Shown here piece after piece: positions 1 to 64,000 of a DNA stretch of 64,000 nt; within the stretch, counting starts at the first letter, position 1, and each line of letters opens with the position of its first letter. A model generated the notes under the pieces. The model ran no database searches and was not told the DNA's origin. It saw only the letters and a list, made by a program, of their open reading frames with translations. The position numbers were made by a program, and so were the translations under genes. Source of the stretch: Paracoccus aestuariivivens (GTDB lineage Bacteria > Pseudomonadota > Alphaproteobacteria > Rhodobacterales > Rhodobacteraceae); contig NZ_WMIE01000004.1 in NCBI RefSeq assembly GCF_009711225.1, positions 124,001 through 188,000 of the forward strand. The letters are read 5' to 3'.

Positions 1-1
1 C

Positions 2-676
2 GACAACAACCCTTCCGGGATTGGCTTTTGGGCGTTGGTGGCGGAAGATTACCGCACCCATGGCCGCAGGTTTTTCGCCGACGGTTTCGAGGTGCTGTTC
101 TGGCATCGCTTCGGCAACCTGCGCATGGGGATGCCCAAGCTTCTGCGCGCACCGATGACGCTGCTTTATCGCTTTATGTTCCACGTCGTTTCACGCCGCA
201 CCGGCATCTACCTGCCCTATACGGTCCGCGTTGGCAGGCGGGTGAAGTTCGAGCATTTCGGAGGGATGATCCTCGTCGCTCAATGGATCGGTGACGATGT
301 CGTTCTGCGGCAAAACACGACATTCGGCATCGCTCGCGTCGACAAGCTGCATGATCGTCCCGTGATTTGTAACGGCGCAGAAATTGGCGCAGGTGCGGTC
401 ATCCTTGGCGCGGTCAAGATCGGTGAAGGTGCGGTTGTCGGGGCCAATGCCGTCGTCCGGCACGATGTCGACCCCTATATGATCGTCGGCGGTGTTCCGG
501 CCAAAGTGATCGGCTCGATCGACGGTCGCAATGCGGCAACTGGCCATTCATCCATGCGCGACGGGATGCGTCTAGCCAATGAACCGTCCGGTCCTAATCC
601 AACCAAACCGCTCAGTAAAACCGCAAACCCCCGACGTCAGGCTTTTCCGGACAAGCGAAGCGATCTCAACGCGTAA
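2..676 (+). CDS. Serine acetyltransferase-like hexapeptide-repeat acyltransferase, 5' end outside window
   Basis: The reading frame is open from base 2, so the true start lies upstream. The visible part begins [20 protein letters not shown], which fits the N-terminal region of CysE/WcaF-like acetyltransferases found with polysaccharide genes. A left-handed beta-helix built from hexapeptide repeats follows ([20 protein letters not shown], then VVRHDV and the closing [11 protein letters not shown]). Proteins of this kind move an acetyl group from acetyl-CoA to serine or a sugar hydroxyl. The last 50 or so residues are polar and look disordered. An internal TTG at 35 could start a shorter form, but conserved-looking sequence precedes it. 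The acceptor substrate cannot be told. It ends 4 bases before the convergent PACE gene. Confidence 0.75.
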
Positions 677-680
677 GACT

Positions 681-1100
681 TCAAGCTCCTAGCGGAAGGG
701 GGAAAACACGATCATAAGCCCAATTGAATACAAAGGCATAGACCAGATAGAACAGCGCAAAGGCTATCTCCATAACCAGCGCCTCGCCCAATCCGATGTC
801 CAGATACCATGCGATGAACGGCAGGAGCATAATCAGCAACCCGCCTTCAAACAGAACGGCATGGAGAACGCGCAGCGGCATGGTCTTTCTCACTGTTCCC
901 AGGACGCGTTTCATGACTCGGTCGAACAGCAAATTGTATAGATAGTTCCAGCCGGTGGCGATCGACGCACCGACCACAGCCATCACGCCCACCTCATGAA
1001 CCTGCAATCCGAACCCCAGTGCCCCTAGCGGGGTTACAATCGCAAGGCCCAATAGCTCAAAGCTGATCGCGTGCCGAATACGGTCAGAGGTCGTGCGCAT
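681..1100 (-). CDS. PACE-family multidrug/biocide efflux transporter
   Basis: 139 residues with four predicted membrane helices arranged as two similar helix pairs (bacterial transmembrane pair domains), the size and layout of the proteobacterial antimicrobial compound efflux family typified by AceI. The second half carries a family-like stretch (ALVMEIAFALFYLVYAFVFN) ending in NWAYDRVFP, and the first half has the matching GWNYLYNLLFDRV. Family members use the proton gradient to export biocides such as chlorhexidine, and some export short diamines. Whether this one exports polyamines is not shown, though amine genes lie nearby. The ATG is preceded by GGGGA at a good distance. PACE genes often sit beside a LysR regulator; none is present here. 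Confidence 0.8.
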   Translation of the reverse strand: MRTTSDRIRHAISFELLGLAIVTPLGALGFGLQVHEVGVMAVVGASIATGWNYLYNLLFDRVMKRVLGTVRKTMPLRVLHAVLFEGGLLIMLLPFIAWYLDIGLGEALVMEIAFALFYLVYAFVFNWAYDRVFPLPLGA

Positions 1101-1264
1101 AGTTTCCCCATCGCTGGTCCGGGCCGTCCCGGTATGGTGCCCTGATGGGGGAGGTCGTCCTCGCGGGTTCGTCGTAGAGGAAATCCCGCAGGATTGTCCA
1201 GCCCCCGGACGACTGCACGAGTGGCGCGATAGTACGGATCATGCTGAATGGGAAAGGGTTGCGA

Positions 1265-1293
1265 TCAGGTGGCCGAAAAATCGGCCCACCTGA
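1265..1293. terminator. Imperfect hairpin in the gap after the qorB-like gene
   Basis: The arms TCAGGTGGCCGA and TCGGCCCACCTGA pair around an AAAA loop with one bulged base. It lies downstream of the leftward qorB-like gene and could end that transcript. No T-run follows on either strand, so the call is weak. The rest of the 1101-1349 gap shows no gene I can support. Confidence 0.3.
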
Positions 1294-1349
1294 CCGCACC
1301 CTCTGAACCATCAACCAAGCAGTTCGTGCATCCCTGCGTCGGCCAATCG

Positions 1350-2201
1350 CTACGCGTCTGCCTGAACACCAGCAAGTGCCGTCGCGACCACATCACGCAT
1401 CGGCGTTGTCGGACGCCCGATCAGACTGGACAATTGCTTGCTGTCGTCGAACAACGCGCCCTGCGAAGCGCCGGAATCCCAGCTTGCGATAGCCGCAGCC
1501 AGCGGCTTGGGCAAACCCACGGCCTCCAAAGCGGCAGCATATTCGGCTTCGGGAAGATCACGATAGGGAATGTCGCGGCCAGTCTGGCGCGAGATCTCGG
1601 TCGCCAAACCGGTCAGTGTGTAGCTGTCGTCACCGGCAAGTTCGTAAACCTTGCCATCATGTCCGTCGGTCGTAACAACTTTTGCCGCCGCCAAGGCATA
1701 ATCCGCGCGCGAAGCAGACGAGATGCGTCCGTCCTTGACGCTGCCGATGAGTGCGCCGTTCGACAATGCTGCGGGGATCGAGCCAGCGTAATTCTCGGTA
1801 TACCAGCCATTGCGCAAAATAGTGGTGCGCAAACCCGAATCCTTCAGCATTTGTTCGGTTTCGCGATGCTCAACTGCAAGGCTCAGCGGCGAGCTATCCG
1901 CATGAAGCAGGCTGGTATAGACAATGCGGGATACTGCGGCCGATTGCGCGGCCGTGATGACATTGCGGTGTTGCGCTGCGCGCTGGCCAACCTCACTGGA
2001 CGAGATCAGCAGCAGCGTGTCGACCCCTTGCAAAGCGCGCTCGAGCATTTCGACCGAGTTGTAATCGGCCTTGCGGGTCGGGATGCCAAGATCGCTGGCT
2101 TTCTCGGGGTTGCGTGCCAAGGCCACGACATCGGCCCCCTGCAAAGCCTTGATGACTAAGCGTCCCAGTTGGCCTGTCGATCCGGTAACTGCGATGGTCA
2201 T
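1350..2201 (-). CDS. qorB: NmrA/QorB-like NAD(P)H:quinone oxidoreductase
   Basis: 283 residues, close to E. coli QorB (YtfG). The N-terminus has a Rossmann motif (VTGSTGQLGRLV, near residues 5-16) and the NmrA-type atypical SDR pattern, including LLLISSSEVGQR and LRNGWYTENYAG, which are typical of the QorB group. Such enzymes reduce quinones in the cytosol with NADPH and limit quinone or electrophile stress. The gene is divergent from an HxlR regulator, the same pairing as ytfG-ytfH in other bacteria, so control by that regulator is likely. The start is an ATG with GGAAGGA just upstream. Confidence 0.82.
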   Translation of the reverse strand: MTIAVTGSTGQLGRLVIKALQGADVVALARNPEKASDLGIPTRKADYNSVEMLERALQGVDTLLLISSSEVGQRAAQHRNVITAAQSAAVSRIVYTSLLHADSSPLSLAVEHRETEQMLKDSGLRTTILRNGWYTENYAGSIPAALSNGALIGSVKDGRISSASRADYALAAAKVVTTDGHDGKVYELAGDDSYTLTGLATEISRQTGRDIPYRDLPEAEYAAALEAVGLPKPLAAAIASWDSGASQGALFDDSKQLSSLIGRPTTPMRDVVATALAGVQADA

Positions 2202-2289
2202 ATTTTGTCCTTCCGGTTTTGATCAGGCAGATGTAGAAGCAGTCCTAACTTTTCGGAAGTACGCACGTTAATGTAAGTATGGAGATGGC
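2202..2289. promoter_or_regulatory. Divergent promoter region between qorB and the HxlR gene
   Basis: An 88-bp AT-rich gap between two divergent genes must hold both start regions. The HxlR side ends in GGAGATGGCATG and the qorB side has GGAAGGA before its ATG. The segment AAGTACGCACGTTAATGTAAGTAT near 2257-2280 repeats AAGTA on both sides and is a possible HxlR site, but the symmetry is poor. Confidence 0.45.
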
Positions 2290-2664
2290 ATGTCGCTGTC
2301 AGAGAAATTCCGGCGTGGCGATCTGATGGCGGCAGAATGCCCCTCTCGTCAGGTGCTCAAGCATGTCACCAGCCGATGGGGTGTTCTGGTCCTGATCGCG
2401 CTTGAAGGCGGGACGCACCGCTTCAGCGAGCTGCGGCGCATGATCGGCGGCGTAAGCGAGCGCATGCTGGCCCAGACCCTGCAATGGCTCGAAGCCGACG
2501 GACTGGTCTTGCGCACTGCCTATGAAGTCGTTCCCCCGCATGTCGATTATCGCCTGACCCCGCTGGGGGTCGAGGCCGCCGGCAAGGTCCGCGTTCTGGC
2601 AGACTGGATCGAAACCAACCTACCCGAAATCACTGCCAACTGGTCGGATTGGCAGCCGCGCTAA
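2290..2664 (+). CDS. HxlR-family transcriptional regulator
   Basis: 124 residues, a normal length for HxlR winged-helix proteins. The family opening is clear: a conserved cysteine (C17, in AAECPSRQV), then VTSRWGVLVLIAL, FSELRRMIGGVSERMLAQTL and LEADGLVLRTAYEVVPPHVDYRLTPLG. In relatives such as QorR and YodB the N-terminal cysteine senses quinones or diamide and releases DNA when oxidised or alkylated. The divergent quinone-reductase gene makes that role likely here, as inference. Its stop overlaps the stop of the convergent Lrp gene by a few bases. Confidence 0.85.
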   Translation: MSLSEKFRRGDLMAAECPSRQVLKHVTSRWGVLVLIALEGGTHRFSELRRMIGGVSERMLAQTLQWLEADGLVLRTAYEVVPPHVDYRLTPLGVEAAGKVRVLADWIETNLPEITANWSDWQPR

Positions 2665-3101
2665 CCCTGCCGCAGACTGCTGGCGCGGCGCGTTGACAGA
2701 ATAAGGTTAGTCTCGGACGTCATAACCCCGTCCATGTTACGGATACGGCGGATGACGTCATCAAGTTCCGCCAAGGATTCCGTCGATAGCTCGACGATCA
2801 TGTCCCATTTGCCATTGGTCGAATGCACCGCCATCACCGCGGGCATGCCGGTCAATCGCGCGGTGATCCGATCCCCGCCACGACCTTCGATCCCGATCAT
2901 CATCAAGCCTCGCACCGGCGCGACCGAAATGTCCGAGCGCGTCAGCACGATGAAGCCGGCGATCTCCCCTACCGACTTCAACCGGTCCAGGCGCGTCCGA
3001 ACGGTCGCGCGGCTGACCTTCAGCCGCTCGGCCAGTTCCGAGATGGATGCGCGACCGTCCCGCCGCAACTCGGCAATAATTCCGTGATCAAGATCGTCCA
3101 T
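2661..3101 (-). CDS. Lrp/AsnC-family transcriptional regulator
   Basis: 146 residues: an N-terminal helix-turn-helix (SISELAERLKVSRATVRTRL, about residues 20-40) followed by a RAM effector-binding domain, with the family phrases VHSTNGKWDMIVELSTESL and MDGVMTSETNLILS. I chose the ATG at 3101, giving MDDLDHGIIAEL, the usual start of this family; a TTG at 3122 would add seven residues. Lrp-type proteins bind amino acids and control amino-acid uptake or breakdown. The gene is divergent from arginase and ornithine cyclodeaminase, so arginine or ornithine is the likely effector, by analogy with local Lrp-type activators. Confidence 0.87.
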   Translation of the reverse strand: MDDLDHGIIAELRRDGRASISELAERLKVSRATVRTRLDRLKSVGEIAGFIVLTRSDISVAPVRGLMMIGIEGRGGDRITARLTGMPAVMAVHSTNGKWDMIVELSTESLAELDDVIRRIRNMDGVMTSETNLILSTRRASSLRQG

Positions 3102-3122
3102 AACGGTAGCAAGATATATCAA

Positions 3123-3152
3123 TTTGCGAAGTTAGTTTGCCAAATTAGCAAA
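3123..3152. promoter_or_regulatory. Tandem 13-bp repeat plus palindrome, candidate Lrp operator
   Basis: TTTGCGAAGTTAG (3123-3135) is followed directly by TTTGCCAAATTAG (3136-3148), differing at two positions. The second copy is also part of the near palindrome TTTGCCAAATTAGCAAA (3136-3152). Lrp/AsnC proteins bind AT-rich palindromes in phased arrays. The site lies between the divergent Lrp and arginase genes, 57 bp before the arginase start. Confidence 0.55.
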
Positions 3153-3208
3153 ACATCCGATTGAAGTCACCACGAAGCGGCGAAATTTCTATGTCAAAGG
3201 AGATTTGA

Positions 3209-4135
3209 ATGAGCAGAATTTCATTGATCGGTGCGCCGGTGGATTCAGGCCAACGCCGCCGCGGTTGTCTGATGGGGCCAATCGCCTATCGCGTCGCGGG
3301 GATCGAACCGTTGCTTGCCGAATTGGGACATGACGTGACCGATCTGGGCGATGTCGCCTTGGGCGAATTGCCGCAAGCCGATTGCGTGAACCCGACTGTC
3401 GACCAATTGCCCGAGACATTGGGATGGACCCATGCCCTGCGCCAGCGGGTTGCCGAGGCGCTGGAATCCGGAACCATTCCGGTAGTGCTGGGGGGCGATC
3501 ACAGTCTGGCGCTGGGTACGGTCACAGGTTCGGCCGAACATGCCGCGCGGGCGGGTCGCCCGCTGTTTCTGCTATGGCTTGACGCGCATAGCGACTTCCA
3601 CACCCCGCTGACGACAGAATCCGGCAACCTGCATGGCACTCCGGTCGCCTATATCGCAGGACGCGAGGGCTTTGACGCCTTCCCGCCTTTCCCGCTTCCC
3701 GTTCCGGGCAAGAATATCTGCATGTTCGGAATCCGGTCGGTCGACAGCGCGGAACATGCTGCCCTTCGCACCACCGAGATCACCGTCAATGACATGCGGG
3801 TTCTGGATGAACGCGGTATCGTCGCACCTTTGCGGGAATTCCTTGATCAGGTGCGCTCGGCAGATGCTATGCTGCATGTTAGTCTAGACGTGGACTTTCT
3901 TGACCCCTCGATCGCGCCCGCCGTCGGGACCACCGTTCCGGGCGGTGCGACCTTCCGCGAGGCTCATCTGGTCTGCGAATTGCTGCATGAATCCGGTCTG
4001 ATGACCTCGCTCGATCTGGTTGAACTGAACCCATTCCTTGACGAACGCGGCCGCACCGCCCGCCTGATGGTCGATCTGGCCGCTTCGCTTTTCGGCAAGA
4101 AGGTCTTTGACCGTCCTACCCGCAGTTTTCTCTGA
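3209..4135 (+). CDS. rocF: Arginase
   Basis: 308 residues, typical for bacterial arginase, which splits L-arginine into ornithine and urea in the cytosol using two Mn ions. The metal ligands are all visible: GGDHS with H98, DAHSDFH with D125, H127 and D129, and SLDVDFLDP with D227 and D229. The arginase-type IAPAVGTTVPGG follows. An AAAGGAG sequence precedes the ATG. Ornithine cyclodeaminase starts 6 bases after the stop, so the two steps arginine to ornithine to proline are encoded together. The divergent Lrp-type gene and the tandem repeat upstream suggest amino-acid-responsive control. The urea made here would be a substrate for the urea/amide system elsewhere in the window, though no urease is seen. 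Confidence 0.95.
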   Translation: MSRISLIGAPVDSGQRRRGCLMGPIAYRVAGIEPLLAELGHDVTDLGDVALGELPQADCVNPTVDQLPETLGWTHALRQRVAEALESGTIPVVLGGDHSLALGTVTGSAEHAARAGRPLFLLWLDAHSDFHTPLTTESGNLHGTPVAYIAGREGFDAFPPFPLPVPGKNICMFGIRSVDSAEHAALRTTEITVNDMRVLDERGIVAPLREFLDQVRSADAMLHVSLDVDFLDPSIAPAVGTTVPGGATFREAHLVCELLHESGLMTSLDLVELNPFLDERGRTARLMVDLAASLFGKKVFDRPTRSFL

Positions 4136-4141
4136 GGCATC

Positions 4142-5191
4142 ATGCTAACACCGTCCCAAACCGCCTACGTTCCCTTTGTCAGCGTCGAGAACATGATGCG
4201 GCTGGTCCTGCATATCGGGATCGAAAAGATGCTGACCGAACTGGCCGCCGAGATCGAGTCCGATTTTGCCCGCTGGCCGCTTTTCGACAAGACTGCCCGC
4301 GTCGCCAGCCATTCCGATATTGGCGTGATCGAACTGATGCCGACCTCGGATGGCGAGACATATGGTTTCAAGTATGTGAACGGTCATCCCTCGAATACCA
4401 AGCAGGGGCTGCAGACCGTGACCGCCTTTGGCCTGTTGGCAAGCGTGGCAACCGGTTATCCCCTGATGCTGTCGGAAATGACCATCCTGACCGCATTGCG
4501 CACCGCCGCGACCAGCGCGATGGCGGCAAAATGGCTGGCTCCCAACGGTGCAAGCGTGATGGCGATGATCGGCAACGGCGCTCAGGCAGAATTCCAGGCG
4601 CTGGCCTTCAAGGCGATTTGCGGCATCCGCGAGGTCCGGCTTTACGATATAGACCCCCTCGCGACCGAAAAATGCGCCAATAACCTCAAGGATCAGGGCT
4701 TGGCTGTCATCCGCTGCACCAGCGCCGAAGAGGCAATCATGGGTGCCCAGATCATCACCACCTGCACCGCCGACAAGCAATACGCAACGATCCTGAGCGA
4801 CAACATGGTCGGCACTGGCGTTCACATCAACGCGGTAGGTGGCGACTGCCCCGGCAAAACCGAGTTGCACCGAGACATCCTGCTGCGCTCGGGGATTTTC
4901 GTCGAGTACCCGCCCCAGACCCGCATCGAGGGCGAAATCCAGCAGCTTGACCCCGATCATCCCGTTACCGAGTTGTGGCAGGTCATCAATGGTACAGCCG
5001 AAGGCCGGTCGGATGCGCGCCAGATCACGCTGTTCGACAGCGTCGGCTTTGCGATCGAGGACTTCTCGGCGCTGCGTTATGTCTACTCGCGACTGAAGGG
5101 CACAGGGCTGTTCCAGAATCTCGACATGATCGCCGATCCCGATGACCCGCGCGATCTGTTTGGCATGATCTTGCGCGCCGGACAGGCCTGA
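4142..5191 (+). CDS. ocd: Ornithine cyclodeaminase
   Basis: 349 residues of the OCD/mu-crystallin family. It converts L-ornithine to L-proline and ammonia with tightly bound NAD, which is reduced and re-oxidised within one cycle. Visible features are FKYVNGHPSNTKQGLQTV (substrate side), LTALRTAATSAMAAKWL, the NAD loop GNGAQAE at residues 144-150, and NAVGGDCPGKTEL with the expected catalytic aspartate D235. The length and C-terminal sequence match true OCDs rather than the shorter ectoine-associated or sbnB-like relatives. It is almost certainly co-transcribed with arginase, giving a two-step arginine-to-proline route that frees nitrogen. Confidence 0.92.
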   Translation: MLTPSQTAYVPFVSVENMMRLVLHIGIEKMLTELAAEIESDFARWPLFDKTARVASHSDIGVIELMPTSDGETYGFKYVNGHPSNTKQGLQTVTAFGLLASVATGYPLMLSEMTILTALRTAATSAMAAKWLAPNGASVMAMIGNGAQAEFQALAFKAICGIREVRLYDIDPLATEKCANNLKDQGLAVIRCTSAEEAIMGAQIITTCTADKQYATILSDNMVGTGVHINAVGGDCPGKTELHRDILLRSGIFVEYPPQTRIEGEIQQLDPDHPVTELWQVINGTAEGRSDARQITLFDSVGFAIEDFSALRYVYSRLKGTGLFQNLDMIADPDDPRDLFGMILRAGQA

Positions 5192-5198
5192 CAACGCA

Positions 5199-5220
5199 GC
5201 GCGGCCCGACGGGGTCGCGC
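5199..5220. terminator. GC-rich hairpin after ornithine cyclodeaminase
   Basis: GCGCGGCCC pairs with GGGTCGCGC (one G-T pair) around a four-base loop, 8 bases after the ocd stop. No T-run follows, so termination may be Rho-assisted. A second perfect inverted repeat (TGACGCG, 5243-5249, with CGCGTCA, 5257-5263) lies in the same 217-bp gap before the GntR gene. Confidence 0.38.
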
Positions 5221-5408
5221 CGCATTCGAACACGTCGGGAAATGACGCGGATTGCTCGCGTCAGGTCACATCTCTGATCGCCTTATCAACGCATTAGCTG
5301 GAACGATCTGGTATGGATTTACTTCCGTCGCCAACTTTCCCACGCTATGGCTGAGGCGGGCGGCTGCGGCATCTTCGTGGCGCGTTAAAGTAATCGAGGC
5401 GCATTTTC

Positions 5409-6080
5409 TTGACCGATGACACAAATCAAACCGTCAAGACCGAGCATGCTCCGCTGCAAGCGATGGTCTACCGCACTCTGCGCACCCGCCTTGTCACGGG
5501 TGCGATCTCGCCTGACCAGATCCTGTCCTCGCGAAGAATTGCGCGCGAATTGGGGGTCAGCCCGATGCCGGTTCGCGAAGCGATCTCGCGGCTTGCTGCG
5601 GAACGTGCGCTGGAAGTGCGGTCGAAAAGCAGCGTCGTCGTGCCTGAAATGACCACCGCGAGATTTGATGATCTGCTTTTCAGCCGCCTTCAACTTGAAC
5701 CTGCCGCCGCCGCCCGTGCCCTTGATGGCGTCACGACCGAATTGATCGACGAGTTGCACGGGATCGACGAGGCCATGAACCGCGGTCTTTCCTCGGGCGA
5801 TGTGGCTGCCTACATGCTGGGCAACTTCGAGTTTCATTTCAAGATTTACGGAGCCGTTCCCGGCCCCACCCTCATGCAGCTTATCGAAACGCTCTGGCTG
5901 CAATTCGGCCCGATGATGCGCCTTGTTTTCGAACGATATGCGCCGACCCACAATGAAGAAGACAAGCATCCGCTGATCCTGCGCGCCCTGCGCCAACGCG
6001 ATGCGGGTATGTTAGCGGACGCAGTAGCCGCAGATATCCGCGACGGAATGCGACTGGTGCGAACCGGATGCGACAGGTGA
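5409..6080 (+). CDS. GntR-family (FadR subfamily) regulator, copy 1
   Basis: 223 residues with an N-terminal winged helix (SSRRIARELGVSPMPVREAI) and a C-terminal all-helical ligand domain of FadR/FCD type, in which conserved Asp/His residues often bind a metal and a small acid. It starts at a TTG (5409); no in-frame ATG gives a full HTH. It is clearly paralogous to the regulator at 9176-9835: the two share LLFSRLQLEP/VLFSRIQLEP and LIETLWLQFGP/LIEILWLQYGP. It is followed within 130 bp by a promoter with two copies of a palindrome, its most likely target. Probable ligand: a 2-hydroxy acid or amine-derived acid handled by the next genes (inference). Confidence 0.87.
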   Translation: MTDDTNQTVKTEHAPLQAMVYRTLRTRLVTGAISPDQILSSRRIARELGVSPMPVREAISRLAAERALEVRSKSSVVVPEMTTARFDDLLFSRLQLEPAAAARALDGVTTELIDELHGIDEAMNRGLSSGDVAAYMLGNFEFHFKIYGAVPGPTLMQLIETLWLQFGPMMRLVFERYAPTHNEEDKHPLILRALRQRDAGMLADAVAADIRDGMRLVRTGCDR

Positions 6081-6084
6081 ATAT

Positions 6085-6132
6085 CTGCGATCTCAGATAT
6101 CGATTGACAGGCTGAGATCTCAGAACTAGCGT
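6085..6132 (+). promoter_or_regulatory. Promoter with two palindromic operators for the dehydrogenase operon
   Basis: CTGCGATCTCAGA (6085-6097) and CTGAGATCTCAGA (6112-6124) match at 12 of 13 bases and are 27 bp apart. The second contains the perfect palindrome CTGAGATCTCAG; the first lies within ATATCTG-N6-CAGATAT. Between them is a consensus -35 box TTGACA (6104-6109), and 17 bp on is a weak -10 TAGCGT (6127-6132). A protein bound to either site would block polymerase, fitting repression by the GntR protein encoded just upstream. Confidence 0.65.
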
Positions 6133-6211
6133 CACACCACGACCCACCCCCGTGCATCTTACTGTCGCGCGACCAGCGACCAAAACGCATGGCCCATGAA
6201 CGGAGATTGAC

Positions 6212-7657
6212 ATGTCTGGCCATTCCGTCACGGCAAATGCTTCAGCAATGACCGAAACGGTGATCGCGGCACTGGTTGACGCCATCGGTTCAGGAAGTGT
6301 CCTGACCGATCCGGCAGACCGCGCACGATATGAAAGCGATTGGCGCAACCGTTATTCCGGCACGGCGAGCTGTGTGGTCTTGCCTCGCTCGACGGCTGAA
6401 GTGGCCAAGGTAATGTCGATCTGCTACGAGGCCCGCGTGGCGGTGGTACCCCAAGGCGGCCGGACCGGCCTGGTCGGCGGCGCGATCCCGCAAATACCTT
6501 CGGTCGTCATTTCCCTCGAACGTATGACGCAGATACGTGCATTCGATCCGCTTGGCATGACGCTTGCGGTCGATGCGGGTCTTACCCTTGGCGCGGCGCG
6601 GGCTTACGCGGGCGAACACGATCTGGCACTGCCGATCCTGATCGGGGCCGAAGGCTCGGCCCAGATCGGCGGAATCATCGCGACCAATGCCGGCGGCAGT
6701 AATGTGCTGCGATACGGCATGACACGTCAAAGGGTCATCGGACTTGAGGTCGTGCTTGCGGACGGGCGAATCTGGAACGGAATGCGGTCCGTCGCCAAGG
6801 ACAATACCGGCTACGGCTTGCAGCACCTGTTCATTGGCAGCGAGGGCACGCTTGGTATCGTGACCGGCGCTGTCCTGCAGTTAAGTCCCGCCCCGCGCGG
6901 CGTTGTCACGGCACTTTGCCCGGTTCCGTCCATCGATGCCGCGCTGTCCGTCCTGCTCAAATTGCGCGCTGCAATGCCGGAAGCCCTCGTCGCGTTCGAG
7001 TTCATGAGCGCGGCAACCGTTGCGCTGATCGCCTCACAGCGCCCCGATCTTGCCGCCGCGCTAGCTATTTCGGGTGAAAGCGGCGCCTGCCTTCTGGTGG
7101 AATGCGAAGACTTCACCGGAACCGATGCAACGCAGGACCGGATGCACGACGCATTGGGTAACGCACTTGAAACGGGCGAGATCTCGGATGCCTTGCTTGC
7201 CCAAAGCGTCGCACAGCGAGACGCCATCTGGGCCTTCCGGGAAGCTATCTCCTTTGCTCAAAACGGTGTCGGATACTCGGTCAAGAACGATGTCTCGGTT
7301 CCGATCGGACGGATACCGGACCTGCTGGCGCAAGGCAGCGCGGCCATCATGGCGATTTGCCCCGATGCCGTGCCGATTTGCTATGGCCATCTGGGCGACG
7401 GAAATATCCATTTCAATGTCAGCCCTGCCGTGCCCGAAGCTTCCGCCGCCCTGCAAGGCTGCGAGCCGCAAATCAACGCCGCATTGGCCGATTTGTCCGA
7501 AGAACTGGGCGGCAGCTTTTCCGCCGAACATGGTGTGGGCCAATCGAAACGCGACAGTCTTTCGCGGCTCCGCTCTGGTCCGGAGCTTGAGATGATGCGG
7601 CAGATCAAGGCCGCGCTGGACCCGCTGGGACTGATGAATACCGGCAAGTTGCTCTGA
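6212..7657 (+). CDS. FAD-linked 2-hydroxyacid dehydrogenase (GlcD / D-2-hydroxyglutarate dehydrogenase type)
   Basis: 481 residues with a PCMH-type FAD domain (VVPQGGRTGLVGGA near 85-98, then GSAQIGGIIATNAGG and GSEGTLGIVTGAVLQL) and a FAD-oxidase C-terminal domain ending with the family motifs CYGHLGDGNIHFNVS and FSAEHGVGQSKRDSL. Such flavoproteins oxidise D-2-hydroxyglutarate, D-lactate or glycolate to the 2-oxo acid and pass electrons to a carrier. No GlcE or GlcF partner is encoded, which argues against a complete glycolate oxidase and for a single-subunit D-2-hydroxyglutarate or D-lactate enzyme. The gene follows the operator-rich promoter and is probably co-transcribed with the aldehyde dehydrogenase 35 bp downstream. 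The exact substrate is open. Confidence 0.82.
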   Translation: MSGHSVTANASAMTETVIAALVDAIGSGSVLTDPADRARYESDWRNRYSGTASCVVLPRSTAEVAKVMSICYEARVAVVPQGGRTGLVGGAIPQIPSVVISLERMTQIRAFDPLGMTLAVDAGLTLGAARAYAGEHDLALPILIGAEGSAQIGGIIATNAGGSNVLRYGMTRQRVIGLEVVLADGRIWNGMRSVAKDNTGYGLQHLFIGSEGTLGIVTGAVLQLSPAPRGVVTALCPVPSIDAALSVLLKLRAAMPEALVAFEFMSAATVALIASQRPDLAAALAISGESGACLLVECEDFTGTDATQDRMHDALGNALETGEISDALLAQSVAQRDAIWAFREAISFAQNGVGYSVKNDVSVPIGRIPDLLAQGSAAIMAICPDAVPICYGHLGDGNIHFNVSPAVPEASAALQGCEPQINAALADLSEELGGSFSAEHGVGQSKRDSLSRLRSGPELEMMRQIKAALDPLGLMNTGKLL

Positions 7658-7692
7658 CGACTGCCACAATCCAAACGAAACTGGAGACGAAA

Positions 7693-9126
7693 ATGTCCTA
7701 CCCAACCCCGATGATGTTCATCGCCGGAAAATGGTGCGCGGCCTCGGATAATGCCAGCCAGCCCGTGCTGAACCCCGCCACCGAGGAGATCATCGGTCAT
7801 GTGCCGCTGGCGACCGCCGAAGATCTGGACCGCGCCGTCGAGGCCGCTGTTCAGGGCTTTGCCATCTGGCGCAATGTCGGGGTCTTCGACCGCTACAAGA
7901 TCATGCGCAAGGCAGGTGAACTGGTCCGCGAACGCGCGCAGGACATCGCCCGCAACCTGACACTGGAACAGGGCAAACCCCTGCCCGAGGCAATGGTCGA
8001 AACCATGGCCTGCGCCGACGTGATCGACTGGTTCGCCGAGGAGGGTCGCCGCAACTATGGCCGGATCATTCCGGCACGGGCACCGAACGTGCATCAGCAG
8101 GTCATCCGTGAACCGGTCGGCCCAGTCGCGGCCTTTACTCCATGGAACTTCCCGCTGAACCAAGCCGTGCGCAAGATTTCCGCGGCTCTGGCGACGGGTT
8201 GCTCGATCGTCATCAAAGCCCCCGAGGAAACCCCCGCCAGCCCGATGGCCCTGATCAAGGCCTTTATCGACGCGGGTGTGCCGGACACGGTGCTCAGCCT
8301 TGTTTTCGGCGTCCCCGCAATGGTGTCGAACCATCTGATCCCGCATCCGGATATCCGCAAGATCTCGTTCACGGGTTCGACGGCGATCGGCAAGGAACTG
8401 TCCGCGCTGGCCGGTCTGCACATGAAGCGCAGCACGATGGAACTGGGTGGCCACGCACCTGCGATTGTCTTCGCGGATGCGGATGTCGATCTGGCGGCCA
8501 AGCTTCTCAGCTTCAACAAATTCCGCAATGCCGGACAGGTCTGCGTGTCTCCGACCCGCTTCCTGATCCACGAGAACGTCATGGACCAATTCCTTGACCG
8601 GTTCGAAGCCGCAGCCACTGCCCTGAAAGTCGGCAATGGTCTGGACGAGGGTGTCACGATGGGCCCGCTTGCCCATGCCCGCCGTCTGACGGCGATGGAG
8701 GACATTGTCGGCGATGCCCGCGAAAAAGGCGCCGAGATCCGTCTGGGCGGTGCGCGCCATGGCAACAAGGGCTATTTCTTCCAGCCGACCATCATGAGTT
8801 CGGTTCCGGAAAATGCGCGAATCATGCATGAGGAGCCCTTTGGCCCCATCGCGCCGATGATCACCTTCCGCGACGAAGCCGCCCTGATGGCAGAAGTTAA
8901 CCGCCTGCCCTACGGTCTGGCGGCCTATGCGTTTACCTCGGCAGCCGAGACCCGCGCGATGCTTGCCGACAAGGTCGAGGCCGGAATGCTGACCATCAAC
9001 CATCTGGGACTTGCCTTGCCCGAAGTGCCGTTCGGCGGGATCAAGGATTCCGGTTACGGTTCGGAAGGCGGAACCGAGGCACTTGACGCCTATGTGAACA
9101 CGAAATTCGTGACTCAAGTCGCCTGA
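7693..9126 (+). CDS. NAD(P)-dependent aldehyde dehydrogenase, succinate-semialdehyde dehydrogenase-like
   Basis: 477 residues of the aldehyde dehydrogenase superfamily. The catalytic glutamate E250 lies in MELGGHAP and the nucleophile C284 in NAGQVCVSPTRF. TPWNFPLNQAVRKISAALA and SFTGSTAIGK form the cofactor side, and the C-terminus has PFGGIKDSGYGSEGG. Length and motifs are closest to GabD-type succinate-semialdehyde dehydrogenases, which are also close to PuuC-type gamma-glutamyl-aminobutyraldehyde dehydrogenases. Beside PuuA- and PuuB-like genes, it would oxidise the aldehyde released by amine oxidation. A strong hairpin terminator follows directly. Confidence 0.85.
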   Translation: MSYPTPMMFIAGKWCAASDNASQPVLNPATEEIIGHVPLATAEDLDRAVEAAVQGFAIWRNVGVFDRYKIMRKAGELVRERAQDIARNLTLEQGKPLPEAMVETMACADVIDWFAEEGRRNYGRIIPARAPNVHQQVIREPVGPVAAFTPWNFPLNQAVRKISAALATGCSIVIKAPEETPASPMALIKAFIDAGVPDTVLSLVFGVPAMVSNHLIPHPDIRKISFTGSTAIGKELSALAGLHMKRSTMELGGHAPAIVFADADVDLAAKLLSFNKFRNAGQVCVSPTRFLIHENVMDQFLDRFEAAATALKVGNGLDEGVTMGPLAHARRLTAMEDIVGDAREKGAEIRLGGARHGNKGYFFQPTIMSSVPENARIMHEEPFGPIAPMITFRDEAALMAEVNRLPYGLAAYAFTSAAETRAMLADKVEAGMLTINHLGLALPEVPFGGIKDSGYGSEGGTEALDAYVNTKFVTQVA

Positions 9127-9134
9127 ACAACAAA

Positions 9135-9160
9135 TGCGCCTGCCTTCAATGGCAGGCGCA
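9135..9160. terminator. Bidirectional terminator hairpin
   Basis: TGCGCCTGCC and GGCAGGCGCA form a perfect 10-bp stem around TTCAAT, between the convergent aldehyde dehydrogenase and second GntR gene. Read on the minus strand it is followed by TTTGTTGTT, a proper U-rich tail for the GntR transcript; on the plus strand GATTTCC follows. Confidence 0.72.
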
Positions 9161-9175
9161 GATTTCCGGTTCCGG

Positions 9176-9835
9176 TCAGTGATCCGCTACGCGGATGAAC
9201 TCCATCCCCTGCGTGATATCGGCGCGGATAGCCCGGACAAACCCCTCGCAATCCTGACGTGACAACGCATCCGTGGCATGGCGGTGATAGTCGTCAGCCA
9301 AGGCGCTCGCCCCGTATTGGCCGCTGATCAGCCGCATTGACGGGCCGTATTGCAGCCAGAGAATCTCAATCAGCCGCAGAATGGTCGGCGCGCCGCTGCG
9401 ACGATAGATCAAAAAGTGAAACGCAAAATTGCTTTTCATGTAAAGCGTCAGGTCGCCATCCCGGATTGCCGCGTTGACGTGGCCGTCCAACCGCACCAGT
9501 TCCTTCAGATCGGCTTGCGTAAGATTGTCGAATGCACGCGCCGCCGCTTCCGGTTCAAGCTGGATCCGCGAGAACAGCACGTCGCGATGATTGGCCATGC
9601 TCAGCTTCGGCACCTCGATCGTGCGGCTGTCGGCAAATCGAAGCCCGCCTTCCGCCACCAGCCTGCGGATCGCATCGCGCACCGGAATGACACTCAGTTC
9701 ATGCTGGGTCGCGATAGCGCGGATCGAGACCCGTTCTCCGGGCATGAACTCACCCTCGCACAGCTTCCTGCTTAAAACCTGATGCAACTGGTCCGCGGCC
9801 GTATCCGGCACATAATTTTCGTTTTCGATGCCCAC
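9176..9835 (-). CDS. GntR-family (FadR subfamily) regulator, copy 2
   Basis: 219 residues with the same design as the regulator at 5409-6080: winged helix (SIRAIATQHELSVIPVRDAI) then an FCD-type domain with HVNAAIRDGD, FHFLIYRRSG and LIEILWLQYGPSMRL. Sequence likeness between the two is obvious by eye along the whole length, so they arose by duplication. This copy is divergent from the PuuA-like gene, and the 88-bp space between them holds a long inverted repeat, its likely operator. It probably represses the ligase/oxidase/transport operon until a substrate appears. It ends at a strong hairpin. Confidence 0.87.
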   Translation of the reverse strand: MGIENENYVPDTAADQLHQVLSRKLCEGEFMPGERVSIRAIATQHELSVIPVRDAIRRLVAEGGLRFADSRTIEVPKLSMANHRDVLFSRIQLEPEAAARAFDNLTQADLKELVRLDGHVNAAIRDGDLTLYMKSNFAFHFLIYRRSGAPTILRLIEILWLQYGPSMRLISGQYGASALADDYHRHATDALSRQDCEGFVRAIRADITQGMEFIRVADH

Positions 9836-9858
9836 AATTCCTCCTTAATTGTTGACGC

Positions 9859-9890
9859 GTGTTATATCACGTTCTACGGTCATATAACAC
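9859..9890. promoter_or_regulatory. Inverted-repeat operator between GntR copy 2 and the PuuA-like gene
   Basis: GTGTTATATCA (9859-9869) and TCATATAACAC (9880-9890) are inverted copies matching at 10 of 11 bases with a 10-bp spacer. The -35-like TTGACG at 9852-9857 lies just before the left arm, so binding would cover a rightward promoter. AT-rich arms contrast with the surrounding GC-rich DNA. The sequence differs from the operator pair at 6085-6124, suggesting the two GntR paralogs recognise different sites. Confidence 0.6.
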
Positions 9891-9923
9891 ATCGAGAAAC
9901 GTTCCGCGACTCCGGAGATACAG

Positions 9924-11258
9924 TTGTCCCAATCCGTTCCTATCCGCCAAGACGCAGCCTATCTGCTTGCTGCGCATTGTGACCTGAACGGCGTGTTCCG
10001 TGGCAAGCGTCTTCCTTTGTCGGCGGCGGACAAGTTGGCTTCCGGTGGCATCCGGATGCCCATGTCGTCGATCGGAGTCGATATTTGGGGCACGGATGTC
10101 ATCGGCAATTCGCTGACCTTCGATCAGGGAGATCTGGACGGTATCGTCGAACCGACGGGTCGTGGTCCGCTGCCGTTGGCCTTTGGCGCCACACCCGCCC
10201 TGTTCACGCCGATGTGGATGCGCAAAGAGGACGGGCAGCCGTTTTTTGGCGATCCGCGCCGCACTCTGGCCGCCGTTCTGGACCAGTTCGCGGCTCACGG
10301 ACTGACACCCGTGGTGGCGACCGAAGTCGAGTTCTATCTGGTCGACCCCGCTGCCCGCTCTGCGCAACCCATGGCGGTGCCGGATGTGAAGCACACCGAT
10401 TGCAGCGACACCATCTATTCGATGCAGGAACTGGCTGATGTCGACGCATTCCTGAACGAGGTCTACCGGATCGCGGCGGATTGCGGCGTGGCCGTGGACG
10501 GCGCGACCTCGGAAAGCGGGCCGGGTCAGTTCGAGTTCAATCTGATGCACGGCCCCGACGCGCTGAAGGTTGCCGATGACACGGTGCTGTTCAAGCAGAT
10601 CGTCCGCAGCGCCGCCCGCAGGCACGGTTTCGCGGCCAGTTTCATGGCAAAGCCCTATGCCGATCACTCGGGCAGCGGGTTGCATGTCCATTTCAGCCTG
10701 ATCGATGCCCAAGGCCGCAACATATTCGATGACGGGACGCGGGAAGGCACGGACGCGATGCGCCATGCCGTCGCCGGTGTGCTGGCGGCCATGCATGACA
10801 GCACGCTGATTTTCGCTCCGCACCAGAACTCGTATCGCCGTCTCAGACCCGGAACGCTGGCGCCGACAACCGTCGCATGGGGATATGAGAACCGCACCGC
10901 GGCGCTGCGGATTCCGGGCGGCCCCTCGGTCGCGCGGCGGATCGAGCATCGCGTCTCGGGTGCGGATGCCAACCCCTATCTGGTCATTGCCGCCATCCTT
11001 GCAGCCGCGCTGGACGGGATTGCGACCGCCGCCGAGCCACCAGCCCCCCTTGCTGGAAATGTCCACGATTCGGACGCACCGCATATCCCGGCAGATTGGC
11101 GCAGCGCCCTGTCGGTCTTTGAAACAAGCCCGCTCATCGCACGACTGTTTCACCCCGAATTCATCGCAATGTTCACGGCCTGCAAGCGGCAGGAACTGGA
11201 CGTATTCGACCGCGAGATCACCGCGCTCGAATATCACAGCTACCTGCACACGGTTTAA
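9924..11258 (+). CDS. Glutamine synthetase-family gamma-glutamyl-amine ligase (PuuA-like)
   Basis: 444 residues with the glutamine synthetase fold: ATSESGPGQFEFNL (metal and glutamate site), PYADHSGSGLHVHFSL, and NSYRRLRPGTLAPTTVAWGYENRTAALRIP (ATP and glutamate binding). True GlnA proteins have a longer N-terminal domain and an adenylylation loop; this shorter type groups with PuuA, which joins glutamate to an amine such as putrescine using ATP. The start is a TTG with GGAG six bases upstream. The next gene is a PuuB-like oxidase 5 bases on, which supports the gamma-glutamyl route for an amine. The amine itself is not known. Confidence 0.82.
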   Translation: MSQSVPIRQDAAYLLAAHCDLNGVFRGKRLPLSAADKLASGGIRMPMSSIGVDIWGTDVIGNSLTFDQGDLDGIVEPTGRGPLPLAFGATPALFTPMWMRKEDGQPFFGDPRRTLAAVLDQFAAHGLTPVVATEVEFYLVDPAARSAQPMAVPDVKHTDCSDTIYSMQELADVDAFLNEVYRIAADCGVAVDGATSESGPGQFEFNLMHGPDALKVADDTVLFKQIVRSAARRHGFAASFMAKPYADHSGSGLHVHFSLIDAQGRNIFDDGTREGTDAMRHAVAGVLAAMHDSTLIFAPHQNSYRRLRPGTLAPTTVAWGYENRTAALRIPGGPSVARRIEHRVSGADANPYLVIAAILAAALDGIATAAEPPAPLAGNVHDSDAPHIPADWRSALSVFETSPLIARLFHPEFIAMFTACKRQELDVFDREITALEYHSYLHTV

Positions 11259-11263
11259 CGATC

Positions 11264-12553
11264 ATGGCCGAGGCACATACCACTTCCTATTACGCTGCCA
11301 CCCAGCATCCCTATACCCCCTTCCCTGAATTGGAAGGCGAGATCAAAGCTGATGTCGTCATCATCGGCGGCGGATTCACCGGTGTGAACAGCGCCATCGA
11401 ACTGGCGGATCGCGGCTTTAGCGTCGTCCTGCTTGAAGCAAATCGCATCGGCTGGGGCGCGACAGGCCGCAATGGCGGACAGATCACAGGCTCTCTGTCG
11501 GGTGACAAGGCAATGGCGCGTGAGTTCCGCCGCTCGCTTGGCAGTGACACTGATGACTTCATCTGGAACCTGCGCTGGCGCGGTCATCAGATCATCCGCA
11601 AGCGCGTTAACCGCTTTGCCATCGATTGCGATCTGAAGCAGGGTCACATCCAGACCGCCTGCGCTCCGGCCCACCTTCCCGAATTGCGGACGATGTATGC
11701 GGAAGCCGTCCGACGCGGCATGGCTGACGATGTCGAATTCGTCGAGCAGGACCGGATCAAGGAGTTCGTCGATTCGCCGATCTATCTGGGCGGGCTGGTC
11801 AACCGGCGAAACATGCATGTCCATTCGCTGAACCTTTGCCTTGGCGAAGCGCAGGCGGCTGCCAAACTTGGGGTGCAGGTATACGAAAACAGCCGCGTCC
11901 TGCGGATCGAGGAAGGCGCCCGTCCGGTCGTCGTCACCAAAAGCGGCCGCGTCACTGCCGACAAAGTGCTTCTGGCAGGGAATGCCTATCACCGTCTGGG
12001 CAAGCGCAAGATGCGCGGCGCGCTGTTCCCTGCGGCGCTGGGGATCGTCGCGACCGCGCCCTTGGGCAAGGACGTGGCCCGCACGATCAACCCGCATGAC
12101 ATGGCGATCTATGACAACCGCTTCGTGCTGGATTACCACCGCCTGACCGCCGACAACCGACTGATCTTTGGCGGCGGCACCAACTATTCGGGTCGTCCCA
12201 GCAGCGATATCGCCGCCGAACTGCGCCCCTCGATCGAGCGCACCTTCCCGCAACTCAAGGGCGTCGGGATCGAGTTCGGATGGTCAGGGCTTGCCGGAAT
12301 TATCGTCAACCGCATCCCGCATCTGGGACGGATCGCGCCGAACATCTTTTACGCCGAGGGCTATTCCGGCCACGGCATCGCCACCACCCATATCGTCGCC
12401 GAAATCATGGCCGAGGCGATTTCCGGCACGATGCGGGAATTCGATGTCTTTGCAGGCGTGCGCCACATGCGCCTGCCATTGGGAACATGGGCGGGCCAGC
12501 AGGCCATCGCCCTTGGCATGTTCTACTACCGGCTAAAGGAGCGGCTCCGCTAG
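11264..12553 (+). CDS. FAD-dependent amine oxidoreductase (PuuB-like)
   Basis: 429 residues of the DAO (glycine/D-amino-acid oxidase) family. The FAD dinucleotide loop is GGGFTG at residues 35-40, followed by the PuuB/OrdL-like GWGATGRNGGQITGS, where the flavin is usually attached or held. The N-terminal SYYAATQHPYTPFPELEGEI resembles gamma-glutamylputrescine oxidases. The C-terminus has SGLAGIIVNRIPHLGRI and YAEGYSGHGIATTHIV. It would oxidise the glutamylated amine made by the preceding ligase to an aldehyde for the upstream dehydrogenase. It is co-transcribed with the ligase (5-base gap) and leads into the ABC transporter genes. Confidence 0.85.
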   Translation: MAEAHTTSYYAATQHPYTPFPELEGEIKADVVIIGGGFTGVNSAIELADRGFSVVLLEANRIGWGATGRNGGQITGSLSGDKAMAREFRRSLGSDTDDFIWNLRWRGHQIIRKRVNRFAIDCDLKQGHIQTACAPAHLPELRTMYAEAVRRGMADDVEFVEQDRIKEFVDSPIYLGGLVNRRNMHVHSLNLCLGEAQAAAKLGVQVYENSRVLRIEEGARPVVVTKSGRVTADKVLLAGNAYHRLGKRKMRGALFPAALGIVATAPLGKDVARTINPHDMAIYDNRFVLDYHRLTADNRLIFGGGTNYSGRPSSDIAAELRPSIERTFPQLKGVGIEFGWSGLAGIIVNRIPHLGRIAPNIFYAEGYSGHGIATTHIVAEIMAEAISGTMREFDVFAGVRHMRLPLGTWAGQQAIALGMFYYRLKERLR

Positions 12554-12617
12554 CCATTCGTCCAATCCAGCGAGAAGCGCGAAAAGCGCCGCAATCCCCC
12601 AACGCAGAGGTAACACG

Positions 12618-14210
12618 ATGAACAAAGGAAAAATCACCGTCATGCCCGGAAGCGGCGCAATGTCCCGTCGCGGCTTCATGTCAACCAGCGCGGCACTTGG
12701 TCTGGCGCTGGGGGCGGGCGGATCATTGCTGCCGCGCACAGCGCGCGCCCAGTCCCAGACTCCGGTCAAGGGCGGCAAGCTGCGCGCCGGTATTTTGGGC
12801 GCCACGTCGAACACCAACGATCCGGCGCTGCGTCAGGACGAGTTCGGTGTGATGGCGGCCTATACGACCTTCAACCACCTCGTTGAGCTCAAGGCCGACA
12901 AGACGATCGAACCCGAACTGGCCGAAAGCTGGGAAGCCAAGCCCGGCGCGACCGAATGGGTGTTCAACCTGCGCAAGGGCGTCGAATTCCATAACGGTAA
13001 GACGCTGGATGCCAATGACGTGATCTATTCGATCAACCGTCACCGTGGCGAGGCCTCGCAATCCGGCGCGAAAAGCCTGATGGCCGGTATTACCGACATC
13101 AAGGCGCTCGACAGCCACCAGATCCTGATCACGCTGGACAGCCCGAACGCGGATCTGCCGTTCAATTTCTCGGGCGACCATCTGGCGATTTCCCCTGCGG
13201 AATACGAGGACTGGATGAAGCCCGTCGGCACGGGCGGCTATGTCCAGACCTCGTTCGAGCCGGGCGTCCGCGCCACATGGACCCGCAACCCGAACTACTG
13301 GAAAGAAGGTCGCGCCCATGTCGACGAAGTCGAATTCCTTGTCCTGAACGACCCGCAGGCCCGTCTGGCGGCATTGCAATCGGGCCAGATCGACGCGCTT
13401 GGCCTTGTCGATCCGGGTGCGGTCGATCTGCTGCGCGGCATCCCCGGCGTTCAGGTCGTGAACAGCGCGGGCGGGCAGTTTTGGAGCTACGCGCTCAACT
13501 GCAAGAAAGGCCCCTTCACCGATCCGAACCTGCGGATGGCGATGAAATACGGCCTCGACCGGCAAAAGATCCTCGATCTGGTCCTACGCGGCAACGGCGC
13601 ATTGGGCAACGACCAACCGCTGCCGAAAACCGATCCCTTCTTCAACCCCGAGATCGCCCAGCGTCCCTATGACCCTGACCAAGCCCTGCACTACCTGCGC
13701 AAGGCCGGAATGGAGAGCCTGTCGATCAAGCTGGACACCTCGGACGCGACCTTCGCGAACTCGGCCAATGTCGGCCAGATCTATGCACAGGGCGCGAAAA
13801 AAGGCGGCATCAACCTTGAGGTCGTGCGCCAACCCGCCGACGGTTATTGGGATCAGGTCTGGCTGAATGTCGATCACCCGATGACGACCGGCGTCTGGAT
13901 GGGCCGCCCCACGGCCGACATGATCATGTCGATGGTCTATGCCTCGAAGGCGCCTTGGAACGAAGCCTTCTGGGGCAATGCCCGCTTCGACGAGTTGCTG
14001 ATCTCGGCACGAGGCGAGTTGGATCAGGCCAAGCGCAAGGCGATGTATTGGGAAATGCAATCGCTGATCCACGAGGATGGCGGCCATGTCGTTCCAGTCT
14101 TCGCCGATTTCATCGACGCTTACGGACCTCGGGTTCGTGGTCTTGAACCAAGCCCGTCCTGGTATCTGATGGGCGCGCGCTTCACCGAGCGGGTCTGGCT
14201 GGACGGCTGA
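12618..14210 (+). CDS. Peptide/opine-type ABC transporter substrate-binding protein
   Basis: 530 residues of the SBP family 5 (DppA/OppA/NikA cluster). The N-terminus has a twin-arginine signal (SRRGFM from residue 16, then a hydrophobic stretch ending ARAQ), so it is exported folded to the periplasm. Family marks include LAESWEAKPGATEWVFNLRKGVEFHNGK cut into its usual SBP5 signature, DANDVIYSINRH, and RMAMKYGLDRQKI near residue 310. It should deliver its ligand to the two permeases encoded directly downstream. Its place after a gamma-glutamyl ligase and oxidase suggests an amine or amine-amino acid conjugate rather than plain peptides; that is inference. Confidence 0.85.
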   Translation: MNKGKITVMPGSGAMSRRGFMSTSAALGLALGAGGSLLPRTARAQSQTPVKGGKLRAGILGATSNTNDPALRQDEFGVMAAYTTFNHLVELKADKTIEPELAESWEAKPGATEWVFNLRKGVEFHNGKTLDANDVIYSINRHRGEASQSGAKSLMAGITDIKALDSHQILITLDSPNADLPFNFSGDHLAISPAEYEDWMKPVGTGGYVQTSFEPGVRATWTRNPNYWKEGRAHVDEVEFLVLNDPQARLAALQSGQIDALGLVDPGAVDLLRGIPGVQVVNSAGGQFWSYALNCKKGPFTDPNLRMAMKYGLDRQKILDLVLRGNGALGNDQPLPKTDPFFNPEIAQRPYDPDQALHYLRKAGMESLSIKLDTSDATFANSANVGQIYAQGAKKGGINLEVVRQPADGYWDQVWLNVDHPMTTGVWMGRPTADMIMSMVYASKAPWNEAFWGNARFDELLISARGELDQAKRKAMYWEMQSLIHEDGGHVVPVFADFIDAYGPRVRGLEPSPSWYLMGARFTERVWLDG

Positions 14211-14214
14211 GGGA

Positions 14215-15162
14215 ATGACGAAATACCTTTTGAAACGTCTGTTTGCAGGTGTGCTGCTGGTCCTTGGGGCCAGCGCCATCCTGTTCTTTGCAGGCGAACT
14301 GTTGCCGGGTGACTTCGCGAGCCGGATGCTCGGCTCGCAAGCCACCCCCGAAGCTGTCGAGGCGCTCCGCCAGTCGCGCGGTCTGGATCAGCCCGCGTTG
14401 ACCCGCTACCTGATGTGGCTGGGCGGCCTGCTGCAAGGCGATCTTGGCGTTTCGCTGACCAATGGCCGCGAAATCGGGCCGCTGATCGCGACTCGCCTGT
14501 CCAACACGCTGACCTTGGCGGGGCTTGCGGCACTGGTCGCGGTCCCCTTCGCGGTCGGTCTGGGCACACTGGCCGCGATGTACCGCAATACGTGGTTTGA
14601 CCGGCTGGTCCTGATGCTGTCGATGGTGACGGTCGCGACACCCGAATTTTTCTTCGCCTATCTCGCCATCGCGTTCTTTGCGGTGCAACTGCACCTGCTG
14701 CCCTCGATTTCCATCGTCACCTCGGACATGAGCTTTGCCGACAAGGTTCCGCTTCTGATCCTGCCGGTTCTGACGCTTGTCGTCACCACCTCGGCCCATA
14801 TGATCCGGCTGACACGCGCCAGCCTGATTTCGGTGATGGATAGCGAATATGCAGGCACGGCCATGCTCAAAGGCCTGCCGCAATGGAAGATCGTGCTGCG
14901 CCATCTTCTGCCCAACGCCATGAGCCCGATTGCCGCCGTCGTGGTGCTGAATCTGGCCGACCTGATCGTCGGGTTGATCATCGTCGAGGCAATTTTTGCC
15001 TATCCCGGCATGGGTCAGTTGATGGTCGATTCCGTCTCGAAGCAGGATGTTACTGTCGTGCAGGCCTGCGGTCTGATCTTTGCGGTCACCTACATCGTTC
15101 TGAACATGATCGCGGATTTGTTGGCGATCCTGCTGAACCCTCGGCTGAGGTACAAGTCATGA
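14215..15162 (+). CDS. ABC transporter permease, DppB type
   Basis: 315 residues with about six membrane helices and the DppB/OppB family pattern: an N-terminal helix (TKYLLKRLFAGVLLVLGASA), a periplasmic segment with LGSQATPEAVEALRQSRGLD, and the cytoplasmic EAA loop that contacts the ATPase (YAGTAMLKGLPQWKIVLRHL). It forms the inner-membrane channel with the following DppC-type protein. It begins 4 bases after the binding-protein gene and overlaps the next gene by 4 bases (ATGA). Confidence 0.88.
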   Translation: MTKYLLKRLFAGVLLVLGASAILFFAGELLPGDFASRMLGSQATPEAVEALRQSRGLDQPALTRYLMWLGGLLQGDLGVSLTNGREIGPLIATRLSNTLTLAGLAALVAVPFAVGLGTLAAMYRNTWFDRLVLMLSMVTVATPEFFFAYLAIAFFAVQLHLLPSISIVTSDMSFADKVPLLILPVLTLVVTTSAHMIRLTRASLISVMDSEYAGTAMLKGLPQWKIVLRHLLPNAMSPIAAVVVLNLADLIVGLIIVEAIFAYPGMGQLMVDSVSKQDVTVVQACGLIFAVTYIVLNMIADLLAILLNPRLRYKS

Positions 15163-15998
15163 TGCTTTCCGACGCCCGCCCGCCGCGCGTCCGGCGTTTC
15201 CGGCTGGGCTGGTTGCCCGTGTCCTTGGCCGCCGCCTTTTGTGCCATCTGCCTGATCGCGGCGCTGGCCGCGCCGTGGATCGCCCCTTTCGACGAAGCCG
15301 AGATGGTCGGCATGCCATGGCAGCCCCCCGATGCGACCTTTTGGTTGGGAACCGACCAGTTGGGCCGCGATATGCTGACCCGCATCATCTACGGCGCGCG
15401 CACCTCGATTGGCCTTTCGTTTGCCATCGTCACGCTGGCCTTCGCCATCGGCATGTCGCTAGGACTTTTCGCCGTTACGCTTGGCGGTTGGGTCGATCAG
15501 TTGATCAGCCGCGCGGTCGATCTGTTCATGTCGCTGCCTCCGCTGGTGCTGGCCTTGCTGGCGATCAGCATTACGGGAACCTCGCTGGTCACTTTGACCG
15601 TGATCGCAGCTCTTCTTGCGGCGCTCAGGGTGTTTCGTCTGACCCGCTCGCTTGGCCTTGATATCGCATCGCGTGAATTCGTCGATGTCGCAAGGCTGCG
15701 CGGAGACAGCACCTGGTCGATCATGCGACACGAGATCCTGCCGAACGCCGCCGTGCCGCTGATTGCCGAATTCGGTCTGCGCTTTGTCTTCGCCTTCCTT
15801 TTCGTGGCGTCTTTGTCCTTTCTTGGTCTTGGAGTGCAGCCTCCGACGGCCGATTGGGGCGGCATGGTCCGCGAGAATGTCGGAGCCTTCAACTATGGCC
15901 ATATGTCGCCTCTGATCCCGGCGGGTTTCATCGCGCTTCTGGCGATCTCGGTAAACCTGTTGGGCGACTGGTTTGTCGAAAAACGGGGTAAGATGTGA
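15159..15998 (+). CDS. ABC transporter permease, DppC type
   Basis: 279 residues. I start it at the ATG at 15159, which overlaps the dppB-like stop in an ATGA; an upstream extension of the same frame is only an accident inside the previous gene. DppC family features are an N-terminal helix followed by APWIAPFDEAEM and WLGTDQLGRDMLTRIIYGAR, then four to five helices and the EAA loop FVDVARLRGDSTWSIMRHEI. The terminal SFLGLGVQPPTADWGGMVRE is typical. It partners with the upstream DppB-type protein. Confidence 0.9.
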   Translation: MMLSDARPPRVRRFRLGWLPVSLAAAFCAICLIAALAAPWIAPFDEAEMVGMPWQPPDATFWLGTDQLGRDMLTRIIYGARTSIGLSFAIVTLAFAIGMSLGLFAVTLGGWVDQLISRAVDLFMSLPPLVLALLAISITGTSLVTLTVIAALLAALRVFRLTRSLGLDIASREFVDVARLRGDSTWSIMRHEILPNAAVPLIAEFGLRFVFAFLFVASLSFLGLGVQPPTADWGGMVRENVGAFNYGHMSPLIPAGFIALLAISVNLLGDWFVEKRGKM

Positions 15999-17626
15999 TG
16001 ACCAACAATCTTTTGCGGGTACGCGATCTTTGCATCGACGCTCCGGCCAGCAAGGGGCCGATCCGCATTGCCCAAGGCATAGATTTCGATCTGCACCGCG
16101 GCGAGGTCCTTGCCCTGATCGGGGAATCCGGCGCGGGGAAATCCACTATCGGCATCGCGACCTTGGGTGCTGGTCGAGGCGGCGCCTATATCGCCCAAGG
16201 CAGCATCCTGCTGGAAGGCGAGGATATCATGGCCAAGGGCGCCGCGCGGTTGCGCTCGATCCGCGGGTTGAGGGTCGCGTATGTGGCCCAGTCGGCGGCC
16301 TCGGCGTTCAATCCCGCGCATCGGCTGATCGATCAGGTCACCGAAACGATCATCAGTCGCGGCATCATGGACCGTCCCGCGGCCCGCAGCCGCGCTATCG
16401 AGCTGTTCAGGAAGCTGGGCCTGCCATCGCCCGAGACTTTCGGCGAGAAGTTTCCCCATCAGGCCTCAGGCGGTCAGTTGCAACGCGCCATGACCGCAAT
16501 GGCGATCTGCGCCGGGCCCGAATTGATCGTCTTTGACGAGCCAACGACGGCCCTTGATGTGACGACCCAGATCGAAGTGCTGCTGTCGATCCGCCAGGCC
16601 ATCCGCGACGAGGGCATGGCAGCCATCTATATTTCGCATGATCTGGCGCTTGTGGCACAGATCGCCGATCAGATCATGGTGCTGCGCCACGGGCAGATCG
16701 TCGAGACCGGACCGACGCGCGACATTATAGAAAGGCCGCAACAGGACTACACCCGCCGCCTGATCGCCGTGCAATCCGTGGCACTACCCACGCGTTCATC
16801 CCAGCCGGTCATGCTCGAGATCAGTGGGATCAATGCCAGCTACGGTCGGGTGCCGGTTCTGCACAATATCAACCTTTCGGTCGCCAAGGGACGGACCTTG
16901 GCGCTGGTGGGGGAATCCGGTTCGGGCAAATCGACTTTGGGCAAGGTCGTGGCAGGATTGTTGCCCCCCGATTCCGGTCGCGTGACGCTGGTAGACCGCC
17001 CGTTGTCCAGCAGCTTGTCCGGCCGTTCGCGACAGGATTTGCGCGACATCCAACTGGTGCATCAGAACCCCGATCTGGCGCTGAACCCGCGCCGCAGCGT
17101 CGGGGACTCGATCGGGCAGGCCGTCACCATGTTTCGCGGGCTGACCAACAAGGATTGCAGCCGCGAGGTCGCCCATCTGCTTGAGCAGGTAAACCTTGAT
17201 CCCGCTTTGGCAACGCGTCTGCCCCATGCCTTGTCGGGTGGACAGAAACAACGCGTCTGTATCGCGCGGGCTCTTGCCGCCAATCCGCGCCTGATCATCT
17301 GCGACGAGGTGACCAGCGCCCTTGATCCTCTGGTCGCCGAGGGGGTCCAGAATCTATTGCGCCAATTGCAAGAGGACGAGGGCGTCTCGTACCTGTTCAT
17401 CACCCATGACTTTGGCGCAGTTCGGGCAATGGCCGACGAGGTCGCCGTCATGCGCCAAGGGTCAGTCATCGCCTATGGCCCGACCGGACAGGTGCTGAAC
17501 GCGCCGCAAGACCCCTACACACAAAAACTGATCAGCTCGGTTCCCGAACTTCGGGTCGGCTGGCTGGATGACATCGTGGCCGCGCGGACTGCGCCACAGA
17601 ATGCAAGAACGGAGAAGATGACGTGA
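15998..17626 (+). CDS. ABC transporter ATP-binding protein, fused DppD-DppF type
   Basis: About 542 residues holding two complete ATPase domains in one chain. Domain 1 has Walker A GESGAGKST (42-50), signature ASGGQLQRAM and Walker B LIVFDEPTTALD. Domain 2 has Walker A GESGSGKST (305-313), signature LSGGQKQRVCIARAL and Walker B LIICDEVTSALD. In Dpp and Opp systems these are usually two proteins; fusions as in YejF/GsiA are well known. The ATG at 15998 overlaps the previous stop by one base; a GTG at 15995 is the alternative. It powers uptake through the two preceding permeases. Confidence 0.9.
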   Translation: MTNNLLRVRDLCIDAPASKGPIRIAQGIDFDLHRGEVLALIGESGAGKSTIGIATLGAGRGGAYIAQGSILLEGEDIMAKGAARLRSIRGLRVAYVAQSAASAFNPAHRLIDQVTETIISRGIMDRPAARSRAIELFRKLGLPSPETFGEKFPHQASGGQLQRAMTAMAICAGPELIVFDEPTTALDVTTQIEVLLSIRQAIRDEGMAAIYISHDLALVAQIADQIMVLRHGQIVETGPTRDIIERPQQDYTRRLIAVQSVALPTRSSQPVMLEISGINASYGRVPVLHNINLSVAKGRTLALVGESGSGKSTLGKVVAGLLPPDSGRVTLVDRPLSSSLSGRSRQDLRDIQLVHQNPDLALNPRRSVGDSIGQAVTMFRGLTNKDCSREVAHLLEQVNLDPALATRLPHALSGGQKQRVCIARALAANPRLIICDEVTSALDPLVAEGVQNLLRQLQEDEGVSYLFITHDFGAVRAMADEVAVMRQGSVIAYGPTGQVLNAPQDPYTQKLISSVPELRVGWLDDIVAARTAPQNARTEKMT

Positions 17627-18567
17627 CGAACCAAGCAAACGCCCTTCTGATCGCCGCGACGGGCGAAGACCCCGAGCCCTACCGTCAGGATCTGGCGCGC
17701 CGCCTGCCCGATCTTGCGATCCATGCCGAGGGCGAGGATTACGATCCCGCAACCATCGCCTATGCCCTGTGCTGGAAACCGACCCCCGGTCTGCTTGCAA
17801 CGCTGCCCGGGCTGGAGGCGATTTTCTCGATGGGTGCGGGCATCGACCATATCCTTGCCGATCCCGAATTACCGGTCGCGCCGCCGATCGTCCGTCTGAT
17901 GCATGATCGCACCCGCGACCAGATCCGCGATTATGTCGTTCATTGCGTCCTGCATTACTATCGCCAGATGGACGTCGCGGCCCGTCAGCAGACCGAAAAA
18001 TCGTGGAAATTTCTTCAGATACGGGACAAATCTCAACTCAAGGTCGGGATACTTGGCCTAGGCGAAATGGGAACTGCGGCGGCTCAGGGTCTGACGGCAC
18101 TTGGATTTACCGTCATGGGCTGGGCGCGCAGCCCCAAAAACATTGCGGGCGTGACCAGCTTTCACGGCGCGGATGGTCTGGCCCAGATGCTGCCTCAGGT
18201 CAGCTACCTGATCTCGCTGCTGCCCGCGACGGACGAAACCGTCGGACTGCTGGACGCCAAGCTGTTCGCGGCCTTGCCGCGTGGTGCGGTCGTCGTCAAT
18301 CTGGGTCGAGGCAACCACCTGATCGCTGACGATCTGCTGGCCGCGCTCCACTCGGGCCAGATCGGAGCGGCGACGCTTGACGTCTTCGCCCCCGAGCCAA
18401 TGCCGCAGGACAGCCCATTCTGGACCCATCCGAATGTCCGGATCACCCCGCATATCGGCAGCGACGGGAATGGCCAGATCATCGCCGATGCCGTCGGGCT
18501 GAACATCGAACGTATGTCACGCGGACTCGCTCCCGAGCCGGTCGGCGACCGCAACCGTGGTTACTAA
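17623..18567 (+). CDS. ghrA: Glyoxylate/hydroxypyruvate reductase A-like D-2-hydroxyacid dehydrogenase
   Basis: 314 residues, close in length to GhrA (YcdW). The NAD(P) loop is GILGLGEMGTAAAQGL, the substrate arginine is in VVNLGRGNHLI, and the catalytic Glu/His region is APEPMPQDSPFWTHPNVRIT followed by PHIGS. GhrA enzymes reduce glyoxylate or hydroxypyruvate to glycolate or glycerate with NADPH. It starts at a GTG overlapping the ATPase stop (GTGA), so it is in the transporter operon. A 2-oxo acid reductase in the same regulon as an FAD-linked 2-hydroxyacid dehydrogenase suggests the imported compound yields a 2-oxo or 2-hydroxy acid. Confidence 0.8.
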   Translation: MTNQANALLIAATGEDPEPYRQDLARRLPDLAIHAEGEDYDPATIAYALCWKPTPGLLATLPGLEAIFSMGAGIDHILADPELPVAPPIVRLMHDRTRDQIRDYVVHCVLHYYRQMDVAARQQTEKSWKFLQIRDKSQLKVGILGLGEMGTAAAQGLTALGFTVMGWARSPKNIAGVTSFHGADGLAQMLPQVSYLISLLPATDETVGLLDAKLFAALPRGAVVVNLGRGNHLIADDLLAALHSGQIGAATLDVFAPEPMPQDSPFWTHPNVRITPHIGSDGNGQIIADAVGLNIERMSRGLAPEPVGDRNRGY

Positions 18568-18577
18568 GGAAACGAAC

Positions 18578-18931
18578 ATGACCAACCTGATCCGCATCGA
18601 CCACAATCCCGCCTCTGCTCCGGAACTTGGCTCGCCCCGCCCCGAGCGCGTGATCGAAGGCAACCCGACGTCCCAGTCCTGGGACATGGAAGCCACGCCC
18701 GATGGCAAGGTAACCTGTGGCGTCTGGGAGGTGGCCCCCGGAGCCTGGAACGTCGTCAAGGACGCCTGGGAATTGATGACGATCATCTCGGGCCATTCGG
18801 AACTGACCGAGGACGGCGGCGAGACAATCGTGCTTGTTCCGGGCACCAGCGTCGTCATGCGCGCGGGCTTTCGCGGCGTCTGGCGCGTGATCGAACCGAC
18901 CCGCAAAGTCTGGACAATCTACGAAGCCTGA
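18578..18931 (+). CDS. Small cupin-domain protein (EutQ/DUF861-like)
   Basis: 117 residues from the ATG at 18578, which has AAGGA upstream; a GTG at 18557 in the same frame lies inside ghrA and is less likely. The protein is one small beta-barrel of the cupin_3 type: TCGVWEVAPGAWNV, ELMTIISGHSELTEDGG, then LVPGTSVVMRAGFRGVWRVIEPTRKVW. Proteins of this type are common beside PuuB-like oxidases and aldehyde dehydrogenases in amine breakdown loci, but their reaction is mostly unknown. It is the last gene of the operon; a strong inverted repeat follows. Confidence 0.75.
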   Translation: MTNLIRIDHNPASAPELGSPRPERVIEGNPTSQSWDMEATPDGKVTCGVWEVAPGAWNVVKDAWELMTIISGHSELTEDGGETIVLVPGTSVVMRAGFRGVWRVIEPTRKVWTIYEA

Positions 18932-18938
18932 ACTTTTC

Positions 18939-18974
18939 AGGGGGACCGGCCCAAGGAAACGGACTGGTCCCCCT
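18939..18974. terminator. Inverted repeat between convergent cupin and alpha-glucosidase genes
   Basis: AGGGGGACC (18939-18947) and GGTCCCCCT (18966-18974) pair perfectly, with two more inner pairs possible, around an 18-base loop. It starts 7 bases after the cupin stop and lies 8 bases beyond the stop of the leftward alpha-glucosidase gene, so it can serve both. No clear T-run follows. Confidence 0.55.
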
Positions 18975-18982
18975 ATGACGAA

Positions 18983-20590
18983 TTATCGGCCCAGCCGCAG
19001 TCCCTGCCCTTCGAGCCAGACAAATCCGTTGGCAGGAAGTTCCAGCCGCCCTGCCGCAAGCCCGCCATGCGAGGGACCGCAGATCGCGGCTTGACCCTTC
19101 AGCCTGAGCGACAGGGGTTTCGGGGACAGGTTGAACACGCAGGTCAGTTCCTGCCCTTCATGGACACGCCGGAAGGAGAGGCATGGCTCGGCAGGTTTCA
19201 TGAACTCGATATCGCCCCAACGCAAAGCCGGACGCGCCTTGCGAAAGGCGATTGTCTCGCGATAGGCGGCCAGAACGCTGTCGGCCTGTTCTTCCTGCAG
19301 ATCAACCGCATGGGCGGCCTGTTCCGGCTTTACCGGCAGCCACGGCTTTCCGCTTGAAAAACCGGCATTCGGGGCTGACGCTTCCCAGACCATGGGGGTG
19401 CGGCAGCCATCTCGACCCTTGATCTCGGGCCAGAAACGCAAGGCGGGCGGGTCTGTCAGTTCTTCATAGACAAGTGCGGATTCAAGCTGGCCCAGTTCCT
19501 CGCCCTGATACAAACAGATCGTACCGGGAAACGAGCACAGCATCGCAATCGCCTGCCGCGCCAATGCGACTGGATCCGCGCCTTCCTTCTCCCAACGGCT
19601 GACATGGCGCACCACGTCATGGTTCGAGAAACTCCAGCAGGAATGGCCATCGGGTGCGCCAAGCCGGACACCCTGAATGGCACGGCGGAAATGGGCGGCG
19701 GTGAATTCCGGACTGAGCATCTCGAACGAATAGCACATATGCAGCCGGTCATCTCCGGCGGTGTATTGCGCCATGATGTCTATCGCGGCCTGCCCGCCAT
19801 CGCCCACCTCGCCGACCATCATGCGGTCCGGAAATTCATCGGTCAGCGCGCGCAGGCGTTTGAGAAAACCGATATTCTCGGGCTGGTTCTTCGAATGAAT
19901 GTGGCGCTGGAAACCGAACGTGTCCGGTCCGGTGTGCTTGCGGTTTGGCGGGTTGTCGCGAAGTTTCGCGTCGTGGAAATAGTAGTTCACGGTATCCAGC
20001 CGGAAGCCGTCAACGCCACGCTTTAGCCAGAAGCGCATCGAGCCGATCAGAACGTCCTGCACCTCGGGATTCCACATGTTCAGGTCGGGCTGCTCGGTCA
20101 GGAAGTTGTGCATGTAATATTGCCGACGGCGGGGCTCCCATTCCCATGCGGGGCCGCCAAAGACAGATGGCCAGTTGTTCGGAGGCGTTCCGTCGGGTTT
20201 CGGCTCGGCCCAGACATACCAATCGGCCTTCGGATTGCTCCGGTCGCGACGGCTTTCGACAAACCACGGATGCTTGTCGCTGGAATGGCTGATGACCTGA
20301 TCGATGATCACCTTCAGACCCAGATCGTGTGCGCGGGCGATCAGCGCGTCGAAATCGGCCAAGCTGCCGAAGATCGGGTCGATATCGGTGTAATCGGATA
20401 CGTCATAGCCCATGTCCTTCATCGGAGAGGTGAAGATCGGCGACAGCCAGATGGCATCGGCGCCCAGATCCCTGACATGATCCAGCCTTCGGGTGATGCC
20501 GCGCAAATCACCGATGCCGTCACCGTCACTGTCCTGAAAGCTGCGGGGATAGATCTGATAGATCACCGCATCGCGCCACCATTCGACCAT
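18983..20590 (-). CDS. Alpha-glucosidase / oligo-1,6-glucosidase, GH13 family
   Basis: About 535 residues. GH13 regions are clear: AVIYQIYPRSFQDSDGDGIG near the start, GYDVSDYTDIDPIFG, VIIDQVISHSSDKHPW, GFRLDTVNYYFHD with the nucleophile Asp, MMVGEVGD with the acid/base Glu, and FSNHDVVRHVSRW. These match the alpha-glucosidase/oligo-1,6-glucosidase group, which releases glucose from short alpha-glucans in the cytosol. I prefer the ATG at 20590 (MVEWWRDAVIYQ, with GAGGG upstream); an ATG at 20602 adds four residues. It is divergent from glgB across about 120 bp and likely belongs functionally to the glycogen cluster, acting on oligosaccharides from debranching. Confidence 0.88.
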   Translation of the reverse strand: MVEWWRDAVIYQIYPRSFQDSDGDGIGDLRGITRRLDHVRDLGADAIWLSPIFTSPMKDMGYDVSDYTDIDPIFGSLADFDALIARAHDLGLKVIIDQVISHSSDKHPWFVESRRDRSNPKADWYVWAEPKPDGTPPNNWPSVFGGPAWEWEPRRRQYYMHNFLTEQPDLNMWNPEVQDVLIGSMRFWLKRGVDGFRLDTVNYYFHDAKLRDNPPNRKHTGPDTFGFQRHIHSKNQPENIGFLKRLRALTDEFPDRMMVGEVGDGGQAAIDIMAQYTAGDDRLHMCYSFEMLSPEFTAAHFRRAIQGVRLGAPDGHSCWSFSNHDVVRHVSRWEKEGADPVALARQAIAMLCSFPGTICLYQGEELGQLESALVYEELTDPPALRFWPEIKGRDGCRTPMVWEASAPNAGFSSGKPWLPVKPEQAAHAVDLQEEQADSVLAAYRETIAFRKARPALRWGDIEFMKPAEPCLSFRRVHEGQELTCVFNLSPKPLSLRLKGQAAICGPSHGGLAAGRLELPANGFVWLEGQGLRLGR

Positions 20591-20713
20591 CTGTGCCCTC
20601 ATTTTGACCTAAACCCTTGCCACCACTCAAGCACGGCCACGAAGATCCGCAAATCATCTTGTGACAGCAACGGTCGCATTGCCCGAATCTTTGGCCACGC
20701 TACAGTGATCGAC

Positions 20714-22903
20714 ATGGGAAAACCGAACGCACCTATGCTTCCAAGCGATCACGACCTTGCGGCATTGCGCGAGGGGCGCTGCGACAACCCGTTCGACATC
20801 CTCGGTCCGCATGGCAACGGCAAAGAGCGCTGGCTGACGGTCTACCATCCGGACCTGACCGAATTGCGCGTCTTGGGACAGGATCGCGAGACGCCCTTGC
20901 CCCGCCTTTCGGACGCGTTTTTCTCGGGCCCTATTCCACATGGAAGTTATCGGCTGCGCGCCACCGATGACGCAGGCCGGAATTGGGAATTCGACGATCC
21001 CTACCGTTTTCCACCGGTTCTGGGCGAGATCGACCTGCATCTGATCGGCGAGGGCAAGCATCATCGTCTGTGGCAGGCTCTTGGCGCGCATATCATCACG
21101 CATCAGAATGCCCGAGGCACGCATTTCGCCGTCTGGGCACCGAATGCCCGTCGAGTCTCGGTCGTCGGCGACTTCAATGCTTGGGACGGCCGTCGCAACC
21201 CGATGCGCAGGCTTGATGGCAGCGGCGTCTGGGAAATCTTCATGCCCGGACTGGGCGAAGGAACCTGCTACAAATACGAGATCCTCGACAGCAAGGGCGA
21301 CGTCACATTGCGGGCGGATCCTTTGGGCTTCGGCAGCCAGCACCCTCCCGAGAAAGCCAGCATCGTCCGCGACATCGCGGGCTATGGCTGGCACGATCAG
21401 GACTGGATGTCGAAACGCCAGAAGGCGCAGGGCCGCGCCGCGCCTATCTCGATCTACGAGGTGCATCTGGGCAGTTGGCGGCGCAAATGGGACGAAGGCG
21501 GCCGACCGCTTTCCTACAAGGAACATGCGGTCGAGCTGGTCGAGTATGCCTCCAGCATGGGTTTCACCCATCTTGAACTCCTGCCCGTCAGCGAGTTTCC
21601 CTTTGACGGATCATGGGGGTATCAGCCGGTCGGCCTATATGCCCCGACGATCCGGTTTGGTCCTCCGCACGAATTCCGCGATCTGGTCGATGCGGCGCAT
21701 CAGGCGGGGTTGGGGGTGCTGCTGGATTGGGTGCCCGGACATTTCCCGACCGACGCCCATGGGCTGGCGCGTTTCGATGGCACCGCACTTTACGAACATG
21801 CCGACCCGCGCGAGGGTTTCCATCAGGACTGGAACACCCTGATCTACAATTACGGCCGGAACGAGGTGCAGAACTATCTGACCGCCAATGCGGTCTATTG
21901 GCTTCAGGAATACCACATCGACGGGTTGCGGGTCGATGCGGTCGCCTCGATGTTGTATCGCGACTATTCGCGCAAACCCGGCCAATGGATTCCGAATAGG
22001 GACGGCGGGCGCGAAAACTACGAGGCCATCGCCTTTCTGGAAAACATGAACATCGCCGCCAATGGCGAAGCGCCCGGCATCATGACCGTGGCCGAAGAAA
22101 GCACATCCTTTCCCAAAGTTTCGGCGCCGGTCGATGCGGGGGGCTTGGGTTTTGGCTACAAATGGAACATGGGCTGGATGAACGACACGCTGCGCTACAT
22201 GTCGCGCGAACCGATCCACCGCAAATACCATCACGACCAGATGACTTTTGGCCTGATGTACGCGTTCTCGGAAAACTTCATCCTTCCGATCAGCCATGAC
22301 GAAGTCGTTCATGGCAAGGGCAGCATGTTGCGCAAGATGCCGGGCGACGAATGGCAGCAATTCGCCAATCTGCGCGCCTATTACGCCTTCATGTGGACCC
22401 ATCCCGGCAAAAAGCTGTTGTTCATGGGCTGCGAATTCGGCCAGCCCGAAGAATGGAACCATAACGGCGAACTGAACTGGAAAGCGGCCGAAAAGCCTTT
22501 GAACCAAGGGTTGCAGCGGCTGGTCCGCGATCTGAACCACCTGTATCGGGAAAACCCCGCCCTTTACCGGCACGATGCCGATCCTAAGGGCTTCCTATGG
22601 CTGCGCAGCGATGCCGACCAGTCGATACTGGCCTATCTGCGGCTGGGAGACAAAGGCGATCCCGCCGTCGCGGTCCTGTGCAACATGACGCCTGTGCCGC
22701 GTCATGGCTTCAGGATCGGGCTGCCGCAATCGGGTCACTGGATCGAGGCGATCAACACCGATGCCTCGATCTATGGCGGAAGCGGTCAGGGCAATCTGGG
22801 CCGCATTACCGCCGAAGACAAAAAGCCGATGGACGGCCAGCCCGCTTCGGCGGCACTGACCTTGCCGCCTTTGTCGGTCGTGGTGCTGGTTGCCGATGAA
22901 TGA
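20714..22903 (+). CDS. glgB: 1,4-alpha-glucan branching enzyme
   Basis: 729 residues from the ATG at 20714, the normal length for GlgB; the frame stays open far upstream only because it runs antisense to the alpha-glucosidase. It cuts alpha-1,4 chains and rejoins them as alpha-1,6 branches. Domains: N-terminal carbohydrate-binding part (NPFDILGPHG), a second starch-binding module (GTHFAVWAPNARRVSVVGDF), and the GH13 barrel with the nucleophile D408 (GLRVDAVASML), acid/base E461 (MTVAEESTSFP) and ISHDEVVHGKGSM. It is the first gene of a glgBCAXP run on the same strand. Confidence 0.95.
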   Translation: MGKPNAPMLPSDHDLAALREGRCDNPFDILGPHGNGKERWLTVYHPDLTELRVLGQDRETPLPRLSDAFFSGPIPHGSYRLRATDDAGRNWEFDDPYRFPPVLGEIDLHLIGEGKHHRLWQALGAHIITHQNARGTHFAVWAPNARRVSVVGDFNAWDGRRNPMRRLDGSGVWEIFMPGLGEGTCYKYEILDSKGDVTLRADPLGFGSQHPPEKASIVRDIAGYGWHDQDWMSKRQKAQGRAAPISIYEVHLGSWRRKWDEGGRPLSYKEHAVELVEYASSMGFTHLELLPVSEFPFDGSWGYQPVGLYAPTIRFGPPHEFRDLVDAAHQAGLGVLLDWVPGHFPTDAHGLARFDGTALYEHADPREGFHQDWNTLIYNYGRNEVQNYLTANAVYWLQEYHIDGLRVDAVASMLYRDYSRKPGQWIPNRDGGRENYEAIAFLENMNIAANGEAPGIMTVAEESTSFPKVSAPVDAGGLGFGYKWNMGWMNDTLRYMSREPIHRKYHHDQMTFGLMYAFSENFILPISHDEVVHGKGSMLRKMPGDEWQQFANLRAYYAFMWTHPGKKLLFMGCEFGQPEEWNHNGELNWKAAEKPLNQGLQRLVRDLNHLYRENPALYRHDADPKGFLWLRSDADQSILAYLRLGDKGDPAVAVLCNMTPVPRHGFRIGLPQSGHWIEAINTDASIYGGSGQGNLGRITAEDKKPMDGQPASAALTLPPLSVVVLVADE

Positions 22904-22941
22904 CGGGATGCAGATTTTCCGGTTGGGTGGAGGTGTGAGCA

Positions 22942-24201
22942 ATGGTTGAGAACGGGCGACTGACGCGCAGGGCGATGGCCTTTGTGCTGGCCGGAGGACG
23001 TGGCAGCAGACTTTACGAATTGACGGATCGTCGGGTGAAGCCCGCTGTCTATTTCGGCGGCAAGACCCGGATCATCGACTTCGCCCTATCGAACGCGGTC
23101 AATTCCGGCATCCGCAAAATCGCCATCGCCACGCAATACAAGGCCCATAGCCTGATCCGCCATTGCCAACGCGGCTGGAACTTCTTTCGCCCCGAACGGA
23201 ACGAGTTTCTCGACATCCTGCCCGCCTCGCAGCGCGTTTCGGAAGAGCACTGGTACCGAGGCACGGCCGATGCTGTCACCCAGAACATCGACATCGTGGA
23301 CAGCTATGACGTCGATTACATCATCATTCTGGCAGGCGATCACATTTACAAGATGGATTACGAGATCATGCTGCGCCAGCATGTGCAAAGCCGCGCGGAT
23401 GTGACCATTGGCTGCCTGACCGTGCCCCGCGCCGATGCCAGTTCGTTCGGCGTGATGGCCGTGGACGAGACCGGACGGATCACCTCGTTTCTGGAAAAGC
23501 CCGCCGACCCTCCGGCGATGCCCGATGATCCGGCCCATTCGCTGGCCTCGATGGGGATTTATGTCTTCAACTGGGCCTTCCTGCGCGAACTGCTGCTGGA
23601 GGACGCCGCCGACGCGGAATCCAGCCACGACTTCGGGAATGATTTGATCCCCGACATCGTCGCCAAGGGCAAGGCCATGGCGCATCGCTTCGATACCTCC
23701 TGCGTCCGGGACGAAGGCGCGCCCGCCTATTGGAAGGATGTCGGCACCATCGATGCCTTCTGGCAGGCAAATATCGCGCTGACCGACTTCATCCCCGATC
23801 TGAACCTCTGGGACCGCGAATGGCCGATCTGGACCAACGCGCTCAGCGTGCCTCCGGCCAAGTTCATCCATGACGAGAAGGACCGGCGCGGGGTGGCGAT
23901 TTCGTCCATGGTGTCGGGCGGATGCATCGTCTCCGGTACCGAAATCCGCAATTCGCTGCTGTTCACCGAGGTTCACACCAACAGCTATGCGGTGCTGGAT
24001 CATGCGGTTGTGCTGCCCTATGTGACCGTCCACCGCTCGGCCAGATTGCGCAAGGTGGTGATCGACGGCGGTGTCGTCATCCCCGAGGGGCTGGTGGTCG
24101 GCGAGGACCCGCTCGAAGATGCCAAATGGTTCCGCGTAAGCCCGCGCGGGGTCACGTTGATCACGCAGACCATGCTGGACAAAAGGGCGGCATCCCTGTG
24201 A
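22942..24201 (+). CDS. glgC: Glucose-1-phosphate adenylyltransferase (ADP-glucose pyrophosphorylase)
   Basis: 419 residues. It makes ADP-glucose from ATP and glucose-1-phosphate, the committed and allosterically controlled step of glycogen synthesis. The catalytic N-terminus has [20 protein letters not shown] and the glucose-1-phosphate site lies around [12 protein letters not shown]-terminal left-handed beta-helix ([19 protein letters not shown]) carries the regulatory contacts, and the protein ends in the usual length. Its stop TGA shares its last base with the ATG of glgA. It lies 38 bp after glgB. Confidence 0.95.
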
Positions 24202-25631
24202 TGCGGGTTCTGTCCGTTACCTCGGAATGCGCTCCTCTGGTCAAGACCGGAGGACTGGCCGACGTCACCGGTGCCCTGCCCCGCGCCCTTGCCATCGAAG
24301 GGGTCCAGATGCGTACCCTTCTGCCGGGATATCCCGCCGTGATGGCCGCGCTTGACGAAAACGCGGTCCGGATCGCCGATTTCAGCGACCTGTTCGGTGG
24401 ACCTGCGCGGTTGCTTTCGGGCACTGCGGCGGGGCTGGATCTGCTCGTCATTGACGCGCCGCATCTGTTCGACCGTCCGGGTGGGCCGTATATCGGTCCG
24501 ACAGGCGCGGATTGGCCCGACAACCCCGAACGTTTCGCTGCTTTGTCATGGGTCGGCGCCTATATCGCTGCCAATGGCGCGGCGGAGTGGCAGCCCCTGA
24601 TCTTGCACGGCCATGACTGGCAAGCGGGCTTCATGCCGGAATATCTGCGACAAATGGGCAGCGCCGATATCCGGACCGTTCTGACCATCCACAATATCGC
24701 CTTTCATGGTATTGTCGGACCGGACCGCTTGGCCTCATTGCGGCTCGATCCCGCGCGCTTCCATTCCGGCGGTTTCGAATATTGGGGCGCGATATCGGCG
24801 CTCAAGGCCGGTCTGATCGGCGCGGATGCCTTGACGACCGTCTCGCCGCGCTATGCCGAGGAGCTGATGACAGCAGAATTCGGGATCGGGTTTGACGGCG
24901 TGATGCGCAGCCGCCGCGAGCAATTGGCCGGTATCCTGAACGGCATTGATACCGAAATCTGGAACCCCGCCACAGATCCGCAGATCAGCACCTACCAGAA
25001 ACCGCAGCAAAAACAGGCCAATAAGGCAGCCCTGCGCGCCGAGTTCGGGCTGCCCGCATCGGATGGGCCGCTGTGCATCATCGTGTCGCGTATGACCCAT
25101 CAGAAAGGGCTGGACCTTGTCCTTGAGGTCATGCCGACCCTGCTTGCCCATGGTGGCCAGCTTGCGCTTTTGGGCACGGGTGAGCGCGATCTTGAACTTG
25201 CATTCTCGGCCTTGGCCGAGCGCGAGGCCAATGTCGCCGTCCGTATCGGCTATGACGAAGGCCTGTCGCATCGCATGATGGCTGGCGGCGACGCGATCCT
25301 TGTGCCCTCGCGGTTCGAGCCCTGTGGCCTGACCCAGCTTTACGGCCTGCGTTACGGAACACTGCCCGTCGTGGCGTTGACCGGAGGTCTGGCGGATACG
25401 GTCATCAACGCCTCGCCCGCCGCATTGGCGCGCGGCGTGGCGACCGGATTACAGTTTTCTCCGGTCACGGCCGAGGCGTTCCGCAATGCAATCGTGACCA
25501 TGTGCAATCTATATTCCGACCGGAACACATGGTCGAAAATGCAGCGCAATGCCATGGCCCAGCCCGTCGGCTGGGACCAGTCGGCCCGTGTCTACGCGCG
25601 GCTATACGAAAGGCTGGCGGCATCGGAATGA
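24201..25631 (+). CDS. glgA: Glycogen synthase (ADP-glucose)
   Basis: 476 residues from the ATG at 24201, which overlaps the glgC stop by one base. GT5 family: it transfers glucose from ADP-glucose to the end of an alpha-1,4 chain. The N-terminal ADP-glucose motif is VKTGGLADVTGALP; ILHGHDWQAGFMPEYL and TIHNIAFHG follow. The C-terminal half has VSRMTHQKGLDLVLE and the catalytic-loop PSRFEPCGLTQLYGLRYGT. It overlaps glgX by 4 bases (ATGA), so the two are translationally coupled. Confidence 0.95.
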   Translation: MRVLSVTSECAPLVKTGGLADVTGALPRALAIEGVQMRTLLPGYPAVMAALDENAVRIADFSDLFGGPARLLSGTAAGLDLLVIDAPHLFDRPGGPYIGPTGADWPDNPERFAALSWVGAYIAANGAAEWQPLILHGHDWQAGFMPEYLRQMGSADIRTVLTIHNIAFHGIVGPDRLASLRLDPARFHSGGFEYWGAISALKAGLIGADALTTVSPRYAEELMTAEFGIGFDGVMRSRREQLAGILNGIDTEIWNPATDPQISTYQKPQQKQANKAALRAEFGLPASDGPLCIIVSRMTHQKGLDLVLEVMPTLLAHGGQLALLGTGERDLELAFSALAEREANVAVRIGYDEGLSHRMMAGGDAILVPSRFEPCGLTQLYGLRYGTLPVVALTGGLADTVINASPAALARGVATGLQFSPVTAEAFRNAIVTMCNLYSDRNTWSKMQRNAMAQPVGWDQSARVYARLYERLAASE

Positions 25632-27724
25632 AGCGCAGCTACACCATCTCGGCGGGACTGGCCGCACCATTGGGCGCGACCTTCGACGGGGCGGGGGTGA
25701 ACTTTGCCCTGTTTTCGCATCACGCCGAGCGGGTCGAGCTATGCATGTTCGACGGCGCGGGGCAGGAAACCCGGATCGAACTCCCCGAACGCGAAGGCCA
25801 TGTCTGGCATGGCTATATCGCGGGCCTGCGCCCCGGCCTGAAATACGGCTACCGCGTGCATGGCCCCTACAATCCCACAGAAGGGCATCGCTTCAATCCG
25901 AACAAGCTGCTGATGGACCCCTATGCCAAGCGACTGACCGGCAGTCCGATCCAGAACGACGCGCTATTCGGCTATAAAGCGGGCGATCCTTTGGTGGACC
26001 TCAGCTTCGATCCGCGTGACAGCGCCGCCTATATGCCGCGTTCAGTCGTTGTCGATCCCAGCTTTTCATGGGGCAGCGACCACCCACCGCAACATCCGAT
26101 GATCGACACCATCATCTATGAGGCGCATGTCAAAGGACTGACCGCCCTGCGCGAGGATGTCCGTGATCGCGGCACATTTCTGGCGATGGCCTCGGCTCCA
26201 ATCCTTGACCACCTGAACAAGCTGGGCATCACCGCGATCGAATTACTGCCGGTCCATGCCTTTGCCGACGACGCTTTTTTGGCTGCAAAGGGGATGCGGA
26301 ATTACTGGGGCTACATGTCCTACGGCTTTTTCGCGCCCGAGCCGCGCTACATGCGCGACGGAGACATTGCCGAATTCCAGCAGATGGTCTCGCGCTTCCA
26401 TCAGGCCGGCATCGAGGTCATTCTGGACGTGGTCTACAACCACACCGCCGAAGGCAACGAATTGGGTCCGACACTGTGTTTCCGCGGTCTGGACAATGCC
26501 TCGTATTATCGTCTGGCCGAGGACCGGCGCTACTACGTCAACGATGCCGGAACCGGCAATGTACTGGACATGGACAAGCCATTCGCCTTGCGGCTGGTAA
26601 TGGATTCCCTGCGCTACTGGGTCGAGGTCATGCATGTGGACGGCTTCCGCTTCGACCTGTGCTCGGTACTGGGGCGCTCGAACGGGGTGTTTGACCGCGA
26701 CGGATCGTTTTTCCGCGCCGTGCGTCAGGACCCGGTGCTGAACCGCGTCAAGCTGATCGCCGAGCCGTGGGACATCGGCGAAGGCGGCTATCAACTTGGG
26801 GCCTATCCCGCGCCGTTTTCGGAATGGAACGACCGCTACCGCGACCAGATCCGAAGTTTCTGGCGCGGCGATCCGAACAAGGCGGGCAAGCTGGCCAAAC
26901 GGATCGCTGGCTCTGCGGCCCGTTTCGACCATGATGGACGGCCCGCGACGGCCTCGGTCAACTTTATCTCGGCGCATGACGGATTCACCCTGACCGATAC
27001 CGTCAGCTACAACCAGAAGCACAACGAGGCCAATGGCGAGGGCAACCGCGACGGCCACGACCACAACCTTTCCGACAATTGCGGCGTCGAGGGATCGACC
27101 GCCGATCCGAAAATCCTCGAGAAGCGCGGGCGGCGGCGGCGCAACCTGATGGCAACGCTTCTGCTGTCACAAGGCACGCCGATGATCTTGGCCGGAGACG
27201 AACTGGGCAATTCGCAAGGCGGCAACAACAACGCCTATTGTCAGGACAACTCGATCGGCTGGGTGGACTGGGCCGATGCGGATCCCGTCTTCCTTGAGTT
27301 TTGCCAACGCGCCATCGCCTTTCGCAAGGCCCACCCGATCTTGCGGCAGAAGCGGTTCCTGCACAGCCAGCCACGCGAACAGGACGGGATTCCGGATCTG
27401 TTCTGGCGCCGCGCCGATGGCGAGGCCATGCAGGTCGAGGATTGGACCAATCCCGAGCTGCGGCTGATTGCAGCCGAAATGCGGATGGCCTCGGGGACGC
27501 CGGATTATGCCGCGCTACTCGGCGCGATTTTTCTGGTCCTGAATGCCGGACCCGATACCGAGGTCCAATTGCCCGAGGCCACCTCGCGCGGCATCTGGCG
27601 CAGACGGCTGGACAGCAGCCGCTTCGGCCCCGTTGACGAGCCCGTTGGCGACAAACCCGAACCGATCCAGAAGGACAGCGTCGTCGCCTTTGTGCTGACC
27701 GATCTGGTAGGTACCGACGTATGA
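25628..27724 (+). CDS. glgX: Glycogen debranching enzyme
   Basis: 698 residues from the ATG at 25628. It is a GH13 isoamylase-type enzyme that removes alpha-1,6 branches, mainly the short stubs left by glycogen phosphorylase. The N-terminal CBM48 module shows as GAPLGATFDGAGVNFALFS in substance, followed by YEAHVKGLT, VVYNHTAEGN, the barrel VDGFRFDLCSVLG (nucleophile Asp), LIAEPWDIGEGGYQ (acid/base Glu) and FISAHDGFTLTD. The isoamylase-type GDELGNSQGGNNNAYCQD is present. It ends 207 bp before glgP; no gene is visible in that space. Confidence 0.95.
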   Translation: MKRSYTISAGLAAPLGATFDGAGVNFALFSHHAERVELCMFDGAGQETRIELPEREGHVWHGYIAGLRPGLKYGYRVHGPYNPTEGHRFNPNKLLMDPYAKRLTGSPIQNDALFGYKAGDPLVDLSFDPRDSAAYMPRSVVVDPSFSWGSDHPPQHPMIDTIIYEAHVKGLTALREDVRDRGTFLAMASAPILDHLNKLGITAIELLPVHAFADDAFLAAKGMRNYWGYMSYGFFAPEPRYMRDGDIAEFQQMVSRFHQAGIEVILDVVYNHTAEGNELGPTLCFRGLDNASYYRLAEDRRYYVNDAGTGNVLDMDKPFALRLVMDSLRYWVEVMHVDGFRFDLCSVLGRSNGVFDRDGSFFRAVRQDPVLNRVKLIAEPWDIGEGGYQLGAYPAPFSEWNDRYRDQIRSFWRGDPNKAGKLAKRIAGSAARFDHDGRPATASVNFISAHDGFTLTDTVSYNQKHNEANGEGNRDGHDHNLSDNCGVEGSTADPKILEKRGRRRRNLMATLLLSQGTPMILAGDELGNSQGGNNNAYCQDNSIGWVDWADADPVFLEFCQRAIAFRKAHPILRQKRFLHSQPREQDGIPDLFWRRADGEAMQVEDWTNPELRLIAAEMRMASGTPDYAALLGAIFLVLNAGPDTEVQLPEATSRGIWRRRLDSSRFGPVDEPVGDKPEPIQKDSVVAFVLTDLVGTDV

Positions 27725-27931
27725 CGATGGGCCTTTGGAACAGGCAGCGACGTCATTTTCTGGGCAACCGCGCAAGGACTTCTGCCCGCCATCAGCCGCC
27801 CAGCCTTGGTCCCGTTTGCGAATCCACCGGAATGCGCCAGCAATCCTATATCGGCACTGCCCTGCTTGCGCGGGAATACCACTTCTTCTGAACGCCTATC
27901 CGTCTGTCATCCCCAGCCCACGAGGCCCGAT

Positions 27932-30304
27932 TTGACCGAAAAGCCAACTGCCCGCGATCTCGCCGATCAGATCATGTACCACCTGACCCATACCCAAGGA
28001 CGGGGGCCGGAATTCGCCACCGTCTTCGATTGGCGGCTGGCGGTCAGCTACACCATCCGCGATCTGATCGTCACGCCATGGATGGCCGGCCACCGGACGT
28101 CGCGCGACAACAAGCTGAAGCGGGTCTATTACCTGTCGATGGAATTCCTGATCGGCCGCATTCTGGGCGATGCGATCATCAATCTAGGGCTTGACCACCA
28201 GATGGACGAGGCGCTGGAAAGTCTTGGCCTCAACAGAACCCAGATCCTCGAGGACGAACCCGACGCCGCATTGGGCAATGGCGGGCTTGGGCGGCTGGCG
28301 GCCTGCTTCATGGAGTCCCTCTCCAGCCTCGGCGTTCCGGCCTTCGGCTACGGCATCCGCTACGAACACGGGCTGTTCCGCCAACGTTTTGCCGCCGGTC
28401 AGCAGGTCGAGACCCCCGAGGACTGGCTGAACCAACCCCATCCGTGGGAATTCGTGCGCGTCGATTACAGCTATACCATTGGCTTCAAGGGCGAAGTCGA
28501 GACGGTTGACGGCCACAGCGTCTGGCTCCCGGGCGAAAGCGTGGTCGCGCGGGCCTATGACACGCCGGTGATCGGCTGGCAGGCGAACTGGGCCAATACG
28601 CTGCGGCTGTGGGGCGCACAGCCGACCAACCTGTTCGACCTGCACCGTTTCAACGCGGGCGATTACGCCGCCGCCGCCGAACCCGAGGCGCTGGCGCGGA
28701 CGCTGTCTCGCGTGCTTTACCCAGACGACACCACCGATCAGGGCAAGGAGTTGCGGCTGAAGCAGGAATATTTCCTGACCTCGGCGGCGCTGCAGGACAT
28801 CATCCGCCGCTTCGTGGCCGAACATGGCGAGGATCTGGCCCATCTTCCCGACAAGGTCGCGATCCAGCTGAATGACACCCATCCGGCAATCGCGGGCCCC
28901 GAACTGATCCGCCTGCTGATGGACGAACACGACCTGCCTTTCGCGCAGTCGCTGGATCTTGCCCGACGGACCCTGAACTACACCAACCACACCCTTCTGC
29001 CCGAGGCGCTAGAGCGCTGGTCGATCTGGCTGATGGGCCATGTCCTGCCGCGCCATTTGCAGATCATCCGCATGATCGACGAGGACCATCGCAAGTCGAC
29101 AGGCCGCCCCGCCAATGTCTCAATCATCGACCATGACGAAGTCCGGATGGGCGAGTTGGCCTTCATCATGGCCGGCAAGGTGAACGGCGTGTCCGCGTTG
29201 CACACCGATCTGGTCCGCAGCACCGTCTTTGCCGATCTGCACAAACTGCATCCCGACCGCATCGTGAACCTGACCAACGGCGTCACTCCGCGCCGCTGGC
29301 TGCGGATGTCGAACCCGCCTTTGGCCCGCCTTCTGGATAAGACCATCGGAACGGGCTGGACCGGAGATCTCGATCTGCTCAAGGGCCTTGCGCCTTACGC
29401 GGATGACGGGGGCTTTCTGGACGAGCTGCGCGCGGCCAAGCGGCAGAACAAGGTCGCATTGTCCAACGGCCTGCTTGCCGATCTTGGGATCAACGCCGAC
29501 CCCGAGGCGATCTTTGACGTGCAGGTCAAGCGCATGCACGAATACAAGCGGCAATTGCTGAACATCCTTGAAACGATTGCGCTATGGCATCGCATCCACG
29601 AAAGCCCGAATGGCGACTGGACGCCGCGCCTGAAGATATTCGGCGGCAAGGCCGCTCCGGGTTACTGGACGGCCAAGACCATCATCCATCTGATCAACGA
29701 TGTCGCCAAGACGATCAATGACGATCCCGTCACGTCGCAATTCCTGAAAATCGCCTATCCGCCGAATTACAACGTCTCGATGGCCGAGAAACTGATCCCC
29801 GCCGCCGATCTATCCGAACAGATCTCGACCGCGGGCAAAGAGGCCTCGGGCACCGGCAACATGAAGTTCACCATGAACGGCGCGCTGACCATCGGGACAT
29901 TGGACGGCGCGAATGTCGAGATCAGGGAACTGGTCGGCCCCGATAACTTCTTCCTGTTCGGCCTTACCGCCGCCGAGGCCGAAACCGAGAAAGCCAAACC
30001 CGGCCACGCCCGTGCCGCGATCGAGAAAAGCGACGACATGAAGATCGCCCTGCAACTGATCGCCGAGGGGCGGTTCGGTCGCCCCGAACATTATTACGCC
30101 CTGCTGGACCGCACATGGAATGACGACCCGTTCCTCGTGGCTTCGGATTTTGACTCGTATTACCGCTGCCAGCGCAGCGTTGATTCCGCCTATGCCGATC
30201 ACGGGCATTGGGATCGCATGTCGGCGCTCAACATCGCCTCGTCCGGCTTCTTTTCATCGGACCGCACCATCCGCGGATATATGGAAACAATCTGGCACGT
30301 CTGA
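27932..30304 (+). CDS. glgP: Glycogen phosphorylase
   Basis: 790 residues from a TTG at 27932 (MTEKPTARDLADQIMYHLTH); an ATG at 27806 would add 42 residues of unconvincing sequence. GT35 family, pyridoxal-phosphate dependent: it releases glucose-1-phosphate from chain ends. The PLP lysine is in EASGTGNMKFTMNGALTIGT; VYYLSMEFLIGRILGDAI, LGNGGLGRLAACFMESL and VKRMHEYKRQLLNIL are family marks. The start has only a weak GAGG upstream, so translation may be modest. With GlgX and the divergent alpha-glucosidase it forms the breakdown half of the cluster. The 27725-27931 leader has an imperfect ATGACG/CGTCAT hairpin but nothing else I can name. Confidence 0.93.
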   Translation: MTEKPTARDLADQIMYHLTHTQGRGPEFATVFDWRLAVSYTIRDLIVTPWMAGHRTSRDNKLKRVYYLSMEFLIGRILGDAIINLGLDHQMDEALESLGLNRTQILEDEPDAALGNGGLGRLAACFMESLSSLGVPAFGYGIRYEHGLFRQRFAAGQQVETPEDWLNQPHPWEFVRVDYSYTIGFKGEVETVDGHSVWLPGESVVARAYDTPVIGWQANWANTLRLWGAQPTNLFDLHRFNAGDYAAAAEPEALARTLSRVLYPDDTTDQGKELRLKQEYFLTSAALQDIIRRFVAEHGEDLAHLPDKVAIQLNDTHPAIAGPELIRLLMDEHDLPFAQSLDLARRTLNYTNHTLLPEALERWSIWLMGHVLPRHLQIIRMIDEDHRKSTGRPANVSIIDHDEVRMGELAFIMAGKVNGVSALHTDLVRSTVFADLHKLHPDRIVNLTNGVTPRRWLRMSNPPLARLLDKTIGTGWTGDLDLLKGLAPYADDGGFLDELRAAKRQNKVALSNGLLADLGINADPEAIFDVQVKRMHEYKRQLLNILETIALWHRIHESPNGDWTPRLKIFGGKAAPGYWTAKTIIHLINDVAKTINDDPVTSQFLKIAYPPNYNVSMAEKLIPAADLSEQISTAGKEASGTGNMKFTMNGALTIGTLDGANVEIRELVGPDNFFLFGLTAAEAETEKAKPGHARAAIEKSDDMKIALQLIAEGRFGRPEHYYALLDRTWNDDPFLVASDFDSYYRCQRSVDSAYADHGHWDRMSALNIASSGFFSSDRTIRGYMETIWHV

Positions 30305-30322
30305 AGGGGCATTGCCCCCTTC
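30303..30322. terminator. Hairpin overlapping the glgP stop
   Basis: GAAGGGGC and GCCCCCTTC pair around ATT with one bulged base, starting inside the glgP stop codon. There is no T-run. It may slow or end the glg transcript before the MoxR operon, which begins 136 bp later. Confidence 0.35.
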
Positions 30323-30440
30323 GACACCGCACCCTGCCGGATTGGCTGCGGCCCGCCTTCAACCATTCGTCGCAGTTTGCCCGAATTTGTTTGGACAGTC
30401 CGCTTTCCCGAAGGTGTGTTGAACCTTAGGGGAGTGAGAA

Positions 30441-31403
30441 ATGTCACAACATGAGCGTTTCGAGGCTGGCGCGGTCGCCCGCCTCGCGGGTGATGTGGCC
30501 AGCGGGTTGGTCGGGCATGAACGGATGGCCGAGCGTCTGGTCATCGCCTTGCTGGCGGGCGGGCATGTATTGCTGGAAGGGCCACCGGGCATCGCCAAGA
30601 CCCGCGCGGTCAAGCGGCTTGCGGCGCATCTTCCCGGCAGTCACGCCCGCATCCAATGCACGCCCGACCTGTTGCCTTCGGACCTGACAGGAACGCAGGT
30701 GTTTCGCGCCGATACCGGTGGCTTCGATTTCGCCCCCGGCCCGATCTTTCACACCTTGGTGCTGGTCGATGAAATCAACCGCGCTCCTCCCAAGGTCCAG
30801 TCCGCCCTGCTGGAGGCAATGGCCGAACATCAGGTCACTTCGGCTGGCGTCACACGGAAACTGCCCGATCTGTTCATGGTGGTTGCCACGCAGAACCCCA
30901 TCGAACACGAAGGAACCTTTCCGCTACCGGAAGCGCAGATGGATCGCTTCCTTCTGCATCTGGCGCTGGATTTGCCCGATGCCGTCACCGAACGAGGCAT
31001 TCTGGACCTTGTAGAGGCCGAGGCCCTGACGCCATTGGTCGATCCGGTCTTGCGCGTCCCGTCGGATCAGGTCGAGGCCGCGCGGGCAGCCGTCGCCCGC
31101 GTCCATCTTGCTCCGGCGCTCAAGGATTTCATCGTCCGGCTGGTGATGGCGACCCGCGCTGGTGGCACCATCGCCGAATGGGTCGAACATCCGGTTTCGC
31201 CGCGCGGCACGCTGGCCCTTGCATCAGCGGTTCGTGCGCGGGCATGGCTGCGGGGCCGCGATCACGGCCTGCCCGAGGATGTCGAGGAACTGGCGATGGA
31301 CGCGCTCGCGCACCGGCTGATCCCGAACTGGCAAGCAATCGGCGAGGGCCGCACCGGACGTAGCCTGATTGCCGATGTCCTGCACGAGGTGCGCCCGTGG
31401 TAG
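30441..31403 (+). CDS. MoxR-family AAA+ ATPase
   Basis: 320 residues of the MoxR AAA+ clade. Walker A is GPPGIAKT (47-54), Walker B LVLVDEINRAPPKVQ (D110, E111), sensor 1 VVATQNPIEHEGTFPLPEAQ, and a lid domain follows. MoxR ATPases act as chaperones for proteins with von Willebrand A domains, two of which are encoded downstream in the same operon. The ATG has GGGGAG upstream. The stop overlaps the next gene by seven bases. Related operons are linked to envelope stability and stress survival; the client here is unknown. Confidence 0.92.
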   Translation: MSQHERFEAGAVARLAGDVASGLVGHERMAERLVIALLAGGHVLLEGPPGIAKTRAVKRLAAHLPGSHARIQCTPDLLPSDLTGTQVFRADTGGFDFAPGPIFHTLVLVDEINRAPPKVQSALLEAMAEHQVTSAGVTRKLPDLFMVVATQNPIEHEGTFPLPEAQMDRFLLHLALDLPDAVTERGILDLVEAEALTPLVDPVLRVPSDQVEAARAAVARVHLAPALKDFIVRLVMATRAGGTIAEWVEHPVSPRGTLALASAVRARAWLRGRDHGLPEDVEELAMDALAHRLIPNWQAIGEGRTGRSLIADVLHEVRPW

Positions 31404-32254
31404 GCTTGTCTGCCGCACTCGATCAGGCCGGCTTGCGTGTCACCGCCGGCGAACTGATCGCGTTAAAGGCACAATACCATCTGTCGCGCCACCGCCCTGC
31501 CAGCCGACGCCCCGGTGCCGTCCCTGCCCGCGTTGCCGGACAAGGTATGGACCTGCGCGAGATCCGCGCCTTTTCCGATGGCGACGATCCCCGCCGTCTG
31601 GACCCCGCCGCGACCGCCCGCACCGGCCAATTGCATGTCCGCAGCTTCCACGAAGAACGCGACGACACGACCCTGCTGATCGCGGATTTCAGGCGCCCGA
31701 TGTTGTGGGGGACGGGTCATGCACTACGCTCGGTTCTGGTGGCGCGGCATCTGGCGCGGCTGGGTTGGCGTGCCGTGTCGCGTGGCGGCTCGGTCGGATT
31801 GCTTGTCGCGACCGACGAAGCCAACGCCCGACTTTCGCCTGCAATCGGCGAGGCGCAGATGCAGCAGATCTGTCGCCTGCTGGCCCGAACACATGACGCG
31901 GCGCTGATCCGGAACAGCACCAAGGACCAACCGTCCCCCATAGCGCTGACCGCCGTTTTGGCGCAGGGCCGACAGACGGTTGCTGCGGTGGGACGGATAC
32001 ATCTTGTGACGGGACCCGATGCATTGGTCGGATGTGACGGAACGCTGACGCAGTTAAGCCGCGGGCGGCAGGTCGAAATCCATCTGGTCCTTGATCCGGT
32101 CGAGATCGCACCGCCACGCCATGCGCTGACCGTCAGTTCAGTTCATGCCAGCCGACACGGAAATCTGGCGGCTTATGACGCTCATCCCGTTATGGCGCAT
32201 CTTCGCAAGTTGGGCGCCAAGCCTCATCTGGTTCTGCCCGATGACCTCGGATGA
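31397..32254 (+). CDS. DUF58 domain-containing protein
   Basis: 285 residues starting at a GTG that overlaps the MoxR stop. The DUF58 signature is plain: MDLREIRAFSDGDDPRRLDP, then ATARTGQLHVRSFHEERDDT and LLIADFRRPMLWG. The C-terminal part resembles a degenerate VWA-like fold. DUF58 proteins nearly always follow a moxR gene and are thought to work with it, but their biochemistry is not settled. No membrane helix is evident. Confidence 0.9.
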   Translation: MVGLSAALDQAGLRVTAGELIALKAQYHLSRHRPASRRPGAVPARVAGQGMDLREIRAFSDGDDPRRLDPAATARTGQLHVRSFHEERDDTTLLIADFRRPMLWGTGHALRSVLVARHLARLGWRAVSRGGSVGLLVATDEANARLSPAIGEAQMQQICRLLARTHDAALIRNSTKDQPSPIALTAVLAQGRQTVAAVGRIHLVTGPDALVGCDGTLTQLSRGRQVEIHLVLDPVEIAPPRHALTVSSVHASRHGNLAAYDAHPVMAHLRKLGAKPHLVLPDDLG

Positions 32255-32579
32255 ACTGATCGCAGCCCTTGCGCCAAGCAGGTTGCCCGAGACCATGCTG
32301 ATGCCGGGATGGGGCGAGTTGCTGGCGCTGTTCGGAATCGGATTGCTGGCCGGTTCGGTGTTGGCCGCCATTGTTTCGCCCCTCATGGCCCGTCGCCAAT
32401 CCCGCCGCGCCCTGATCCGCGCCACACGCGGCCTGCCTGCACAGGAACGGTTGTTGCGCATTGGGCGCATCCTTGGCCATTTACCCCCCGCATTGCGTAG
32501 GGCTGCTTACGACGCGGCCCTTGCGCCGAACGACGCCGAAATCGAGCGCGCCTTGCGCCGAGGGCGGCGGCGCAGATGA
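32241..32579 (+). CDS. Small single-helix membrane protein in the DUF4381 position
   Basis: 112 residues from the ATG at 32241, overlapping the DUF58 gene by 14 bases. It opens with a short soluble part (LAPSRLPETMLMPGWGELLA), then one membrane helix (LFGIGLLAGSVLAAIVSPLM), then a basic cytoplasmic tail with helices and an arginine-rich end. In similar operons a DUF4381 protein with a P-x-GWW-like motif before one helix occupies this spot; the PGWGELL here is compatible but too divergent for a firm call. Likely an assembly partner of the VWA proteins. Confidence 0.65.
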   Translation: MTSDELIAALAPSRLPETMLMPGWGELLALFGIGLLAGSVLAAIVSPLMARRQSRRALIRATRGLPAQERLLRIGRILGHLPPALRRAAYDAALAPNDAEIERALRRGRRRR

Positions 32580-33505
32580 TCTCGCTCGCCCAGCCTCTTA
32601 TGCTGCTTTGCCTGCCGCTACCCATCGTGATCAGGTTGCTGCCCGCATCGGCCGCGCAGGGCGGTCTGGCCGTACCGGACCACATCTTTGCCAATGTGAC
32701 GCCGCAGCGCCGCGACGGAAATCGCTGGTTACTTGCCACGCTTGGCTGGGTGTCGCTGATCGTCGCCTTGGCAGGTCCGGGGATTGACCGACCCACCCCG
32801 CTCCAGACAGCATCAGGGCGCGATATTGTCCTTGCGCTGGATATGTCGGGCAGTATGGAGAAGACCGATTTCCGTCTTGATGGTCAGCCGATCTCGCGGC
32901 TTGATGCGGTCAAGCGCGTTGCCACCCGCTTCGTCGCGGCCCGCAATGGCGACCGGATCGGGCTGGTGATTTTTGGCGACCGCGCCTATTTCGCCCAACC
33001 CGTCACCTTCGACGTAGATTCGGTGGCCCGTGCGATCGACGAGGCCCAGATCGGCATCTCGGGCAAGTCGACGGCGATCTCGGACGGGCTGGGACTGGCA
33101 CTGAGCCGCCTTGCCGACAGCCCTGCATCCACACGGGTCATCGTTCTTTTATCCGACGGGATCGACACCGCAGGCAAGGTCGACGCGGTGGATGCCGCAA
33201 CGCTGGCCGCAAATCACGGCGTCCGCGTCCATACCATCGCGCTTGGCCCAGACGATCTGGAAAGCCAGCCGAAATCACGCGATGCCGTCGATGCCGGAAC
33301 CTTGCGGCGGATCGCGGAAGCGGCAGGAGGAACCAGTTTTCGGGTCCGCGGCATGGATGATCTGGTCCGGATGGCCGCAACCCTCGACCAGCTTGAGCCG
33401 AACCCGTCCGAGCGCCCGCCCCTGCGGATCCGGCAATCTCTTTGGATGTGGCCCGCTGCCGTTTCCTTGCTGATCCTGCTCGTACTGGCATGGAGGCGGG
33501 AATGA
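32576..33505 (+). CDS. VWA domain protein, BatA-like
   Basis: 309 residues. Two membrane helices near the N-terminus (about 1-22 and 52-70) lead into a von Willebrand A domain with a complete MIDAS metal site (DMSGS, D89, S91, S93; later STAISDGLGLALS and LLSDGIDTAG). One more helix (about 289-306) closes the protein, so the VWA domain is held between membrane anchors as in BatA. It overlaps both neighbours by ATGA-type junctions. VWA domains bind partner proteins through the metal, and the MoxR ATPase of the operon is the expected remodeller. Confidence 0.9.
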   Translation: MISLAQPLMLLCLPLPIVIRLLPASAAQGGLAVPDHIFANVTPQRRDGNRWLLATLGWVSLIVALAGPGIDRPTPLQTASGRDIVLALDMSGSMEKTDFRLDGQPISRLDAVKRVATRFVAARNGDRIGLVIFGDRAYFAQPVTFDVDSVARAIDEAQIGISGKSTAISDGLGLALSRLADSPASTRVIVLLSDGIDTAGKVDAVDAATLAANHGVRVHTIALGPDDLESQPKSRDAVDAGTLRRIAEAAGGTSFRVRGMDDLVRMAATLDQLEPNPSERPPLRIRQSLWMWPAAVSLLILLVLAWRRE

Positions 33506-34380
33506 TCCTGCTGCGCCCTTGGTGGCTGCTGGCCTTGCCGGTGCTGCTTCTGATCGCCGCGCTGGTCTTTCGTCGCCCCGCGGGCAGCGGTGGATGGCAA
33601 ACGGTTCTGGCCCCGCGCATGCTCGCCGGAATGACCGCGCTTGGCTGGATCGATCACGGCAGCAAATGGTCTAGGGCAATGCCTTTGGCAGGGGCAGTCG
33701 CGCTGGTTCTGGGCTTATCCGGTCCGGCCACGCCGAAATCCGATACTCCGGTCTTTGCCCAAAGCGATGCGGTGCTGCTGGCATTGGACATGTCCGCCTC
33801 GGTCACGAGCGGAAACCGCGCACAGGCGCTGGCAGATTTACAGGCCGCCGCAGCCCGCATCGTGGGGCAATTGGTTGGCAGACCAGTCGGGCTGATCCTT
33901 TACGCGGGCGAGGCCTATATCGCCGCCGCCCCCACGACCGATCCGGCAGTTCTGGACAGCCTGATCGCGGTTCTCGACAGCCAGACCATGCCCGACAAAA
34001 GCAGCAATCCCGCGGCGGCCTTGTCCCTTGCGCAGGAAATGTTGGTGGGGACACCTAGGGCTGATCTGGTGCTGATCTCGGATGGCGGCGGGATCTCGGC
34101 TTCAGCCAAGGCCGAGGCGGCGCGGCTCAGGGCTTCAGGCGTCCGAATTTGGGCGCTGACGGTCGATGGCAACCCCGCATCCGACCCGACCGCCTTGCAA
34201 TCCATCGAACCGCAGCGCATTTCCCCCGCCAATGCGCCCGAGGCTGTCATCGCAGCGTTGGACCGCGCCGGATTGGGACAAGACCCCGTGACACGCGCAC
34301 TGCATTACCGCGACCTTGGACCGTTCCTTGCTGCGCTGGCGATGCTTCCAATGCTCGTCCGGTTCCGGAGGCGGGCATGA
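33502..34380 (+). CDS. VWA domain protein, BatB-like
   Basis: 292 residues from the ATG at 33502 (MILLRPWWLLALPVLLL). The layout repeats that of the preceding gene: helix at 8-23, a second near 58-73, then a VWA domain with MIDAS DMSAS (D96, S98, S100). The later part has SNPAAALSLAQEML and LVLISDGGGIS. The C-terminus has a further helix (FLAALAMLPMLVRF). The pair of BatA- and BatB-like proteins probably forms one complex. The gene overlaps its neighbours at both ends by 4 bases. Confidence 0.88.
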   Translation: MILLRPWWLLALPVLLLIAALVFRRPAGSGGWQTVLAPRMLAGMTALGWIDHGSKWSRAMPLAGAVALVLGLSGPATPKSDTPVFAQSDAVLLALDMSASVTSGNRAQALADLQAAAARIVGQLVGRPVGLILYAGEAYIAAAPTTDPAVLDSLIAVLDSQTMPDKSSNPAAALSLAQEMLVGTPRADLVLISDGGGISASAKAEAARLRASGVRIWALTVDGNPASDPTALQSIEPQRISPANAPEAVIAALDRAGLGQDPVTRALHYRDLGPFLAALAMLPMLVRFRRRA

Positions 34381-34988
34381 AACGTCTATCAGGTCTGCTG
34401 GCCGCGATAGTCTGTCTTGCCCTTGCCGGTCCGCAGGCCATTGGCCACATCCTGCTGACAGCGGGCATTCCCGGCCTTGCCGCAGGGCTTTTGTCCGACC
34501 CCGCGGAGCGCGGCGTGGCCCTGTTCCGTGCAGGTCATTTCGCGTCGGCCGACACGGCCTTCGCCGATGCCGGACGGACCCAGACCTACAATCGCGGCCT
34601 CAGCCTTGCCGCGACGGGTGATTACGCATTGTCCCGCGCCTATTTCGATGCGGTCCTGTTCGCCAACCCCAGCGATGCCGAGGCGCGGCAAAACCGCGAT
34701 CTGGTCGCCGCAATGATCCGGCCCGAAACCGGCGACAGCATCGTTCCCGGCCGCATCGCCGCAAGCGGCGGCCTTGGTCCGGGAACCGAGGCCCCGAATA
34801 CCACCGCCAAGATGTTGGCGATCCATTGGAAGCGCGATGTCGAAGCCCGAGGCATTGCCGCCAGCGATGACTGGCTGGACACGATCCCCGACGACCCCGG
34901 AGAGTTCCTGCGTCTCAGGTTACAGGCCGAATATGACCGCCGTGCCGCAAAAGGACTGGTGCGACCGGCCGAGGGCGAGCCGTGGTAA
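34377..34988 (+). CDS. TPR-like protein of the Bat operon
   Basis: 203 residues from the ATG at 34377. It has an N-terminal signal or anchor helix (LLAAIVCLALAGPQAIGHIL), then one or two tetratricopeptide-like repeats: GVALFRAGHFASADTAFADA and LAATGDYALSRAYFDAVLFA, followed by NPSDAEARQNRDLV. The C-terminal half is soluble and ends WLDTIPDDPGEFLRLRLQAE. In other Bat operons the VWA genes are followed by a TPR gene (batC or batE). It is probably periplasmic and serves as a protein-contact platform for the complex. Confidence 0.8.
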   Translation: MKRLSGLLAAIVCLALAGPQAIGHILLTAGIPGLAAGLLSDPAERGVALFRAGHFASADTAFADAGRTQTYNRGLSLAATGDYALSRAYFDAVLFANPSDAEARQNRDLVAAMIRPETGDSIVPGRIAASGGLGPGTEAPNTTAKMLAIHWKRDVEARGIAASDDWLDTIPDDPGEFLRLRLQAEYDRRAAKGLVRPAEGEPW

Positions 34989-36142
34989 GCCTTTTCGCCC
35001 GCCTGTCTCTGGTCCTGTTCTTCGCCTTGCCCGCCACGGCTCAGGACAGTCTGCGCCTGATCCTGCCCGAGACCCACCCCGTCGTCGGCGAGATGATCGC
35101 ACTGACAATACGAGGCGAATATACCGGAGCCATCACGCTGGAGGATATGACATTTCCTGATTCCGCCGCCTATGACTGGATCCAGATCTCGCCTGACGAA
35201 TGGAAAGATGAGCGCATCGAGGGCAAACTCCGCCGGACCTTCCAGCGCCATATTGCGATCTTTGCCAAGCAATCGGGAAGCCTTGCCATCGGTCCGGTCA
35301 CCCACATGCTGACCAAGGCGGAAACTAACGCCCGCGCGCAGGTTCCGGTCACGGCCAAGGCCGTCTCGATCAATGTCGCGCCCTATCCAGCGCCTGGCCG
35401 CCCTTTGGCCGCCAGCACTCTGGCCGTCACGGATGAGCTATCGGGCGATCCCGCCCGCATCCGCGATGACCAGACCATCCAACGCCGGATCACCCTGACG
35501 GCCCAAGGCAGCATGGGCCATTTGCTACCGCCCCGCCCCGATCTGCGCGAACCGTGGCTGATCAGTTTCGCCGCTCCGGAAAAACGCGAGACTCGCCTGA
35601 CCCAAGATGGACCTGTGGCCTTTGTGCAATGGGAGTGGAGCTTGCGCCCGATCACCGGTGAACAGGGCGCCTTGCCTCCGATGCGGTTTTCCTGGTTCGA
35701 TACCGGCAAGCGCGAAATGCGTGGCGCAATCATGCCGCCGATCCCGTTCGGCTATGGAAAGCTGGCCGAAAACGTCGGAGGCATGGCGCAAGCCCCCGCC
35801 TTGGCCCGTTGGTCCAGCATGGCAGCGGTTTTGGCGGGATTTCTGATGCCGCTGCTCGTTTTGTTGCGCAGTCGGCGGTTTCCGGCGCTTAGCCGACTTA
35901 AAGCGGCGCTGCATCGCCTGCGCCCAAACCCCGCCCTGACCGATTTGCGCGAGGCCGCACGAGGTCAGGACCTGCTCGCATTACGCCGGTCGGTCGAGAA
36001 GTATCTGGGACATGAGGCATCGGTAAGTCCGACGCAGAACCTTGCGCTGCACCGGCTGGACACCGCCCTTTTCGCCAAAGAGCCTCACGATTTTGACCGG
36101 GACGCCTTTCTTGCCGAAATCACCCGATCACGAGGCCGATAG
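34982..36142 (+). CDS. BatD-family protein
   Basis: 386 residues from a GTG overlapping the TPR gene. It has a signal peptide (VSLFARLSLVLFFALPATAQ), a large periplasmic part with beta-rich repeats (LILPETHPVVGEMIALTI; FQRHIAIFAKQSGSLAIGPV), one membrane helix (WSSMAAVLAGFLMPLLVLL, about 280-300) and a helical cytoplasmic tail. This order matches BatD proteins, the closing member of MoxR/Bat operons. It is the last gene of the seven-gene overlapping run, with no clear terminator before the convergent flavin protein. Confidence 0.82.
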   Translation: MVSLFARLSLVLFFALPATAQDSLRLILPETHPVVGEMIALTIRGEYTGAITLEDMTFPDSAAYDWIQISPDEWKDERIEGKLRRTFQRHIAIFAKQSGSLAIGPVTHMLTKAETNARAQVPVTAKAVSINVAPYPAPGRPLAASTLAVTDELSGDPARIRDDQTIQRRITLTAQGSMGHLLPPRPDLREPWLISFAAPEKRETRLTQDGPVAFVQWEWSLRPITGEQGALPPMRFSWFDTGKREMRGAIMPPIPFGYGKLAENVGGMAQAPALARWSSMAAVLAGFLMPLLVLLRSRRFPALSRLKAALHRLRPNPALTDLREAARGQDLLALRRSVEKYLGHEASVSPTQNLALHRLDTALFAKEPHDFDRDAFLAEITRSRGR

Positions 36143-36187
36143 TACATCCCGGCTACCGCGCGCATCCGGCCATGTCCTAAGCAGCAG

Positions 36188-36787
36188 TCAACTCCGTGTC
36201 GGTACCCGAGGCGGAACGACGTCCTTGAAGCTGTCAAAACCTTTCCATGCTGGCTCGACCGGCGCGACGCCGGGACGCGGGCAATAGATCGATGCGCCCC
36301 CGTCACCGGGAATATAGCGCGGACAGTTCGGAAAGATTGCATGGGCATGGACGCGGATCAGCAACTGGGCCCCGATAAAATCACCGATCAGCGGATCGTC
36401 CGGACTGACGCGCGCGGAGCCGTTGACCCTGAGACGCGCGGGCTTTCCACCCATCGCGATGAACAGCATTCCGATGGCGGCGTTCACCAGAATATTCCCC
36501 AGACTGCGAAACATGCCATTGCCGTCATAGTCCGGAAAGACCAACTCATCCGCGCCAATGACCCGAACGAAGCCCGGCATACCGCCCTTGAACGAACAGT
36601 CCGGCCGCCGCTCGGCATCCGCCGTCGCCAGAAAGAAGAATGACGCGCCTTCGATAAATGCGCGGTCATTGTCGGTGAAAGCCTGTCGAAACGTGACCGA
36701 TTGCAGCCGGTCGGCAATGCGGCGGCTGTCGAAATCATCCTGTAGCTTGCGCTGCCCCGAGTGATAGAACTGGCCGCTATCCATCAT
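36188..36787 (-). CDS. Pyridoxamine 5'-phosphate oxidase-family FMN-binding protein
   Basis: 199 residues from the ATG at 36787, chosen because GGAAGGGGGG lies just upstream; the frame continues 131 codons further without any recognisable sequence. The protein has the split-barrel pattern of the PNPOx-like family: FFFLATADAERRPDCSFKGG, ELVFPDYDGNGMFRSLGNIL and GMLFIAMGGKPARLRVNGSA. Such proteins bind FMN or, in some groups, heme or F420; many are of unknown function. The C-terminus has C and P residues (YCPRPGVAPVEPAWKGF) not found in PdxH, so this is not the vitamin B6 enzyme itself. Confidence 0.78.
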   Translation of the reverse strand: MMDSGQFYHSGQRKLQDDFDSRRIADRLQSVTFRQAFTDNDRAFIEGASFFFLATADAERRPDCSFKGGMPGFVRVIGADELVFPDYDGNGMFRSLGNILVNAAIGMLFIAMGGKPARLRVNGSARVSPDDPLIGDFIGAQLLIRVHAHAIFPNCPRYIPGDGGASIYCPRPGVAPVEPAWKGFDSFKDVVPPRVPTRS

Positions 36788-37167
36788 TCGCCCCCCTTCC
36801 CGAACGATGCCGCGCCGGATTGGCGGATATCGGCGCTGAGCGTGTATGTGACGACTCGTCAGAGCGATCTGGCGGGTGCTGTATTCTAATCCTCGTAGGG
36901 CGGCGAATCCAGAAAACCTTGAAACTGGGGTCGAAAACCGGCGCGACCGGCGTTCCGAGCCGAAGACCACCCCGATCGCAACGCTTCGGAAACGCTTGAA
37001 GAACGATCGATCAATCAATATGCGTCGGCACCACTTCGGGGCTGACCTCATCGCTACGCAATTCGCCCTAGCCGCAAGGCATGGTCGAGCCGCAAGCCAC
37101 AGAATTTCGAGGCTGAGACTGCTATGGCCAGGCCCCCACAACGATACCAGCAGGAGTTGGGAACAGC
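36788..37167. other. 380-bp gap upstream of panB
   Basis: No gene, RNA or long repeat is recognised. A possible sigma70 promoter for panB is TTGAAG (36996-37001), a 17-bp spacer, then TATGCG (37019-37024). GGAG precedes the panB ATG. Open frames on both strands in this gap have no family features. Confidence 0.4.
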
Positions 37168-37995
37168 ATGAGTGCCACACCTGACAGACAGGGGCGCATC
37201 ACGCCCAGTGACATCCGCTCTCGCAAAGGGACCGAACCGGTTGTTTGCCTGACCGCCTATACCACGCCGATGGCCCAACTCGTGGACCAATCCTGCGATC
37301 TGGTGCTGGTCGGCGACAGCGTCGGCATGGTGCTGCACGGGTTGCCCTCGACGGTTGGCGTGACGATCGAGATGATGATCCTGCACGGTCAAGCCGTCGC
37401 GCGGGGTTTGAGCCATGCCTGCATGGTCGTCGACATGCCCTTCGGCTCGTACGAGGAAGGCCCCGCGCAGGCATTTCGCAACGCCGCCCGCATCATGGCA
37501 GAAACCGGCAGTCAGGCCGTCAAGCTGGAAGGCGGCGCACATATGGCCGAGACGGTCCGTTTCCTTGTCCAGCGCGGCATTCCGGTCATGGCCCATGTCG
37601 GCCTGACCCCTCAATCGGTGAACACATTGGGCGGCTACAAGGTTCAGGGTCGCGGAGCGGACGGCGACCGCGTCCTTGCGGATGCGGCGGCATTGGCCGA
37701 TGCGGGTGCATTTGCAGTTGTGCTTGAAAAGCTGCCCGCCGAGCTGGGCGAACGCATCACGCGCGACATCCCCGTCCCAACAATCGGTATCGGAGCGGGT
37801 GTGGATTGTGACGGACAAGTGCTGGTCGTTGACGACATGCTGGGGCAATTCGCGGGCTTCCGCCCGAAATTCGTCAAACGCTACGCCGAACTGGGCGAAA
37901 CCGCGCAGCAGGCCATCGCGAATTACGCCAGTGATGTGCGGACCCGCCGCTTCCCCGGCCCCGAGCATATCTTCACCGAAAGCAAGAAAGCATGA
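37168..37995 (+). CDS. panB: 3-methyl-2-oxobutanoate hydroxymethyltransferase
   Basis: 275 residues, the usual PanB length. It adds a hydroxymethyl group from 5,10-methylene-tetrahydrofolate to 2-oxoisovalerate, the first step to pantothenate and coenzyme A. Visible: [31 protein letters not shown] (metal site), [54 protein letters not shown] and [20 protein letters not shown]. It overlaps panC by 4 bases. Confidence 0.96.
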
Positions 37996-38843
37996 CGACA
38001 CCGATCATCCGCCGCCTTGACGATCTGCGCGCCAATCTGCGCGAATGGAAACGGAATGGCGATCTTGTCGGCGTGGTCCCGACGATGGGTGCGCTGCATG
38101 ACGGCCATCTCAGCCTGGTCCGCGCCGCCAAAGCCAGTTGCGATCGGGTGATTGTGACGCTGTTCGTCAATCCGCGCCAGTTCAACTCGCCCGAGGATTT
38201 CGCGAAATATCCCCGGACCGAGATCGCAGATGCCGAGATACTGGCTCCGCTAGACGTCGATGCGCTGTTCGTCCCCCACGTGGCCGAGATGTATCCTCTG
38301 GCCCATGCGACGACGATTTCCATTTCAGGGGTCAGCGAACCGCTGGAAGGCGCGCATCGCCCCGGACATTTCGACGGCGTGGCGACCGTCGTTGCCTTGC
38401 TGTTCAACATGACCCAAGCGGACCGCGCGTTCTTTGGCGAGAAAGACTGGCAACAATTGCTGGTCGTGCAACGCATGGTCACAGATTTGCGCCTGCCGGT
38501 TGAGATTGTTCCCTGTCCCTCGATCCGGACCGAGAGTGGCCTCGCACTTTCCTCGCGGAACCAGCGCCTGTCGGATCAGGCGCGCGCCAGAGCCGTCGCT
38601 TTGCCCGAGGCATTGTTCGAGGCAGCGGATGCCATCGCCAAAGGCAAAACAGTGGACAACGCGATTGCATCGGCGCGGGCAAGGATCTCGATCGCTGGAT
38701 TCGACGACATCGAATATCTCGAACTGCGCGACAGCGCGACGCTTGGACCGGCGCAGGCCGACCGCCCTGCCCGGCTGCTGGTGGCGGCGTGGCTGGACGG
38801 CGTCCGCCTGATCGACAATGTCGCGGTCCCGCCCTCGAGTTGA
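37992..38843 (+). CDS. panC: Pantothenate synthetase
   Basis: 283 residues. It joins pantoate and beta-alanine with ATP to make pantothenate. The nucleotidyl transferase signatures are [17 protein letters not shown] (the HxGH ATP motif), [30 protein letters not shown], and [21 protein letters not shown] is present near the C-terminal half. panB and panC overlap, so they form one unit; panD is not in this window. Confidence 0.96.
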
Positions 38844-38967
38844 GCATTTTACGGGCCGCAGGCATTTGCTGCCCGTCCAATGACACAGAATTGTTGCGCT
38901 AGCTAATAGCCGACGCTATCAGGCGCGCGCCGGACCTTCGCAGTCTGGCACCTTGGGAGGTTAAGAA

Positions 38968-40020
38968 ATGCTGGATAAAACCGATATCCGGAAGGAATTG
39001 CGGGCTCATTACGATCTTGAGCCCTCGCTTGAACTGGCCGCCGAGATGTCAGACATCCATGCCCGCATGGATCGCGTCATGCCCATGGTCGACTGGGCGA
39101 TCCACGCGCCTTATGTGCGTGCCATCAACATCCTGAAAAAGCAGCGCAATGCCGTGATCCTCGCGCATAATTACATGCGTCCGCAGATCTATCACGGGAT
39201 TGCCGATGTGGTCGGTGACAGCCTGCATCTTGCGATCAAGGCGACCGAGGTCGAGGCCGACGTGATCGTGCAATGTGGCGTCCATTTCATGGCCGAGACC
39301 TCCAAAATCCTGAACCCCCGGAAAACCGTGCTGATGCCGGATATGGAGGCAGGCTGCTCGCTGGCGGAAAGCATCACCGCCGAGGGCATCGCCCAGATGC
39401 GGGCGCGGTATCCCGGCGCGCCGGTCGTGAGCTACGTCAACACCACAGCCGAGGTGAAGGCCGCGTCGGATATCTGCTGCACCTCGGCCAATGCCGCGCA
39501 GATCGTCGCCGCAATGGACAGCGATACGGTGATCATGACGCCGGATAAATGGCTGGCGCAGAACGTCGCCAAGCAGGTGCCGCAAAAACGGATCGTCTGG
39601 TGGGATGGCGCCTGCATCGTGCACGAGCAGTTCAGCCCGCAGGATCTGCGCGACTTCCGCGAGTGGAATCCGGGCCTGAAAATCATCGCCCACCCTGAAT
39701 GCCCGCCCGATGTCGTGGCCGAGGCCGACTACGCCGGATCGACCGCGAATATCCAGCACTGGGTCGAACAGGAACGTCCCAAGCAGGTGATGCTGGTCAC
39801 GGAATGCTCGATGGCGTCGAATATCTCGGACGCCAATCCCGAAGTGGAGTTCCTTGGTCCCTGTAACATGTGCCCGTATATGCAGAAGATCACGCTCGAA
39901 AAGGTGCTGTGGTCGCTGCACACGATGACCGGCGTCGTCGAAGTTGACCCCGCCGTGGCAGAACCCGCCCGACGTGCGGTCCAACGGATGATCGACGTGT
40001 CGCGGCAGGCCCAAGCGTGA
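38968..40020 (+). CDS. nadA: Quinolinate synthase
   Basis: 350 residues. It condenses iminoaspartate with dihydroxyacetone phosphate to quinolinate using a [4Fe-4S] cluster. The three expected cluster regions are visible: QCGVHFMAETSKILNP, ISYV-like SYVNTTAEVKAASDICCTSA, and FLGPCNMCPYMQKITLE. A GGGAGG lies before the ATG. The 124-bp gap after panC holds an imperfect hairpin (ACGGG...CCCGT, about 38851-38876) and the short palindromes GCTAGC and TAGCTA, but no known riboswitch. It is first in the nadABC operon. Confidence 0.95.
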   Translation: MLDKTDIRKELRAHYDLEPSLELAAEMSDIHARMDRVMPMVDWAIHAPYVRAINILKKQRNAVILAHNYMRPQIYHGIADVVGDSLHLAIKATEVEADVIVQCGVHFMAETSKILNPRKTVLMPDMEAGCSLAESITAEGIAQMRARYPGAPVVSYVNTTAEVKAASDICCTSANAAQIVAAMDSDTVIMTPDKWLAQNVAKQVPQKRIVWWDGACIVHEQFSPQDLRDFREWNPGLKIIAHPECPPDVVAEADYAGSTANIQHWVEQERPKQVMLVTECSMASNISDANPEVEFLGPCNMCPYMQKITLEKVLWSLHTMTGVVEVDPAVAEPARRAVQRMIDVSRQAQA

Positions 40021-41570
40021 CAGACGCCATTTCGACGGGTCGGATCGTCATCCTCGGGGCTGGACTGGCTGCCCTGTCCGCAGCGCTGCGACTGGCCCCC
40101 CGACCGGTATTGGTGATCTCGCCCGAGGCGCTTGGTCAGGGTGCAAGTTCGGTCTGGGCACAAGGCGGCGTCGCGGCCGCCATGGACCCTGCCGACACCC
40201 CCGAGGCCCATGCCTGCGATACTGTGAATGCAGGCGCGGGCTTGGTCGATCCCGAGGTCGCCCGACTGGTCACCAACGCCGCGCGGTCGCGGATTTTCGA
40301 CCTGACCGAAATCGGCACACCCTTTGACCGCACGCCGGATGGCGGCTTTGTGCTATCGCGCGAGGCCGCACATGGCGCAGCCCGCGTCGTGCGCGTCAAA
40401 GGCGATCAGGCCGGTGCGCAGATCATGAAAACGCTGATCCGCGCCGTGCGGGCAACGCCTTCGATTCAGGTGCTGGAAGGCGTCATGGCCTCGGGGCTAG
40501 AGGTTGCGAAGGGGCGCGTGGACGGCGTGCGCTTGATGCGCGCCAGCGGATCGCAGGAAATTACGCTTCGCGCGCCCGCAGTTCTGCTCGCGGCGGGTGG
40601 CTCGGGGGGGCTGTTCGCCGCAACGACCAACCCGCACCGCATCGCGGGCGCAGCCATTGGCATGGCCGCGCGCGCAGGGGCGGTGATCTCGGACCCCGAA
40701 TTCGTGCAGTTCCACCCGACCGCGATGGATGTGGGCATTGATCCCGCGCCGCTGGCCTCCGAGGCGCTGCGGGGCGAAGGCGCGCATCTGCTCAATGCAA
40801 ATGGCGAACGCTTCATGCTGGCCGTCCATCCCGACGCCGAGCTTGCCCCACGCGATATCGTGGCCCGCGCCGTCTATCTGCAATCAAAGGCCGGTCTGCG
40901 ACCCGCGCTCGACACCCGCCATTGTCTGGGCGAACGCATCCTGACCGAGTTCCCCGCCGTGGCTCAGGCTTGCGCCCGAGCGGGCATCGATCCGACCCGA
41001 CAGCCGATCCCGGTGGCGGCTGCGGCGCACTACCATATGGGCGGCGTCGAAACCGACGACACGGGCCGCAGTTCCCTTTCCGGCCTTTGGGCCTGCGGCG
41101 AGGCAGCCTCGACCGGTCTGCATGGCGCGAACCGTCTGGCCTCGAACGGCTTGCTGGAGGCGCTGGTCTTTGCCGATCGCTGCGCGGATTCGATTGCCGC
41201 AATAACCCCCGAAGTAACCGCGCTGGAAGTGGAACTGCCCGATCTCGCCGCCGCGCCGCTGCCCGACCCGCAACTGGTCCAGCGCTTGCGCCGCGCAATG
41301 ACTTTGGGCGCGGGCGTAGTGCGCGATACCGTAGGTCTGATGGCCTGCCTGCGCGAGATCGACGCAATCGAGAATAGCCAGCCCGATTGCACGCCCTTAT
41401 TGAATATGACCGCGACCGCCCGTCTGATCGCTTATGCCGCGCTGAACCGTCAGGAAAGCCGGGGGGCGCATTTCCGCAGCGACTATCCCCAGTCTCAGGG
41501 CAAGACTGGTCAGCGCACGCGTATCCGACTGACCGACGCCCTGCCCTCGAGCCTTAAGGAAACCGCATGA
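40017..41570 (+). CDS. nadB: L-aspartate oxidase
   Basis: 517 residues starting at a GTG that overlaps the nadA stop. It oxidises L-aspartate to iminoaspartate with FAD, supplying NadA. Features are the FAD loop VILGAGLAALSAALRL, the active-site GASSVWAQGGVAAAMDP, REAAHGAARVVRVKGDQAG, FVQFHPTAM, and the NadB-type AAAAHYHMGGVETDDTGRSS followed by GLWACGEAASTGLHGANRLA. The C-terminal helical domain is present and complete. Confidence 0.96.
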   Translation: MTDAISTGRIVILGAGLAALSAALRLAPRPVLVISPEALGQGASSVWAQGGVAAAMDPADTPEAHACDTVNAGAGLVDPEVARLVTNAARSRIFDLTEIGTPFDRTPDGGFVLSREAAHGAARVVRVKGDQAGAQIMKTLIRAVRATPSIQVLEGVMASGLEVAKGRVDGVRLMRASGSQEITLRAPAVLLAAGGSGGLFAATTNPHRIAGAAIGMAARAGAVISDPEFVQFHPTAMDVGIDPAPLASEALRGEGAHLLNANGERFMLAVHPDAELAPRDIVARAVYLQSKAGLRPALDTRHCLGERILTEFPAVAQACARAGIDPTRQPIPVAAAAHYHMGGVETDDTGRSSLSGLWACGEAASTGLHGANRLASNGLLEALVFADRCADSIAAITPEVTALEVELPDLAAAPLPDPQLVQRLRRAMTLGAGVVRDTVGLMACLREIDAIENSQPDCTPLLNMTATARLIAYAALNRQESRGAHFRSDYPQSQGKTGQRTRIRLTDALPSSLKETA

Positions 41571-42418
41571 CCTTGCTGCCCGCCTTTCCCGACATGATCC
41601 TTGAGCCTCTGGTGCGCGCTGCCTTGGCCGAGGATCTGGGCACTTACGGCGATCTGACCACCCGCACCGTGATCAAGGCTGGAACGCGATACACCGCGCG
41701 GATCGTCGCGCGCGAGGACGGGATCGCTTCGGGAATGCAGATCGCGGTGATCGCCTTCAGACTAATCGATCCGGCCCTGAGCGTTCGCGTGGTCGTACCC
41801 GATGGTGGAGCCTTCACCAAAGGCGACACGCTGGCCGAAATCGAAGGCGAAGCGGCCTCGATCCTGTCGGCCGAGCGCGTCGCGCTGAACTTTGCCGGTC
41901 GCCTGAGCGGCATCGCCACCATGACATCGCGTTTCGTGGCCGAAACCCGTGGCACGTCGACCCGTATCACCTGCACTCGGAAAACGACTCCGGGACTGCG
42001 CATCGTCGAAAAACAGGCGGTCCTACATGGCGGCGGCTTCAACCACCGCTTCTCGCTTTCGGATGCCATCCTGATCAAGGACAACCACATCGCGGCAGCA
42101 GGTGGAATCCGTCCGGTCCTGCAAGCGGTCAAGGCCGCCGCCTCGCATATGGTTAGGGTCGAGATCGAGGTGGACAATCTGGACCAACTGGCTGAGGTTC
42201 TGGACGAAGGCGGCGCCGATGTCGTGTTGCTGGACAATATGGACACCCCGACGCTGCACGAAGCCGTCAGGATGAACAATGGCCGCCTATCCCTTGAAGC
42301 GTCAGGAAATATGCGACTAGGCTGTGTGGCGGAAGTGTCCGCGACAGGCGTCCATTACATCTCGGTCGGGGCGTTGACGCACTCGGCCTCGACCTTGGAT
42401 CTTGGTCTGGATTTCTAG
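41567..42418 (+). CDS. nadC: Nicotinate-nucleotide pyrophosphorylase (carboxylating)
   Basis: 283 residues, typical for NadC, which converts quinolinate and PRPP to nicotinate mononucleotide with loss of CO2. Motifs: LAEDLGTYGDLTTRTVI, ERVALNFAGRLSGIAT, TRKTTPGLRIVEKQAVLHGG, NHRFSLSDAILIKDNHI, VEIEVDNLDQLAEVL, VVLLDNMDTPTL and LEASGNMRLGCVAEVSATGV. It overlaps nadB by 4 bases, closing the de novo NAD operon. The next gene is convergent, 85 bp away, with no strong terminator between. Confidence 0.96.
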   Translation: MTLLPAFPDMILEPLVRAALAEDLGTYGDLTTRTVIKAGTRYTARIVAREDGIASGMQIAVIAFRLIDPALSVRVVVPDGGAFTKGDTLAEIEGEAASILSAERVALNFAGRLSGIATMTSRFVAETRGTSTRITCTRKTTPGLRIVEKQAVLHGGGFNHRFSLSDAILIKDNHIAAAGGIRPVLQAVKAAASHMVRVEIEVDNLDQLAEVLDEGGADVVLLDNMDTPTLHEAVRMNNGRLSLEASGNMRLGCVAEVSATGVHYISVGALTHSASTLDLGLDF

Positions 42419-42503
42419 GAATTACCCGAAACGGATTTGCGCGGGCAGGCTTTGGTCCTGATCGCACAAACACCGGCGCGGCACGTTCGCACGATACCTG
42501 CCG

Positions 42504-43421
42504 TCAGGACTGGACCCCGCCCATCGCGCGATCGGCCAACACAGCTGCCGAGGTGCGGTTATCGACGCCCATCTTTTCAAAGACCTGTTCCAGATGCTTG
42601 CTGACCGTGCGTCCGCTTAGCCCAAGAATGCTGCCGATATCGGTGTTGCTTTTGCCTTGGGTCAGCCAGAACAGGACCTCGGCCTCGCGGTCGGTCAGCC
42701 CGAAACGCTTCGACAGCAATTCCTCGCGCGGGTTGTCCCTGCGATCATGGATCGCCAGCAGTAGCTCCTGCGCTCCGCCCTGCCCGATATAGGTCAGTTC
42801 CAGCCGGTCCGAGATCAGTTTCTGCGCCTGCGATAGCGGCATCCGCCGCAATTGCCCCAGCCAGCCCAGCAGTTCACCCGCGGCATCGCCCTGAGAGGTC
42901 CGCCAAGCCAAAGGCGCCGTCTCCAACAACTCATGCGCCCGGGGCGAGGCCCATCCTAGTTCTCCGGTCAGCGAAAAAGCCGCGACGGCGCGGCTATTCG
43001 CGTCAAGCGCCCGCCTTGCGCTGGCCAGTTTCTGCGCGTTCAGCAAATGGATGCTCAGTCGCGCAATCAACTCGTCCAGATTCAAAGGTTTGGTGATGTA
43101 GTCGACGCCGCCCGCGCGCAGCCCTTCAAGAATATGCTCTGGTGCACCAAGACCCGTCATGAAAATTACCGGAGCCGCCTGCACCGATGGAAGGGCCTTG
43201 AGCAACCGACATGTCTGGAAACCGTCCAATCCCGGCATCATCGCATCCAGCAGAACGACATCCGGAACGACCCGCCCCGCAAGGCGCAACGCCGCCTCGC
43301 CGTCGCGGGCCGCCATGGCGGTGATGCCCGCCTGCTCGACCGCTTCGGCCACCATCATCAGCGAGGCCGGATCATCATCGACCACCAATGCGATGCTGCG
43401 GCTTTCGATGTCAGTCGGCAT
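42504..43421 (-). CDS. Response regulator with receiver and LuxR-type DNA-binding domain
   Basis: 305 residues from the ATG at 43421 (MPTDIESRS), overlapping the end of the sensor-kinase gene by 11 bases; longer starts inside the kinase gene are possible. The N-terminal receiver has acidic pocket DDD at 15-17, phospho-acceptor D59 in VVLLDAMMPGLDG and the lysine in YITKPLN. A middle segment (about 145-230) looks PAS-like. The C-terminus is a LuxR/NarL helix-turn-helix (LTDREAEVLFWLTQGKSNTD, then GRTVSKHLEQVFEKMGV). It is translated with the kinase and probably binds the palindrome at 46870-46887 to switch on the amide transport operon; that target is inference. Confidence 0.9.
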   Translation of the reverse strand: MPTDIESRSIALVVDDDPASLMMVAEAVEQAGITAMAARDGEAALRLAGRVVPDVVLLDAMMPGLDGFQTCRLLKALPSVQAAPVIFMTGLGAPEHILEGLRAGGVDYITKPLNLDELIARLSIHLLNAQKLASARRALDANSRAVAAFSLTGELGWASPRAHELLETAPLAWRTSQGDAAGELLGWLGQLRRMPLSQAQKLISDRLELTYIGQGGAQELLLAIHDRRDNPREELLSKRFGLTDREAEVLFWLTQGKSNTDIGSILGLSGRTVSKHLEQVFEKMGVDNRTSAAVLADRAMGGVQS

Positions 43422-46400
43422 CTTGGAAGACCGCACGGGCATAGTCATCGAGTGCATCAACAATCCTTTCGAAATCAACTTCCTGCAGCGCATCGCCAAG
43501 ATGGCGCGTCAGAGAAACGGGAAGAGGCAGTTGGGAAATACCCTCGCGCAACTCGCGGATGCGCCCCAACTCGGCCAGATAACGCAATTTGTCGATCTGG
43601 GCCGAGGTCACCTGCACTTCGGCCTGATCTGCGGGTGCCAGATCAGGCAGGACTGGCCTGCGTTCGATCTTGAGCAGGCTGTCTATCCGCGCACGCAAAT
43701 CATCCAGAATGCAGGGCTTGGCAATGAAGGCATCGTGAAGCGGGATCTCGGGCGCGCCGGATTGCGCCTCACGGGCATGCCCCGAAAGGACGATCACCGG
43801 CGTCGCGGCATGACCGTTGCTGCGCAGCCATTGCAGGAAATCCCATCCGCTCATGCCCGGCATGTCGATATCTATCAGGAACAGATCGGGCGTCGCATCG
43901 TCCAGGGCCTGCATGGCGGTCTCGGCATTGCCCGACAGCATCGTGTTGAAGCCCTGCGGCCGCAGATAGCTTTCCATCAGCGCCAGATGCGTCGGATCGT
44001 CATCGACAACCATCAAGAGCCGCAACCGCCCATCATAGGGCTCGGGCGAGGCGTTCTCGATCGGGTTTGTCTGCGCAGGCACGTTCCTCGTTTCGGCAAG
44101 GTACATTTTCAGACGGAACAGGCTGCCCTTCCCCGGCGTACTGGTGACCGAGACTTCACCGCCAAGGATATCGACCAGAAGCTTGGTGATTGTCAGCCCC
44201 AGCCCCGAGCCGTGGCGGGTCATGTTCGTGCCACGCTCAAACGGCTTCCAGATCCGCTCCATATCCTCGGGCGCGATCCCGATGCCGGTATCCTCGACCT
44301 CGATCGTCGCAACCTGATTGCGCCAACCGATCCGCAGTTTGACCTGCCCGTGATCGGTGTAGCGGAATGCATTGGCGAGCAGGTTAATGACGATCTGCCG
44401 CAGCCGTTTCTCGTCAACCAAGACCCATTCGGGCAGCGCGCCCATCCGTTCGATGACGAAATCCAGCCGACGTTCCCGCGCGGTTTCCTGAAAGATATCG
44501 GTAATCTGCCGCAACAGGTCGGGCAATTGGACGCGCGTCCGGTTCAACTCCAAGCGCCCTGCCTCGATCTTCGAGATATCCAGTAGGCCCTCGATCAGGC
44601 CGGCCAGATGCTCGCTTGAGCGCCGGATCGCCCGCACCGCCTCGCGCCGACCAAGCGGCATCGCGGCATCCGCGTCCATAAGCTGCGCATAGCCGTAGAT
44701 CGCGTTCAAGGGCGTTCGCAATTCGTGGCTGAGGCCCGCCATATAGCGTGATTTGGCAAGGTTCGCGGCCTCGGCTTTTTCCTTGGCCTCTTGTAGCGCG
44801 CGGTCGGTCCGTTCATGGGCGCGGATCTCGCGCAGCAGGCGTTCGGTCTGGCGTTCGGTGTCCCGTTGCGCAGCCAGCCGCGCCTCGCGGGTCAGCAGGA
44901 ACAGCCAGATCGCCACGCCGGAAGCCACCATGGTCGATGCCAGAATGACCGCAAGCAACGGGTCGAGCCGCGGCTCGTTCGCGGTGCGCCGGATCATCCA
45001 AAGCAGCGTTGCGACTCCGCCTGTCATGATCGTTGTGCCGATCAGGAACTGCGTCAGCCGGCCGTGCAGCAAGTGCTCAAGCCGTGTCGGCAGCATTTCC
45101 TGCGCGCGTGAGCGGGTCATTTGCCCCAGTTTGGCATGGGGCTTGCAAACGTCGCCACACGAGGCATTCAGCGAACAACACAACGAACAGATCGGGGCCG
45201 CGTAGAACGGGCAATGCGTCATGTCCTCGGGATCGAACCGGTAATCGCACAGGCAGCAGGTGATCAGCCCCGACGGAAGCTCGGCCGAAGGGCGCGCCAG
45301 ATAGTAGCGCCCCTGCGTTCCCCATGCGATCAGCGGAGCGATCACTATCGCTGCCCCCAATGCCACAAAGGCCGACAGCGCGCTGGGGTCAGCGCCGAAG
45401 GTGCCCACATGCGCCAGCAGCGCGATCAACGTGCCCCCGAATACCGCGCCTATGCCAACGGGATTGACGTCATAAAGATGGGCGCGACGAAACTCGATGC
45501 CCTTGGGCGACAGCCCCAACGGCTTGTTGATGGCCAGATCGGCAAACAGCGCCCCGATCCATGCCAGCGCGACATGGGCATAGACGGACAGCGTCGCCTC
45601 CAGCGCGGCAAAAACCCCCAGTTCCATCAGAAGCAAAGCAATGGCGACGTTGAAGAACAGCCAGACCACGCGGCCCGGATGGGCATGGGTGATGCGTGAA
45701 AAGAAATTCGACCACGCGATCGAACCGGCATAGGCATTGGTCACGTTGATCTTGAGCTGGGACAGGATCACGAACAGACCGGTCAGCAGCAAGGCGATCC
45801 CCGGCCAAGGGATCACCTGCGAATAGGCGTTATGATAAAGAAGCGTGGGGTCGATGGCATGGCTGAAATCGATTCCCTCGCTTTGCGCCAAAGTAACCAG
45901 CCACGATCCGGCCAACATCTTGAGCGTGCCGATGATGACCCAGCCCGGACCCGCCGCGATCAACGCGATCCACCAGCGTCGCCGTTCGGCTCTGGTTTTC
46001 GGCTCGGGCAGAAAGCGCAGGTAATCGACCTGTTCCCCGATCTGGGCGATCAGTGCCAGAACCACGCCCGAGGCCGCGCCAAAGGCCATGGTCGGGGTGA
46101 CAAGCGGACCCGCTGCGCCGTGGAATGCCTTACCCTGATAGCTGGTCCAAGGGTCCAGATCATAGCCCGAGAAAGCCAGCAACAGGAATGGCAGGACGTG
46201 CAGCACGATCCATAGCGGCTGGGTCAGCGCCTGAAAGGCCGAAATTTTCGAGAACCCGTTCACCACCAGCGGGATTACCGCCACAGCCGAAATCAGGTAG
46301 CCGATCGACAATGGAATGCCGAGTAACAGGTTCAGCGCCATGCCCAGAATGGCGGCCTCAAGCGCGAAGAAGATGAAGGTGAAGCTGGCGTAGATTAGCG

Positions 46401-46755
46401 AGGTGATGGTCGAGCCGAAATAGCCGAACCCCGCGCCCCTTGTCAGCAGGTCGATATCGACGCCGTAGCGCGCCGCGTAATAGGAAATCGGCATTCCGGT
46501 CAGGAACAGGATCAGCCCGCCCCACAGGATGGCTTGCAGCGCAATCTCGAAGCCCCAGTTCAGCGTGATTGCCGCGCCGATGGCCTCGAGCGCCAGAAAC
46601 GAGATCGACCCCAGCGCGGCATTCGCAACGCGGCCGGCCGTCCAGCGCCGCGCCCGCCTTGCGGTAAAGCGCAGGGCGAAATCTTCCATGGTCTCGTTCG
46701 CGACCCAACGGCTATAAAGCCGCCGCTCACGCGTCGCCTGAAAGGCCGTGATCAT
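43411..46755 (-). CDS. NCS1-type permease fused to hybrid histidine kinase and receiver
   Basis: 1114 residues from the ATG at 46755, chosen for GGAAGA upstream. Residues about 15-490 are a multi-helix domain like NCS1 purine/cytosine/hydantoin permeases (LGSISFLALEAIGAAITLNW, the broken-helix-like GAGFGYFGSTITSLIYASF, and QLKINVTNAYAGSIAWSNFF). Next comes a segment with nine cysteines (C500-C537), two more membrane helices (about 565-625), a coiled coil, the H-box with H677 (SHELRTPLNAIYGYAQL), the ATPase boxes (NLLANAFRYT, DTGIGIAPED, GSGLGLTITK), and a receiver with D962 (FLIDIDMPGMSG). A helical tail closes it. It resembles CbrA in plan (transporter joined to kinase) but with a different transporter family. 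It lies divergent from an amide/urea ABC operon, so its ligand may be urea or a small amide. Confidence 0.88.
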   Translation of the reverse strand: MITAFQATRERRLYSRWVANETMEDFALRFTARRARRWTAGRVANAALGSISFLALEAIGAAITLNWGFEIALQAILWGGLILFLTGMPISYYAARYGVDIDLLTRGAGFGYFGSTITSLIYASFTFIFFALEAAILGMALNLLLGIPLSIGYLISAVAVIPLVVNGFSKISAFQALTQPLWIVLHVLPFLLLAFSGYDLDPWTSYQGKAFHGAAGPLVTPTMAFGAASGVVLALIAQIGEQVDYLRFLPEPKTRAERRRWWIALIAAGPGWVIIGTLKMLAGSWLVTLAQSEGIDFSHAIDPTLLYHNAYSQVIPWPGIALLLTGLFVILSQLKINVTNAYAGSIAWSNFFSRITHAHPGRVVWLFFNVAIALLLMELGVFAALEATLSVYAHVALAWIGALFADLAINKPLGLSPKGIEFRRAHLYDVNPVGIGAVFGGTLIALLAHVGTFGADPSALSAFVALGAAIVIAPLIAWGTQGRYYLARPSAELPSGLITCCLCDYRFDPEDMTHCPFYAAPICSLCCSLNASCGDVCKPHAKLGQMTRSRAQEMLPTRLEHLLHGRLTQFLIGTTIMTGGVATLLWMIRRTANEPRLDPLLAVILASTMVASGVAIWLFLLTREARLAAQRDTERQTERLLREIRAHERTDRALQEAKEKAEAANLAKSRYMAGLSHELRTPLNAIYGYAQLMDADAAMPLGRREAVRAIRRSSEHLAGLIEGLLDISKIEAGRLELNRTRVQLPDLLRQITDIFQETARERRLDFVIERMGALPEWVLVDEKRLRQIVINLLANAFRYTDHGQVKLRIGWRNQVATIEVEDTGIGIAPEDMERIWKPFERGTNMTRHGSGLGLTITKLLVDILGGEVSVTSTPGKGSLFRLKMYLAETRNVPAQTNPIENASPEPYDGRLRLLMVVDDDPTHLALMESYLRPQGFNTMLSGNAETAMQALDDATPDLFLIDIDMPGMSGWDFLQWLRSNGHAATPVIVLSGHAREAQSGAPEIPLHDAFIAKPCILDDLRARIDSLLKIERRPVLPDLAPADQAEVQVTSAQIDKLRYLAELGRIRELREGISQLPLPVSLTRHLGDALQEVDFERIVDALDDYARAVFQDAD

Positions 46756-46773
46756 GCCGTCTTCCCTGTTCTT

Positions 46774-46793
46774 GTCCGGACTTTGCCGGACTT
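46774..46793. repeat. Tandem 10-bp repeat in the kinase leader
   Basis: GTCCGGACTT is followed directly by TGCCGGACTT, identical at 8 of 10 positions, 19-38 bp upstream of the sensor-kinase start. It could be a regulator site or an RNA element in the leader; nothing else supports a function. Confidence 0.4.
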
Positions 46794-46869
46794 GGCCGCC
46801 CACGGTTTACTCCGCAGTGCAGCACGATTGTGGTGTGTCCTTAGCTTAGGGGGAAAATTGCGCAATTGA

Positions 46870-46887
46870 ATACGTCAGATGACGTAT
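46870..46887. promoter_or_regulatory. 18-bp palindrome between sensor and amide-transport operons
   Basis: ATACGTCA-GA-TGACGTAT has perfect 8-bp arms around two bases. It stands 82 bp before the start of the binding-protein gene and 114 bp before the kinase start, the only long palindrome in this 214-bp divergent region. It is the best candidate site for the LuxR-type response regulator encoded with the kinase. No clear sigma70 or sigma54 promoter could be matched beside it. Confidence 0.62.
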
Positions 46888-46969
46888 GTTGCGCCGCAGC
46901 ATTCCGGCCCAGTCTTGCGACAGAATTGTGGCAGCACGCCGCAGCCCTCCCCCGAGACAGGAGCCTTTC

Positions 46970-48235
46970 ATGACCGAAAAGACCCCGAAACCAACCTTTG
47001 CCGCCCCGTCGCGGCGGGCATTTCTGACCGCGTCGGCGGCGCTTTCAGCATCCCTGTTTTTGCCCAAAGGGCTGCGCGCTCAGGACTTTCCGACCGCAGC
47101 GGTCAACACCACCGGACTTGCCGTGACGGATACGGAAGTCACGGTCGGTATCCTGCATTCGGTCACCGGCACCATGTCGATTTCGGAAACCGGCTCGGTT
47201 CAGGCCGAAAAGCTGGCGATCGAGCAGATCAACAAGATGGGTGGCGTTCTGGGCCGCCAGATCAAGTTCGTGCAGGAGGATGGCGCCTCGGACTGGCCAA
47301 CCTTCGCCGAAAAAGCCCGCAAGCTGCTGGTCGATAACAAGGTTGCCTCGGTCATGGGGTGCTGGACCTCGGCCAGCCGCAAGGCCGTCCTGCCCGTGTT
47401 CGAGCAATATAACGGGATGCTGTATTACCCGACCTTCTACGAGGGGCTCGAACAGTCGCCGAACGTCATCTACACCGGCCAGGAAGCCACGCAACAGATC
47501 ATCGCTGGCCTTGACTGGGTAACCAAGACCAAGGGGGCCAAGTCCTTCTATCTGCTGGGCTCGGATTACATCTGGCCGCGCACCTCGAACAAGATTGCCC
47601 GCAAGCATATCGAGAAGCTGGGCCTCGAAGTCGTCGGCGAGGAATACTACCCGCTCGGTCACACGCAATTCAACTCGGTCATCAACAAGATCAAACTGAA
47701 GAAACCGGACGTGATCTACGCGATCGTCGTGGGCGGTTCGAACGTGGCCTTCTACAAGCAACTGAAGGCCGCGGGCATCGACATGACCAAGGAGAAGCCA
47801 CTTCTGCTGACCATCTCGGTCACCGAGGACGAAATCCTTGGCATCGGCGGCGAAAATATCGACGGCGCATATGCCTGCATGAAATACTTCCAATCGCTCG
47901 ACAACCCGAACAACGTCGATTTCGTCAAAGCCTTCAAAGAGATGTATGGCAACGACATCGTTATCGGCGATGTGACGCAGGCGGCCTATCTGGGGCCGTG
48001 GCTGTGGAAGGCCGCAGTTGAGAAGGCCGGCAGCTTCGACATCGACAAGATCAAGGAAGCCAGCCCAGGGATCGAATTGCCAACCGCCCCCGAGGGGTAC
48101 GTCAAGGTCCACGAGAACCACCACCTGTGGTCCAAGACGCGCGTCGGGCACGCTCAGGCCGACGGCCAGTACAAGGTTGTCTTCGAAACCTCCGATCTGG
48201 TCGAGCCCGATCCCTTCCCCGAAGGCTACCAGTAA
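46970..48235 (+). CDS. urtA: Urea/short-chain amide ABC transporter substrate-binding protein
   Basis: 421 residues from the ATG at 46970, with AGGAG upstream. A twin-arginine signal (SRRAFLTASAALSASLFL) sends it to the periplasm. The mature part is a family-5 periplasmic-binding fold (LivK-like) of the UrtA/FmdD/AmiC group: VGILHSVTGTMSISETGSVQ, ASVMGCWTSASRKAVLPVFE, NGMLYYPTFYEGLEQSPN and GSDYIWPRTSNKIARKHIE, all UrtA-like. Urea and short amides such as formamide are the known ligands of this group. With formamidase at the end of the operon, formamide is a strong candidate here. A stable hairpin follows the stop. Confidence 0.9.
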   Translation: MTEKTPKPTFAAPSRRAFLTASAALSASLFLPKGLRAQDFPTAAVNTTGLAVTDTEVTVGILHSVTGTMSISETGSVQAEKLAIEQINKMGGVLGRQIKFVQEDGASDWPTFAEKARKLLVDNKVASVMGCWTSASRKAVLPVFEQYNGMLYYPTFYEGLEQSPNVIYTGQEATQQIIAGLDWVTKTKGAKSFYLLGSDYIWPRTSNKIARKHIEKLGLEVVGEEYYPLGHTQFNSVINKIKLKKPDVIYAIVVGGSNVAFYKQLKAAGIDMTKEKPLLLTISVTEDEILGIGGENIDGAYACMKYFQSLDNPNNVDFVKAFKEMYGNDIVIGDVTQAAYLGPWLWKAAVEKAGSFDIDKIKEASPGIELPTAPEGYVKVHENHHLWSKTRVGHAQADGQYKVVFETSDLVEPDPFPEGYQ

Positions 48236-48244
48236 GCAGATCCC

Positions 48245-48270
48245 GACCGCGCGACCCTGTTCGCGCGGTC
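48245..48270 (+). other. Perfect intercistronic hairpin after urtA
   Basis: GACCGCGCGA and TCGCGCGGTC form a perfect 10-bp stem with loop CCCTGT, 9 bases past the urtA stop and 61 before urtB. No T-run follows. Hairpins after binding-protein genes often protect the upstream mRNA or end part of the transcripts, giving more binding protein than permease. That role fits but is inferred. Confidence 0.6.
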
Positions 48271-48331
48271 AACTGCGCCGGGCCGCATGGGTCCGGCGAC
48301 TTCTTTCCTGAATCCCGCCCGGAGGTGTGTG

Positions 48332-49258
48332 ATGTTCGCCGATTACAGCTGGGGCGAGCTCCTGTCGATTTTCGCGATGCAGGGCTTTGCCGGCCTTATC
48401 CTATTCTCGGTCTTCGTTCTGATGGCCTTGGGACTGGCGATCATCTTTGGCCAGATGGGCGTCATCAACATGGCTCATGGCGAGTTCATGATTCTGGGCG
48501 CCTATGTGACCTATCTGGTCTCGCGCCTGTTCGAGACCTATATGCCCGCACTTTTCGGGATCTATTTCTTCATCGCCATGGCGCTGGCCTTTGTCGTCGC
48601 GGGGGCCTTGGGGATGGTAGTCGAATGGACGCTGATCCGCAGGCTGTACAAGCGGCCACTTGACACGTTGCTGGCGACTTGGGGGCTGTCGCTGATCCTG
48701 CAGCAGCTTTTCCGCAGCGTCTTTGGCCCGCGCGAGGTCGGCGTCACCATTCCGCAATGGATGATGGGCTCGTTGCCACTGACCGACACGATCGAGGTTC
48801 CTATCAACGGGCTGTTCGTCATGGTGTTGGCGATGAGCATCTCGGCGGCAATCTATGTGCTGATGTTCCGGTCGCGCTGGGGGTTGCAGGTGCGCGCCGT
48901 GGTCGCGAACCGCACGATGGCAGATGCCGTGGGCATCAACACCGAGCGCACCGACCGCCTGACCTTCGGGATCGGCTGCGGGGTCGCGGGTGTGGCGGGC
49001 GCGGCCTTCACGATGATCGGATCGACCGGACCGACCTCGGGGCAGCTTTATATTGTCGATACATTCCTTGTCGTCGTCTTTGGCGGCGCGGGCAGCCTGA
49101 TCGGCACCATCGCCTCGGCTTTCTCGATCAGTCAGGCGCAGTCCATCCTTGAATTCTTCCTATCCGGCTCGATGGCCAAGGTTCTGACGCTGCTTGCGGT
49201 GGTCGGCATCCTGATGGTCCGGCCGCAGGGCCTGTTCGCCCTGAAACTGCGCAAGTGA
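48332..49258 (+). CDS. urtB: Urea/amide ABC transporter permease, UrtB type
   Basis: 308 residues from the ATG at 48332, with a strong GGAGG at 48321. LivH-like permease with about eight helices: FSVFVLMALGLAIIFGQMGV, then the family motif NMAHGEFMILGAYVTY, TLIRRLYKRPLDTLLATWGL, and a C-terminal AFTMIGSTGPTSGQLYIVDT and VVVFGGAGSLIGT. It forms the inner-membrane channel with UrtC. These motifs are those of UrtB rather than the leucine-type LivH. Confidence 0.92.
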   Translation: MFADYSWGELLSIFAMQGFAGLILFSVFVLMALGLAIIFGQMGVINMAHGEFMILGAYVTYLVSRLFETYMPALFGIYFFIAMALAFVVAGALGMVVEWTLIRRLYKRPLDTLLATWGLSLILQQLFRSVFGPREVGVTIPQWMMGSLPLTDTIEVPINGLFVMVLAMSISAAIYVLMFRSRWGLQVRAVVANRTMADAVGINTERTDRLTFGIGCGVAGVAGAAFTMIGSTGPTSGQLYIVDTFLVVVFGGAGSLIGTIASAFSISQAQSILEFFLSGSMAKVLTLLAVVGILMVRPQGLFALKLRK

Positions 49259-49268
49259 AAGGTAAGCC

Positions 49269-50402
49269 ATGACCGATTTTCCCTCTATGGCGACCGGACG
49301 CGACGGACGCTTCCTGAACCGGACCGAGATGCTGGGTGCTGCGGCGCTAGCCCTGCTGGTCTTTGTTCTGCTACCGCTCGCGCTTGATCCGTTCCGGCTG
49401 AACCTTTTCGGCAAATACCTGACCTATGCCTTTGTCGCGGTCGGCCTTGTGCTGTGTTGGGGCGCGGGCGGCATCCTTAGCCTTGGGCAAGGCATTTTTT
49501 TCGGTCTGGGCGGCTATGCGCTGGCCATGTTCCTGAAGCTCGAGGCCTCGACCCCCGAGGCCACAGCCATCCAATCCACCCCCGGCATTCCCGACTTCAT
49601 GGACTGGAACCAGATCACCGCGCTGCCGGGCTGGTGGCAGCCCTTCCATTCGCTGACATTCACCATCATCGCGGTGGTGGCGGTTCCGGTGATATTCGCC
49701 TTCATCATCGGCACGGCCATGTTCAGGCGCCGCGTGGGCGGGGTCTATTTCTCGATCATCACCCAAGCCATCGCCGCGATCCTAACCATCCTGATCATCG
49801 GCCAACAGGGCTATACCGGCGGCGTCAACGGCATCACCGACCTGCGCACGCTCAACGGCTGGGACATCCGCACGGATGAGGCCAAGACGGTGCTGTATTT
49901 CGTGAACGGCGCGCTGCTGTTCGGCTGCCTCGCGCTGGCGCAATTCGTTCGCCGCTCGAAGCTGGGCCGCATCCTGATTGCCATGCGCGACCGCGAGGAT
50001 CGGGTGCGCTTCTCGGGCTATGACGTGGCATCCTTCAAGATCTTCGTCTTCTGCCTTGGCGCTGCTTTCGCGGCCATCGGCGGCGCGATGTTCACCCTGC
50101 AGGTCGGCTTCATGTCCCCGAGCTTCGTCGGCATCGTCCCCTCGATCGAGATGGTGATCTTCTGCGCGGTCGGCGGGCGCAACTCGATCCTTGGCGCGGT
50201 CTGGGGCACGCTTCTGGTCAACTGGGCCAAGACCACCTTCTCGGAAGGTTTCCCCGAGCTCTGGCAATTCGGCATGGGCGCGCTGTTCATCGCCGTGGTG
50301 CTGGTCTTCCCCGATGGGTTGGCCGGGCTGTGGAAACAGCATGTCGAGCCGCTCTTCGCGCGCCTCAAGCCCCGCCCCTCTGCCCCGCAGCCAGCCGAAT
50401 GA
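49269..50402 (+). CDS. urtC: Urea/amide ABC transporter permease, UrtC type
   Basis: 377 residues, LivM-like. Its long N-terminus carries LLPLALDPFRLNLFGKYLTY, then GLVLCWGAGGILSLGQGIFF and FGLGGYALAMFLKLEA, all typical of UrtC. Further helices follow, with FSIITQAIAAILTILI and the ATPase-contact region VRFSGYDVASFKIFVF, ending GGRNSILGAVWGTLLVNWAK. It starts 10 bases after urtB and overlaps urtD by an ATGA junction. Third positions become strikingly rich in G/C towards the end of this gene and in those after it. Confidence 0.93.
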   Translation: MTDFPSMATGRDGRFLNRTEMLGAAALALLVFVLLPLALDPFRLNLFGKYLTYAFVAVGLVLCWGAGGILSLGQGIFFGLGGYALAMFLKLEASTPEATAIQSTPGIPDFMDWNQITALPGWWQPFHSLTFTIIAVVAVPVIFAFIIGTAMFRRRVGGVYFSIITQAIAAILTILIIGQQGYTGGVNGITDLRTLNGWDIRTDEAKTVLYFVNGALLFGCLALAQFVRRSKLGRILIAMRDREDRVRFSGYDVASFKIFVFCLGAAFAAIGGAMFTLQVGFMSPSFVGIVPSIEMVIFCAVGGRNSILGAVWGTLLVNWAKTTFSEGFPELWQFGMGALFIAVVLVFPDGLAGLWKQHVEPLFARLKPRPSAPQPAE

Positions 50403-51160
50403 GTGCCGCAATGTCTGACAGCAAAGACGCCTTCATCCTGACGGTCGAGGACCTGACGGTTTCCTTCGACGGGTTCAAGGCGGTGAACGGGCTGAACTTC
50501 TATGTCGAGCCCAACGAATGCCGCGTCATCATCGGCCCGAACGGCGCGGGCAAGACGACCGTGCTGGACCTGATCTGCGGGCGCACCAAAGCCACCGGAG
50601 GCTCGGTCCAGTTCAAGGGGCAGGAGCTGCTGAAAATGCGCGAGGATCAGATCGTCCATGCGGGCGTCGGGCGCAAGTTCCAGAACCCCTCGGTCTATGA
50701 GGATCTGACGGTCTTCGAGAATCTCGAGATCTCGTATCCGCGCGGCTATTCGGTCTTCGGCGCACTGGCCTTCCGCCGCGATCAGGCGGTGCGCGACCGC
50801 ATCGCCGAGATTGCCGAGATCATCTTCCTGCAGAACCATCTGCAGGAAAAGGCCGCCTATCTGAGCCACGGCCAGAAGCAGTGGCTGGAAATCGGCATGC
50901 TGCTCATCCAGGACCCCGAGCTTCTGATGCTGGACGAGCCGGTCGCGGGCATGTCGGTGGCCGAGCGGGTCAAGACCGCCGAACTGCTGAACCGCATCAT
51001 CGCCGACCGCTCGGTCATCGTGATCGAGCACGACATGAAATTCGTCGAGGACATCGCGACCCGCGTCACGGTCCTGCATCAGGGCAAGCTGCTGGCCGAG
51101 GGCTCGATGGCCCATGTCCAGGCCGATCCCAAAGTCATCGAAGTCTATCTGGGCCATTGA
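50399..51160 (+). CDS. urtD: Urea/amide ABC transporter ATP-binding protein, UrtD type
   Basis: 253 residues from the ATG at 50399 that overlaps the urtC stop; the ATG at 50411 is an alternative. Walker A is GPNGAGKTT, the signature is LSHGQKQWLEIGMLL (the SHGQKQWLE form is a mark of UrtD, against LSGGQ in most ATPases), and Walker B is LLMLDEPVAGMS. The LivG-like GVGRKFQNPSVYEDLTVFEN is present. It pairs with UrtE to energise uptake. Confidence 0.95.
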   Translation: MSAAMSDSKDAFILTVEDLTVSFDGFKAVNGLNFYVEPNECRVIIGPNGAGKTTVLDLICGRTKATGGSVQFKGQELLKMREDQIVHAGVGRKFQNPSVYEDLTVFENLEISYPRGYSVFGALAFRRDQAVRDRIAEIAEIIFLQNHLQEKAAYLSHGQKQWLEIGMLLIQDPELLMLDEPVAGMSVAERVKTAELLNRIIADRSVIVIEHDMKFVEDIATRVTVLHQGKLLAEGSMAHVQADPKVIEVYLGH

Positions 51161-51169
51161 GGGGGCATC

Positions 51170-51859
51170 ATGCTTGATATCGCGGAACTGCGCTCGGCCT
51201 ACGGCGAAAGCGAGATCCTGCACGGGATGTCGATGTCCGTCCCCAAGGGCCAGATCGTCGCCATCATGGGCCGCAACGGCATGGGCAAGACCACGCTGAT
51301 GAAGACCCTGATGGGCATCGTGCCCACGAAATCCGGCTCGATCCGGGTGGGCGACAAGGACGTGACGGCCATGAAGCCGCATGAGCGCGTCGCCTCGGGC
51401 ATCGCCTATGTGCCGCAGGGGCGGATGATCTTCAGCGCCATGACGGTGCAGGAGAATGTCGAGACCGGCCTGACCGTCACCGGCGAGAAAACCGTGCCGC
51501 CGGACATTTATGAGCTGTTCCCGGTGCTGCTTGAGATGAAGAACCGCCGCGGCGGGAACCTCTCGGGCGGTCAGCAGCAGCAATTGGCCATCGCGCGGGC
51601 CTTGGCCTCGAAGCCCAAGGCCCTGCTGCTGGACGAGCCGACCGAGGGCATCCAGCCCTCGATCATCCGCGAGATGGCCCGCACGCTCCGCCGCATCCGC
51701 GACGAGCGCGGGTTGACCATCATCGTGTCCGAGCAGGTGCTGAGCTTCGCCCTCGATGTCGCCGACCGCGTGATGGTCATCGAGAACGGCGAGATCGTCC
51801 ATGACGCCCCCCGCGAGGGCATCGACGAGGCGAAAATCGCCCGTTTCCTATCCGTTTGA
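51170..51859 (+). CDS. urtE: Urea/amide ABC transporter ATP-binding protein, UrtE type
   Basis: 229 residues, LivF-like: Walker A GRNGMGKTT (the GMGKTT variant is usual in UrtE), GIAYVPQGRMIFSAMTVQEN, signature LSGGQQQQLAIARAL, and Walker B ALLLDEPTEGIQPSII. It lies 9 bases after urtD and its stop is followed in 20 bases by formamidase. All five parts of the importer are therefore present and intact. Confidence 0.95.
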   Translation: MLDIAELRSAYGESEILHGMSMSVPKGQIVAIMGRNGMGKTTLMKTLMGIVPTKSGSIRVGDKDVTAMKPHERVASGIAYVPQGRMIFSAMTVQENVETGLTVTGEKTVPPDIYELFPVLLEMKNRRGGNLSGGQQQQLAIARALASKPKALLLDEPTEGIQPSIIREMARTLRRIRDERGLTIIVSEQVLSFALDVADRVMVIENGEIVHDAPREGIDEAKIARFLSV

Positions 51860-51879
51860 CGCCAAAAGGGAGATTACAA

Positions 51880-53109
51880 TTGGCCGATACCCTGATTTCC
51901 GTGGACCTTTCCGAGAGCCCGCTCACCAACGAAAAGATCCACAACCGCTGGCATCCCGACATTCCGATCGCCTGCTGGGTCGAGCCCGGCGACGAGTTCA
52001 AGATCGAGTGCTATGACTGGACCGGCGGCCAGATCAAGAACAATGACGACGCCTCGGACGTTCGCGATGTCGAGCTTGAGCAGGTCCATTACCTCTCTGG
52101 CCCCATCGGCATCAAAGGCGCCGAGCCGGGCGATCTTCTGGTGGTCGAAATCCTCGACATCGGTGCCAAGGAAGAGATGCAATGGGGCTTCAACGGCTTC
52201 TTCTCCAAGCAGAATGGCGGCGGCTTCCTGACCGAGCATTTCCCCGAGGCGCAGAAGTCGATCTGGGATTTCCACGGCATGTTCACCAAGTCGCGCCACG
52301 TTCCGGGCGTGAAATATGCCGGTCTGATCCATCCCGGCCTGATCGGCTGCCTGCCCGACCGCAAGATGCTGGACATGTGGAACTCGCGCGAGAAGGATCT
52401 GTTCGACACCGATCCGACCCGCGTTCCGGGCCTTGCGAACCTGCCCACCACCAAGGCCGCCCATATGGGCGCGATGAAGGGCGAGGCGCGTGAGAAAGCC
52501 GCAGCCGAGGGCGCACGCACCGTTCCCCCGCGCGAGCATGGCGGCAACTGCGACATCAAGGACCTGTCGCGCGGCTCGACGATCTATTTCCCGGTCTATG
52601 TCCCCGGCGCAGGCCTTTCGATGGGCGACCTGCATTTCAGCCAGGGCGACGGCGAGATCACCTTCTGCGGCGCGATCGAGATGGCGGGCTGGCTGCACCT
52701 GAAGGTCAGTCTGATCAAGGACGGGATGCAGAAATACGCCATCAAGAACCCGATCTTCAAACCCTCGCCCATCGTGCCGAAATATGACGACTACCTGATC
52801 TTCGAGGGGATCTCGGTCGATGAGGGCGGCAAGCAGCATTACCTTGACGTGCAGATCGCCTATCGGCAGGCCTGCCTGAACGCGATCGAATATCTGAAGA
52901 AATTCGGCTATTCCGGCGCTCAGGGCTACGCGATCCTCGGGACCGCGCCGGTGCAGGGCCATATCTCGGGCGTGGTCGACGTGCCGAACGCCTGCGCGAC
53001 GCTCTGGCTGCCGACCGACATCTTCGATTTCGACCTGAAGCCGAATGTGAACGGCCCGACCAAGATGCTGGACGGCTCGGTCGACATTCCGCTGGCCCCC
53101 GATCTGTAA
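51880..53109 (+). CDS. fmdA: Formamidase
   Basis: 409 residues from a TTG at 51880 with AGGGAG upstream; a TTG at 51856 that overlaps the urtE stop would add eight residues. It belongs to the acetamidase/formamidase family, hydrolysing formamide to formate and ammonia in the cytosol. Family sequence is strong throughout: SPLTNEKIHNRWHPDIP, GDEFKIECYDWTGGQIKNND, VHYLSGPIGIKGAEPGDLLV, REHGGNCDIKDLSRGSTIYF, GDLHFSQGDGEITFCGAIEM and GYAILGTAPVQGHISGVVD. Codon third positions are almost all G or C, suggesting high expression. Its place after urtABCDE makes uptake and hydrolysis one unit. Confidence 0.95.
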   Translation: MADTLISVDLSESPLTNEKIHNRWHPDIPIACWVEPGDEFKIECYDWTGGQIKNNDDASDVRDVELEQVHYLSGPIGIKGAEPGDLLVVEILDIGAKEEMQWGFNGFFSKQNGGGFLTEHFPEAQKSIWDFHGMFTKSRHVPGVKYAGLIHPGLIGCLPDRKMLDMWNSREKDLFDTDPTRVPGLANLPTTKAAHMGAMKGEAREKAAAEGARTVPPREHGGNCDIKDLSRGSTIYFPVYVPGAGLSMGDLHFSQGDGEITFCGAIEMAGWLHLKVSLIKDGMQKYAIKNPIFKPSPIVPKYDDYLIFEGISVDEGGKQHYLDVQIAYRQACLNAIEYLKKFGYSGAQGYAILGTAPVQGHISGVVDVPNACATLWLPTDIFDFDLKPNVNGPTKMLDGSVDIPLAPDL

Positions 53110-53117
53110 ACCATACA

Positions 53118-53140
53118 GGGCCGAAGCCAGCCTTCGGCCC
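53118..53140 (+). terminator. Hairpin between fmdA and fmdB
   Basis: GGGCCGAAG and CTTCGGCCC form a perfect 9-bp stem around CCAGC, 8 bases after the fmdA stop, followed by CTTTCCCTCT. It may end most transcripts after fmdA or protect the mRNA, with fmdB read at a lower level. Confidence 0.58.
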
Positions 53141-53163
53141 CTTTCCCTCTGCCGGAGCCCCAG

Positions 53164-53493
53164 ATGCCCACCTATGATTTTATCTGCAATGATTGCGGGC
53201 CGTTCGAGGCCCACGCCGCCATGGCCGATTTCAACAAGCCGCACGACTGCCCGTGGTGCGCGACCCCGGCACGCCGCGCCATGCTGACCGCGCCTTTGCT
53301 GGGCAATATGGATGCGGGCCGCCGCAAGGCTCATGCCACGAACGAACGCAGCGCGGATACCCCCCGCCGCTCGCACGGCTCGGGTTGTTCATGCTGTTCG
53401 GCAGCGGCGAAAAAGAAACCGTCGGGAACCTTGCATCGCCCCGACGGCTCGAAAAGCTTTCCCGCGAAACGCCCTTGGATGATCTCGCACTGA
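53164..53493 (+). CDS. fmdB: FmdB-family zinc-ribbon protein
   Basis: 109 residues. The N-terminal zinc ribbon uses two CxxC pairs: CNDC (MPTYDFICNDCG) and CPWC (HDCPWCATPARR). A flexible middle contains CSCC, and the C-terminus SKSFPAKRPWMISH is like that of FmdB proteins beside formamidase genes. FmdB was named as a possible regulator of the formamidase operon in methylotrophs, but its molecular role is not established. It is probably the last gene of the urt-fmd operon; an inverted repeat follows 10 bases later. Confidence 0.87.
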   Translation: MPTYDFICNDCGPFEAHAAMADFNKPHDCPWCATPARRAMLTAPLLGNMDAGRRKAHATNERSADTPRRSHGSGCSCCSAAAKKKPSGTLHRPDGSKSFPAKRPWMISH

Positions 53494-53503
53494 CAGGCGT
53501 CGC

Positions 53504-53533
53504 GCGGCCGTCGGGGTATATCCTGACGGCCGC
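53504..53533. terminator. Inverted repeat between convergent fmdB and pmtA
   Basis: GCGGCCGTC and GACGGCCGC pair perfectly around a 12-base loop in the 52-bp space between the two stop codons. It can serve both directions; no T-run is seen on either side. Confidence 0.5.
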
Positions 53534-53545
53534 AGAGGAACTGCG

Positions 53546-54163
53546 TCAGCTTTTGCGCAGCTTGCTAAGGACCAGAAACGTCATGAACGGCGGGATCGAT
53601 TCCTGCTGTTCCGGCACGAGTTGGGCCTCTTGCAGTACGGTCTCGATCCTGAAATCGGAATGCCAGCCGATCACATCTGCCAGGGGGGCGAAGATGCGCT
53701 CGATCTTGGCCAGCGGTCCCTCGGTCCGGGCGAAGTGGTTGGTTATCACAACCTTGCCGCCCGGTTTGCAGACCCGCGCGATTTCGGCCATGACCTTTTC
53801 AGGTTCCGGGACGACCGACAGCACATGCATCGCGGCAACCGTGTCGAAATGCTCGTCGGGAAAGTCCAGCGCACGAGCATCCATCTGCAAAAGCGCGTGG
53901 ACCTGATCCAGCTTCATCCGCTCGACCTTGTCGACGGCTTTGTCCAGCATCTCTCGGCTGAAATCTATGCCGGTGACCCGAGTTCCGGGGCGGTAGTGCT
54001 GTAGCGAAAGGCCGGTTCCGACGCCGACCTCCAACACGCTTCCGCCCCGGGAATTGATGTAGTTTACGGCTTTTTTCCGCCCGACATTGGTGATGGCTCC
54101 GAAAGTCCCGTCATAGACCGGAGCCCAACGTGAGTAGGAAGACTGTACCGCCTTGAGATCCAT
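53546..54163 (-). CDS. pmtA: Phosphatidylethanolamine N-methyltransferase, Rhodobacter PmtA type
   Basis: 205 residues, near the length of the Rhodobacter-type enzyme. The SAM-binding motif is LEVGVGTGLS (E45, G47, G49, G51), followed by ARALDFPDEHFDTVAAMHVL and VCKPGGKVVITNHFA. The N-terminal YSRWAPVYDGTFGAITNVGR and the C-terminal PPFMTFLVLSKLRKS match bacterial PmtA/UbiE-like lipid methyltransferases. It would add methyl groups to PE to give phosphatidylcholine. It sits 9 bases after pssA and downstream of psd on the same strand, so the whole route from CDP-diacylglycerol to methylated PE is encoded in one run. Confidence 0.86.
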   Translation of the reverse strand: MDLKAVQSSYSRWAPVYDGTFGAITNVGRKKAVNYINSRGGSVLEVGVGTGLSLQHYRPGTRVTGIDFSREMLDKAVDKVERMKLDQVHALLQMDARALDFPDEHFDTVAAMHVLSVVPEPEKVMAEIARVCKPGGKVVITNHFARTEGPLAKIERIFAPLADVIGWHSDFRIETVLQEAQLVPEQQESIPPFMTFLVLSKLRKS

Positions 54164-54172
54164 ATAGCGCGC

Positions 54173-54922
54173 TCAACCTGAGGAAGTTTTTTTTCTCTCC
54201 AACAGAGCCCAGATCACCATAGCAACGTAACCAACGCAAAGAACAATTAGCATCGCCCACGGGAAAGTTAGCAGTGTTGCCAAGGTGGCTGTCATCGAGA
54301 TCAGGAAGAATTTGACGTTTTCCCGCGAAATTCTTGTTTTCTTGAACGACCATGTCGGAATCCGGCTGATCAGCAACAGGCCGACAATGACCATATAGAT
54401 GCAGATCACCACCTCGGGCAGGACCGGACGGTTTCCGAACAGGAACGACAGATACATCGGCAGCATCACCAGAAGCGCACCGGCGGGTGAGGGAACCCCC
54501 TCGAAATAGGCGCTGTCGTGCTGGGGGGCGTCGGATTTAGCCCCGACATTGAAGCGCGCCAGTCGCATCACGCTGCAGACCGAGAAGACCAGCACCGAAA
54601 TCCACGCAACGCCGCGAAACTCGTCCAGCCCCCAGAAATACAGCAGCAAGGGTGGCGCAACGCCGAAGTTCAGGAAATCCGCCAGCGAATCCAGTTCGGC
54701 CCCGATCTTGCTGGAGCTGCCAAGGGCGCGGGCAAGTCGCCCGTCCACCCCGTCCAGCACCCCCGCGAAGATGATCAGCATGACCGCAAGTGTATAGTTT
54801 CCCTGCACCCCGAACCTGATCGCCGACAGTCCCGCGCAGATCGCGGCCACCGTCAGCATATTGGGCAGCAATTGCAGCAGCGAAAACTCGCCCGAGGGTT
54901 TCTGCGGTTCGTCTGGCATCAC
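54173..54922 (-). CDS. pssA: CDP-diacylglycerol-serine O-phosphatidyltransferase
   Basis: 249 residues with about eight membrane helices. The CDP-alcohol phosphotransferase motif is complete: D60-G61-x2-A64-R65-x8-G74-x3-D78-x3-D82 (in [20 protein letters not shown] and on). It makes phosphatidylserine from CDP-diacylglycerol and serine at the inner membrane, the substrate of Psd. The later part has [20 protein letters not shown] and [13 protein letters not shown], typical of the type II PssA. It overlaps the psd stop by 4 bases. Confidence 0.95.
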
Positions 54923-55599
54923 TCGGTCCGGTCGCCAATCATGGACAGCTCGGCGATGATGGATTCGCCAGCCACCATAGTCTGGCCGATGCTGACCAGC
55001 GGTTCAACGCCCGGCGGCAGGTAGACGTCCAAGCGGGAGCCGAAGCGGATAAGCCCGAAACGTCCGCCGGTCTGCACGGTATCGCCCGGCTTTACGAAAC
55101 AGACGATACGGCGCGCGACCAGTCCAGCGATCTGCACGACGGCGAGCTGGCGACCGTCAGGCATCTCGATGCACAGGCTGTTGCGTTCGTTATCGACGCT
55201 GGCCTTGTCCAGCGAGGCATTGAAGAATTTGCCCGGACGATAGGCGACCGCCGTTACCTTGCCCGCGACAGGCGCGCGGTTCACATGGCAATTGAAGACG
55301 CTCATGAATACGCTGACGCGGGTCAGCGCCATGTCGGACATGCCAAGCTCGGCAGGCGGAACCGCCTTTTCGATCAGGGACACGATGCCGTCAGCCGGGC
55401 TGATCACCAGACCGGGACGCGCCGGAGTCACGCGCTCGGGGTCGCGGAAGAAGTAGTAGCACCAGATCGTCAGAATGACGCCAAGCCACCCCAACGGCTC
55501 CCACAGCAGAAACAGCACCAAGGTGATCGCGGCGAAAATCGCAACGAAACGCCGTCCCTCTGGATGCATCGGCTTGATGAATGTGTCGCGCATGCGCAT
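54919..55599 (-). CDS. psd: Phosphatidylserine decarboxylase, archaeal-type short form
   Basis: 226 residues. It decarboxylates phosphatidylserine to PE. The pro-enzyme cleaves itself at the Gly-Ser in [11 protein letters not shown] (G187/S188), leaving a pyruvoyl group on the small alpha chain. Near the N-terminus are two hydrophobic helices, then the family marks [21 protein letters not shown] and [20 protein letters not shown]. The start has AGGAAGG 11 bases upstream, which can be masked by a hairpin (55609-55648). It is first of the psd-pssA-pmtA run. Confidence 0.95.
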
Positions 55600-55608
55600 A
55601 AGAGATCG

Positions 55609-55648
55609 GCCCTTCCTGTGATTTGTGCCCCGACATACGAGGAAGGGC
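55609..55648 (-). promoter_or_regulatory. Hairpin that can mask the psd ribosome-binding site
   Basis: On the minus strand GCCCTTCCT (from 55648 down to 55640) pairs perfectly with AGGAAGGGC (55617 down to 55609) across a 22-base loop. The second arm contains the likely psd Shine-Dalgarno sequence AGGAAGG. When paired, ribosome access would be blocked. It may instead end the amidase transcript, but there is no T-run. Confidence 0.42.
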
Positions 55649-55711
55649 TTGTCTCAGGCAAGATGCAACGCTTGGGCATCGGGGATGGGCGACTGCGCGA
55701 TCCCGCAGCAA

Positions 55712-57190
55712 TCAGGACGGACGAAACCTCGAGAACCCGCTTGCCTGCTCATAGGCATAGGCGATCTGCAGCACCGCCAGATCCGAGCGTTGCGGACCGA
55801 TGATCTGGATGCCGATTGGCTGGCTCGTTCCCTTCGGACCGAATCCGGCGGGAACGGCGGCAACCGGCATTCCCGCCAGCGTGGCCGGAATCACGACCTC
55901 CATCCAGCGATGATAGGTGTCCATCTGTCGGCCCGCGATCTGTTTCGGCCAGTCGAGCTTGGCGTCAAAGGGAAAAAGCTGCGCCGTCGGCAGCACCAGA
56001 TAGTCGTAGCTGTCAAACATTGTCCGCATGACCTGATAGAAGGCCGACCGGTTGACGCTGGCCGCGAAAACATCCACTCCGGTCAGCTTCAGGCCATTCT
56101 CGACTTCCCAGATCGCCTCGGGCTTGAGCAGCGAACGGGTCGTTTCATCGGCATAGAACTTGCCCAAGGTTCCTGACACCGTGAACCCGCGCAGCGTCAG
56201 CCATGTCCGCCAAAGAGCCGGCATATCGAAATCCAGTCGTGCGGCCTCGACCGAACAGCCCATATCCTCGAAATTTTTCAACGCGCTCCGGCAAGTATCC
56301 AGAACTCCGGCTTCCATCGGAAGATAACCATCCAGGTCGCCCAGATAGCCGATCCGAGCTCCGGTAAAGTCCCGTGACAGGTTTTGTCGGAATTGCAGCG
56401 GGTCCATATCCAGAGACAGCGGTGCGCGGGCGTCGTAACCGGCCTGCACCGACAGCAGATAGGCCGCATCTGCAACGGTCCGCGCCATCGGTCCATCGCA
56501 GCCCAGTTGCTGCACGAACAGATCGGCATTCGTCGCAATCGGGACCAATCCCTGCGTTGGCCTGAACCCCACGACATTGTTCCAACCCGCCGGATTGCGC
56601 AGCGACCCCATCATGTCGCTGCCATCAGCGACGGGTAGCAGACGCTGGGACAATGCGACCGCCGCCCCTCCGCTCGAGCCTCCGGAGGACAGGTTTGTGT
56701 CCCATGCGTTCAGCGTCGTGCCGAACACCGGGTTATAGGTATGCGAGCCAAGGCCGAATTCAGGGGTATTGGTCTTGCCGACGAAAATCGCTCCCTCGCG
56801 CCTTGCGCGCTCCGCGACGATGCTTTCCGTCGCGGGCAGATTTTCACGGAATATCGGCGATCCTTGGGTCGTGACGATGCCAAGCGTCGGGGTCAGATCC
56901 TTTGGCGCTTGCGGAATGCCATGCAACGCTCCGGTTTTTTGTCCCGAGGCAATGGCCTCATCGGCAGCGTCGGCTGCCTTTCGCATTTGATCGGGGTCCA
57001 GCCTGCTGACAATGGCGTTGAAGCGTGGGTTGACCATCTCGATCCTGTCCAGATAGGCATCCATGACCTCGCGGCAGGACAGTTCCCTGCCCCTGATCGC
57101 CGCAGCAAGATCGACGACTCCCATGTCGGTAGGATCACTGGCATGACGGTGGCTTGGCGCGAGGTCCGTATTCGAAACGGTCGTGGTCAT
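55712..57190 (-). CDS. Amidase-signature family hydrolase
   Basis: 492 residues. The amidase signature is complete: the catalytic lysine in HGIPQAPKDLTPT, the glycine-serine block SSGGSSGGAAVALSQRLLPV with the bridging serine, and the nucleophile in DMMGSLRNPAGWNNVVGFRP. The first half also has TNTPEFGLGSHTYNPVFGTT. Such enzymes hydrolyse carboxamides or aryl and peptide amides; the substrate cannot be read from sequence. There is no signal peptide, so it is cytosolic. It has the same direction as the next two genes. Being close to the formamidase locus is suggestive but they are on opposite strands and separate operons. Confidence 0.87.
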   Translation of the reverse strand: MTTTVSNTDLAPSHRHASDPTDMGVVDLAAAIRGRELSCREVMDAYLDRIEMVNPRFNAIVSRLDPDQMRKAADAADEAIASGQKTGALHGIPQAPKDLTPTLGIVTTQGSPIFRENLPATESIVAERARREGAIFVGKTNTPEFGLGSHTYNPVFGTTLNAWDTNLSSGGSSGGAAVALSQRLLPVADGSDMMGSLRNPAGWNNVVGFRPTQGLVPIATNADLFVQQLGCDGPMARTVADAAYLLSVQAGYDARAPLSLDMDPLQFRQNLSRDFTGARIGYLGDLDGYLPMEAGVLDTCRSALKNFEDMGCSVEAARLDFDMPALWRTWLTLRGFTVSGTLGKFYADETTRSLLKPEAIWEVENGLKLTGVDVFAASVNRSAFYQVMRTMFDSYDYLVLPTAQLFPFDAKLDWPKQIAGRQMDTYHRWMEVVIPATLAGMPVAAVPAGFGPKGTSQPIGIQIIGPQRSDLAVLQIAYAYEQASGFSRFRPS

Positions 57191-57237
57191 CTTTTCTCGT
57201 TATCCTGCTGTATCAGACCAGAAAACCTGCCGGCCCG

Positions 57238-57825
57238 TTAACGGCCGTTCATTCCCTTGCCCGCATGGATCAGGGGGGCGGCCTTGTCGATCCGCGAGAC
57301 CCGTGTGGCCGGTTGCTTGGCTTGCGAGATATGCAGCACCCAGCTGCGCCGCCGTCCCGGTGTCAGCGCATCGAACGCGGTCCTGAACTCGGCATCGCCG
57401 TCCAGCCGATCCACAAGCTCGACCGGATATTCAAGATCGTCCTTGGGCAGGTCGATCCTTGTTCCGACTTTCTCGATCTCGATGGCTTCGCAAATATAGG
57501 CATTCAGGACAGGCTCAAGCGCCTTGATGCGCGCCACATCGGTAAAATTGATCACCCGTGACGTGCGCGAGTTTTCACCCGGCGCTTCCAGAAGACCTTC
57601 CGGATCGCTCAGCAGAACGCCCTTGAAAAAGCCCAAGGTGGCGCGGTCCTTGAAGCCCCAGATAATCGCGACATTGCCGCCGTTATAGGTATAGACAGGC
57701 GAGCGCCACTTGAACTCCTCGGTCAAGGCGCTGGCCAATAGCAGGTCGCGCAATGCGGCCAACTCATCCTGCCAATCGGTCAGGTTCCGGAAAATGGTAT
57801 CAACCTCGGGGTGTTTCTCAGACAT
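57238..57825 (-). CDS. YdeI/OmpD-associated family protein
   Basis: 195 residues. The N-terminal half has the DUF1801 pattern (LLLASALTEEFKWRSPVYTY, then VAIIWGFKDRATLGFFKG). The C-terminal half has the YdeI-type LTPGRRRSWVLHISQAKQPA and TRVSRIDKAAPLIHAGKG. YdeI proteins form large oligomers and have been linked to resistance to cationic peptides or bacteriocins in enteric bacteria; the mechanism is not settled. It has no signal peptide. It starts with an ATG and lies 18 bases after the ggt stop, so it is likely co-transcribed with ggt. Confidence 0.8.
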   Translation of the reverse strand: MSEKHPEVDTIFRNLTDWQDELAALRDLLLASALTEEFKWRSPVYTYNGGNVAIIWGFKDRATLGFFKGVLLSDPEGLLEAPGENSRTSRVINFTDVARIKALEPVLNAYICEAIEIEKVGTRIDLPKDDLEYPVELVDRLDGDAEFRTAFDALTPGRRRSWVLHISQAKQPATRVSRIDKAAPLIHAGKGMNGR

Positions 57826-57843
57826 GGTCGCTGTCCCTATGCA

Positions 57844-59655
57844 CTATCCGCCGATGGCGATGCCCTCACGACGAGGATCGGCGCCACCCTCCAGCCCGTC
57901 GGGCGTAATGGCGATGGCCTGAATGCCCGAGTTCAACTCGGTCTCGTTCACCTCGAAACCCAGATCCGCCATCGGTTTTGCCAGATTGGCCGCAGGGGTT
58001 CCTGCCTCAATATCCAACGGACCGAAACGCGACAGGATATTCGGCGCGGCGGCGGCCTGCTGCACATCCATGCCCCAATCCAGATGGGCAATAATGGACT
58101 TCGCGACATAGCCGATGATCCGGCTTCCCCCCGGCGAGCCGATGACCAGTACGGGCTTACCGTCCTTCAGCACGATGCTGGGGGCCATAGACGAGCGTGG
58201 ACGTTTCCCCGGAGCCAGCGCATTCGCAATCGGATAACCCGCCTGATCATGGGTGCTGAAGCTGAAATCGGTCAACTCGTTGTTCAGCAGAAAGCCGTTC
58301 GTCATCACCCGTGCGCCGAAGCCGTTCTCGATGGTTGTCGTCATCGAAAGCGCGTTGCCTTGCGCGTCGACAATCGCGATATGCGTGGTCGATGGCAGTT
58401 CCAGCGCGTAGTCACGTCCCCAAAGCATCGCGTGGCTCCAGCCCGGTTTACCGGCGCTGACCTCGGGCAGGCTGTCATCTCCGGCAAGAAGTTTTCCACG
58501 CTCGGCCAGATAAGCCGGATCGACCAGGCCTTTGGTCGGCATCGGAACGAAATCGCTGTCGGCCATGTAACGCTCGCGATCGGCAAAGGCGAGGCGCGAG
58601 GCATCGCCGATCAGCCGCCAGCTTTCCGGATTCTGGGCGCCAAGGCTTGCCAGATCATACCCCCCTAGCATGCCAAGGATTTGCCCGACCGTCAGTGCGC
58701 CCGAGGATGGCGGCCCCATGCCGCAGACATCATGCGCGCGATAGGTGGCGCAGACTGCCGGACGTTCCACCACCCGATAGGCCGCCAGATCCGAGGCAGA
58801 CAGGACACCCGGATTGTCCTTGGCGCCGCGCACCGCCGCGACAATATCCTGCGCCACCGGACCCGAGTAAAACCCGTCCGCGCCCTCGCGCTGCAAGACG
58901 CGCAGAACATTTGCGTAATCGGGGTTTTTCAGCAGCGTTCCGGCAGAAATGGCCTGCCCGCCAGGGAAAAAATAGTCGCTGGTTTCAGGATATCGCCGCA
59001 GAGCATCGCCTTCGGTCGCGACCAGACCGGCAAGACGCGGCGAGACGGTAAAGCCATGGTCCGCCAGCCGGATCGCATCCTCGAACAGGTTTGACCAATT
59101 CGCGCGGCCCCAACGGCGATGCGCGGCTTCCAGCAATGCAGGGGTTCCGGGCGTGCCGACCGAACGTCCCCCGACGACCGCCGCCATGAATTTCAAGGGC
59201 GCGCCGGATTCGTCCTGAAACAGCGTCGGCGTGGCCGCCATCGGGGCCGTTTCGCGCGCGTCCAGCGTCGTCAGTTGTCCGGTCCCTGCATCGTACCAGA
59301 CCAGAAACGCCCCACCGCCAAGGCCCGAGCTTTGCGGCTCGACCAAGCCAAGAACCGTCTGGACGGCGACCATGGCATCGGCAGCCGAACCTCCGGCCTC
59401 AAGAACACGCGCGCCAGCCTGTGCCGCCAGCGGATTCGCGGCGCTGACCATCCAGTTCTTGGCCTTGACCGGTTGGCCCGCAACCTTGGCCGTCAGCGCG
59501 GCGCGAGCGGCATCGGTCAGATCTCCGAAAGCGTCTGACCGGTCATTTGCGCCGGTCGCGGCCTCGGGCGCGACGGCATCTGTCGCCTGCTGCGCATGGA
59601 TCGGGAAAGCGACACTGCTTGCCAGCAATGCCAGAACTAAGCTTGTCCGTGTCAT
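57844..59655 (-). CDS. ggt: Gamma-glutamyltransferase (gamma-glutamyltranspeptidase)
   Basis: 603 residues with a signal peptide (MTRTSLVLALLASSVAFPIH, cleaved near HAQQ), so it acts in the periplasm. It hydrolyses or transfers the gamma-glutamyl group of glutathione and similar compounds. The precursor self-cleaves before T423 in LPSTTHIAIVD, the N-terminal nucleophile of the small subunit. The large subunit has GGGAFLVWYDAGTGQ and DARETAP, and the small subunit NNELTDFSF and GKRPRSSMAPSIVLKDGKPV, then GSPGGSRIIGYV. Length is normal. A GGAGGGG precedes the ATG. It could also act on glutamylated amines like those of the PuuA-like pathway, but location in the periplasm argues against a direct link. 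Confidence 0.95.
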   Translation of the reverse strand: MTRTSLVLALLASSVAFPIHAQQATDAVAPEAATGANDRSDAFGDLTDAARAALTAKVAGQPVKAKNWMVSAANPLAAQAGARVLEAGGSAADAMVAVQTVLGLVEPQSSGLGGGAFLVWYDAGTGQLTTLDARETAPMAATPTLFQDESGAPLKFMAAVVGGRSVGTPGTPALLEAAHRRWGRANWSNLFEDAIRLADHGFTVSPRLAGLVATEGDALRRYPETSDYFFPGGQAISAGTLLKNPDYANVLRVLQREGADGFYSGPVAQDIVAAVRGAKDNPGVLSASDLAAYRVVERPAVCATYRAHDVCGMGPPSSGALTVGQILGMLGGYDLASLGAQNPESWRLIGDASRLAFADRERYMADSDFVPMPTKGLVDPAYLAERGKLLAGDDSLPEVSAGKPGWSHAMLWGRDYALELPSTTHIAIVDAQGNALSMTTTIENGFGARVMTNGFLLNNELTDFSFSTHDQAGYPIANALAPGKRPRSSMAPSIVLKDGKPVLVIGSPGGSRIIGYVAKSIIAHLDWGMDVQQAAAAPNILSRFGPLDIEAGTPAANLAKPMADLGFEVNETELNSGIQAIAITPDGLEGGADPRREGIAIGG

Positions 59656-59733
59656 GATCTGCCCCTCCGCAATGGGAACAGTCTGACCCCGACAACCCGA
59701 GCCTGCAAGGATGGATCGAAATCCGGCGGCAAG

Positions 59734-60207
59734 CTATCGCGCAAAAGGCGCGATCCGGCAGTCCAGCGCGACAACCAGATCGTCCGGTCGAAGGATGATC
59801 TGCAAACCGCGCTGTCCCCCGTTGATATAGATGGTTTCGTGGTCACGGGCGCTCGCCTCAAGCAGCACCGGCACGCTCTTGCGCTGCCCCAAGGGGCTGA
59901 TGCCGCCAACCTTGTAGCCCGTCATCCGCTCGGCCAGTTCCGGCTTCATCATCTGCGCGGATTTGGCACCGAGGACCGAAGCCAGCGCCTTCATATCCAC
60001 CTCGGCATCCGAGGGCAGGATCGCGCAGACCGGCTTGCCGTCAACCTCGGTCATCAACGTCTTGAACACACGGGCGGGGGGAACATGCATCGCCTCGGCC
60101 GCCTGCAATCCGACCCGCTCGCCACCCGGAGCGTATTCGTATTCGGCCAGTTCGAACGAGATCCCCGCCTTGGTCAATTGCTGCGTTGCCGGAGTGCCTC
60201 GGGCCAT
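59734..60207 (-). CDS. ybaK: Cys-tRNA(Pro) deacylase, YbaK/EbsC type
   Basis: 157 residues, the usual YbaK size. It removes cysteine wrongly attached to tRNA(Pro), acting in trans with prolyl-tRNA synthetase in the cytosol. Features: TPATQQLTKAGISFELAEYE, VFKTLMTEVDGK (the conserved lysine of the active site), ASVLGAKSAQMMKPELAER, and TGYKVGGISPLGQRKSVPVL. Closely related INS domains edit alanine; the GGISPLGQ pattern and length favour YbaK. It has the same orientation as the flanking genes with gaps of about 75 bp. Confidence 0.9.
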   Translation of the reverse strand: MARGTPATQQLTKAGISFELAEYEYAPGGERVGLQAAEAMHVPPARVFKTLMTEVDGKPVCAILPSDAEVDMKALASVLGAKSAQMMKPELAERMTGYKVGGISPLGQRKSVPVLLEASARDHETIYINGGQRGLQIILRPDDLVVALDCRIAPFAR

Positions 60208-60282
60208 GATCCATCCCTTGCGATTGTCGCCATGTTTTCCAGATCACCGATATGCATGACGGTTCCGGCGGCAGTCCAGACC

Positions 60283-61698
60283 CTAACTTCGGCCACCCAC
60301 CGGCATGGCGTCCAGCCCGTGAATAGTGACGGCCATCCCGTGACGCTCGAACCGGCTTTTCACCTTTTCGATCGCGTCGAATGCGGTGATGTCCCAGACC
60401 TTGGCGGCGGTCAGGTCGATGCAGACCGGCCCATCATGTTCCAACGGATCGAAGGCGTCGATAAAGGCGTCAGCCGAGGCAAAGAACAGCTGTCCCTCGA
60501 CGACATAGCGATTTCCGTCCCGCGTGACCTGCTGCATCTTCGCGACTTTGGCGGCAAAGAAGACACCACTCATCAGCACGCCGATGAAAACGCCAAGCGA
60601 CAGGTTATGGCTAACCACCGTCACAGCAACCGTCGCAAGCATGACAAGGCTGGACAGACGCGGCGTTTGGCGCAAGCGCCGCAGCGATGCCCAGTCAAGC
60701 GTGTCGATCGACACCATGATCATGATCGCGACCAGCGCCGCGACCGGAACCTGCGAGACGACTCCGTTCAGGGCGACCATCAGAAGCAGCAGAATGCCGC
60801 CCGCCGCCATGGTGGACAGTCGTCCGCGGCCACCATATTTCACGTTCGAGACCGTCTGGCCGATCATACCGCACCCCGCGATCCCGCCGAACATGCTGGC
60901 AGCGACATTGGCAAGACCCAACCCACGCGCTTCGGCATCCTTATCCGACGGCGTGCCGGTCTGGTCGTCCACCACGCTTGCGGTCATCAGCGATTCAAGC
61001 AGCCCGACCATCGCGATTGCCAAGGCGGGCAAGAAGATGACCCGCAGCAGGTCAAGGTCTAAGGTCACATCCGGCAGGGCGAAAACCGGCAACCCCTCGG
61101 GCAGCTTGCCCAGATCGGCGACCCTCGGAACGTCGATTTTCATCGCCATGCACAGCGCCGTCAGGACGACGACGCAAATCAGCGGCGCGGGGATCTTGGT
61201 CGTCAATCGCGGGGCAACGTAGATGATCGCAAGTCCAGCCGCGATCACCCCATAGCCCGTTACACCTGCGTTCAGGATATGTGGCAGCTGCGCCGAGAAA
61301 ATCAGGATCGCCAAAGCATTGACAAAACCCGTCCGCACCGAGTTCGAGACATAGCGCATCAGCGTGCTGAGCCGCGCGAACCCGAAGGCGATCTGGAACA
61401 CGCCAGCCAATAATCCCGACGCGAACAGATATTGCACGCCATGGCTTTGCACCAGCGGGGCCGCGACCAGCGCGACCGACCCGGCAGCCGCCGAGATCAT
61501 CGCCGGACGACCGCCAAAAACCGCGATGACGATGCTGATGACGAACGAAGCGAACAACCCGACCTTGGGGTCAACGCCTGCGGTAAAAGAAAAGGCGATG
61601 ACCTCGGGGATCAGTGCAAAGGTTGCGACGGCGCCGGCAAGAAGTTCCGAGACAGGGTTTTCCCGCCACTGGCGCAAATAGTGCCGTGTTCTGTTCAT
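60283..61698 (-). CDS. SulP-family anion transporter with STAS domain
   Basis: 471 residues from the ATG at 61698 (MNRTRHYLRQWRENPVSELL); the frame is open for 89 more codons but that part has no family sequence. The membrane domain (about ten or more helices) carries SulP marks: GAVATFALIPEVIAFSFTAG, FGGRPAMISAAAGSVALVAA, and GFVNALAILIFSAQLPHI. The STAS domain occupies about 380-465 (VEGQLFFASADAFIDAF, then DLTAAKVWDITAFDAIEKV). SulP proteins move sulfate, bicarbonate, dicarboxylates or other anions; short forms like this often carry bicarbonate or fumarate. The substrate is not evident. It is divergent from the adenylation-reductase gene. Confidence 0.88.
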   Translation of the reverse strand: MNRTRHYLRQWRENPVSELLAGAVATFALIPEVIAFSFTAGVDPKVGLFASFVISIVIAVFGGRPAMISAAAGSVALVAAPLVQSHGVQYLFASGLLAGVFQIAFGFARLSTLMRYVSNSVRTGFVNALAILIFSAQLPHILNAGVTGYGVIAAGLAIIYVAPRLTTKIPAPLICVVVLTALCMAMKIDVPRVADLGKLPEGLPVFALPDVTLDLDLLRVIFLPALAIAMVGLLESLMTASVVDDQTGTPSDKDAEARGLGLANVAASMFGGIAGCGMIGQTVSNVKYGGRGRLSTMAAGGILLLLMVALNGVVSQVPVAALVAIMIMVSIDTLDWASLRRLRQTPRLSSLVMLATVAVTVVSHNLSLGVFIGVLMSGVFFAAKVAKMQQVTRDGNRYVVEGQLFFASADAFIDAFDPLEHDGPVCIDLTAAKVWDITAFDAIEKVKSRFERHGMAVTIHGLDAMPVGGRS

Positions 61699-61987
61699 GC
61701 AGTTCTGGAAAGACAATCTGACAGTTGTCCGGCGGATCGGCGGCCGGAATAGCCACCCGGAATTGCACCGGGTCCAAATGATTTGGCTTTTGATAGGGAC
61801 AATTTGTCCGATTGCCAACCGTTTCGAAGCAGGCTGCGCAAACTTGGGCGACATCCCTTTTTGCGCACCGCGACCCGGCGGACCTCGGCACGGCAGGATA
61901 CGGGGCATGTATGACATCTTGACGTTACGACATTTCGTAGCGACGACAGGCGCCTGAATTCCCACTCCGCGATCACGGGCCTTGCCG
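61699..61987. other. Divergent gap between sulP and the adenylation-reductase gene
   Basis: 289 bases with no recognised gene or RNA. It must hold the promoters of both flanking genes. An open frame of 86 codons on the plus strand (61697-61957) has no family features and is antisense to the open leader of sulP. No clear operator was found. Confidence 0.4.
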
Positions 61988-64000
61988 ATGTCACAACTCT
62001 ACGGATCAGTCTCAGCCGAACTTGCCGACGCATTGGCCACATATCGCGACCGGATCGCTTTGCGCGACCGCCAACTCCGCCTGAGCTATGGCGAGTTGGC
62101 CGCATTTGTCACGGCATGTCAGACGGTGCTGGCCCCGCATCAGGCAGTTGCGGTCTATGGCGCTCCGGGGGCGTTGTTCGGGGCGACCGCGACGGCTTGC
62201 GTGATTGCGGGCTGCCCGTTCGTCCATCTGGACCCCGCCATGCCAAATGCGGTTCTGGCCAATATCGTGGCCGAACTGGGCATCGGACTGATCCTGACCT
62301 CGCAGCCGCCCAAAGCGGGCCAACTGCCCGAGGAATGCGAGGTGATCGATGCGGCGACTTTGTTAGGCGGTCCAGCCGTCCAATCCGTGACCCCTGCCCT
62401 GATCGACCCGACCGATACGATCTATCTGGTCGCGACCTCGGGGACGACGGGTCGTCCGAAATGCATTCCGGTGACGCATGATGCCGCGTTCCTGTCCTAT
62501 CGCTGGCGTGACGCCTATACGCCGTACCGACCCGACATGAAAATCGGAGTCTACATCTTCGCCATCTGGGAGATGTTCCGCCCGCTCCGCAGTGGGGCCG
62601 AGGTCTGCTTCCCCGGCCTCGACGATCTGCTATCGCCGCAGGCACTGGTCCGTTTCATGGGCGATCATGACCTGCACGAAATGCTGTTCACGCCCTCATT
62701 CTTCGAAAAAATGCTGCAAGGTCTGGATCATGAAACAGCTGCGGCTCTGCCCCTGTGCCGGATCATCCTCAACGGAGAGGTCGTCAGCGACCGCCTGAAT
62801 GCCGAGGCCCGCGCAAAGCTGCCAGGGGTCGCGTTGTGGAACCTGTACAGCATCTGCGAGACGCATGACATCTGCATGTCCGAACTGACCGCACCCGTCG
62901 CTGGCGCTCGGGGCGTGACGGTTGGCAAGGCAATGCAGCATCTACGTGCCGTCGTGCTGGACGACAACGACCGCCCCTGCCCGACCGGCGTTCCGGGTCT
63001 TTTGCATTTCGAGGGCGACCGCATGCTGGGGCCGGGCTACATCAACCGCCCCGAGGAAACCTCCCGTCGCTTCCGCGAACTGGTGATCGAGGGCCGCCCC
63101 GCCCGCCTATATGACACGGGCGATCAGGGCTTCGTCACCGAAACCGGCGACATCGTCGTGTTGGGGCGCGTTGCCCATATGCTGAAGCTGCGCGGCCACA
63201 GCATACAGACCCGCGAACTGACCGAGACATTGGCGGGACTGATCGGCTTTTCGCACGCGATCCCTTGGGTACAGCAAGTCGCGGATCAGGGACAGGCGCT
63301 TGTTTTCTACTACACCGCCGACGCGGCCCAGATGACGCAGAACGACGCGCGCTGGCACATATCTCCCGACAGCCATCGCATCCCCGAGACGCTGGCCGAG
63401 GCCTTGCGCGCCGTGCTTCCAGCCTATTGCGTGCCAAGCTATCTGGTCCGGTTGGACGAAATCCCGATCCATCAGGTTTCGGGCAAATGCGATTACAAGG
63501 CGTTGCCCGCGATCCATGTCGAACAGGCGACCGATATAGCGGACACCCTGCCCGTCATTGCCCATGCCGCGCGTGTCATGTCCTACGCCATTTCCGACAT
63601 CGACCCCGACCGGTCGTTCCTTGACCAAGGCGGCGATTCCCTGATGTGCGTCGATCTGATCGTCGCGCTGGAAAAAGACTACGGGGTCCGCGTGGACTTC
63701 GACTGGGCATTGAACCTGCCTCTGGCACGTTTGCATCAGCTCCTATCGACACAGGCCACGACCTCGCCGCACACGGGTTTCGAGCGCAAGGGCATCTTCC
63801 TGACCGGAGCCACCGGCTTTCTGGGACGCCATGTTCTGGCCGAAGCGGCAAAACACCTGCCCGAAGATCAGGTCATCTATTGCCTCGTGCGGGCGGGCAA
63901 CGAAGATCCCCAACAGCGGCTTGAATCCCTCGCGCGATCCCTGAACCTTCCCGAGGATCGCATTGCTTTGGTCGCCGGTACAATCGACATGCCGCGCTTC
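61988..64000 (+). CDS. Adenylation-thiolation-reductase protein (NRPS-like/carboxylic acid reductase type), 3' end outside window
   Basis: 671 residues are visible and the frame is open at the window end. Residues about 1-510 form an adenylation domain: A3 motif TSGTTGRPKCIPVTH, LYSICETHDICMSEL, YDTGDQGFVTETGDIVVLGR, and the catalytic lysine region in VSGKCDYKALP. A carrier domain follows with the phosphopantetheine serine S551 in DQGGDSLMCVDL. A thioester-reductase Rossmann domain begins with LTGATGFLGRHVLAEA (GATGFLG at 607-613). There is no condensation domain. Such proteins activate one acid or amino acid, hold it as a thioester and release it as an aldehyde or alcohol. I start at the ATG at 61988; a TTG six bases upstream is also possible. 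Substrate unknown. Confidence 0.88.
   Translation, partial: MSQLYGSVSAELADALATYRDRIALRDRQLRLSYGELAAFVTACQTVLAPHQAVAVYGAPGALFGATATACVIAGCPFVHLDPAMPNAVLANIVAELGIGLILTSQPPKAGQLPEECEVIDAATLLGGPAVQSVTPALIDPTDTIYLVATSGTTGRPKCIPVTHDAAFLSYRWRDAYTPYRPDMKIGVYIFAIWEMFRPLRSGAEVCFPGLDDLLSPQALVRFMGDHDLHEMLFTPSFFEKMLQGLDHETAAALPLCRIILNGEVVSDRLNAEARAKLPGVALWNLYSICETHDICMSELTAPVAGARGVTVGKAMQHLRAVVLDDNDRPCPTGVPGLLHFEGDRMLGPGYINRPEETSRRFRELVIEGRPARLYDTGDQGFVTETGDIVVLGRVAHMLKLRGHSIQTRELTETLAGLIGFSHAIPWVQQVADQGQALVFYYTADAAQMTQNDARWHISPDSHRIPETLAEALRAVLPAYCVPSYLVRLDEIPIHQVSGKCDYKALPAIHVEQATDIADTLPVIAHAARVMSYAISDIDPDRSFLDQGGDSLMCVDLIVALEKDYGVRVDFDWALNLPLARLHQLLSTQATTSPHTGFERKGIFLTGATGFLGRHVLAEAAKHLPEDQVIYCLVRAGNEDPQQRLESLARSLNLPEDRIALVAGTIDMPRF

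Follow-up and report, generated by a model that had tools for sequence, protein, structure and literature searches.

The 64,000-nucleotide stretch of Paracoccus aestuariivivens DNA analysed here, which we call the window, carries a single unbroken open reading frame joining a permease-like domain to a hybrid histidine kinase (Table 1). The frame opens with an ATG; an alternative GTG start at 46803 would lengthen the kinase by 16 aa. The HisKA, HATPase_c and Response_reg matches all exceeded the Pfam cut-offs, and with the catalytic residues in place the protein qualifies as a hybrid histidine kinase. Both H677 and D962 were found, in ATG numbering, where an earlier note on this DNA had placed them, and its reading of one gene with a transporter-like domain and a hybrid kinase was borne out. 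The same note had considered that two genes might have been fused by a sequencing error. Many genomes have homologous frames of comparable length (about 1100-1370 aa), which rules out an assembly or gene-fusion artefact. The transporter-kinase fusion is genuine and widespread.

The ATG of the response regulator gene overlaps the stop codon of the kinase gene by 11 bp. On the other side, the divergent genes passed the NCBIfam cut-offs as the urea ABC subunits urtABCDE, the formamidase gene fmdA and an fmdB gene for an FmdB-family zinc ribbon protein, confirming the amide/urea ABC operon proposed beside the kinase. The true start of urtD probably lies about 100 bp downstream of the GTG.

Table 1. 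Features of the permease-kinase locus (positions in the window)
Feature	Position	Strand	Description
Response regulator	42504..43421	-	305 aa; receiver and LuxR/GerE HTH (PF00072, PF00196)
Whole kinase gene	43411..46755	-	1114 aa from ATG; NCS1-like domain, eight-Cys module, two helices, HisKA, HATPase_c, REC, C-terminal tail
Receiver domain, D962	43684..44013	-	PF00072, 68.7 bits
HATPase_c	44104..44415	-	PF02518, 90 bits
HisKA, phospho-acceptor H677	44557..44757	-	PF00512, 61.8 bits
Two further helices before kinase	44896..45060	-	residues ~566-620 (second helix extends to 638); secondary structure of the model
Eight-cysteine module	45136..45261	-	residues ~499-540: C500, C503, C515, C523, C526, C527, C533, C537
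NCS1-like permease domain	45301..46698	-	residues ~20-485; AlphaFold model, CodB and Mhp1 top matches; hhalign to NCS1 over columns 21-482 or 24-473
Palindrome TACGTCAGATGACGTA	46871..46886	.	proposed operator between the divergent genes; unique in own genome, conserved in related loci
urtA	46970..48235	+	TIGR03407, 547.7 bits (cut-off 492.75)
urtB	48287..49258	+	TIGR03409, 410.9 bits
urtC	49269..50402	+	TIGR03408, 443.4 bits
urtD	50330..51160	+	GTG ORF; TIGR03411, 376.8 bits over residues 36-276
urtE	51170..51859	+	TIGR03410, 336 bits
fmdA, formamidase	51856..53109	+	NF045496, 763.6 bits (cut-off 500)
fmdB, FmdB-family zinc ribbon protein	53164..53493	+	TIGR02605 and NF053663

A divergent NCS1-like permease domain and its cysteine module

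At its N-terminus the protein carries a divergent permease fold of the NCS1-like kind and no SSS domain. Structural comparison of the predicted model with VIA-align, where all families among the matches listed were LeuT-fold carriers, gave Z 34.1 for CodB and Z 27.5-29.9 for Mhp1, other LeuT-fold families reaching at most 24.7, and Foldseek returned CodB/Mhp1 with E 1.1e-9 and 2.7e-9. Profile-profile comparison with hhalign, which covered the NCS1 and SSS sets among LeuT-fold families, scored 99.6% (E 1.3e-23) against 11 NCS1 proteins, 99.0% (E 7.2e-18) once the nearest relative, P0001, had been left out, and 96.5% (E 8.3e-10) against only five NCS1 proteins. The score against 16 SSS proteins was 0.5% (E 0.13), which rules out an SSS identity. 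A bridge of homology leads the same way, as the domain matches a stand-alone Streptomyces permease at 44% and that permease matches a PF02133 protein at 26% (E 6e-24).

Sequence profiles of the family were blind to this relationship. Pfam scans found neither PF02133 nor SSF in the kinase or in any of 43 aligned members (0/43 for PF02133), and the members gave weak unrelated matches only. An hmmsearch of the domain profile against PDB sequences brought up no NCS1 chain and only two chance zinc-finger matches, and a viral fold library yielded generic amino-acid-transporter folds as its top matches. Because the gathering cut-off of PF02133 was not reached, we use the name NCS1-like and speak of a divergent branch of NCS1 (TC 2.A.39). 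The NCS1-against-SSS profile search proposed in the earlier note thus came out clearly for NCS1 in profile-profile form, with Pfam silent, and its assignment to NCS1 is the one on which fold, profiles and stand-alone bridge agree.

The domain shares its fold with CodB, Mhp1 and MetT; the TM8 asparagine of CodB, N280, corresponds to N337, and the R216/Y285 pair to R247/Y342. It departs from these carriers, besides being fused to a kinase, in the sodium and substrate sites. The Na2 hydroxyl ligands on TM8 (CodB T278/T279) align with K335 and I336, so that kept sodium sites are unlikely, which answers in the negative whether the Na2 site is retained. Phe129 takes the place of the TM3 aromatic residue Trp108 of CodB, and the position of the TM6 aromatic, Phe or Trp in NCS1, falls on V232 or L235 depending on the alignment, the register being uncertain here; the NCS1 aromatic sandwich (TM3 Trp, TM6 Phe/Trp) is accordingly missing. 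A three-residue insertion in TM6 was considered and dropped, as the gap vanished when P0001 was left out of the alignment. The conserved polar residues Q238, E241 and Q242 near the modelled TM6 break and K335, N337 and N340 on TM8 suggest that a polar site has been retained. NCS1 proteins can accept substrates other than nucleobases, as the available part of a study on MetT reports (PMC13390362).

Between permease and kinase, the earlier note had described two further helices. They are present in the AlphaFold model (residues 566-592 and 597-638), but an eight-cysteine module preceding them had been overlooked. All eight cysteines were found in 84 of the 86 aligned rows, and the permease domain has many equally invariant residues. 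Folded alone, the module gave a weak model (pTM 0.54) whose matches were mostly RING/PHD/FYVE/LIM-like, none of them significant (best E 0.58). The module is probably zinc-binding. Ten of 11 stand-alone relatives carry one to five tail cysteines, and a stand-alone permease of Methylovirgula has all eight.

Gene neighbourhoods and a conserved palindrome

Relatives of the kinase were found in 66 of 397 Pseudomonadota genomes. Of the 44 genomes encoding a close FmdA, 43 had the kinase, as did 23 of the 353 others (Fisher p 1.6e-39, with genomes that are not independent of each other); we took both counts to come from the same 397-genome draw, as size, filters and handles agree. The 74 match rows of this survey corresponded to 70 places (L130-L199), the window's own genome and a second fragment in G394 not being separate places. 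Left aside were L200, a 552-aa frame, and L201 of G293, which matches only the last 119 profile positions, although G293 is still counted among the 66 genomes. Close urt and fmdA genes were found at 38 of the places, close urt only at two, a more distant urt at 17, fmdA only at two, and neither at 11. With urt and/or fmdA in 59 of 70 neighbourhoods, the tie between the fusion and urea/amide genes held, and the contrary case raised earlier, a fusion lying mostly far from such genes, was not what we found.

Two of the 11 places with neither gene in the flank (L141 and L198) are on contigs ending beside the kinase gene. Most of the 11 belong to one family (f69) outside the window's class and lack a convincing palindrome, so that the signal sensed may not be the same throughout the family. 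NCBIfam and Pfam scans of a few genes near L173, L184, L192 and L199, which lack urt, revealed no common target.

A further set of 80 best-match loci was biased to close kin, a bias from which the phylum sample is free; beyond Pseudomonadota, our coverage consists of these 80 loci and a plasmid collection. The permease domain matched 342 Klebsiella plasmid records, and at L096, the single locus of this plasmid group examined as a kinase locus, the urt-fmdA cluster adjoins the kinase. The Methylovirgula kinase adjoins fmdA with only a remnant of urtA, and at L196, L197 and L202 fmdA has a kinase of a second type as its neighbour, and the flank showed no urt operon.

Stand-alone permeases of this subfamily, often annotated as allantoin or cytosine permease, have urease, fmdA or aliphatic amidase genes as neighbours at 8 of the 13 loci examined among 18 matches (H71-H88), three of the loci being near-identical Acinetobacter urease loci. 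At the other five (L095, L250, L294, L295, L298), urease, formamidase and amidase genes were not found within the flank. A quick tree, in which row L251 was mis-extracted and which we used for these placements only, grouped 11 stand-alone permeases in one clade (SH-aLRT 98) and set L004/L203 and L196/L197 outside the main kinase clade. L212, an 891-aa frame that matches NCS1, gave no kinase H-box by pattern search.

The palindrome TACGTCA-N2-TGACGTA lies between the kinase gene and the divergent urtA. It recurred with at most two mismatches at 117 of 152 loci; the best match had 0, 1 or 2 mismatches at 39 loci each, against 0.05, 0.75 and 12.35 expected from shuffles, an expectation that overstates independence since the genomes are related. 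Three short loci had been dropped from this set, in which L006 and L010 represent one stand-alone NCS1 gene and L018 and L146 the same stretch. At the same threshold, the palindrome accompanied 36 of the 38 loci with close urt and fmdA but only one of ten scored loci without urt, namely L141, whose truncated contig is mentioned above. It was seen upstream of the kinase at 6 of the 17 loci with a more distant urt, and was not found at the two fmdA-only loci or at the second Thioclava paralogue, L097. Since the motif is the only copy in its own genome and recurs across these loci, it is likely the operator of a response regulator, presumably the co-encoded one.

A candidate sensor of urea and short-chain amides

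We interpret the protein as a membrane sensor kinase in which an NCS1-like permease fold has been adapted for detecting urea and/or short-chain amides (formamide, acetamide) and which would drive urtABCDE-fmdA through its LuxR-type partner; we give this reading a probability of about 0.7. The earlier proposal that the protein senses a small nitrogen compound fits both the NCS1-like fold and the linkage to urea/amide genes across genomes. A ligand would bind at the TM3/TM6/TM8 site, and the resulting rearrangement of the fold would pass through the cytoplasmic eight-cysteine module and the two helices to the HisKA dimer, where H677 would be phosphorylated. The phosphate could then reach the LuxR-type regulator directly or via the internal receiver, and the regulator would bind the palindrome and activate urtABCDE-fmdAB, perhaps along with its own gene.

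CbrA had been named as the known precedent for a transporter joined to a kinase. It is indeed one, but not the sole one, since in Ks-Amt5 of Kuenenia stuttgartiensis a kinase is fused to an ammonium transporter (PMC5764959, in the part available). The SLC5/STAC kinases CbrA, CrbS/MxtR and RpuS likewise combine a LeuT-fold permease with a kinase, hybrid in some cases, and a partner regulator acting on nutrient genes, according to the accessible portions of PMC9100948, PMC5715377, PMC13022988 and PMC7918813. The present protein differs in having an NCS1-like instead of an SSS domain, the cysteine module and two helices at the position where those kinases have STAC (and PAS), and a putative urea/amide signal; Pfam scans of the kinase and the 43 members gave no STAC match, a result that depends on Pfam holding a STAC model. 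Ks-Amt5 resembles it in that a nitrogen-solute transporter fold feeds the kinase and that HAMP, PAS and STAC are all lacking; its fold is the Amt/Rh trimer, its ligand is ammonium, and the excerpted text mentions no cysteine module (PMC5764959). On our best reading, the kinase would work like CbrA or Ks-Amt5, with another permease family and another linker.

A stronger form of this reading, compatible with it, is a true transceptor, in which the permease domain also transports urea or amide at a meaningful rate and the kinase responds to this flux, not just to binding. The complete permease fold and the conserved residues common to the stand-alone permeases speak for it, as does histidine transport by the SSS domain of CbrA (available parts of PMC13022988 and PMC7918813). 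We nevertheless consider it rather unlikely, given the dedicated ABC importer encoded next door, the Na2 ligands replaced by Lys335/Ile336 and the precedent of Ks-Amt5, which lost transport on becoming a sensor, as stated in the accessible part of PMC5764959.

Less probable still is that the cysteine module is the main sensor, of metal, redox state or an iron-sulphur cluster, with the permease fold as an anchor or minor input. The near-invariance of its cysteines would fit, and the fewer tail cysteines of most stand-alone relatives could mean that the others were gained along with the signalling role; yet the Methylovirgula stand-alone permease has the full set, many permease residues are just as invariant, and the co-occurrence is with amide/urea genes. 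The tight linkage to urt could also mean that the kinase reads the state of UrtABCDE by contact, the permease fold serving as a docking surface, but we regard this as improbable in view of the Methylovirgula kinase with its urtA remnant and the second-type kinases beside fmdA. Finally, a sensor of nucleobases, hydantoin or allantoin in the manner of classical NCS1 carriers, with urt/fmd responding as part of general nitrogen scavenging, would suit the fold and the database names of the relatives, but we rejected it in its plain form as improbable on the changes to Phe129 and to Val232 or Leu235 and on the linked genes, which in the bounded neighbourhoods were those of urease, formamidase and aliphatic amidase, purine genes elsewhere being possible.

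Beyond the sensor kinase itself, we slightly favour the view that urea and short-chain amides are carried or recognised by an unnamed NCS1-like branch, most of whose members have a cytoplasmic tail with cysteines and which shows a basic residue at the sodium site. Some of its members would be stand-alone permeases encoded next to urease and amidase genes; others, fused to no fewer than two clearly distinct kinases, would give Pseudomonadota a general urea/amide sensor that works through the conserved palindromic operator.

Similar operons are known. In Methylophilus methylotrophus, the fmdCABDEF genes for formamidase and amide/urea uptake are induced by formamide and urea, and the available text names only a putative positive regulator and mentions no sensor kinase (PMC10781810). 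The fmdA-urtABCDE clusters of Pseudomonas, Ectopseudomonas and Klebsiella ("UTS") resemble the operon described here, and the Ectopseudomonas study draws a hybrid kinase and a LuxR regulator beside the cluster (PMC13296017); the portions available of PMC13296017, PMC13209695 and PMC13060141 mention no NCS1 domain, cysteine module or operator for these clusters. A paper linked to both NCS1 and histidine kinases, PMC8399564, mentions NCS1 in its accessible part nowhere but in a thesis title. Apparently, this is a common bacterial sensor type without a name in the open-access literature.

Such a sensor would matter for the induction of formamidase and urea importers by urea and small amides, for which the accessible part of PMC10781810 names no more than a putative regulator. 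If our reading is true, NCS1 would join SSS and Amt among the permease families re-used as kinase sensors, and proteins currently annotated as allantoin or cytosine permeases would become a candidate urea/amide permease family. The compact operator could then be used for testing and for urea or formamide biosensors.

Domain architecture of the hybrid kinase

The kinase reading frame could alternatively start at a GTG at 46803. Homologue alignments mostly start at or after the residue encoded by the ATG, and residues are numbered here from that ATG. A Pfam scan detected the HisKA, HATPase_c and Response_reg domains, and a homologue of 70% identity is found on a P. liaowanqingii plasmid in the same gene layout. 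A 475-aa reading frame antisense to the kinase and regulator genes is probably an artefact of the GC-rich composition.

Coordinates of the kinase locus and of related features in other loci and contigs
Feature	Position	Strand	Remarks
Hybrid kinase	43411-46755	-	1114 aa counted from ATG
Response regulator	42504-43421	-	Receiver and LuxR/GerE; overlaps kinase stop by 11 bp
urtA-E, fmdA, fmdB		opposite to kinase	NCBIfam models above cut-off
Palindrome TACGTCAGATGACGTA	46871-46886		Intergenic, kinase/urtA
Antisense reading frame	43159-44586	+	475 aa
Second-type kinases	L004:1294-4038, L196:8202-10883, L197:8266-10962, L202:8810-11557		L004 and L202 same gene
Split homologue	L203:8577-11513		Genome G030, same genus
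Stand-alone NCS1 permease	L006:538-2211		Also L204 (genome G010)
Urease alpha subunit, own genome	C1:309311-309664		L300
PF02133 carrier, own genome	C7:51474-52688		L129

No Pfam match was obtained for the N-terminal domain, neither in this protein nor in any of 43 aligned members. The AlphaFold model predicted from the 43-sequence alignment is of good quality (mean pLDDT 86.8, pTM 0.89), and Foldseek ranked CodB (E 1.1e-9) and Mhp1 (E 2.7e-9) at the top. VIA-align gave Z 34.1 for CodB (rmsd 3.2, 397 aligned) and Z 29.9 for Mhp1 (rmsd 3.9, 433 aligned), as against 24.7 or less for other LeuT-fold carriers and about 21-23 for SSS carriers. In the profile comparison with NCS1 and SSS families proposed in the earlier note, hhalign of residues 1-490 returned 99.6% (E 1.3e-23, 425 columns) against 11 NCS1 proteins and 0.5% (E 0.13) against 16 SSS proteins. 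One of these 11, the Paracoccus protein P0001, which scores above the PF02133 cut-off, is itself a detectable relative; the match was 99.0% (E 7.2e-18) without it and 96.5% (E 8.3e-10) against CodB and four others only. A stand-alone Streptomyces permease of 559 aa, carrying the name allantoin permease, shares 44% identity with the domain and 26% with P0001 (E 6e-24). The fold matches, the profile alignments and this sequence bridge therefore place the domain in a divergent NCS1-like branch, bearing out the NCS1-type permease first proposed.

Cysteine module and predicted binding sites

Between the permease fold and the two further helices noticed earlier, which are present at 566-592 and 597-638, lies an eight-cysteine module (C500-x2-C503-x11-C515-x7-C523-x2-C526-C527-x5-C533-x3-C537). 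All eight cysteines occur in 84 of 86 aligned rows; the remaining two, representing one gene, have only C500, C503, C523 and C526. Among the tails of 11 stand-alone permeases, Methylovirgula has all eight, two Streptomyces have five, two Acinetobacter, Klebsiella and Moraxella have four, and three Arthrobacter and Tsukamurella have one or two. Folded alone, the module showed a weak likeness to RING/PHD/FYVE/LIM fingers that was not significant (best E 0.58); zinc is its likely, putative ligand.

The CodB site residues given in the available text of PMC9379551 were mapped via two hhalign alignments, with and without P0001, which agree except in TM6. Q105, W108, R216, N280 and Y285 of CodB correspond to T126, F129, R247, N337 and Y342, and F204 in TM6 falls on V232 or L235, non-aromatic either way. 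The missing aromatic sandwich would fit a small non-aromatic ligand. Near the TM6 break, Q238, G240, E241 and Q242 are invariant across the 43 aligned members. The sodium site, in turn, is not kept: T278 and T279 of CodB are replaced by K335 and I336. Lysine stands at 335 in 84 of 86 rows, and the two rows with arginine both represent one stand-alone NCS1 gene. The Na2 site of CbrA is also occupied by a lysine (K196), according to PMC13022988.

The kinase shares with the SSS-STAC kinases CbrA and CrbS, and with the ammonium transporter-kinase Ks-Amt5, the working principle of a permease-derived sensor kinase. However, it is not a member of the CbrA/CrbS type, because its permease domain shows no SSS match and the Cys module lies at the position that STAC would take; nor does it belong to the Ks-Amt5 type. 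Our search of the open-access literature found no publication on an NCS1-kinase fusion. In PMC13296017 a hybrid kinase and a LuxR regulator are depicted next to urtABCDE-fmdA, and the available text does not comment on the sensor.

At L004/L202, L196 and L197 the permease-Cys module (45-54% identical) is attached to a shorter kinase of another type (27-29% identity over the kinase part). These genes adjoin fmdA, and no urt operon was found in their flanks. The Pfam scan found no receiver domain in L004, and we infer from length and sequence that L196 and L197 lack one too. It seems that the sensor module was either combined with kinases repeatedly or exchanged between them, a quick tree being compatible with both.

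Gene neighbourhood and the proposed operator

Among the matches listed for GTDB contigs, relatives are encoded in at least 585 of the 596 stretches picked out by pattern. The flanking DNA of the best 80 loci contains UrtA in 77, FmdA in 70 and the regulator in 76, several absences being contig ends. Of 397 evenly drawn Pseudomonadota genomes, 66 gave a match, which in one case (G293) covers no more than the final 119 positions of the profile. The 70 loci of this draw comprise 38 with close urt and fmdA, 2 with close urt, 17 with more distant urt (one example exceeds the UrtA model cut-off, 565 bits vs 492.75), 2 with fmdA only and 11 with neither, two of the latter having contig ends beside the gene. 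The survey suggested in the earlier note finds urt and/or fmdA in the neighbourhood of the fusion at 59 of 70 loci, and the regulator directly follows the kinase at 61. At E 1e-100 or better, FmdA was matched in 44 genomes of the draw, all but G173 among the 66; the kinase match in 43/44 FmdA genomes vs 23/353 others gives a Fisher p of 1.6e-39, only a guide because the genomes are related.

Nine loci (L173, L179, L184, L185, L191-L194, L199) carry kinase paralogues with the regulator, no urt operon or fmdA in the flank, and no good palindrome. The permease domain is matched by 342 Klebsiella plasmid records; on one such plasmid (L096) the kinase locus adjoins urtABCDE and a formamidase gene and retains a regulator homologue and the exact palindrome. 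The matches of the L203 homologue fall in more than one frame, so it may be broken or affected by sequencing errors; close to it is an FmdA homologue (66%).

The pattern TACGT-N6-ACGTA occurs once in the 4.56-Mb own genome, at the kinase/urtA site, and the reversed control pattern three times. Within 700 bp upstream at 152 loci, the best palindrome match was exact in 39 cases, had one mismatch in 39 and two in a further 39, against shuffle expectations of 0.05, 0.75 and 12.35. Counting two or fewer mismatches as present, the phylum sample has it at 36/38 loci with close urt and fmdA, 1/2 with close urt, 6/17 with other urt, 0/2 with fmdA only and 1/10 scorable loci with no urt. At this last locus (L141) the contig stops some 0.4 kb upstream of the gene; another contig of the same genome encodes FmdA. 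Exact copies lie between kinase and urtA on the examined Klebsiella, Chelatococcus, Paraburkholderia and P. liaowanqingii plasmids; no copy within one mismatch was found at L097, the second Thioclava paralogue, or at L202. This distribution would match the behaviour expected of the regulator's own site.

Stand-alone relatives and the putative ligand

We examined 13 loci of stand-alone permeases. The permease lies just upstream of urease genes in Acinetobacter (three near-identical loci), just after ureG in Klebsiella, beside fmdA in Moraxella, near fmdA with two genes between in Tsukamurella, and beside an aliphatic amidase gene in Arthrobacter U41 and Methylovirgula; at 5/13 loci the examined flank contained no urease, formamidase or amidase gene. 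The Methylovirgula locus has the kinase, regulator, stand-alone permease and amidase genes in a row with fmdA-fmdB divergent, and urtA is reduced to an 87-aa urtA-like match; a palindrome copy with one mismatch is found some 140 bp upstream of the amidase gene.

Stand-alone NCS1-like permeases at L258-L263, L296 and L297, annotated as 'allantoin permease', 'cytosine permease' or hypothetical, adjoin urease, formamidase or aliphatic amidase genes and are candidate urea/short-amide permeases. The available text of an Acinetobacter urease paper (PMC8472584) does not mention the permease. The L006/L204 permease (559 aa, four-Cys tail, arginine at the Na2 position) falls outside the urea/amide branch, with a UrtA-like gene (32%) nearby. 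On other contigs, the own genome encodes a urease alpha subunit (191.9 bits) as well as a single ordinary PF02133 carrier (204.5 bits).

The stand-alone kin offer the strongest clue to the ligand, their common denominator being urea and short-chain amides. Urea or an amide is our best inference for the ligand of the kinase, and the kinase-regulator pair likely regulates urt-fmdA.
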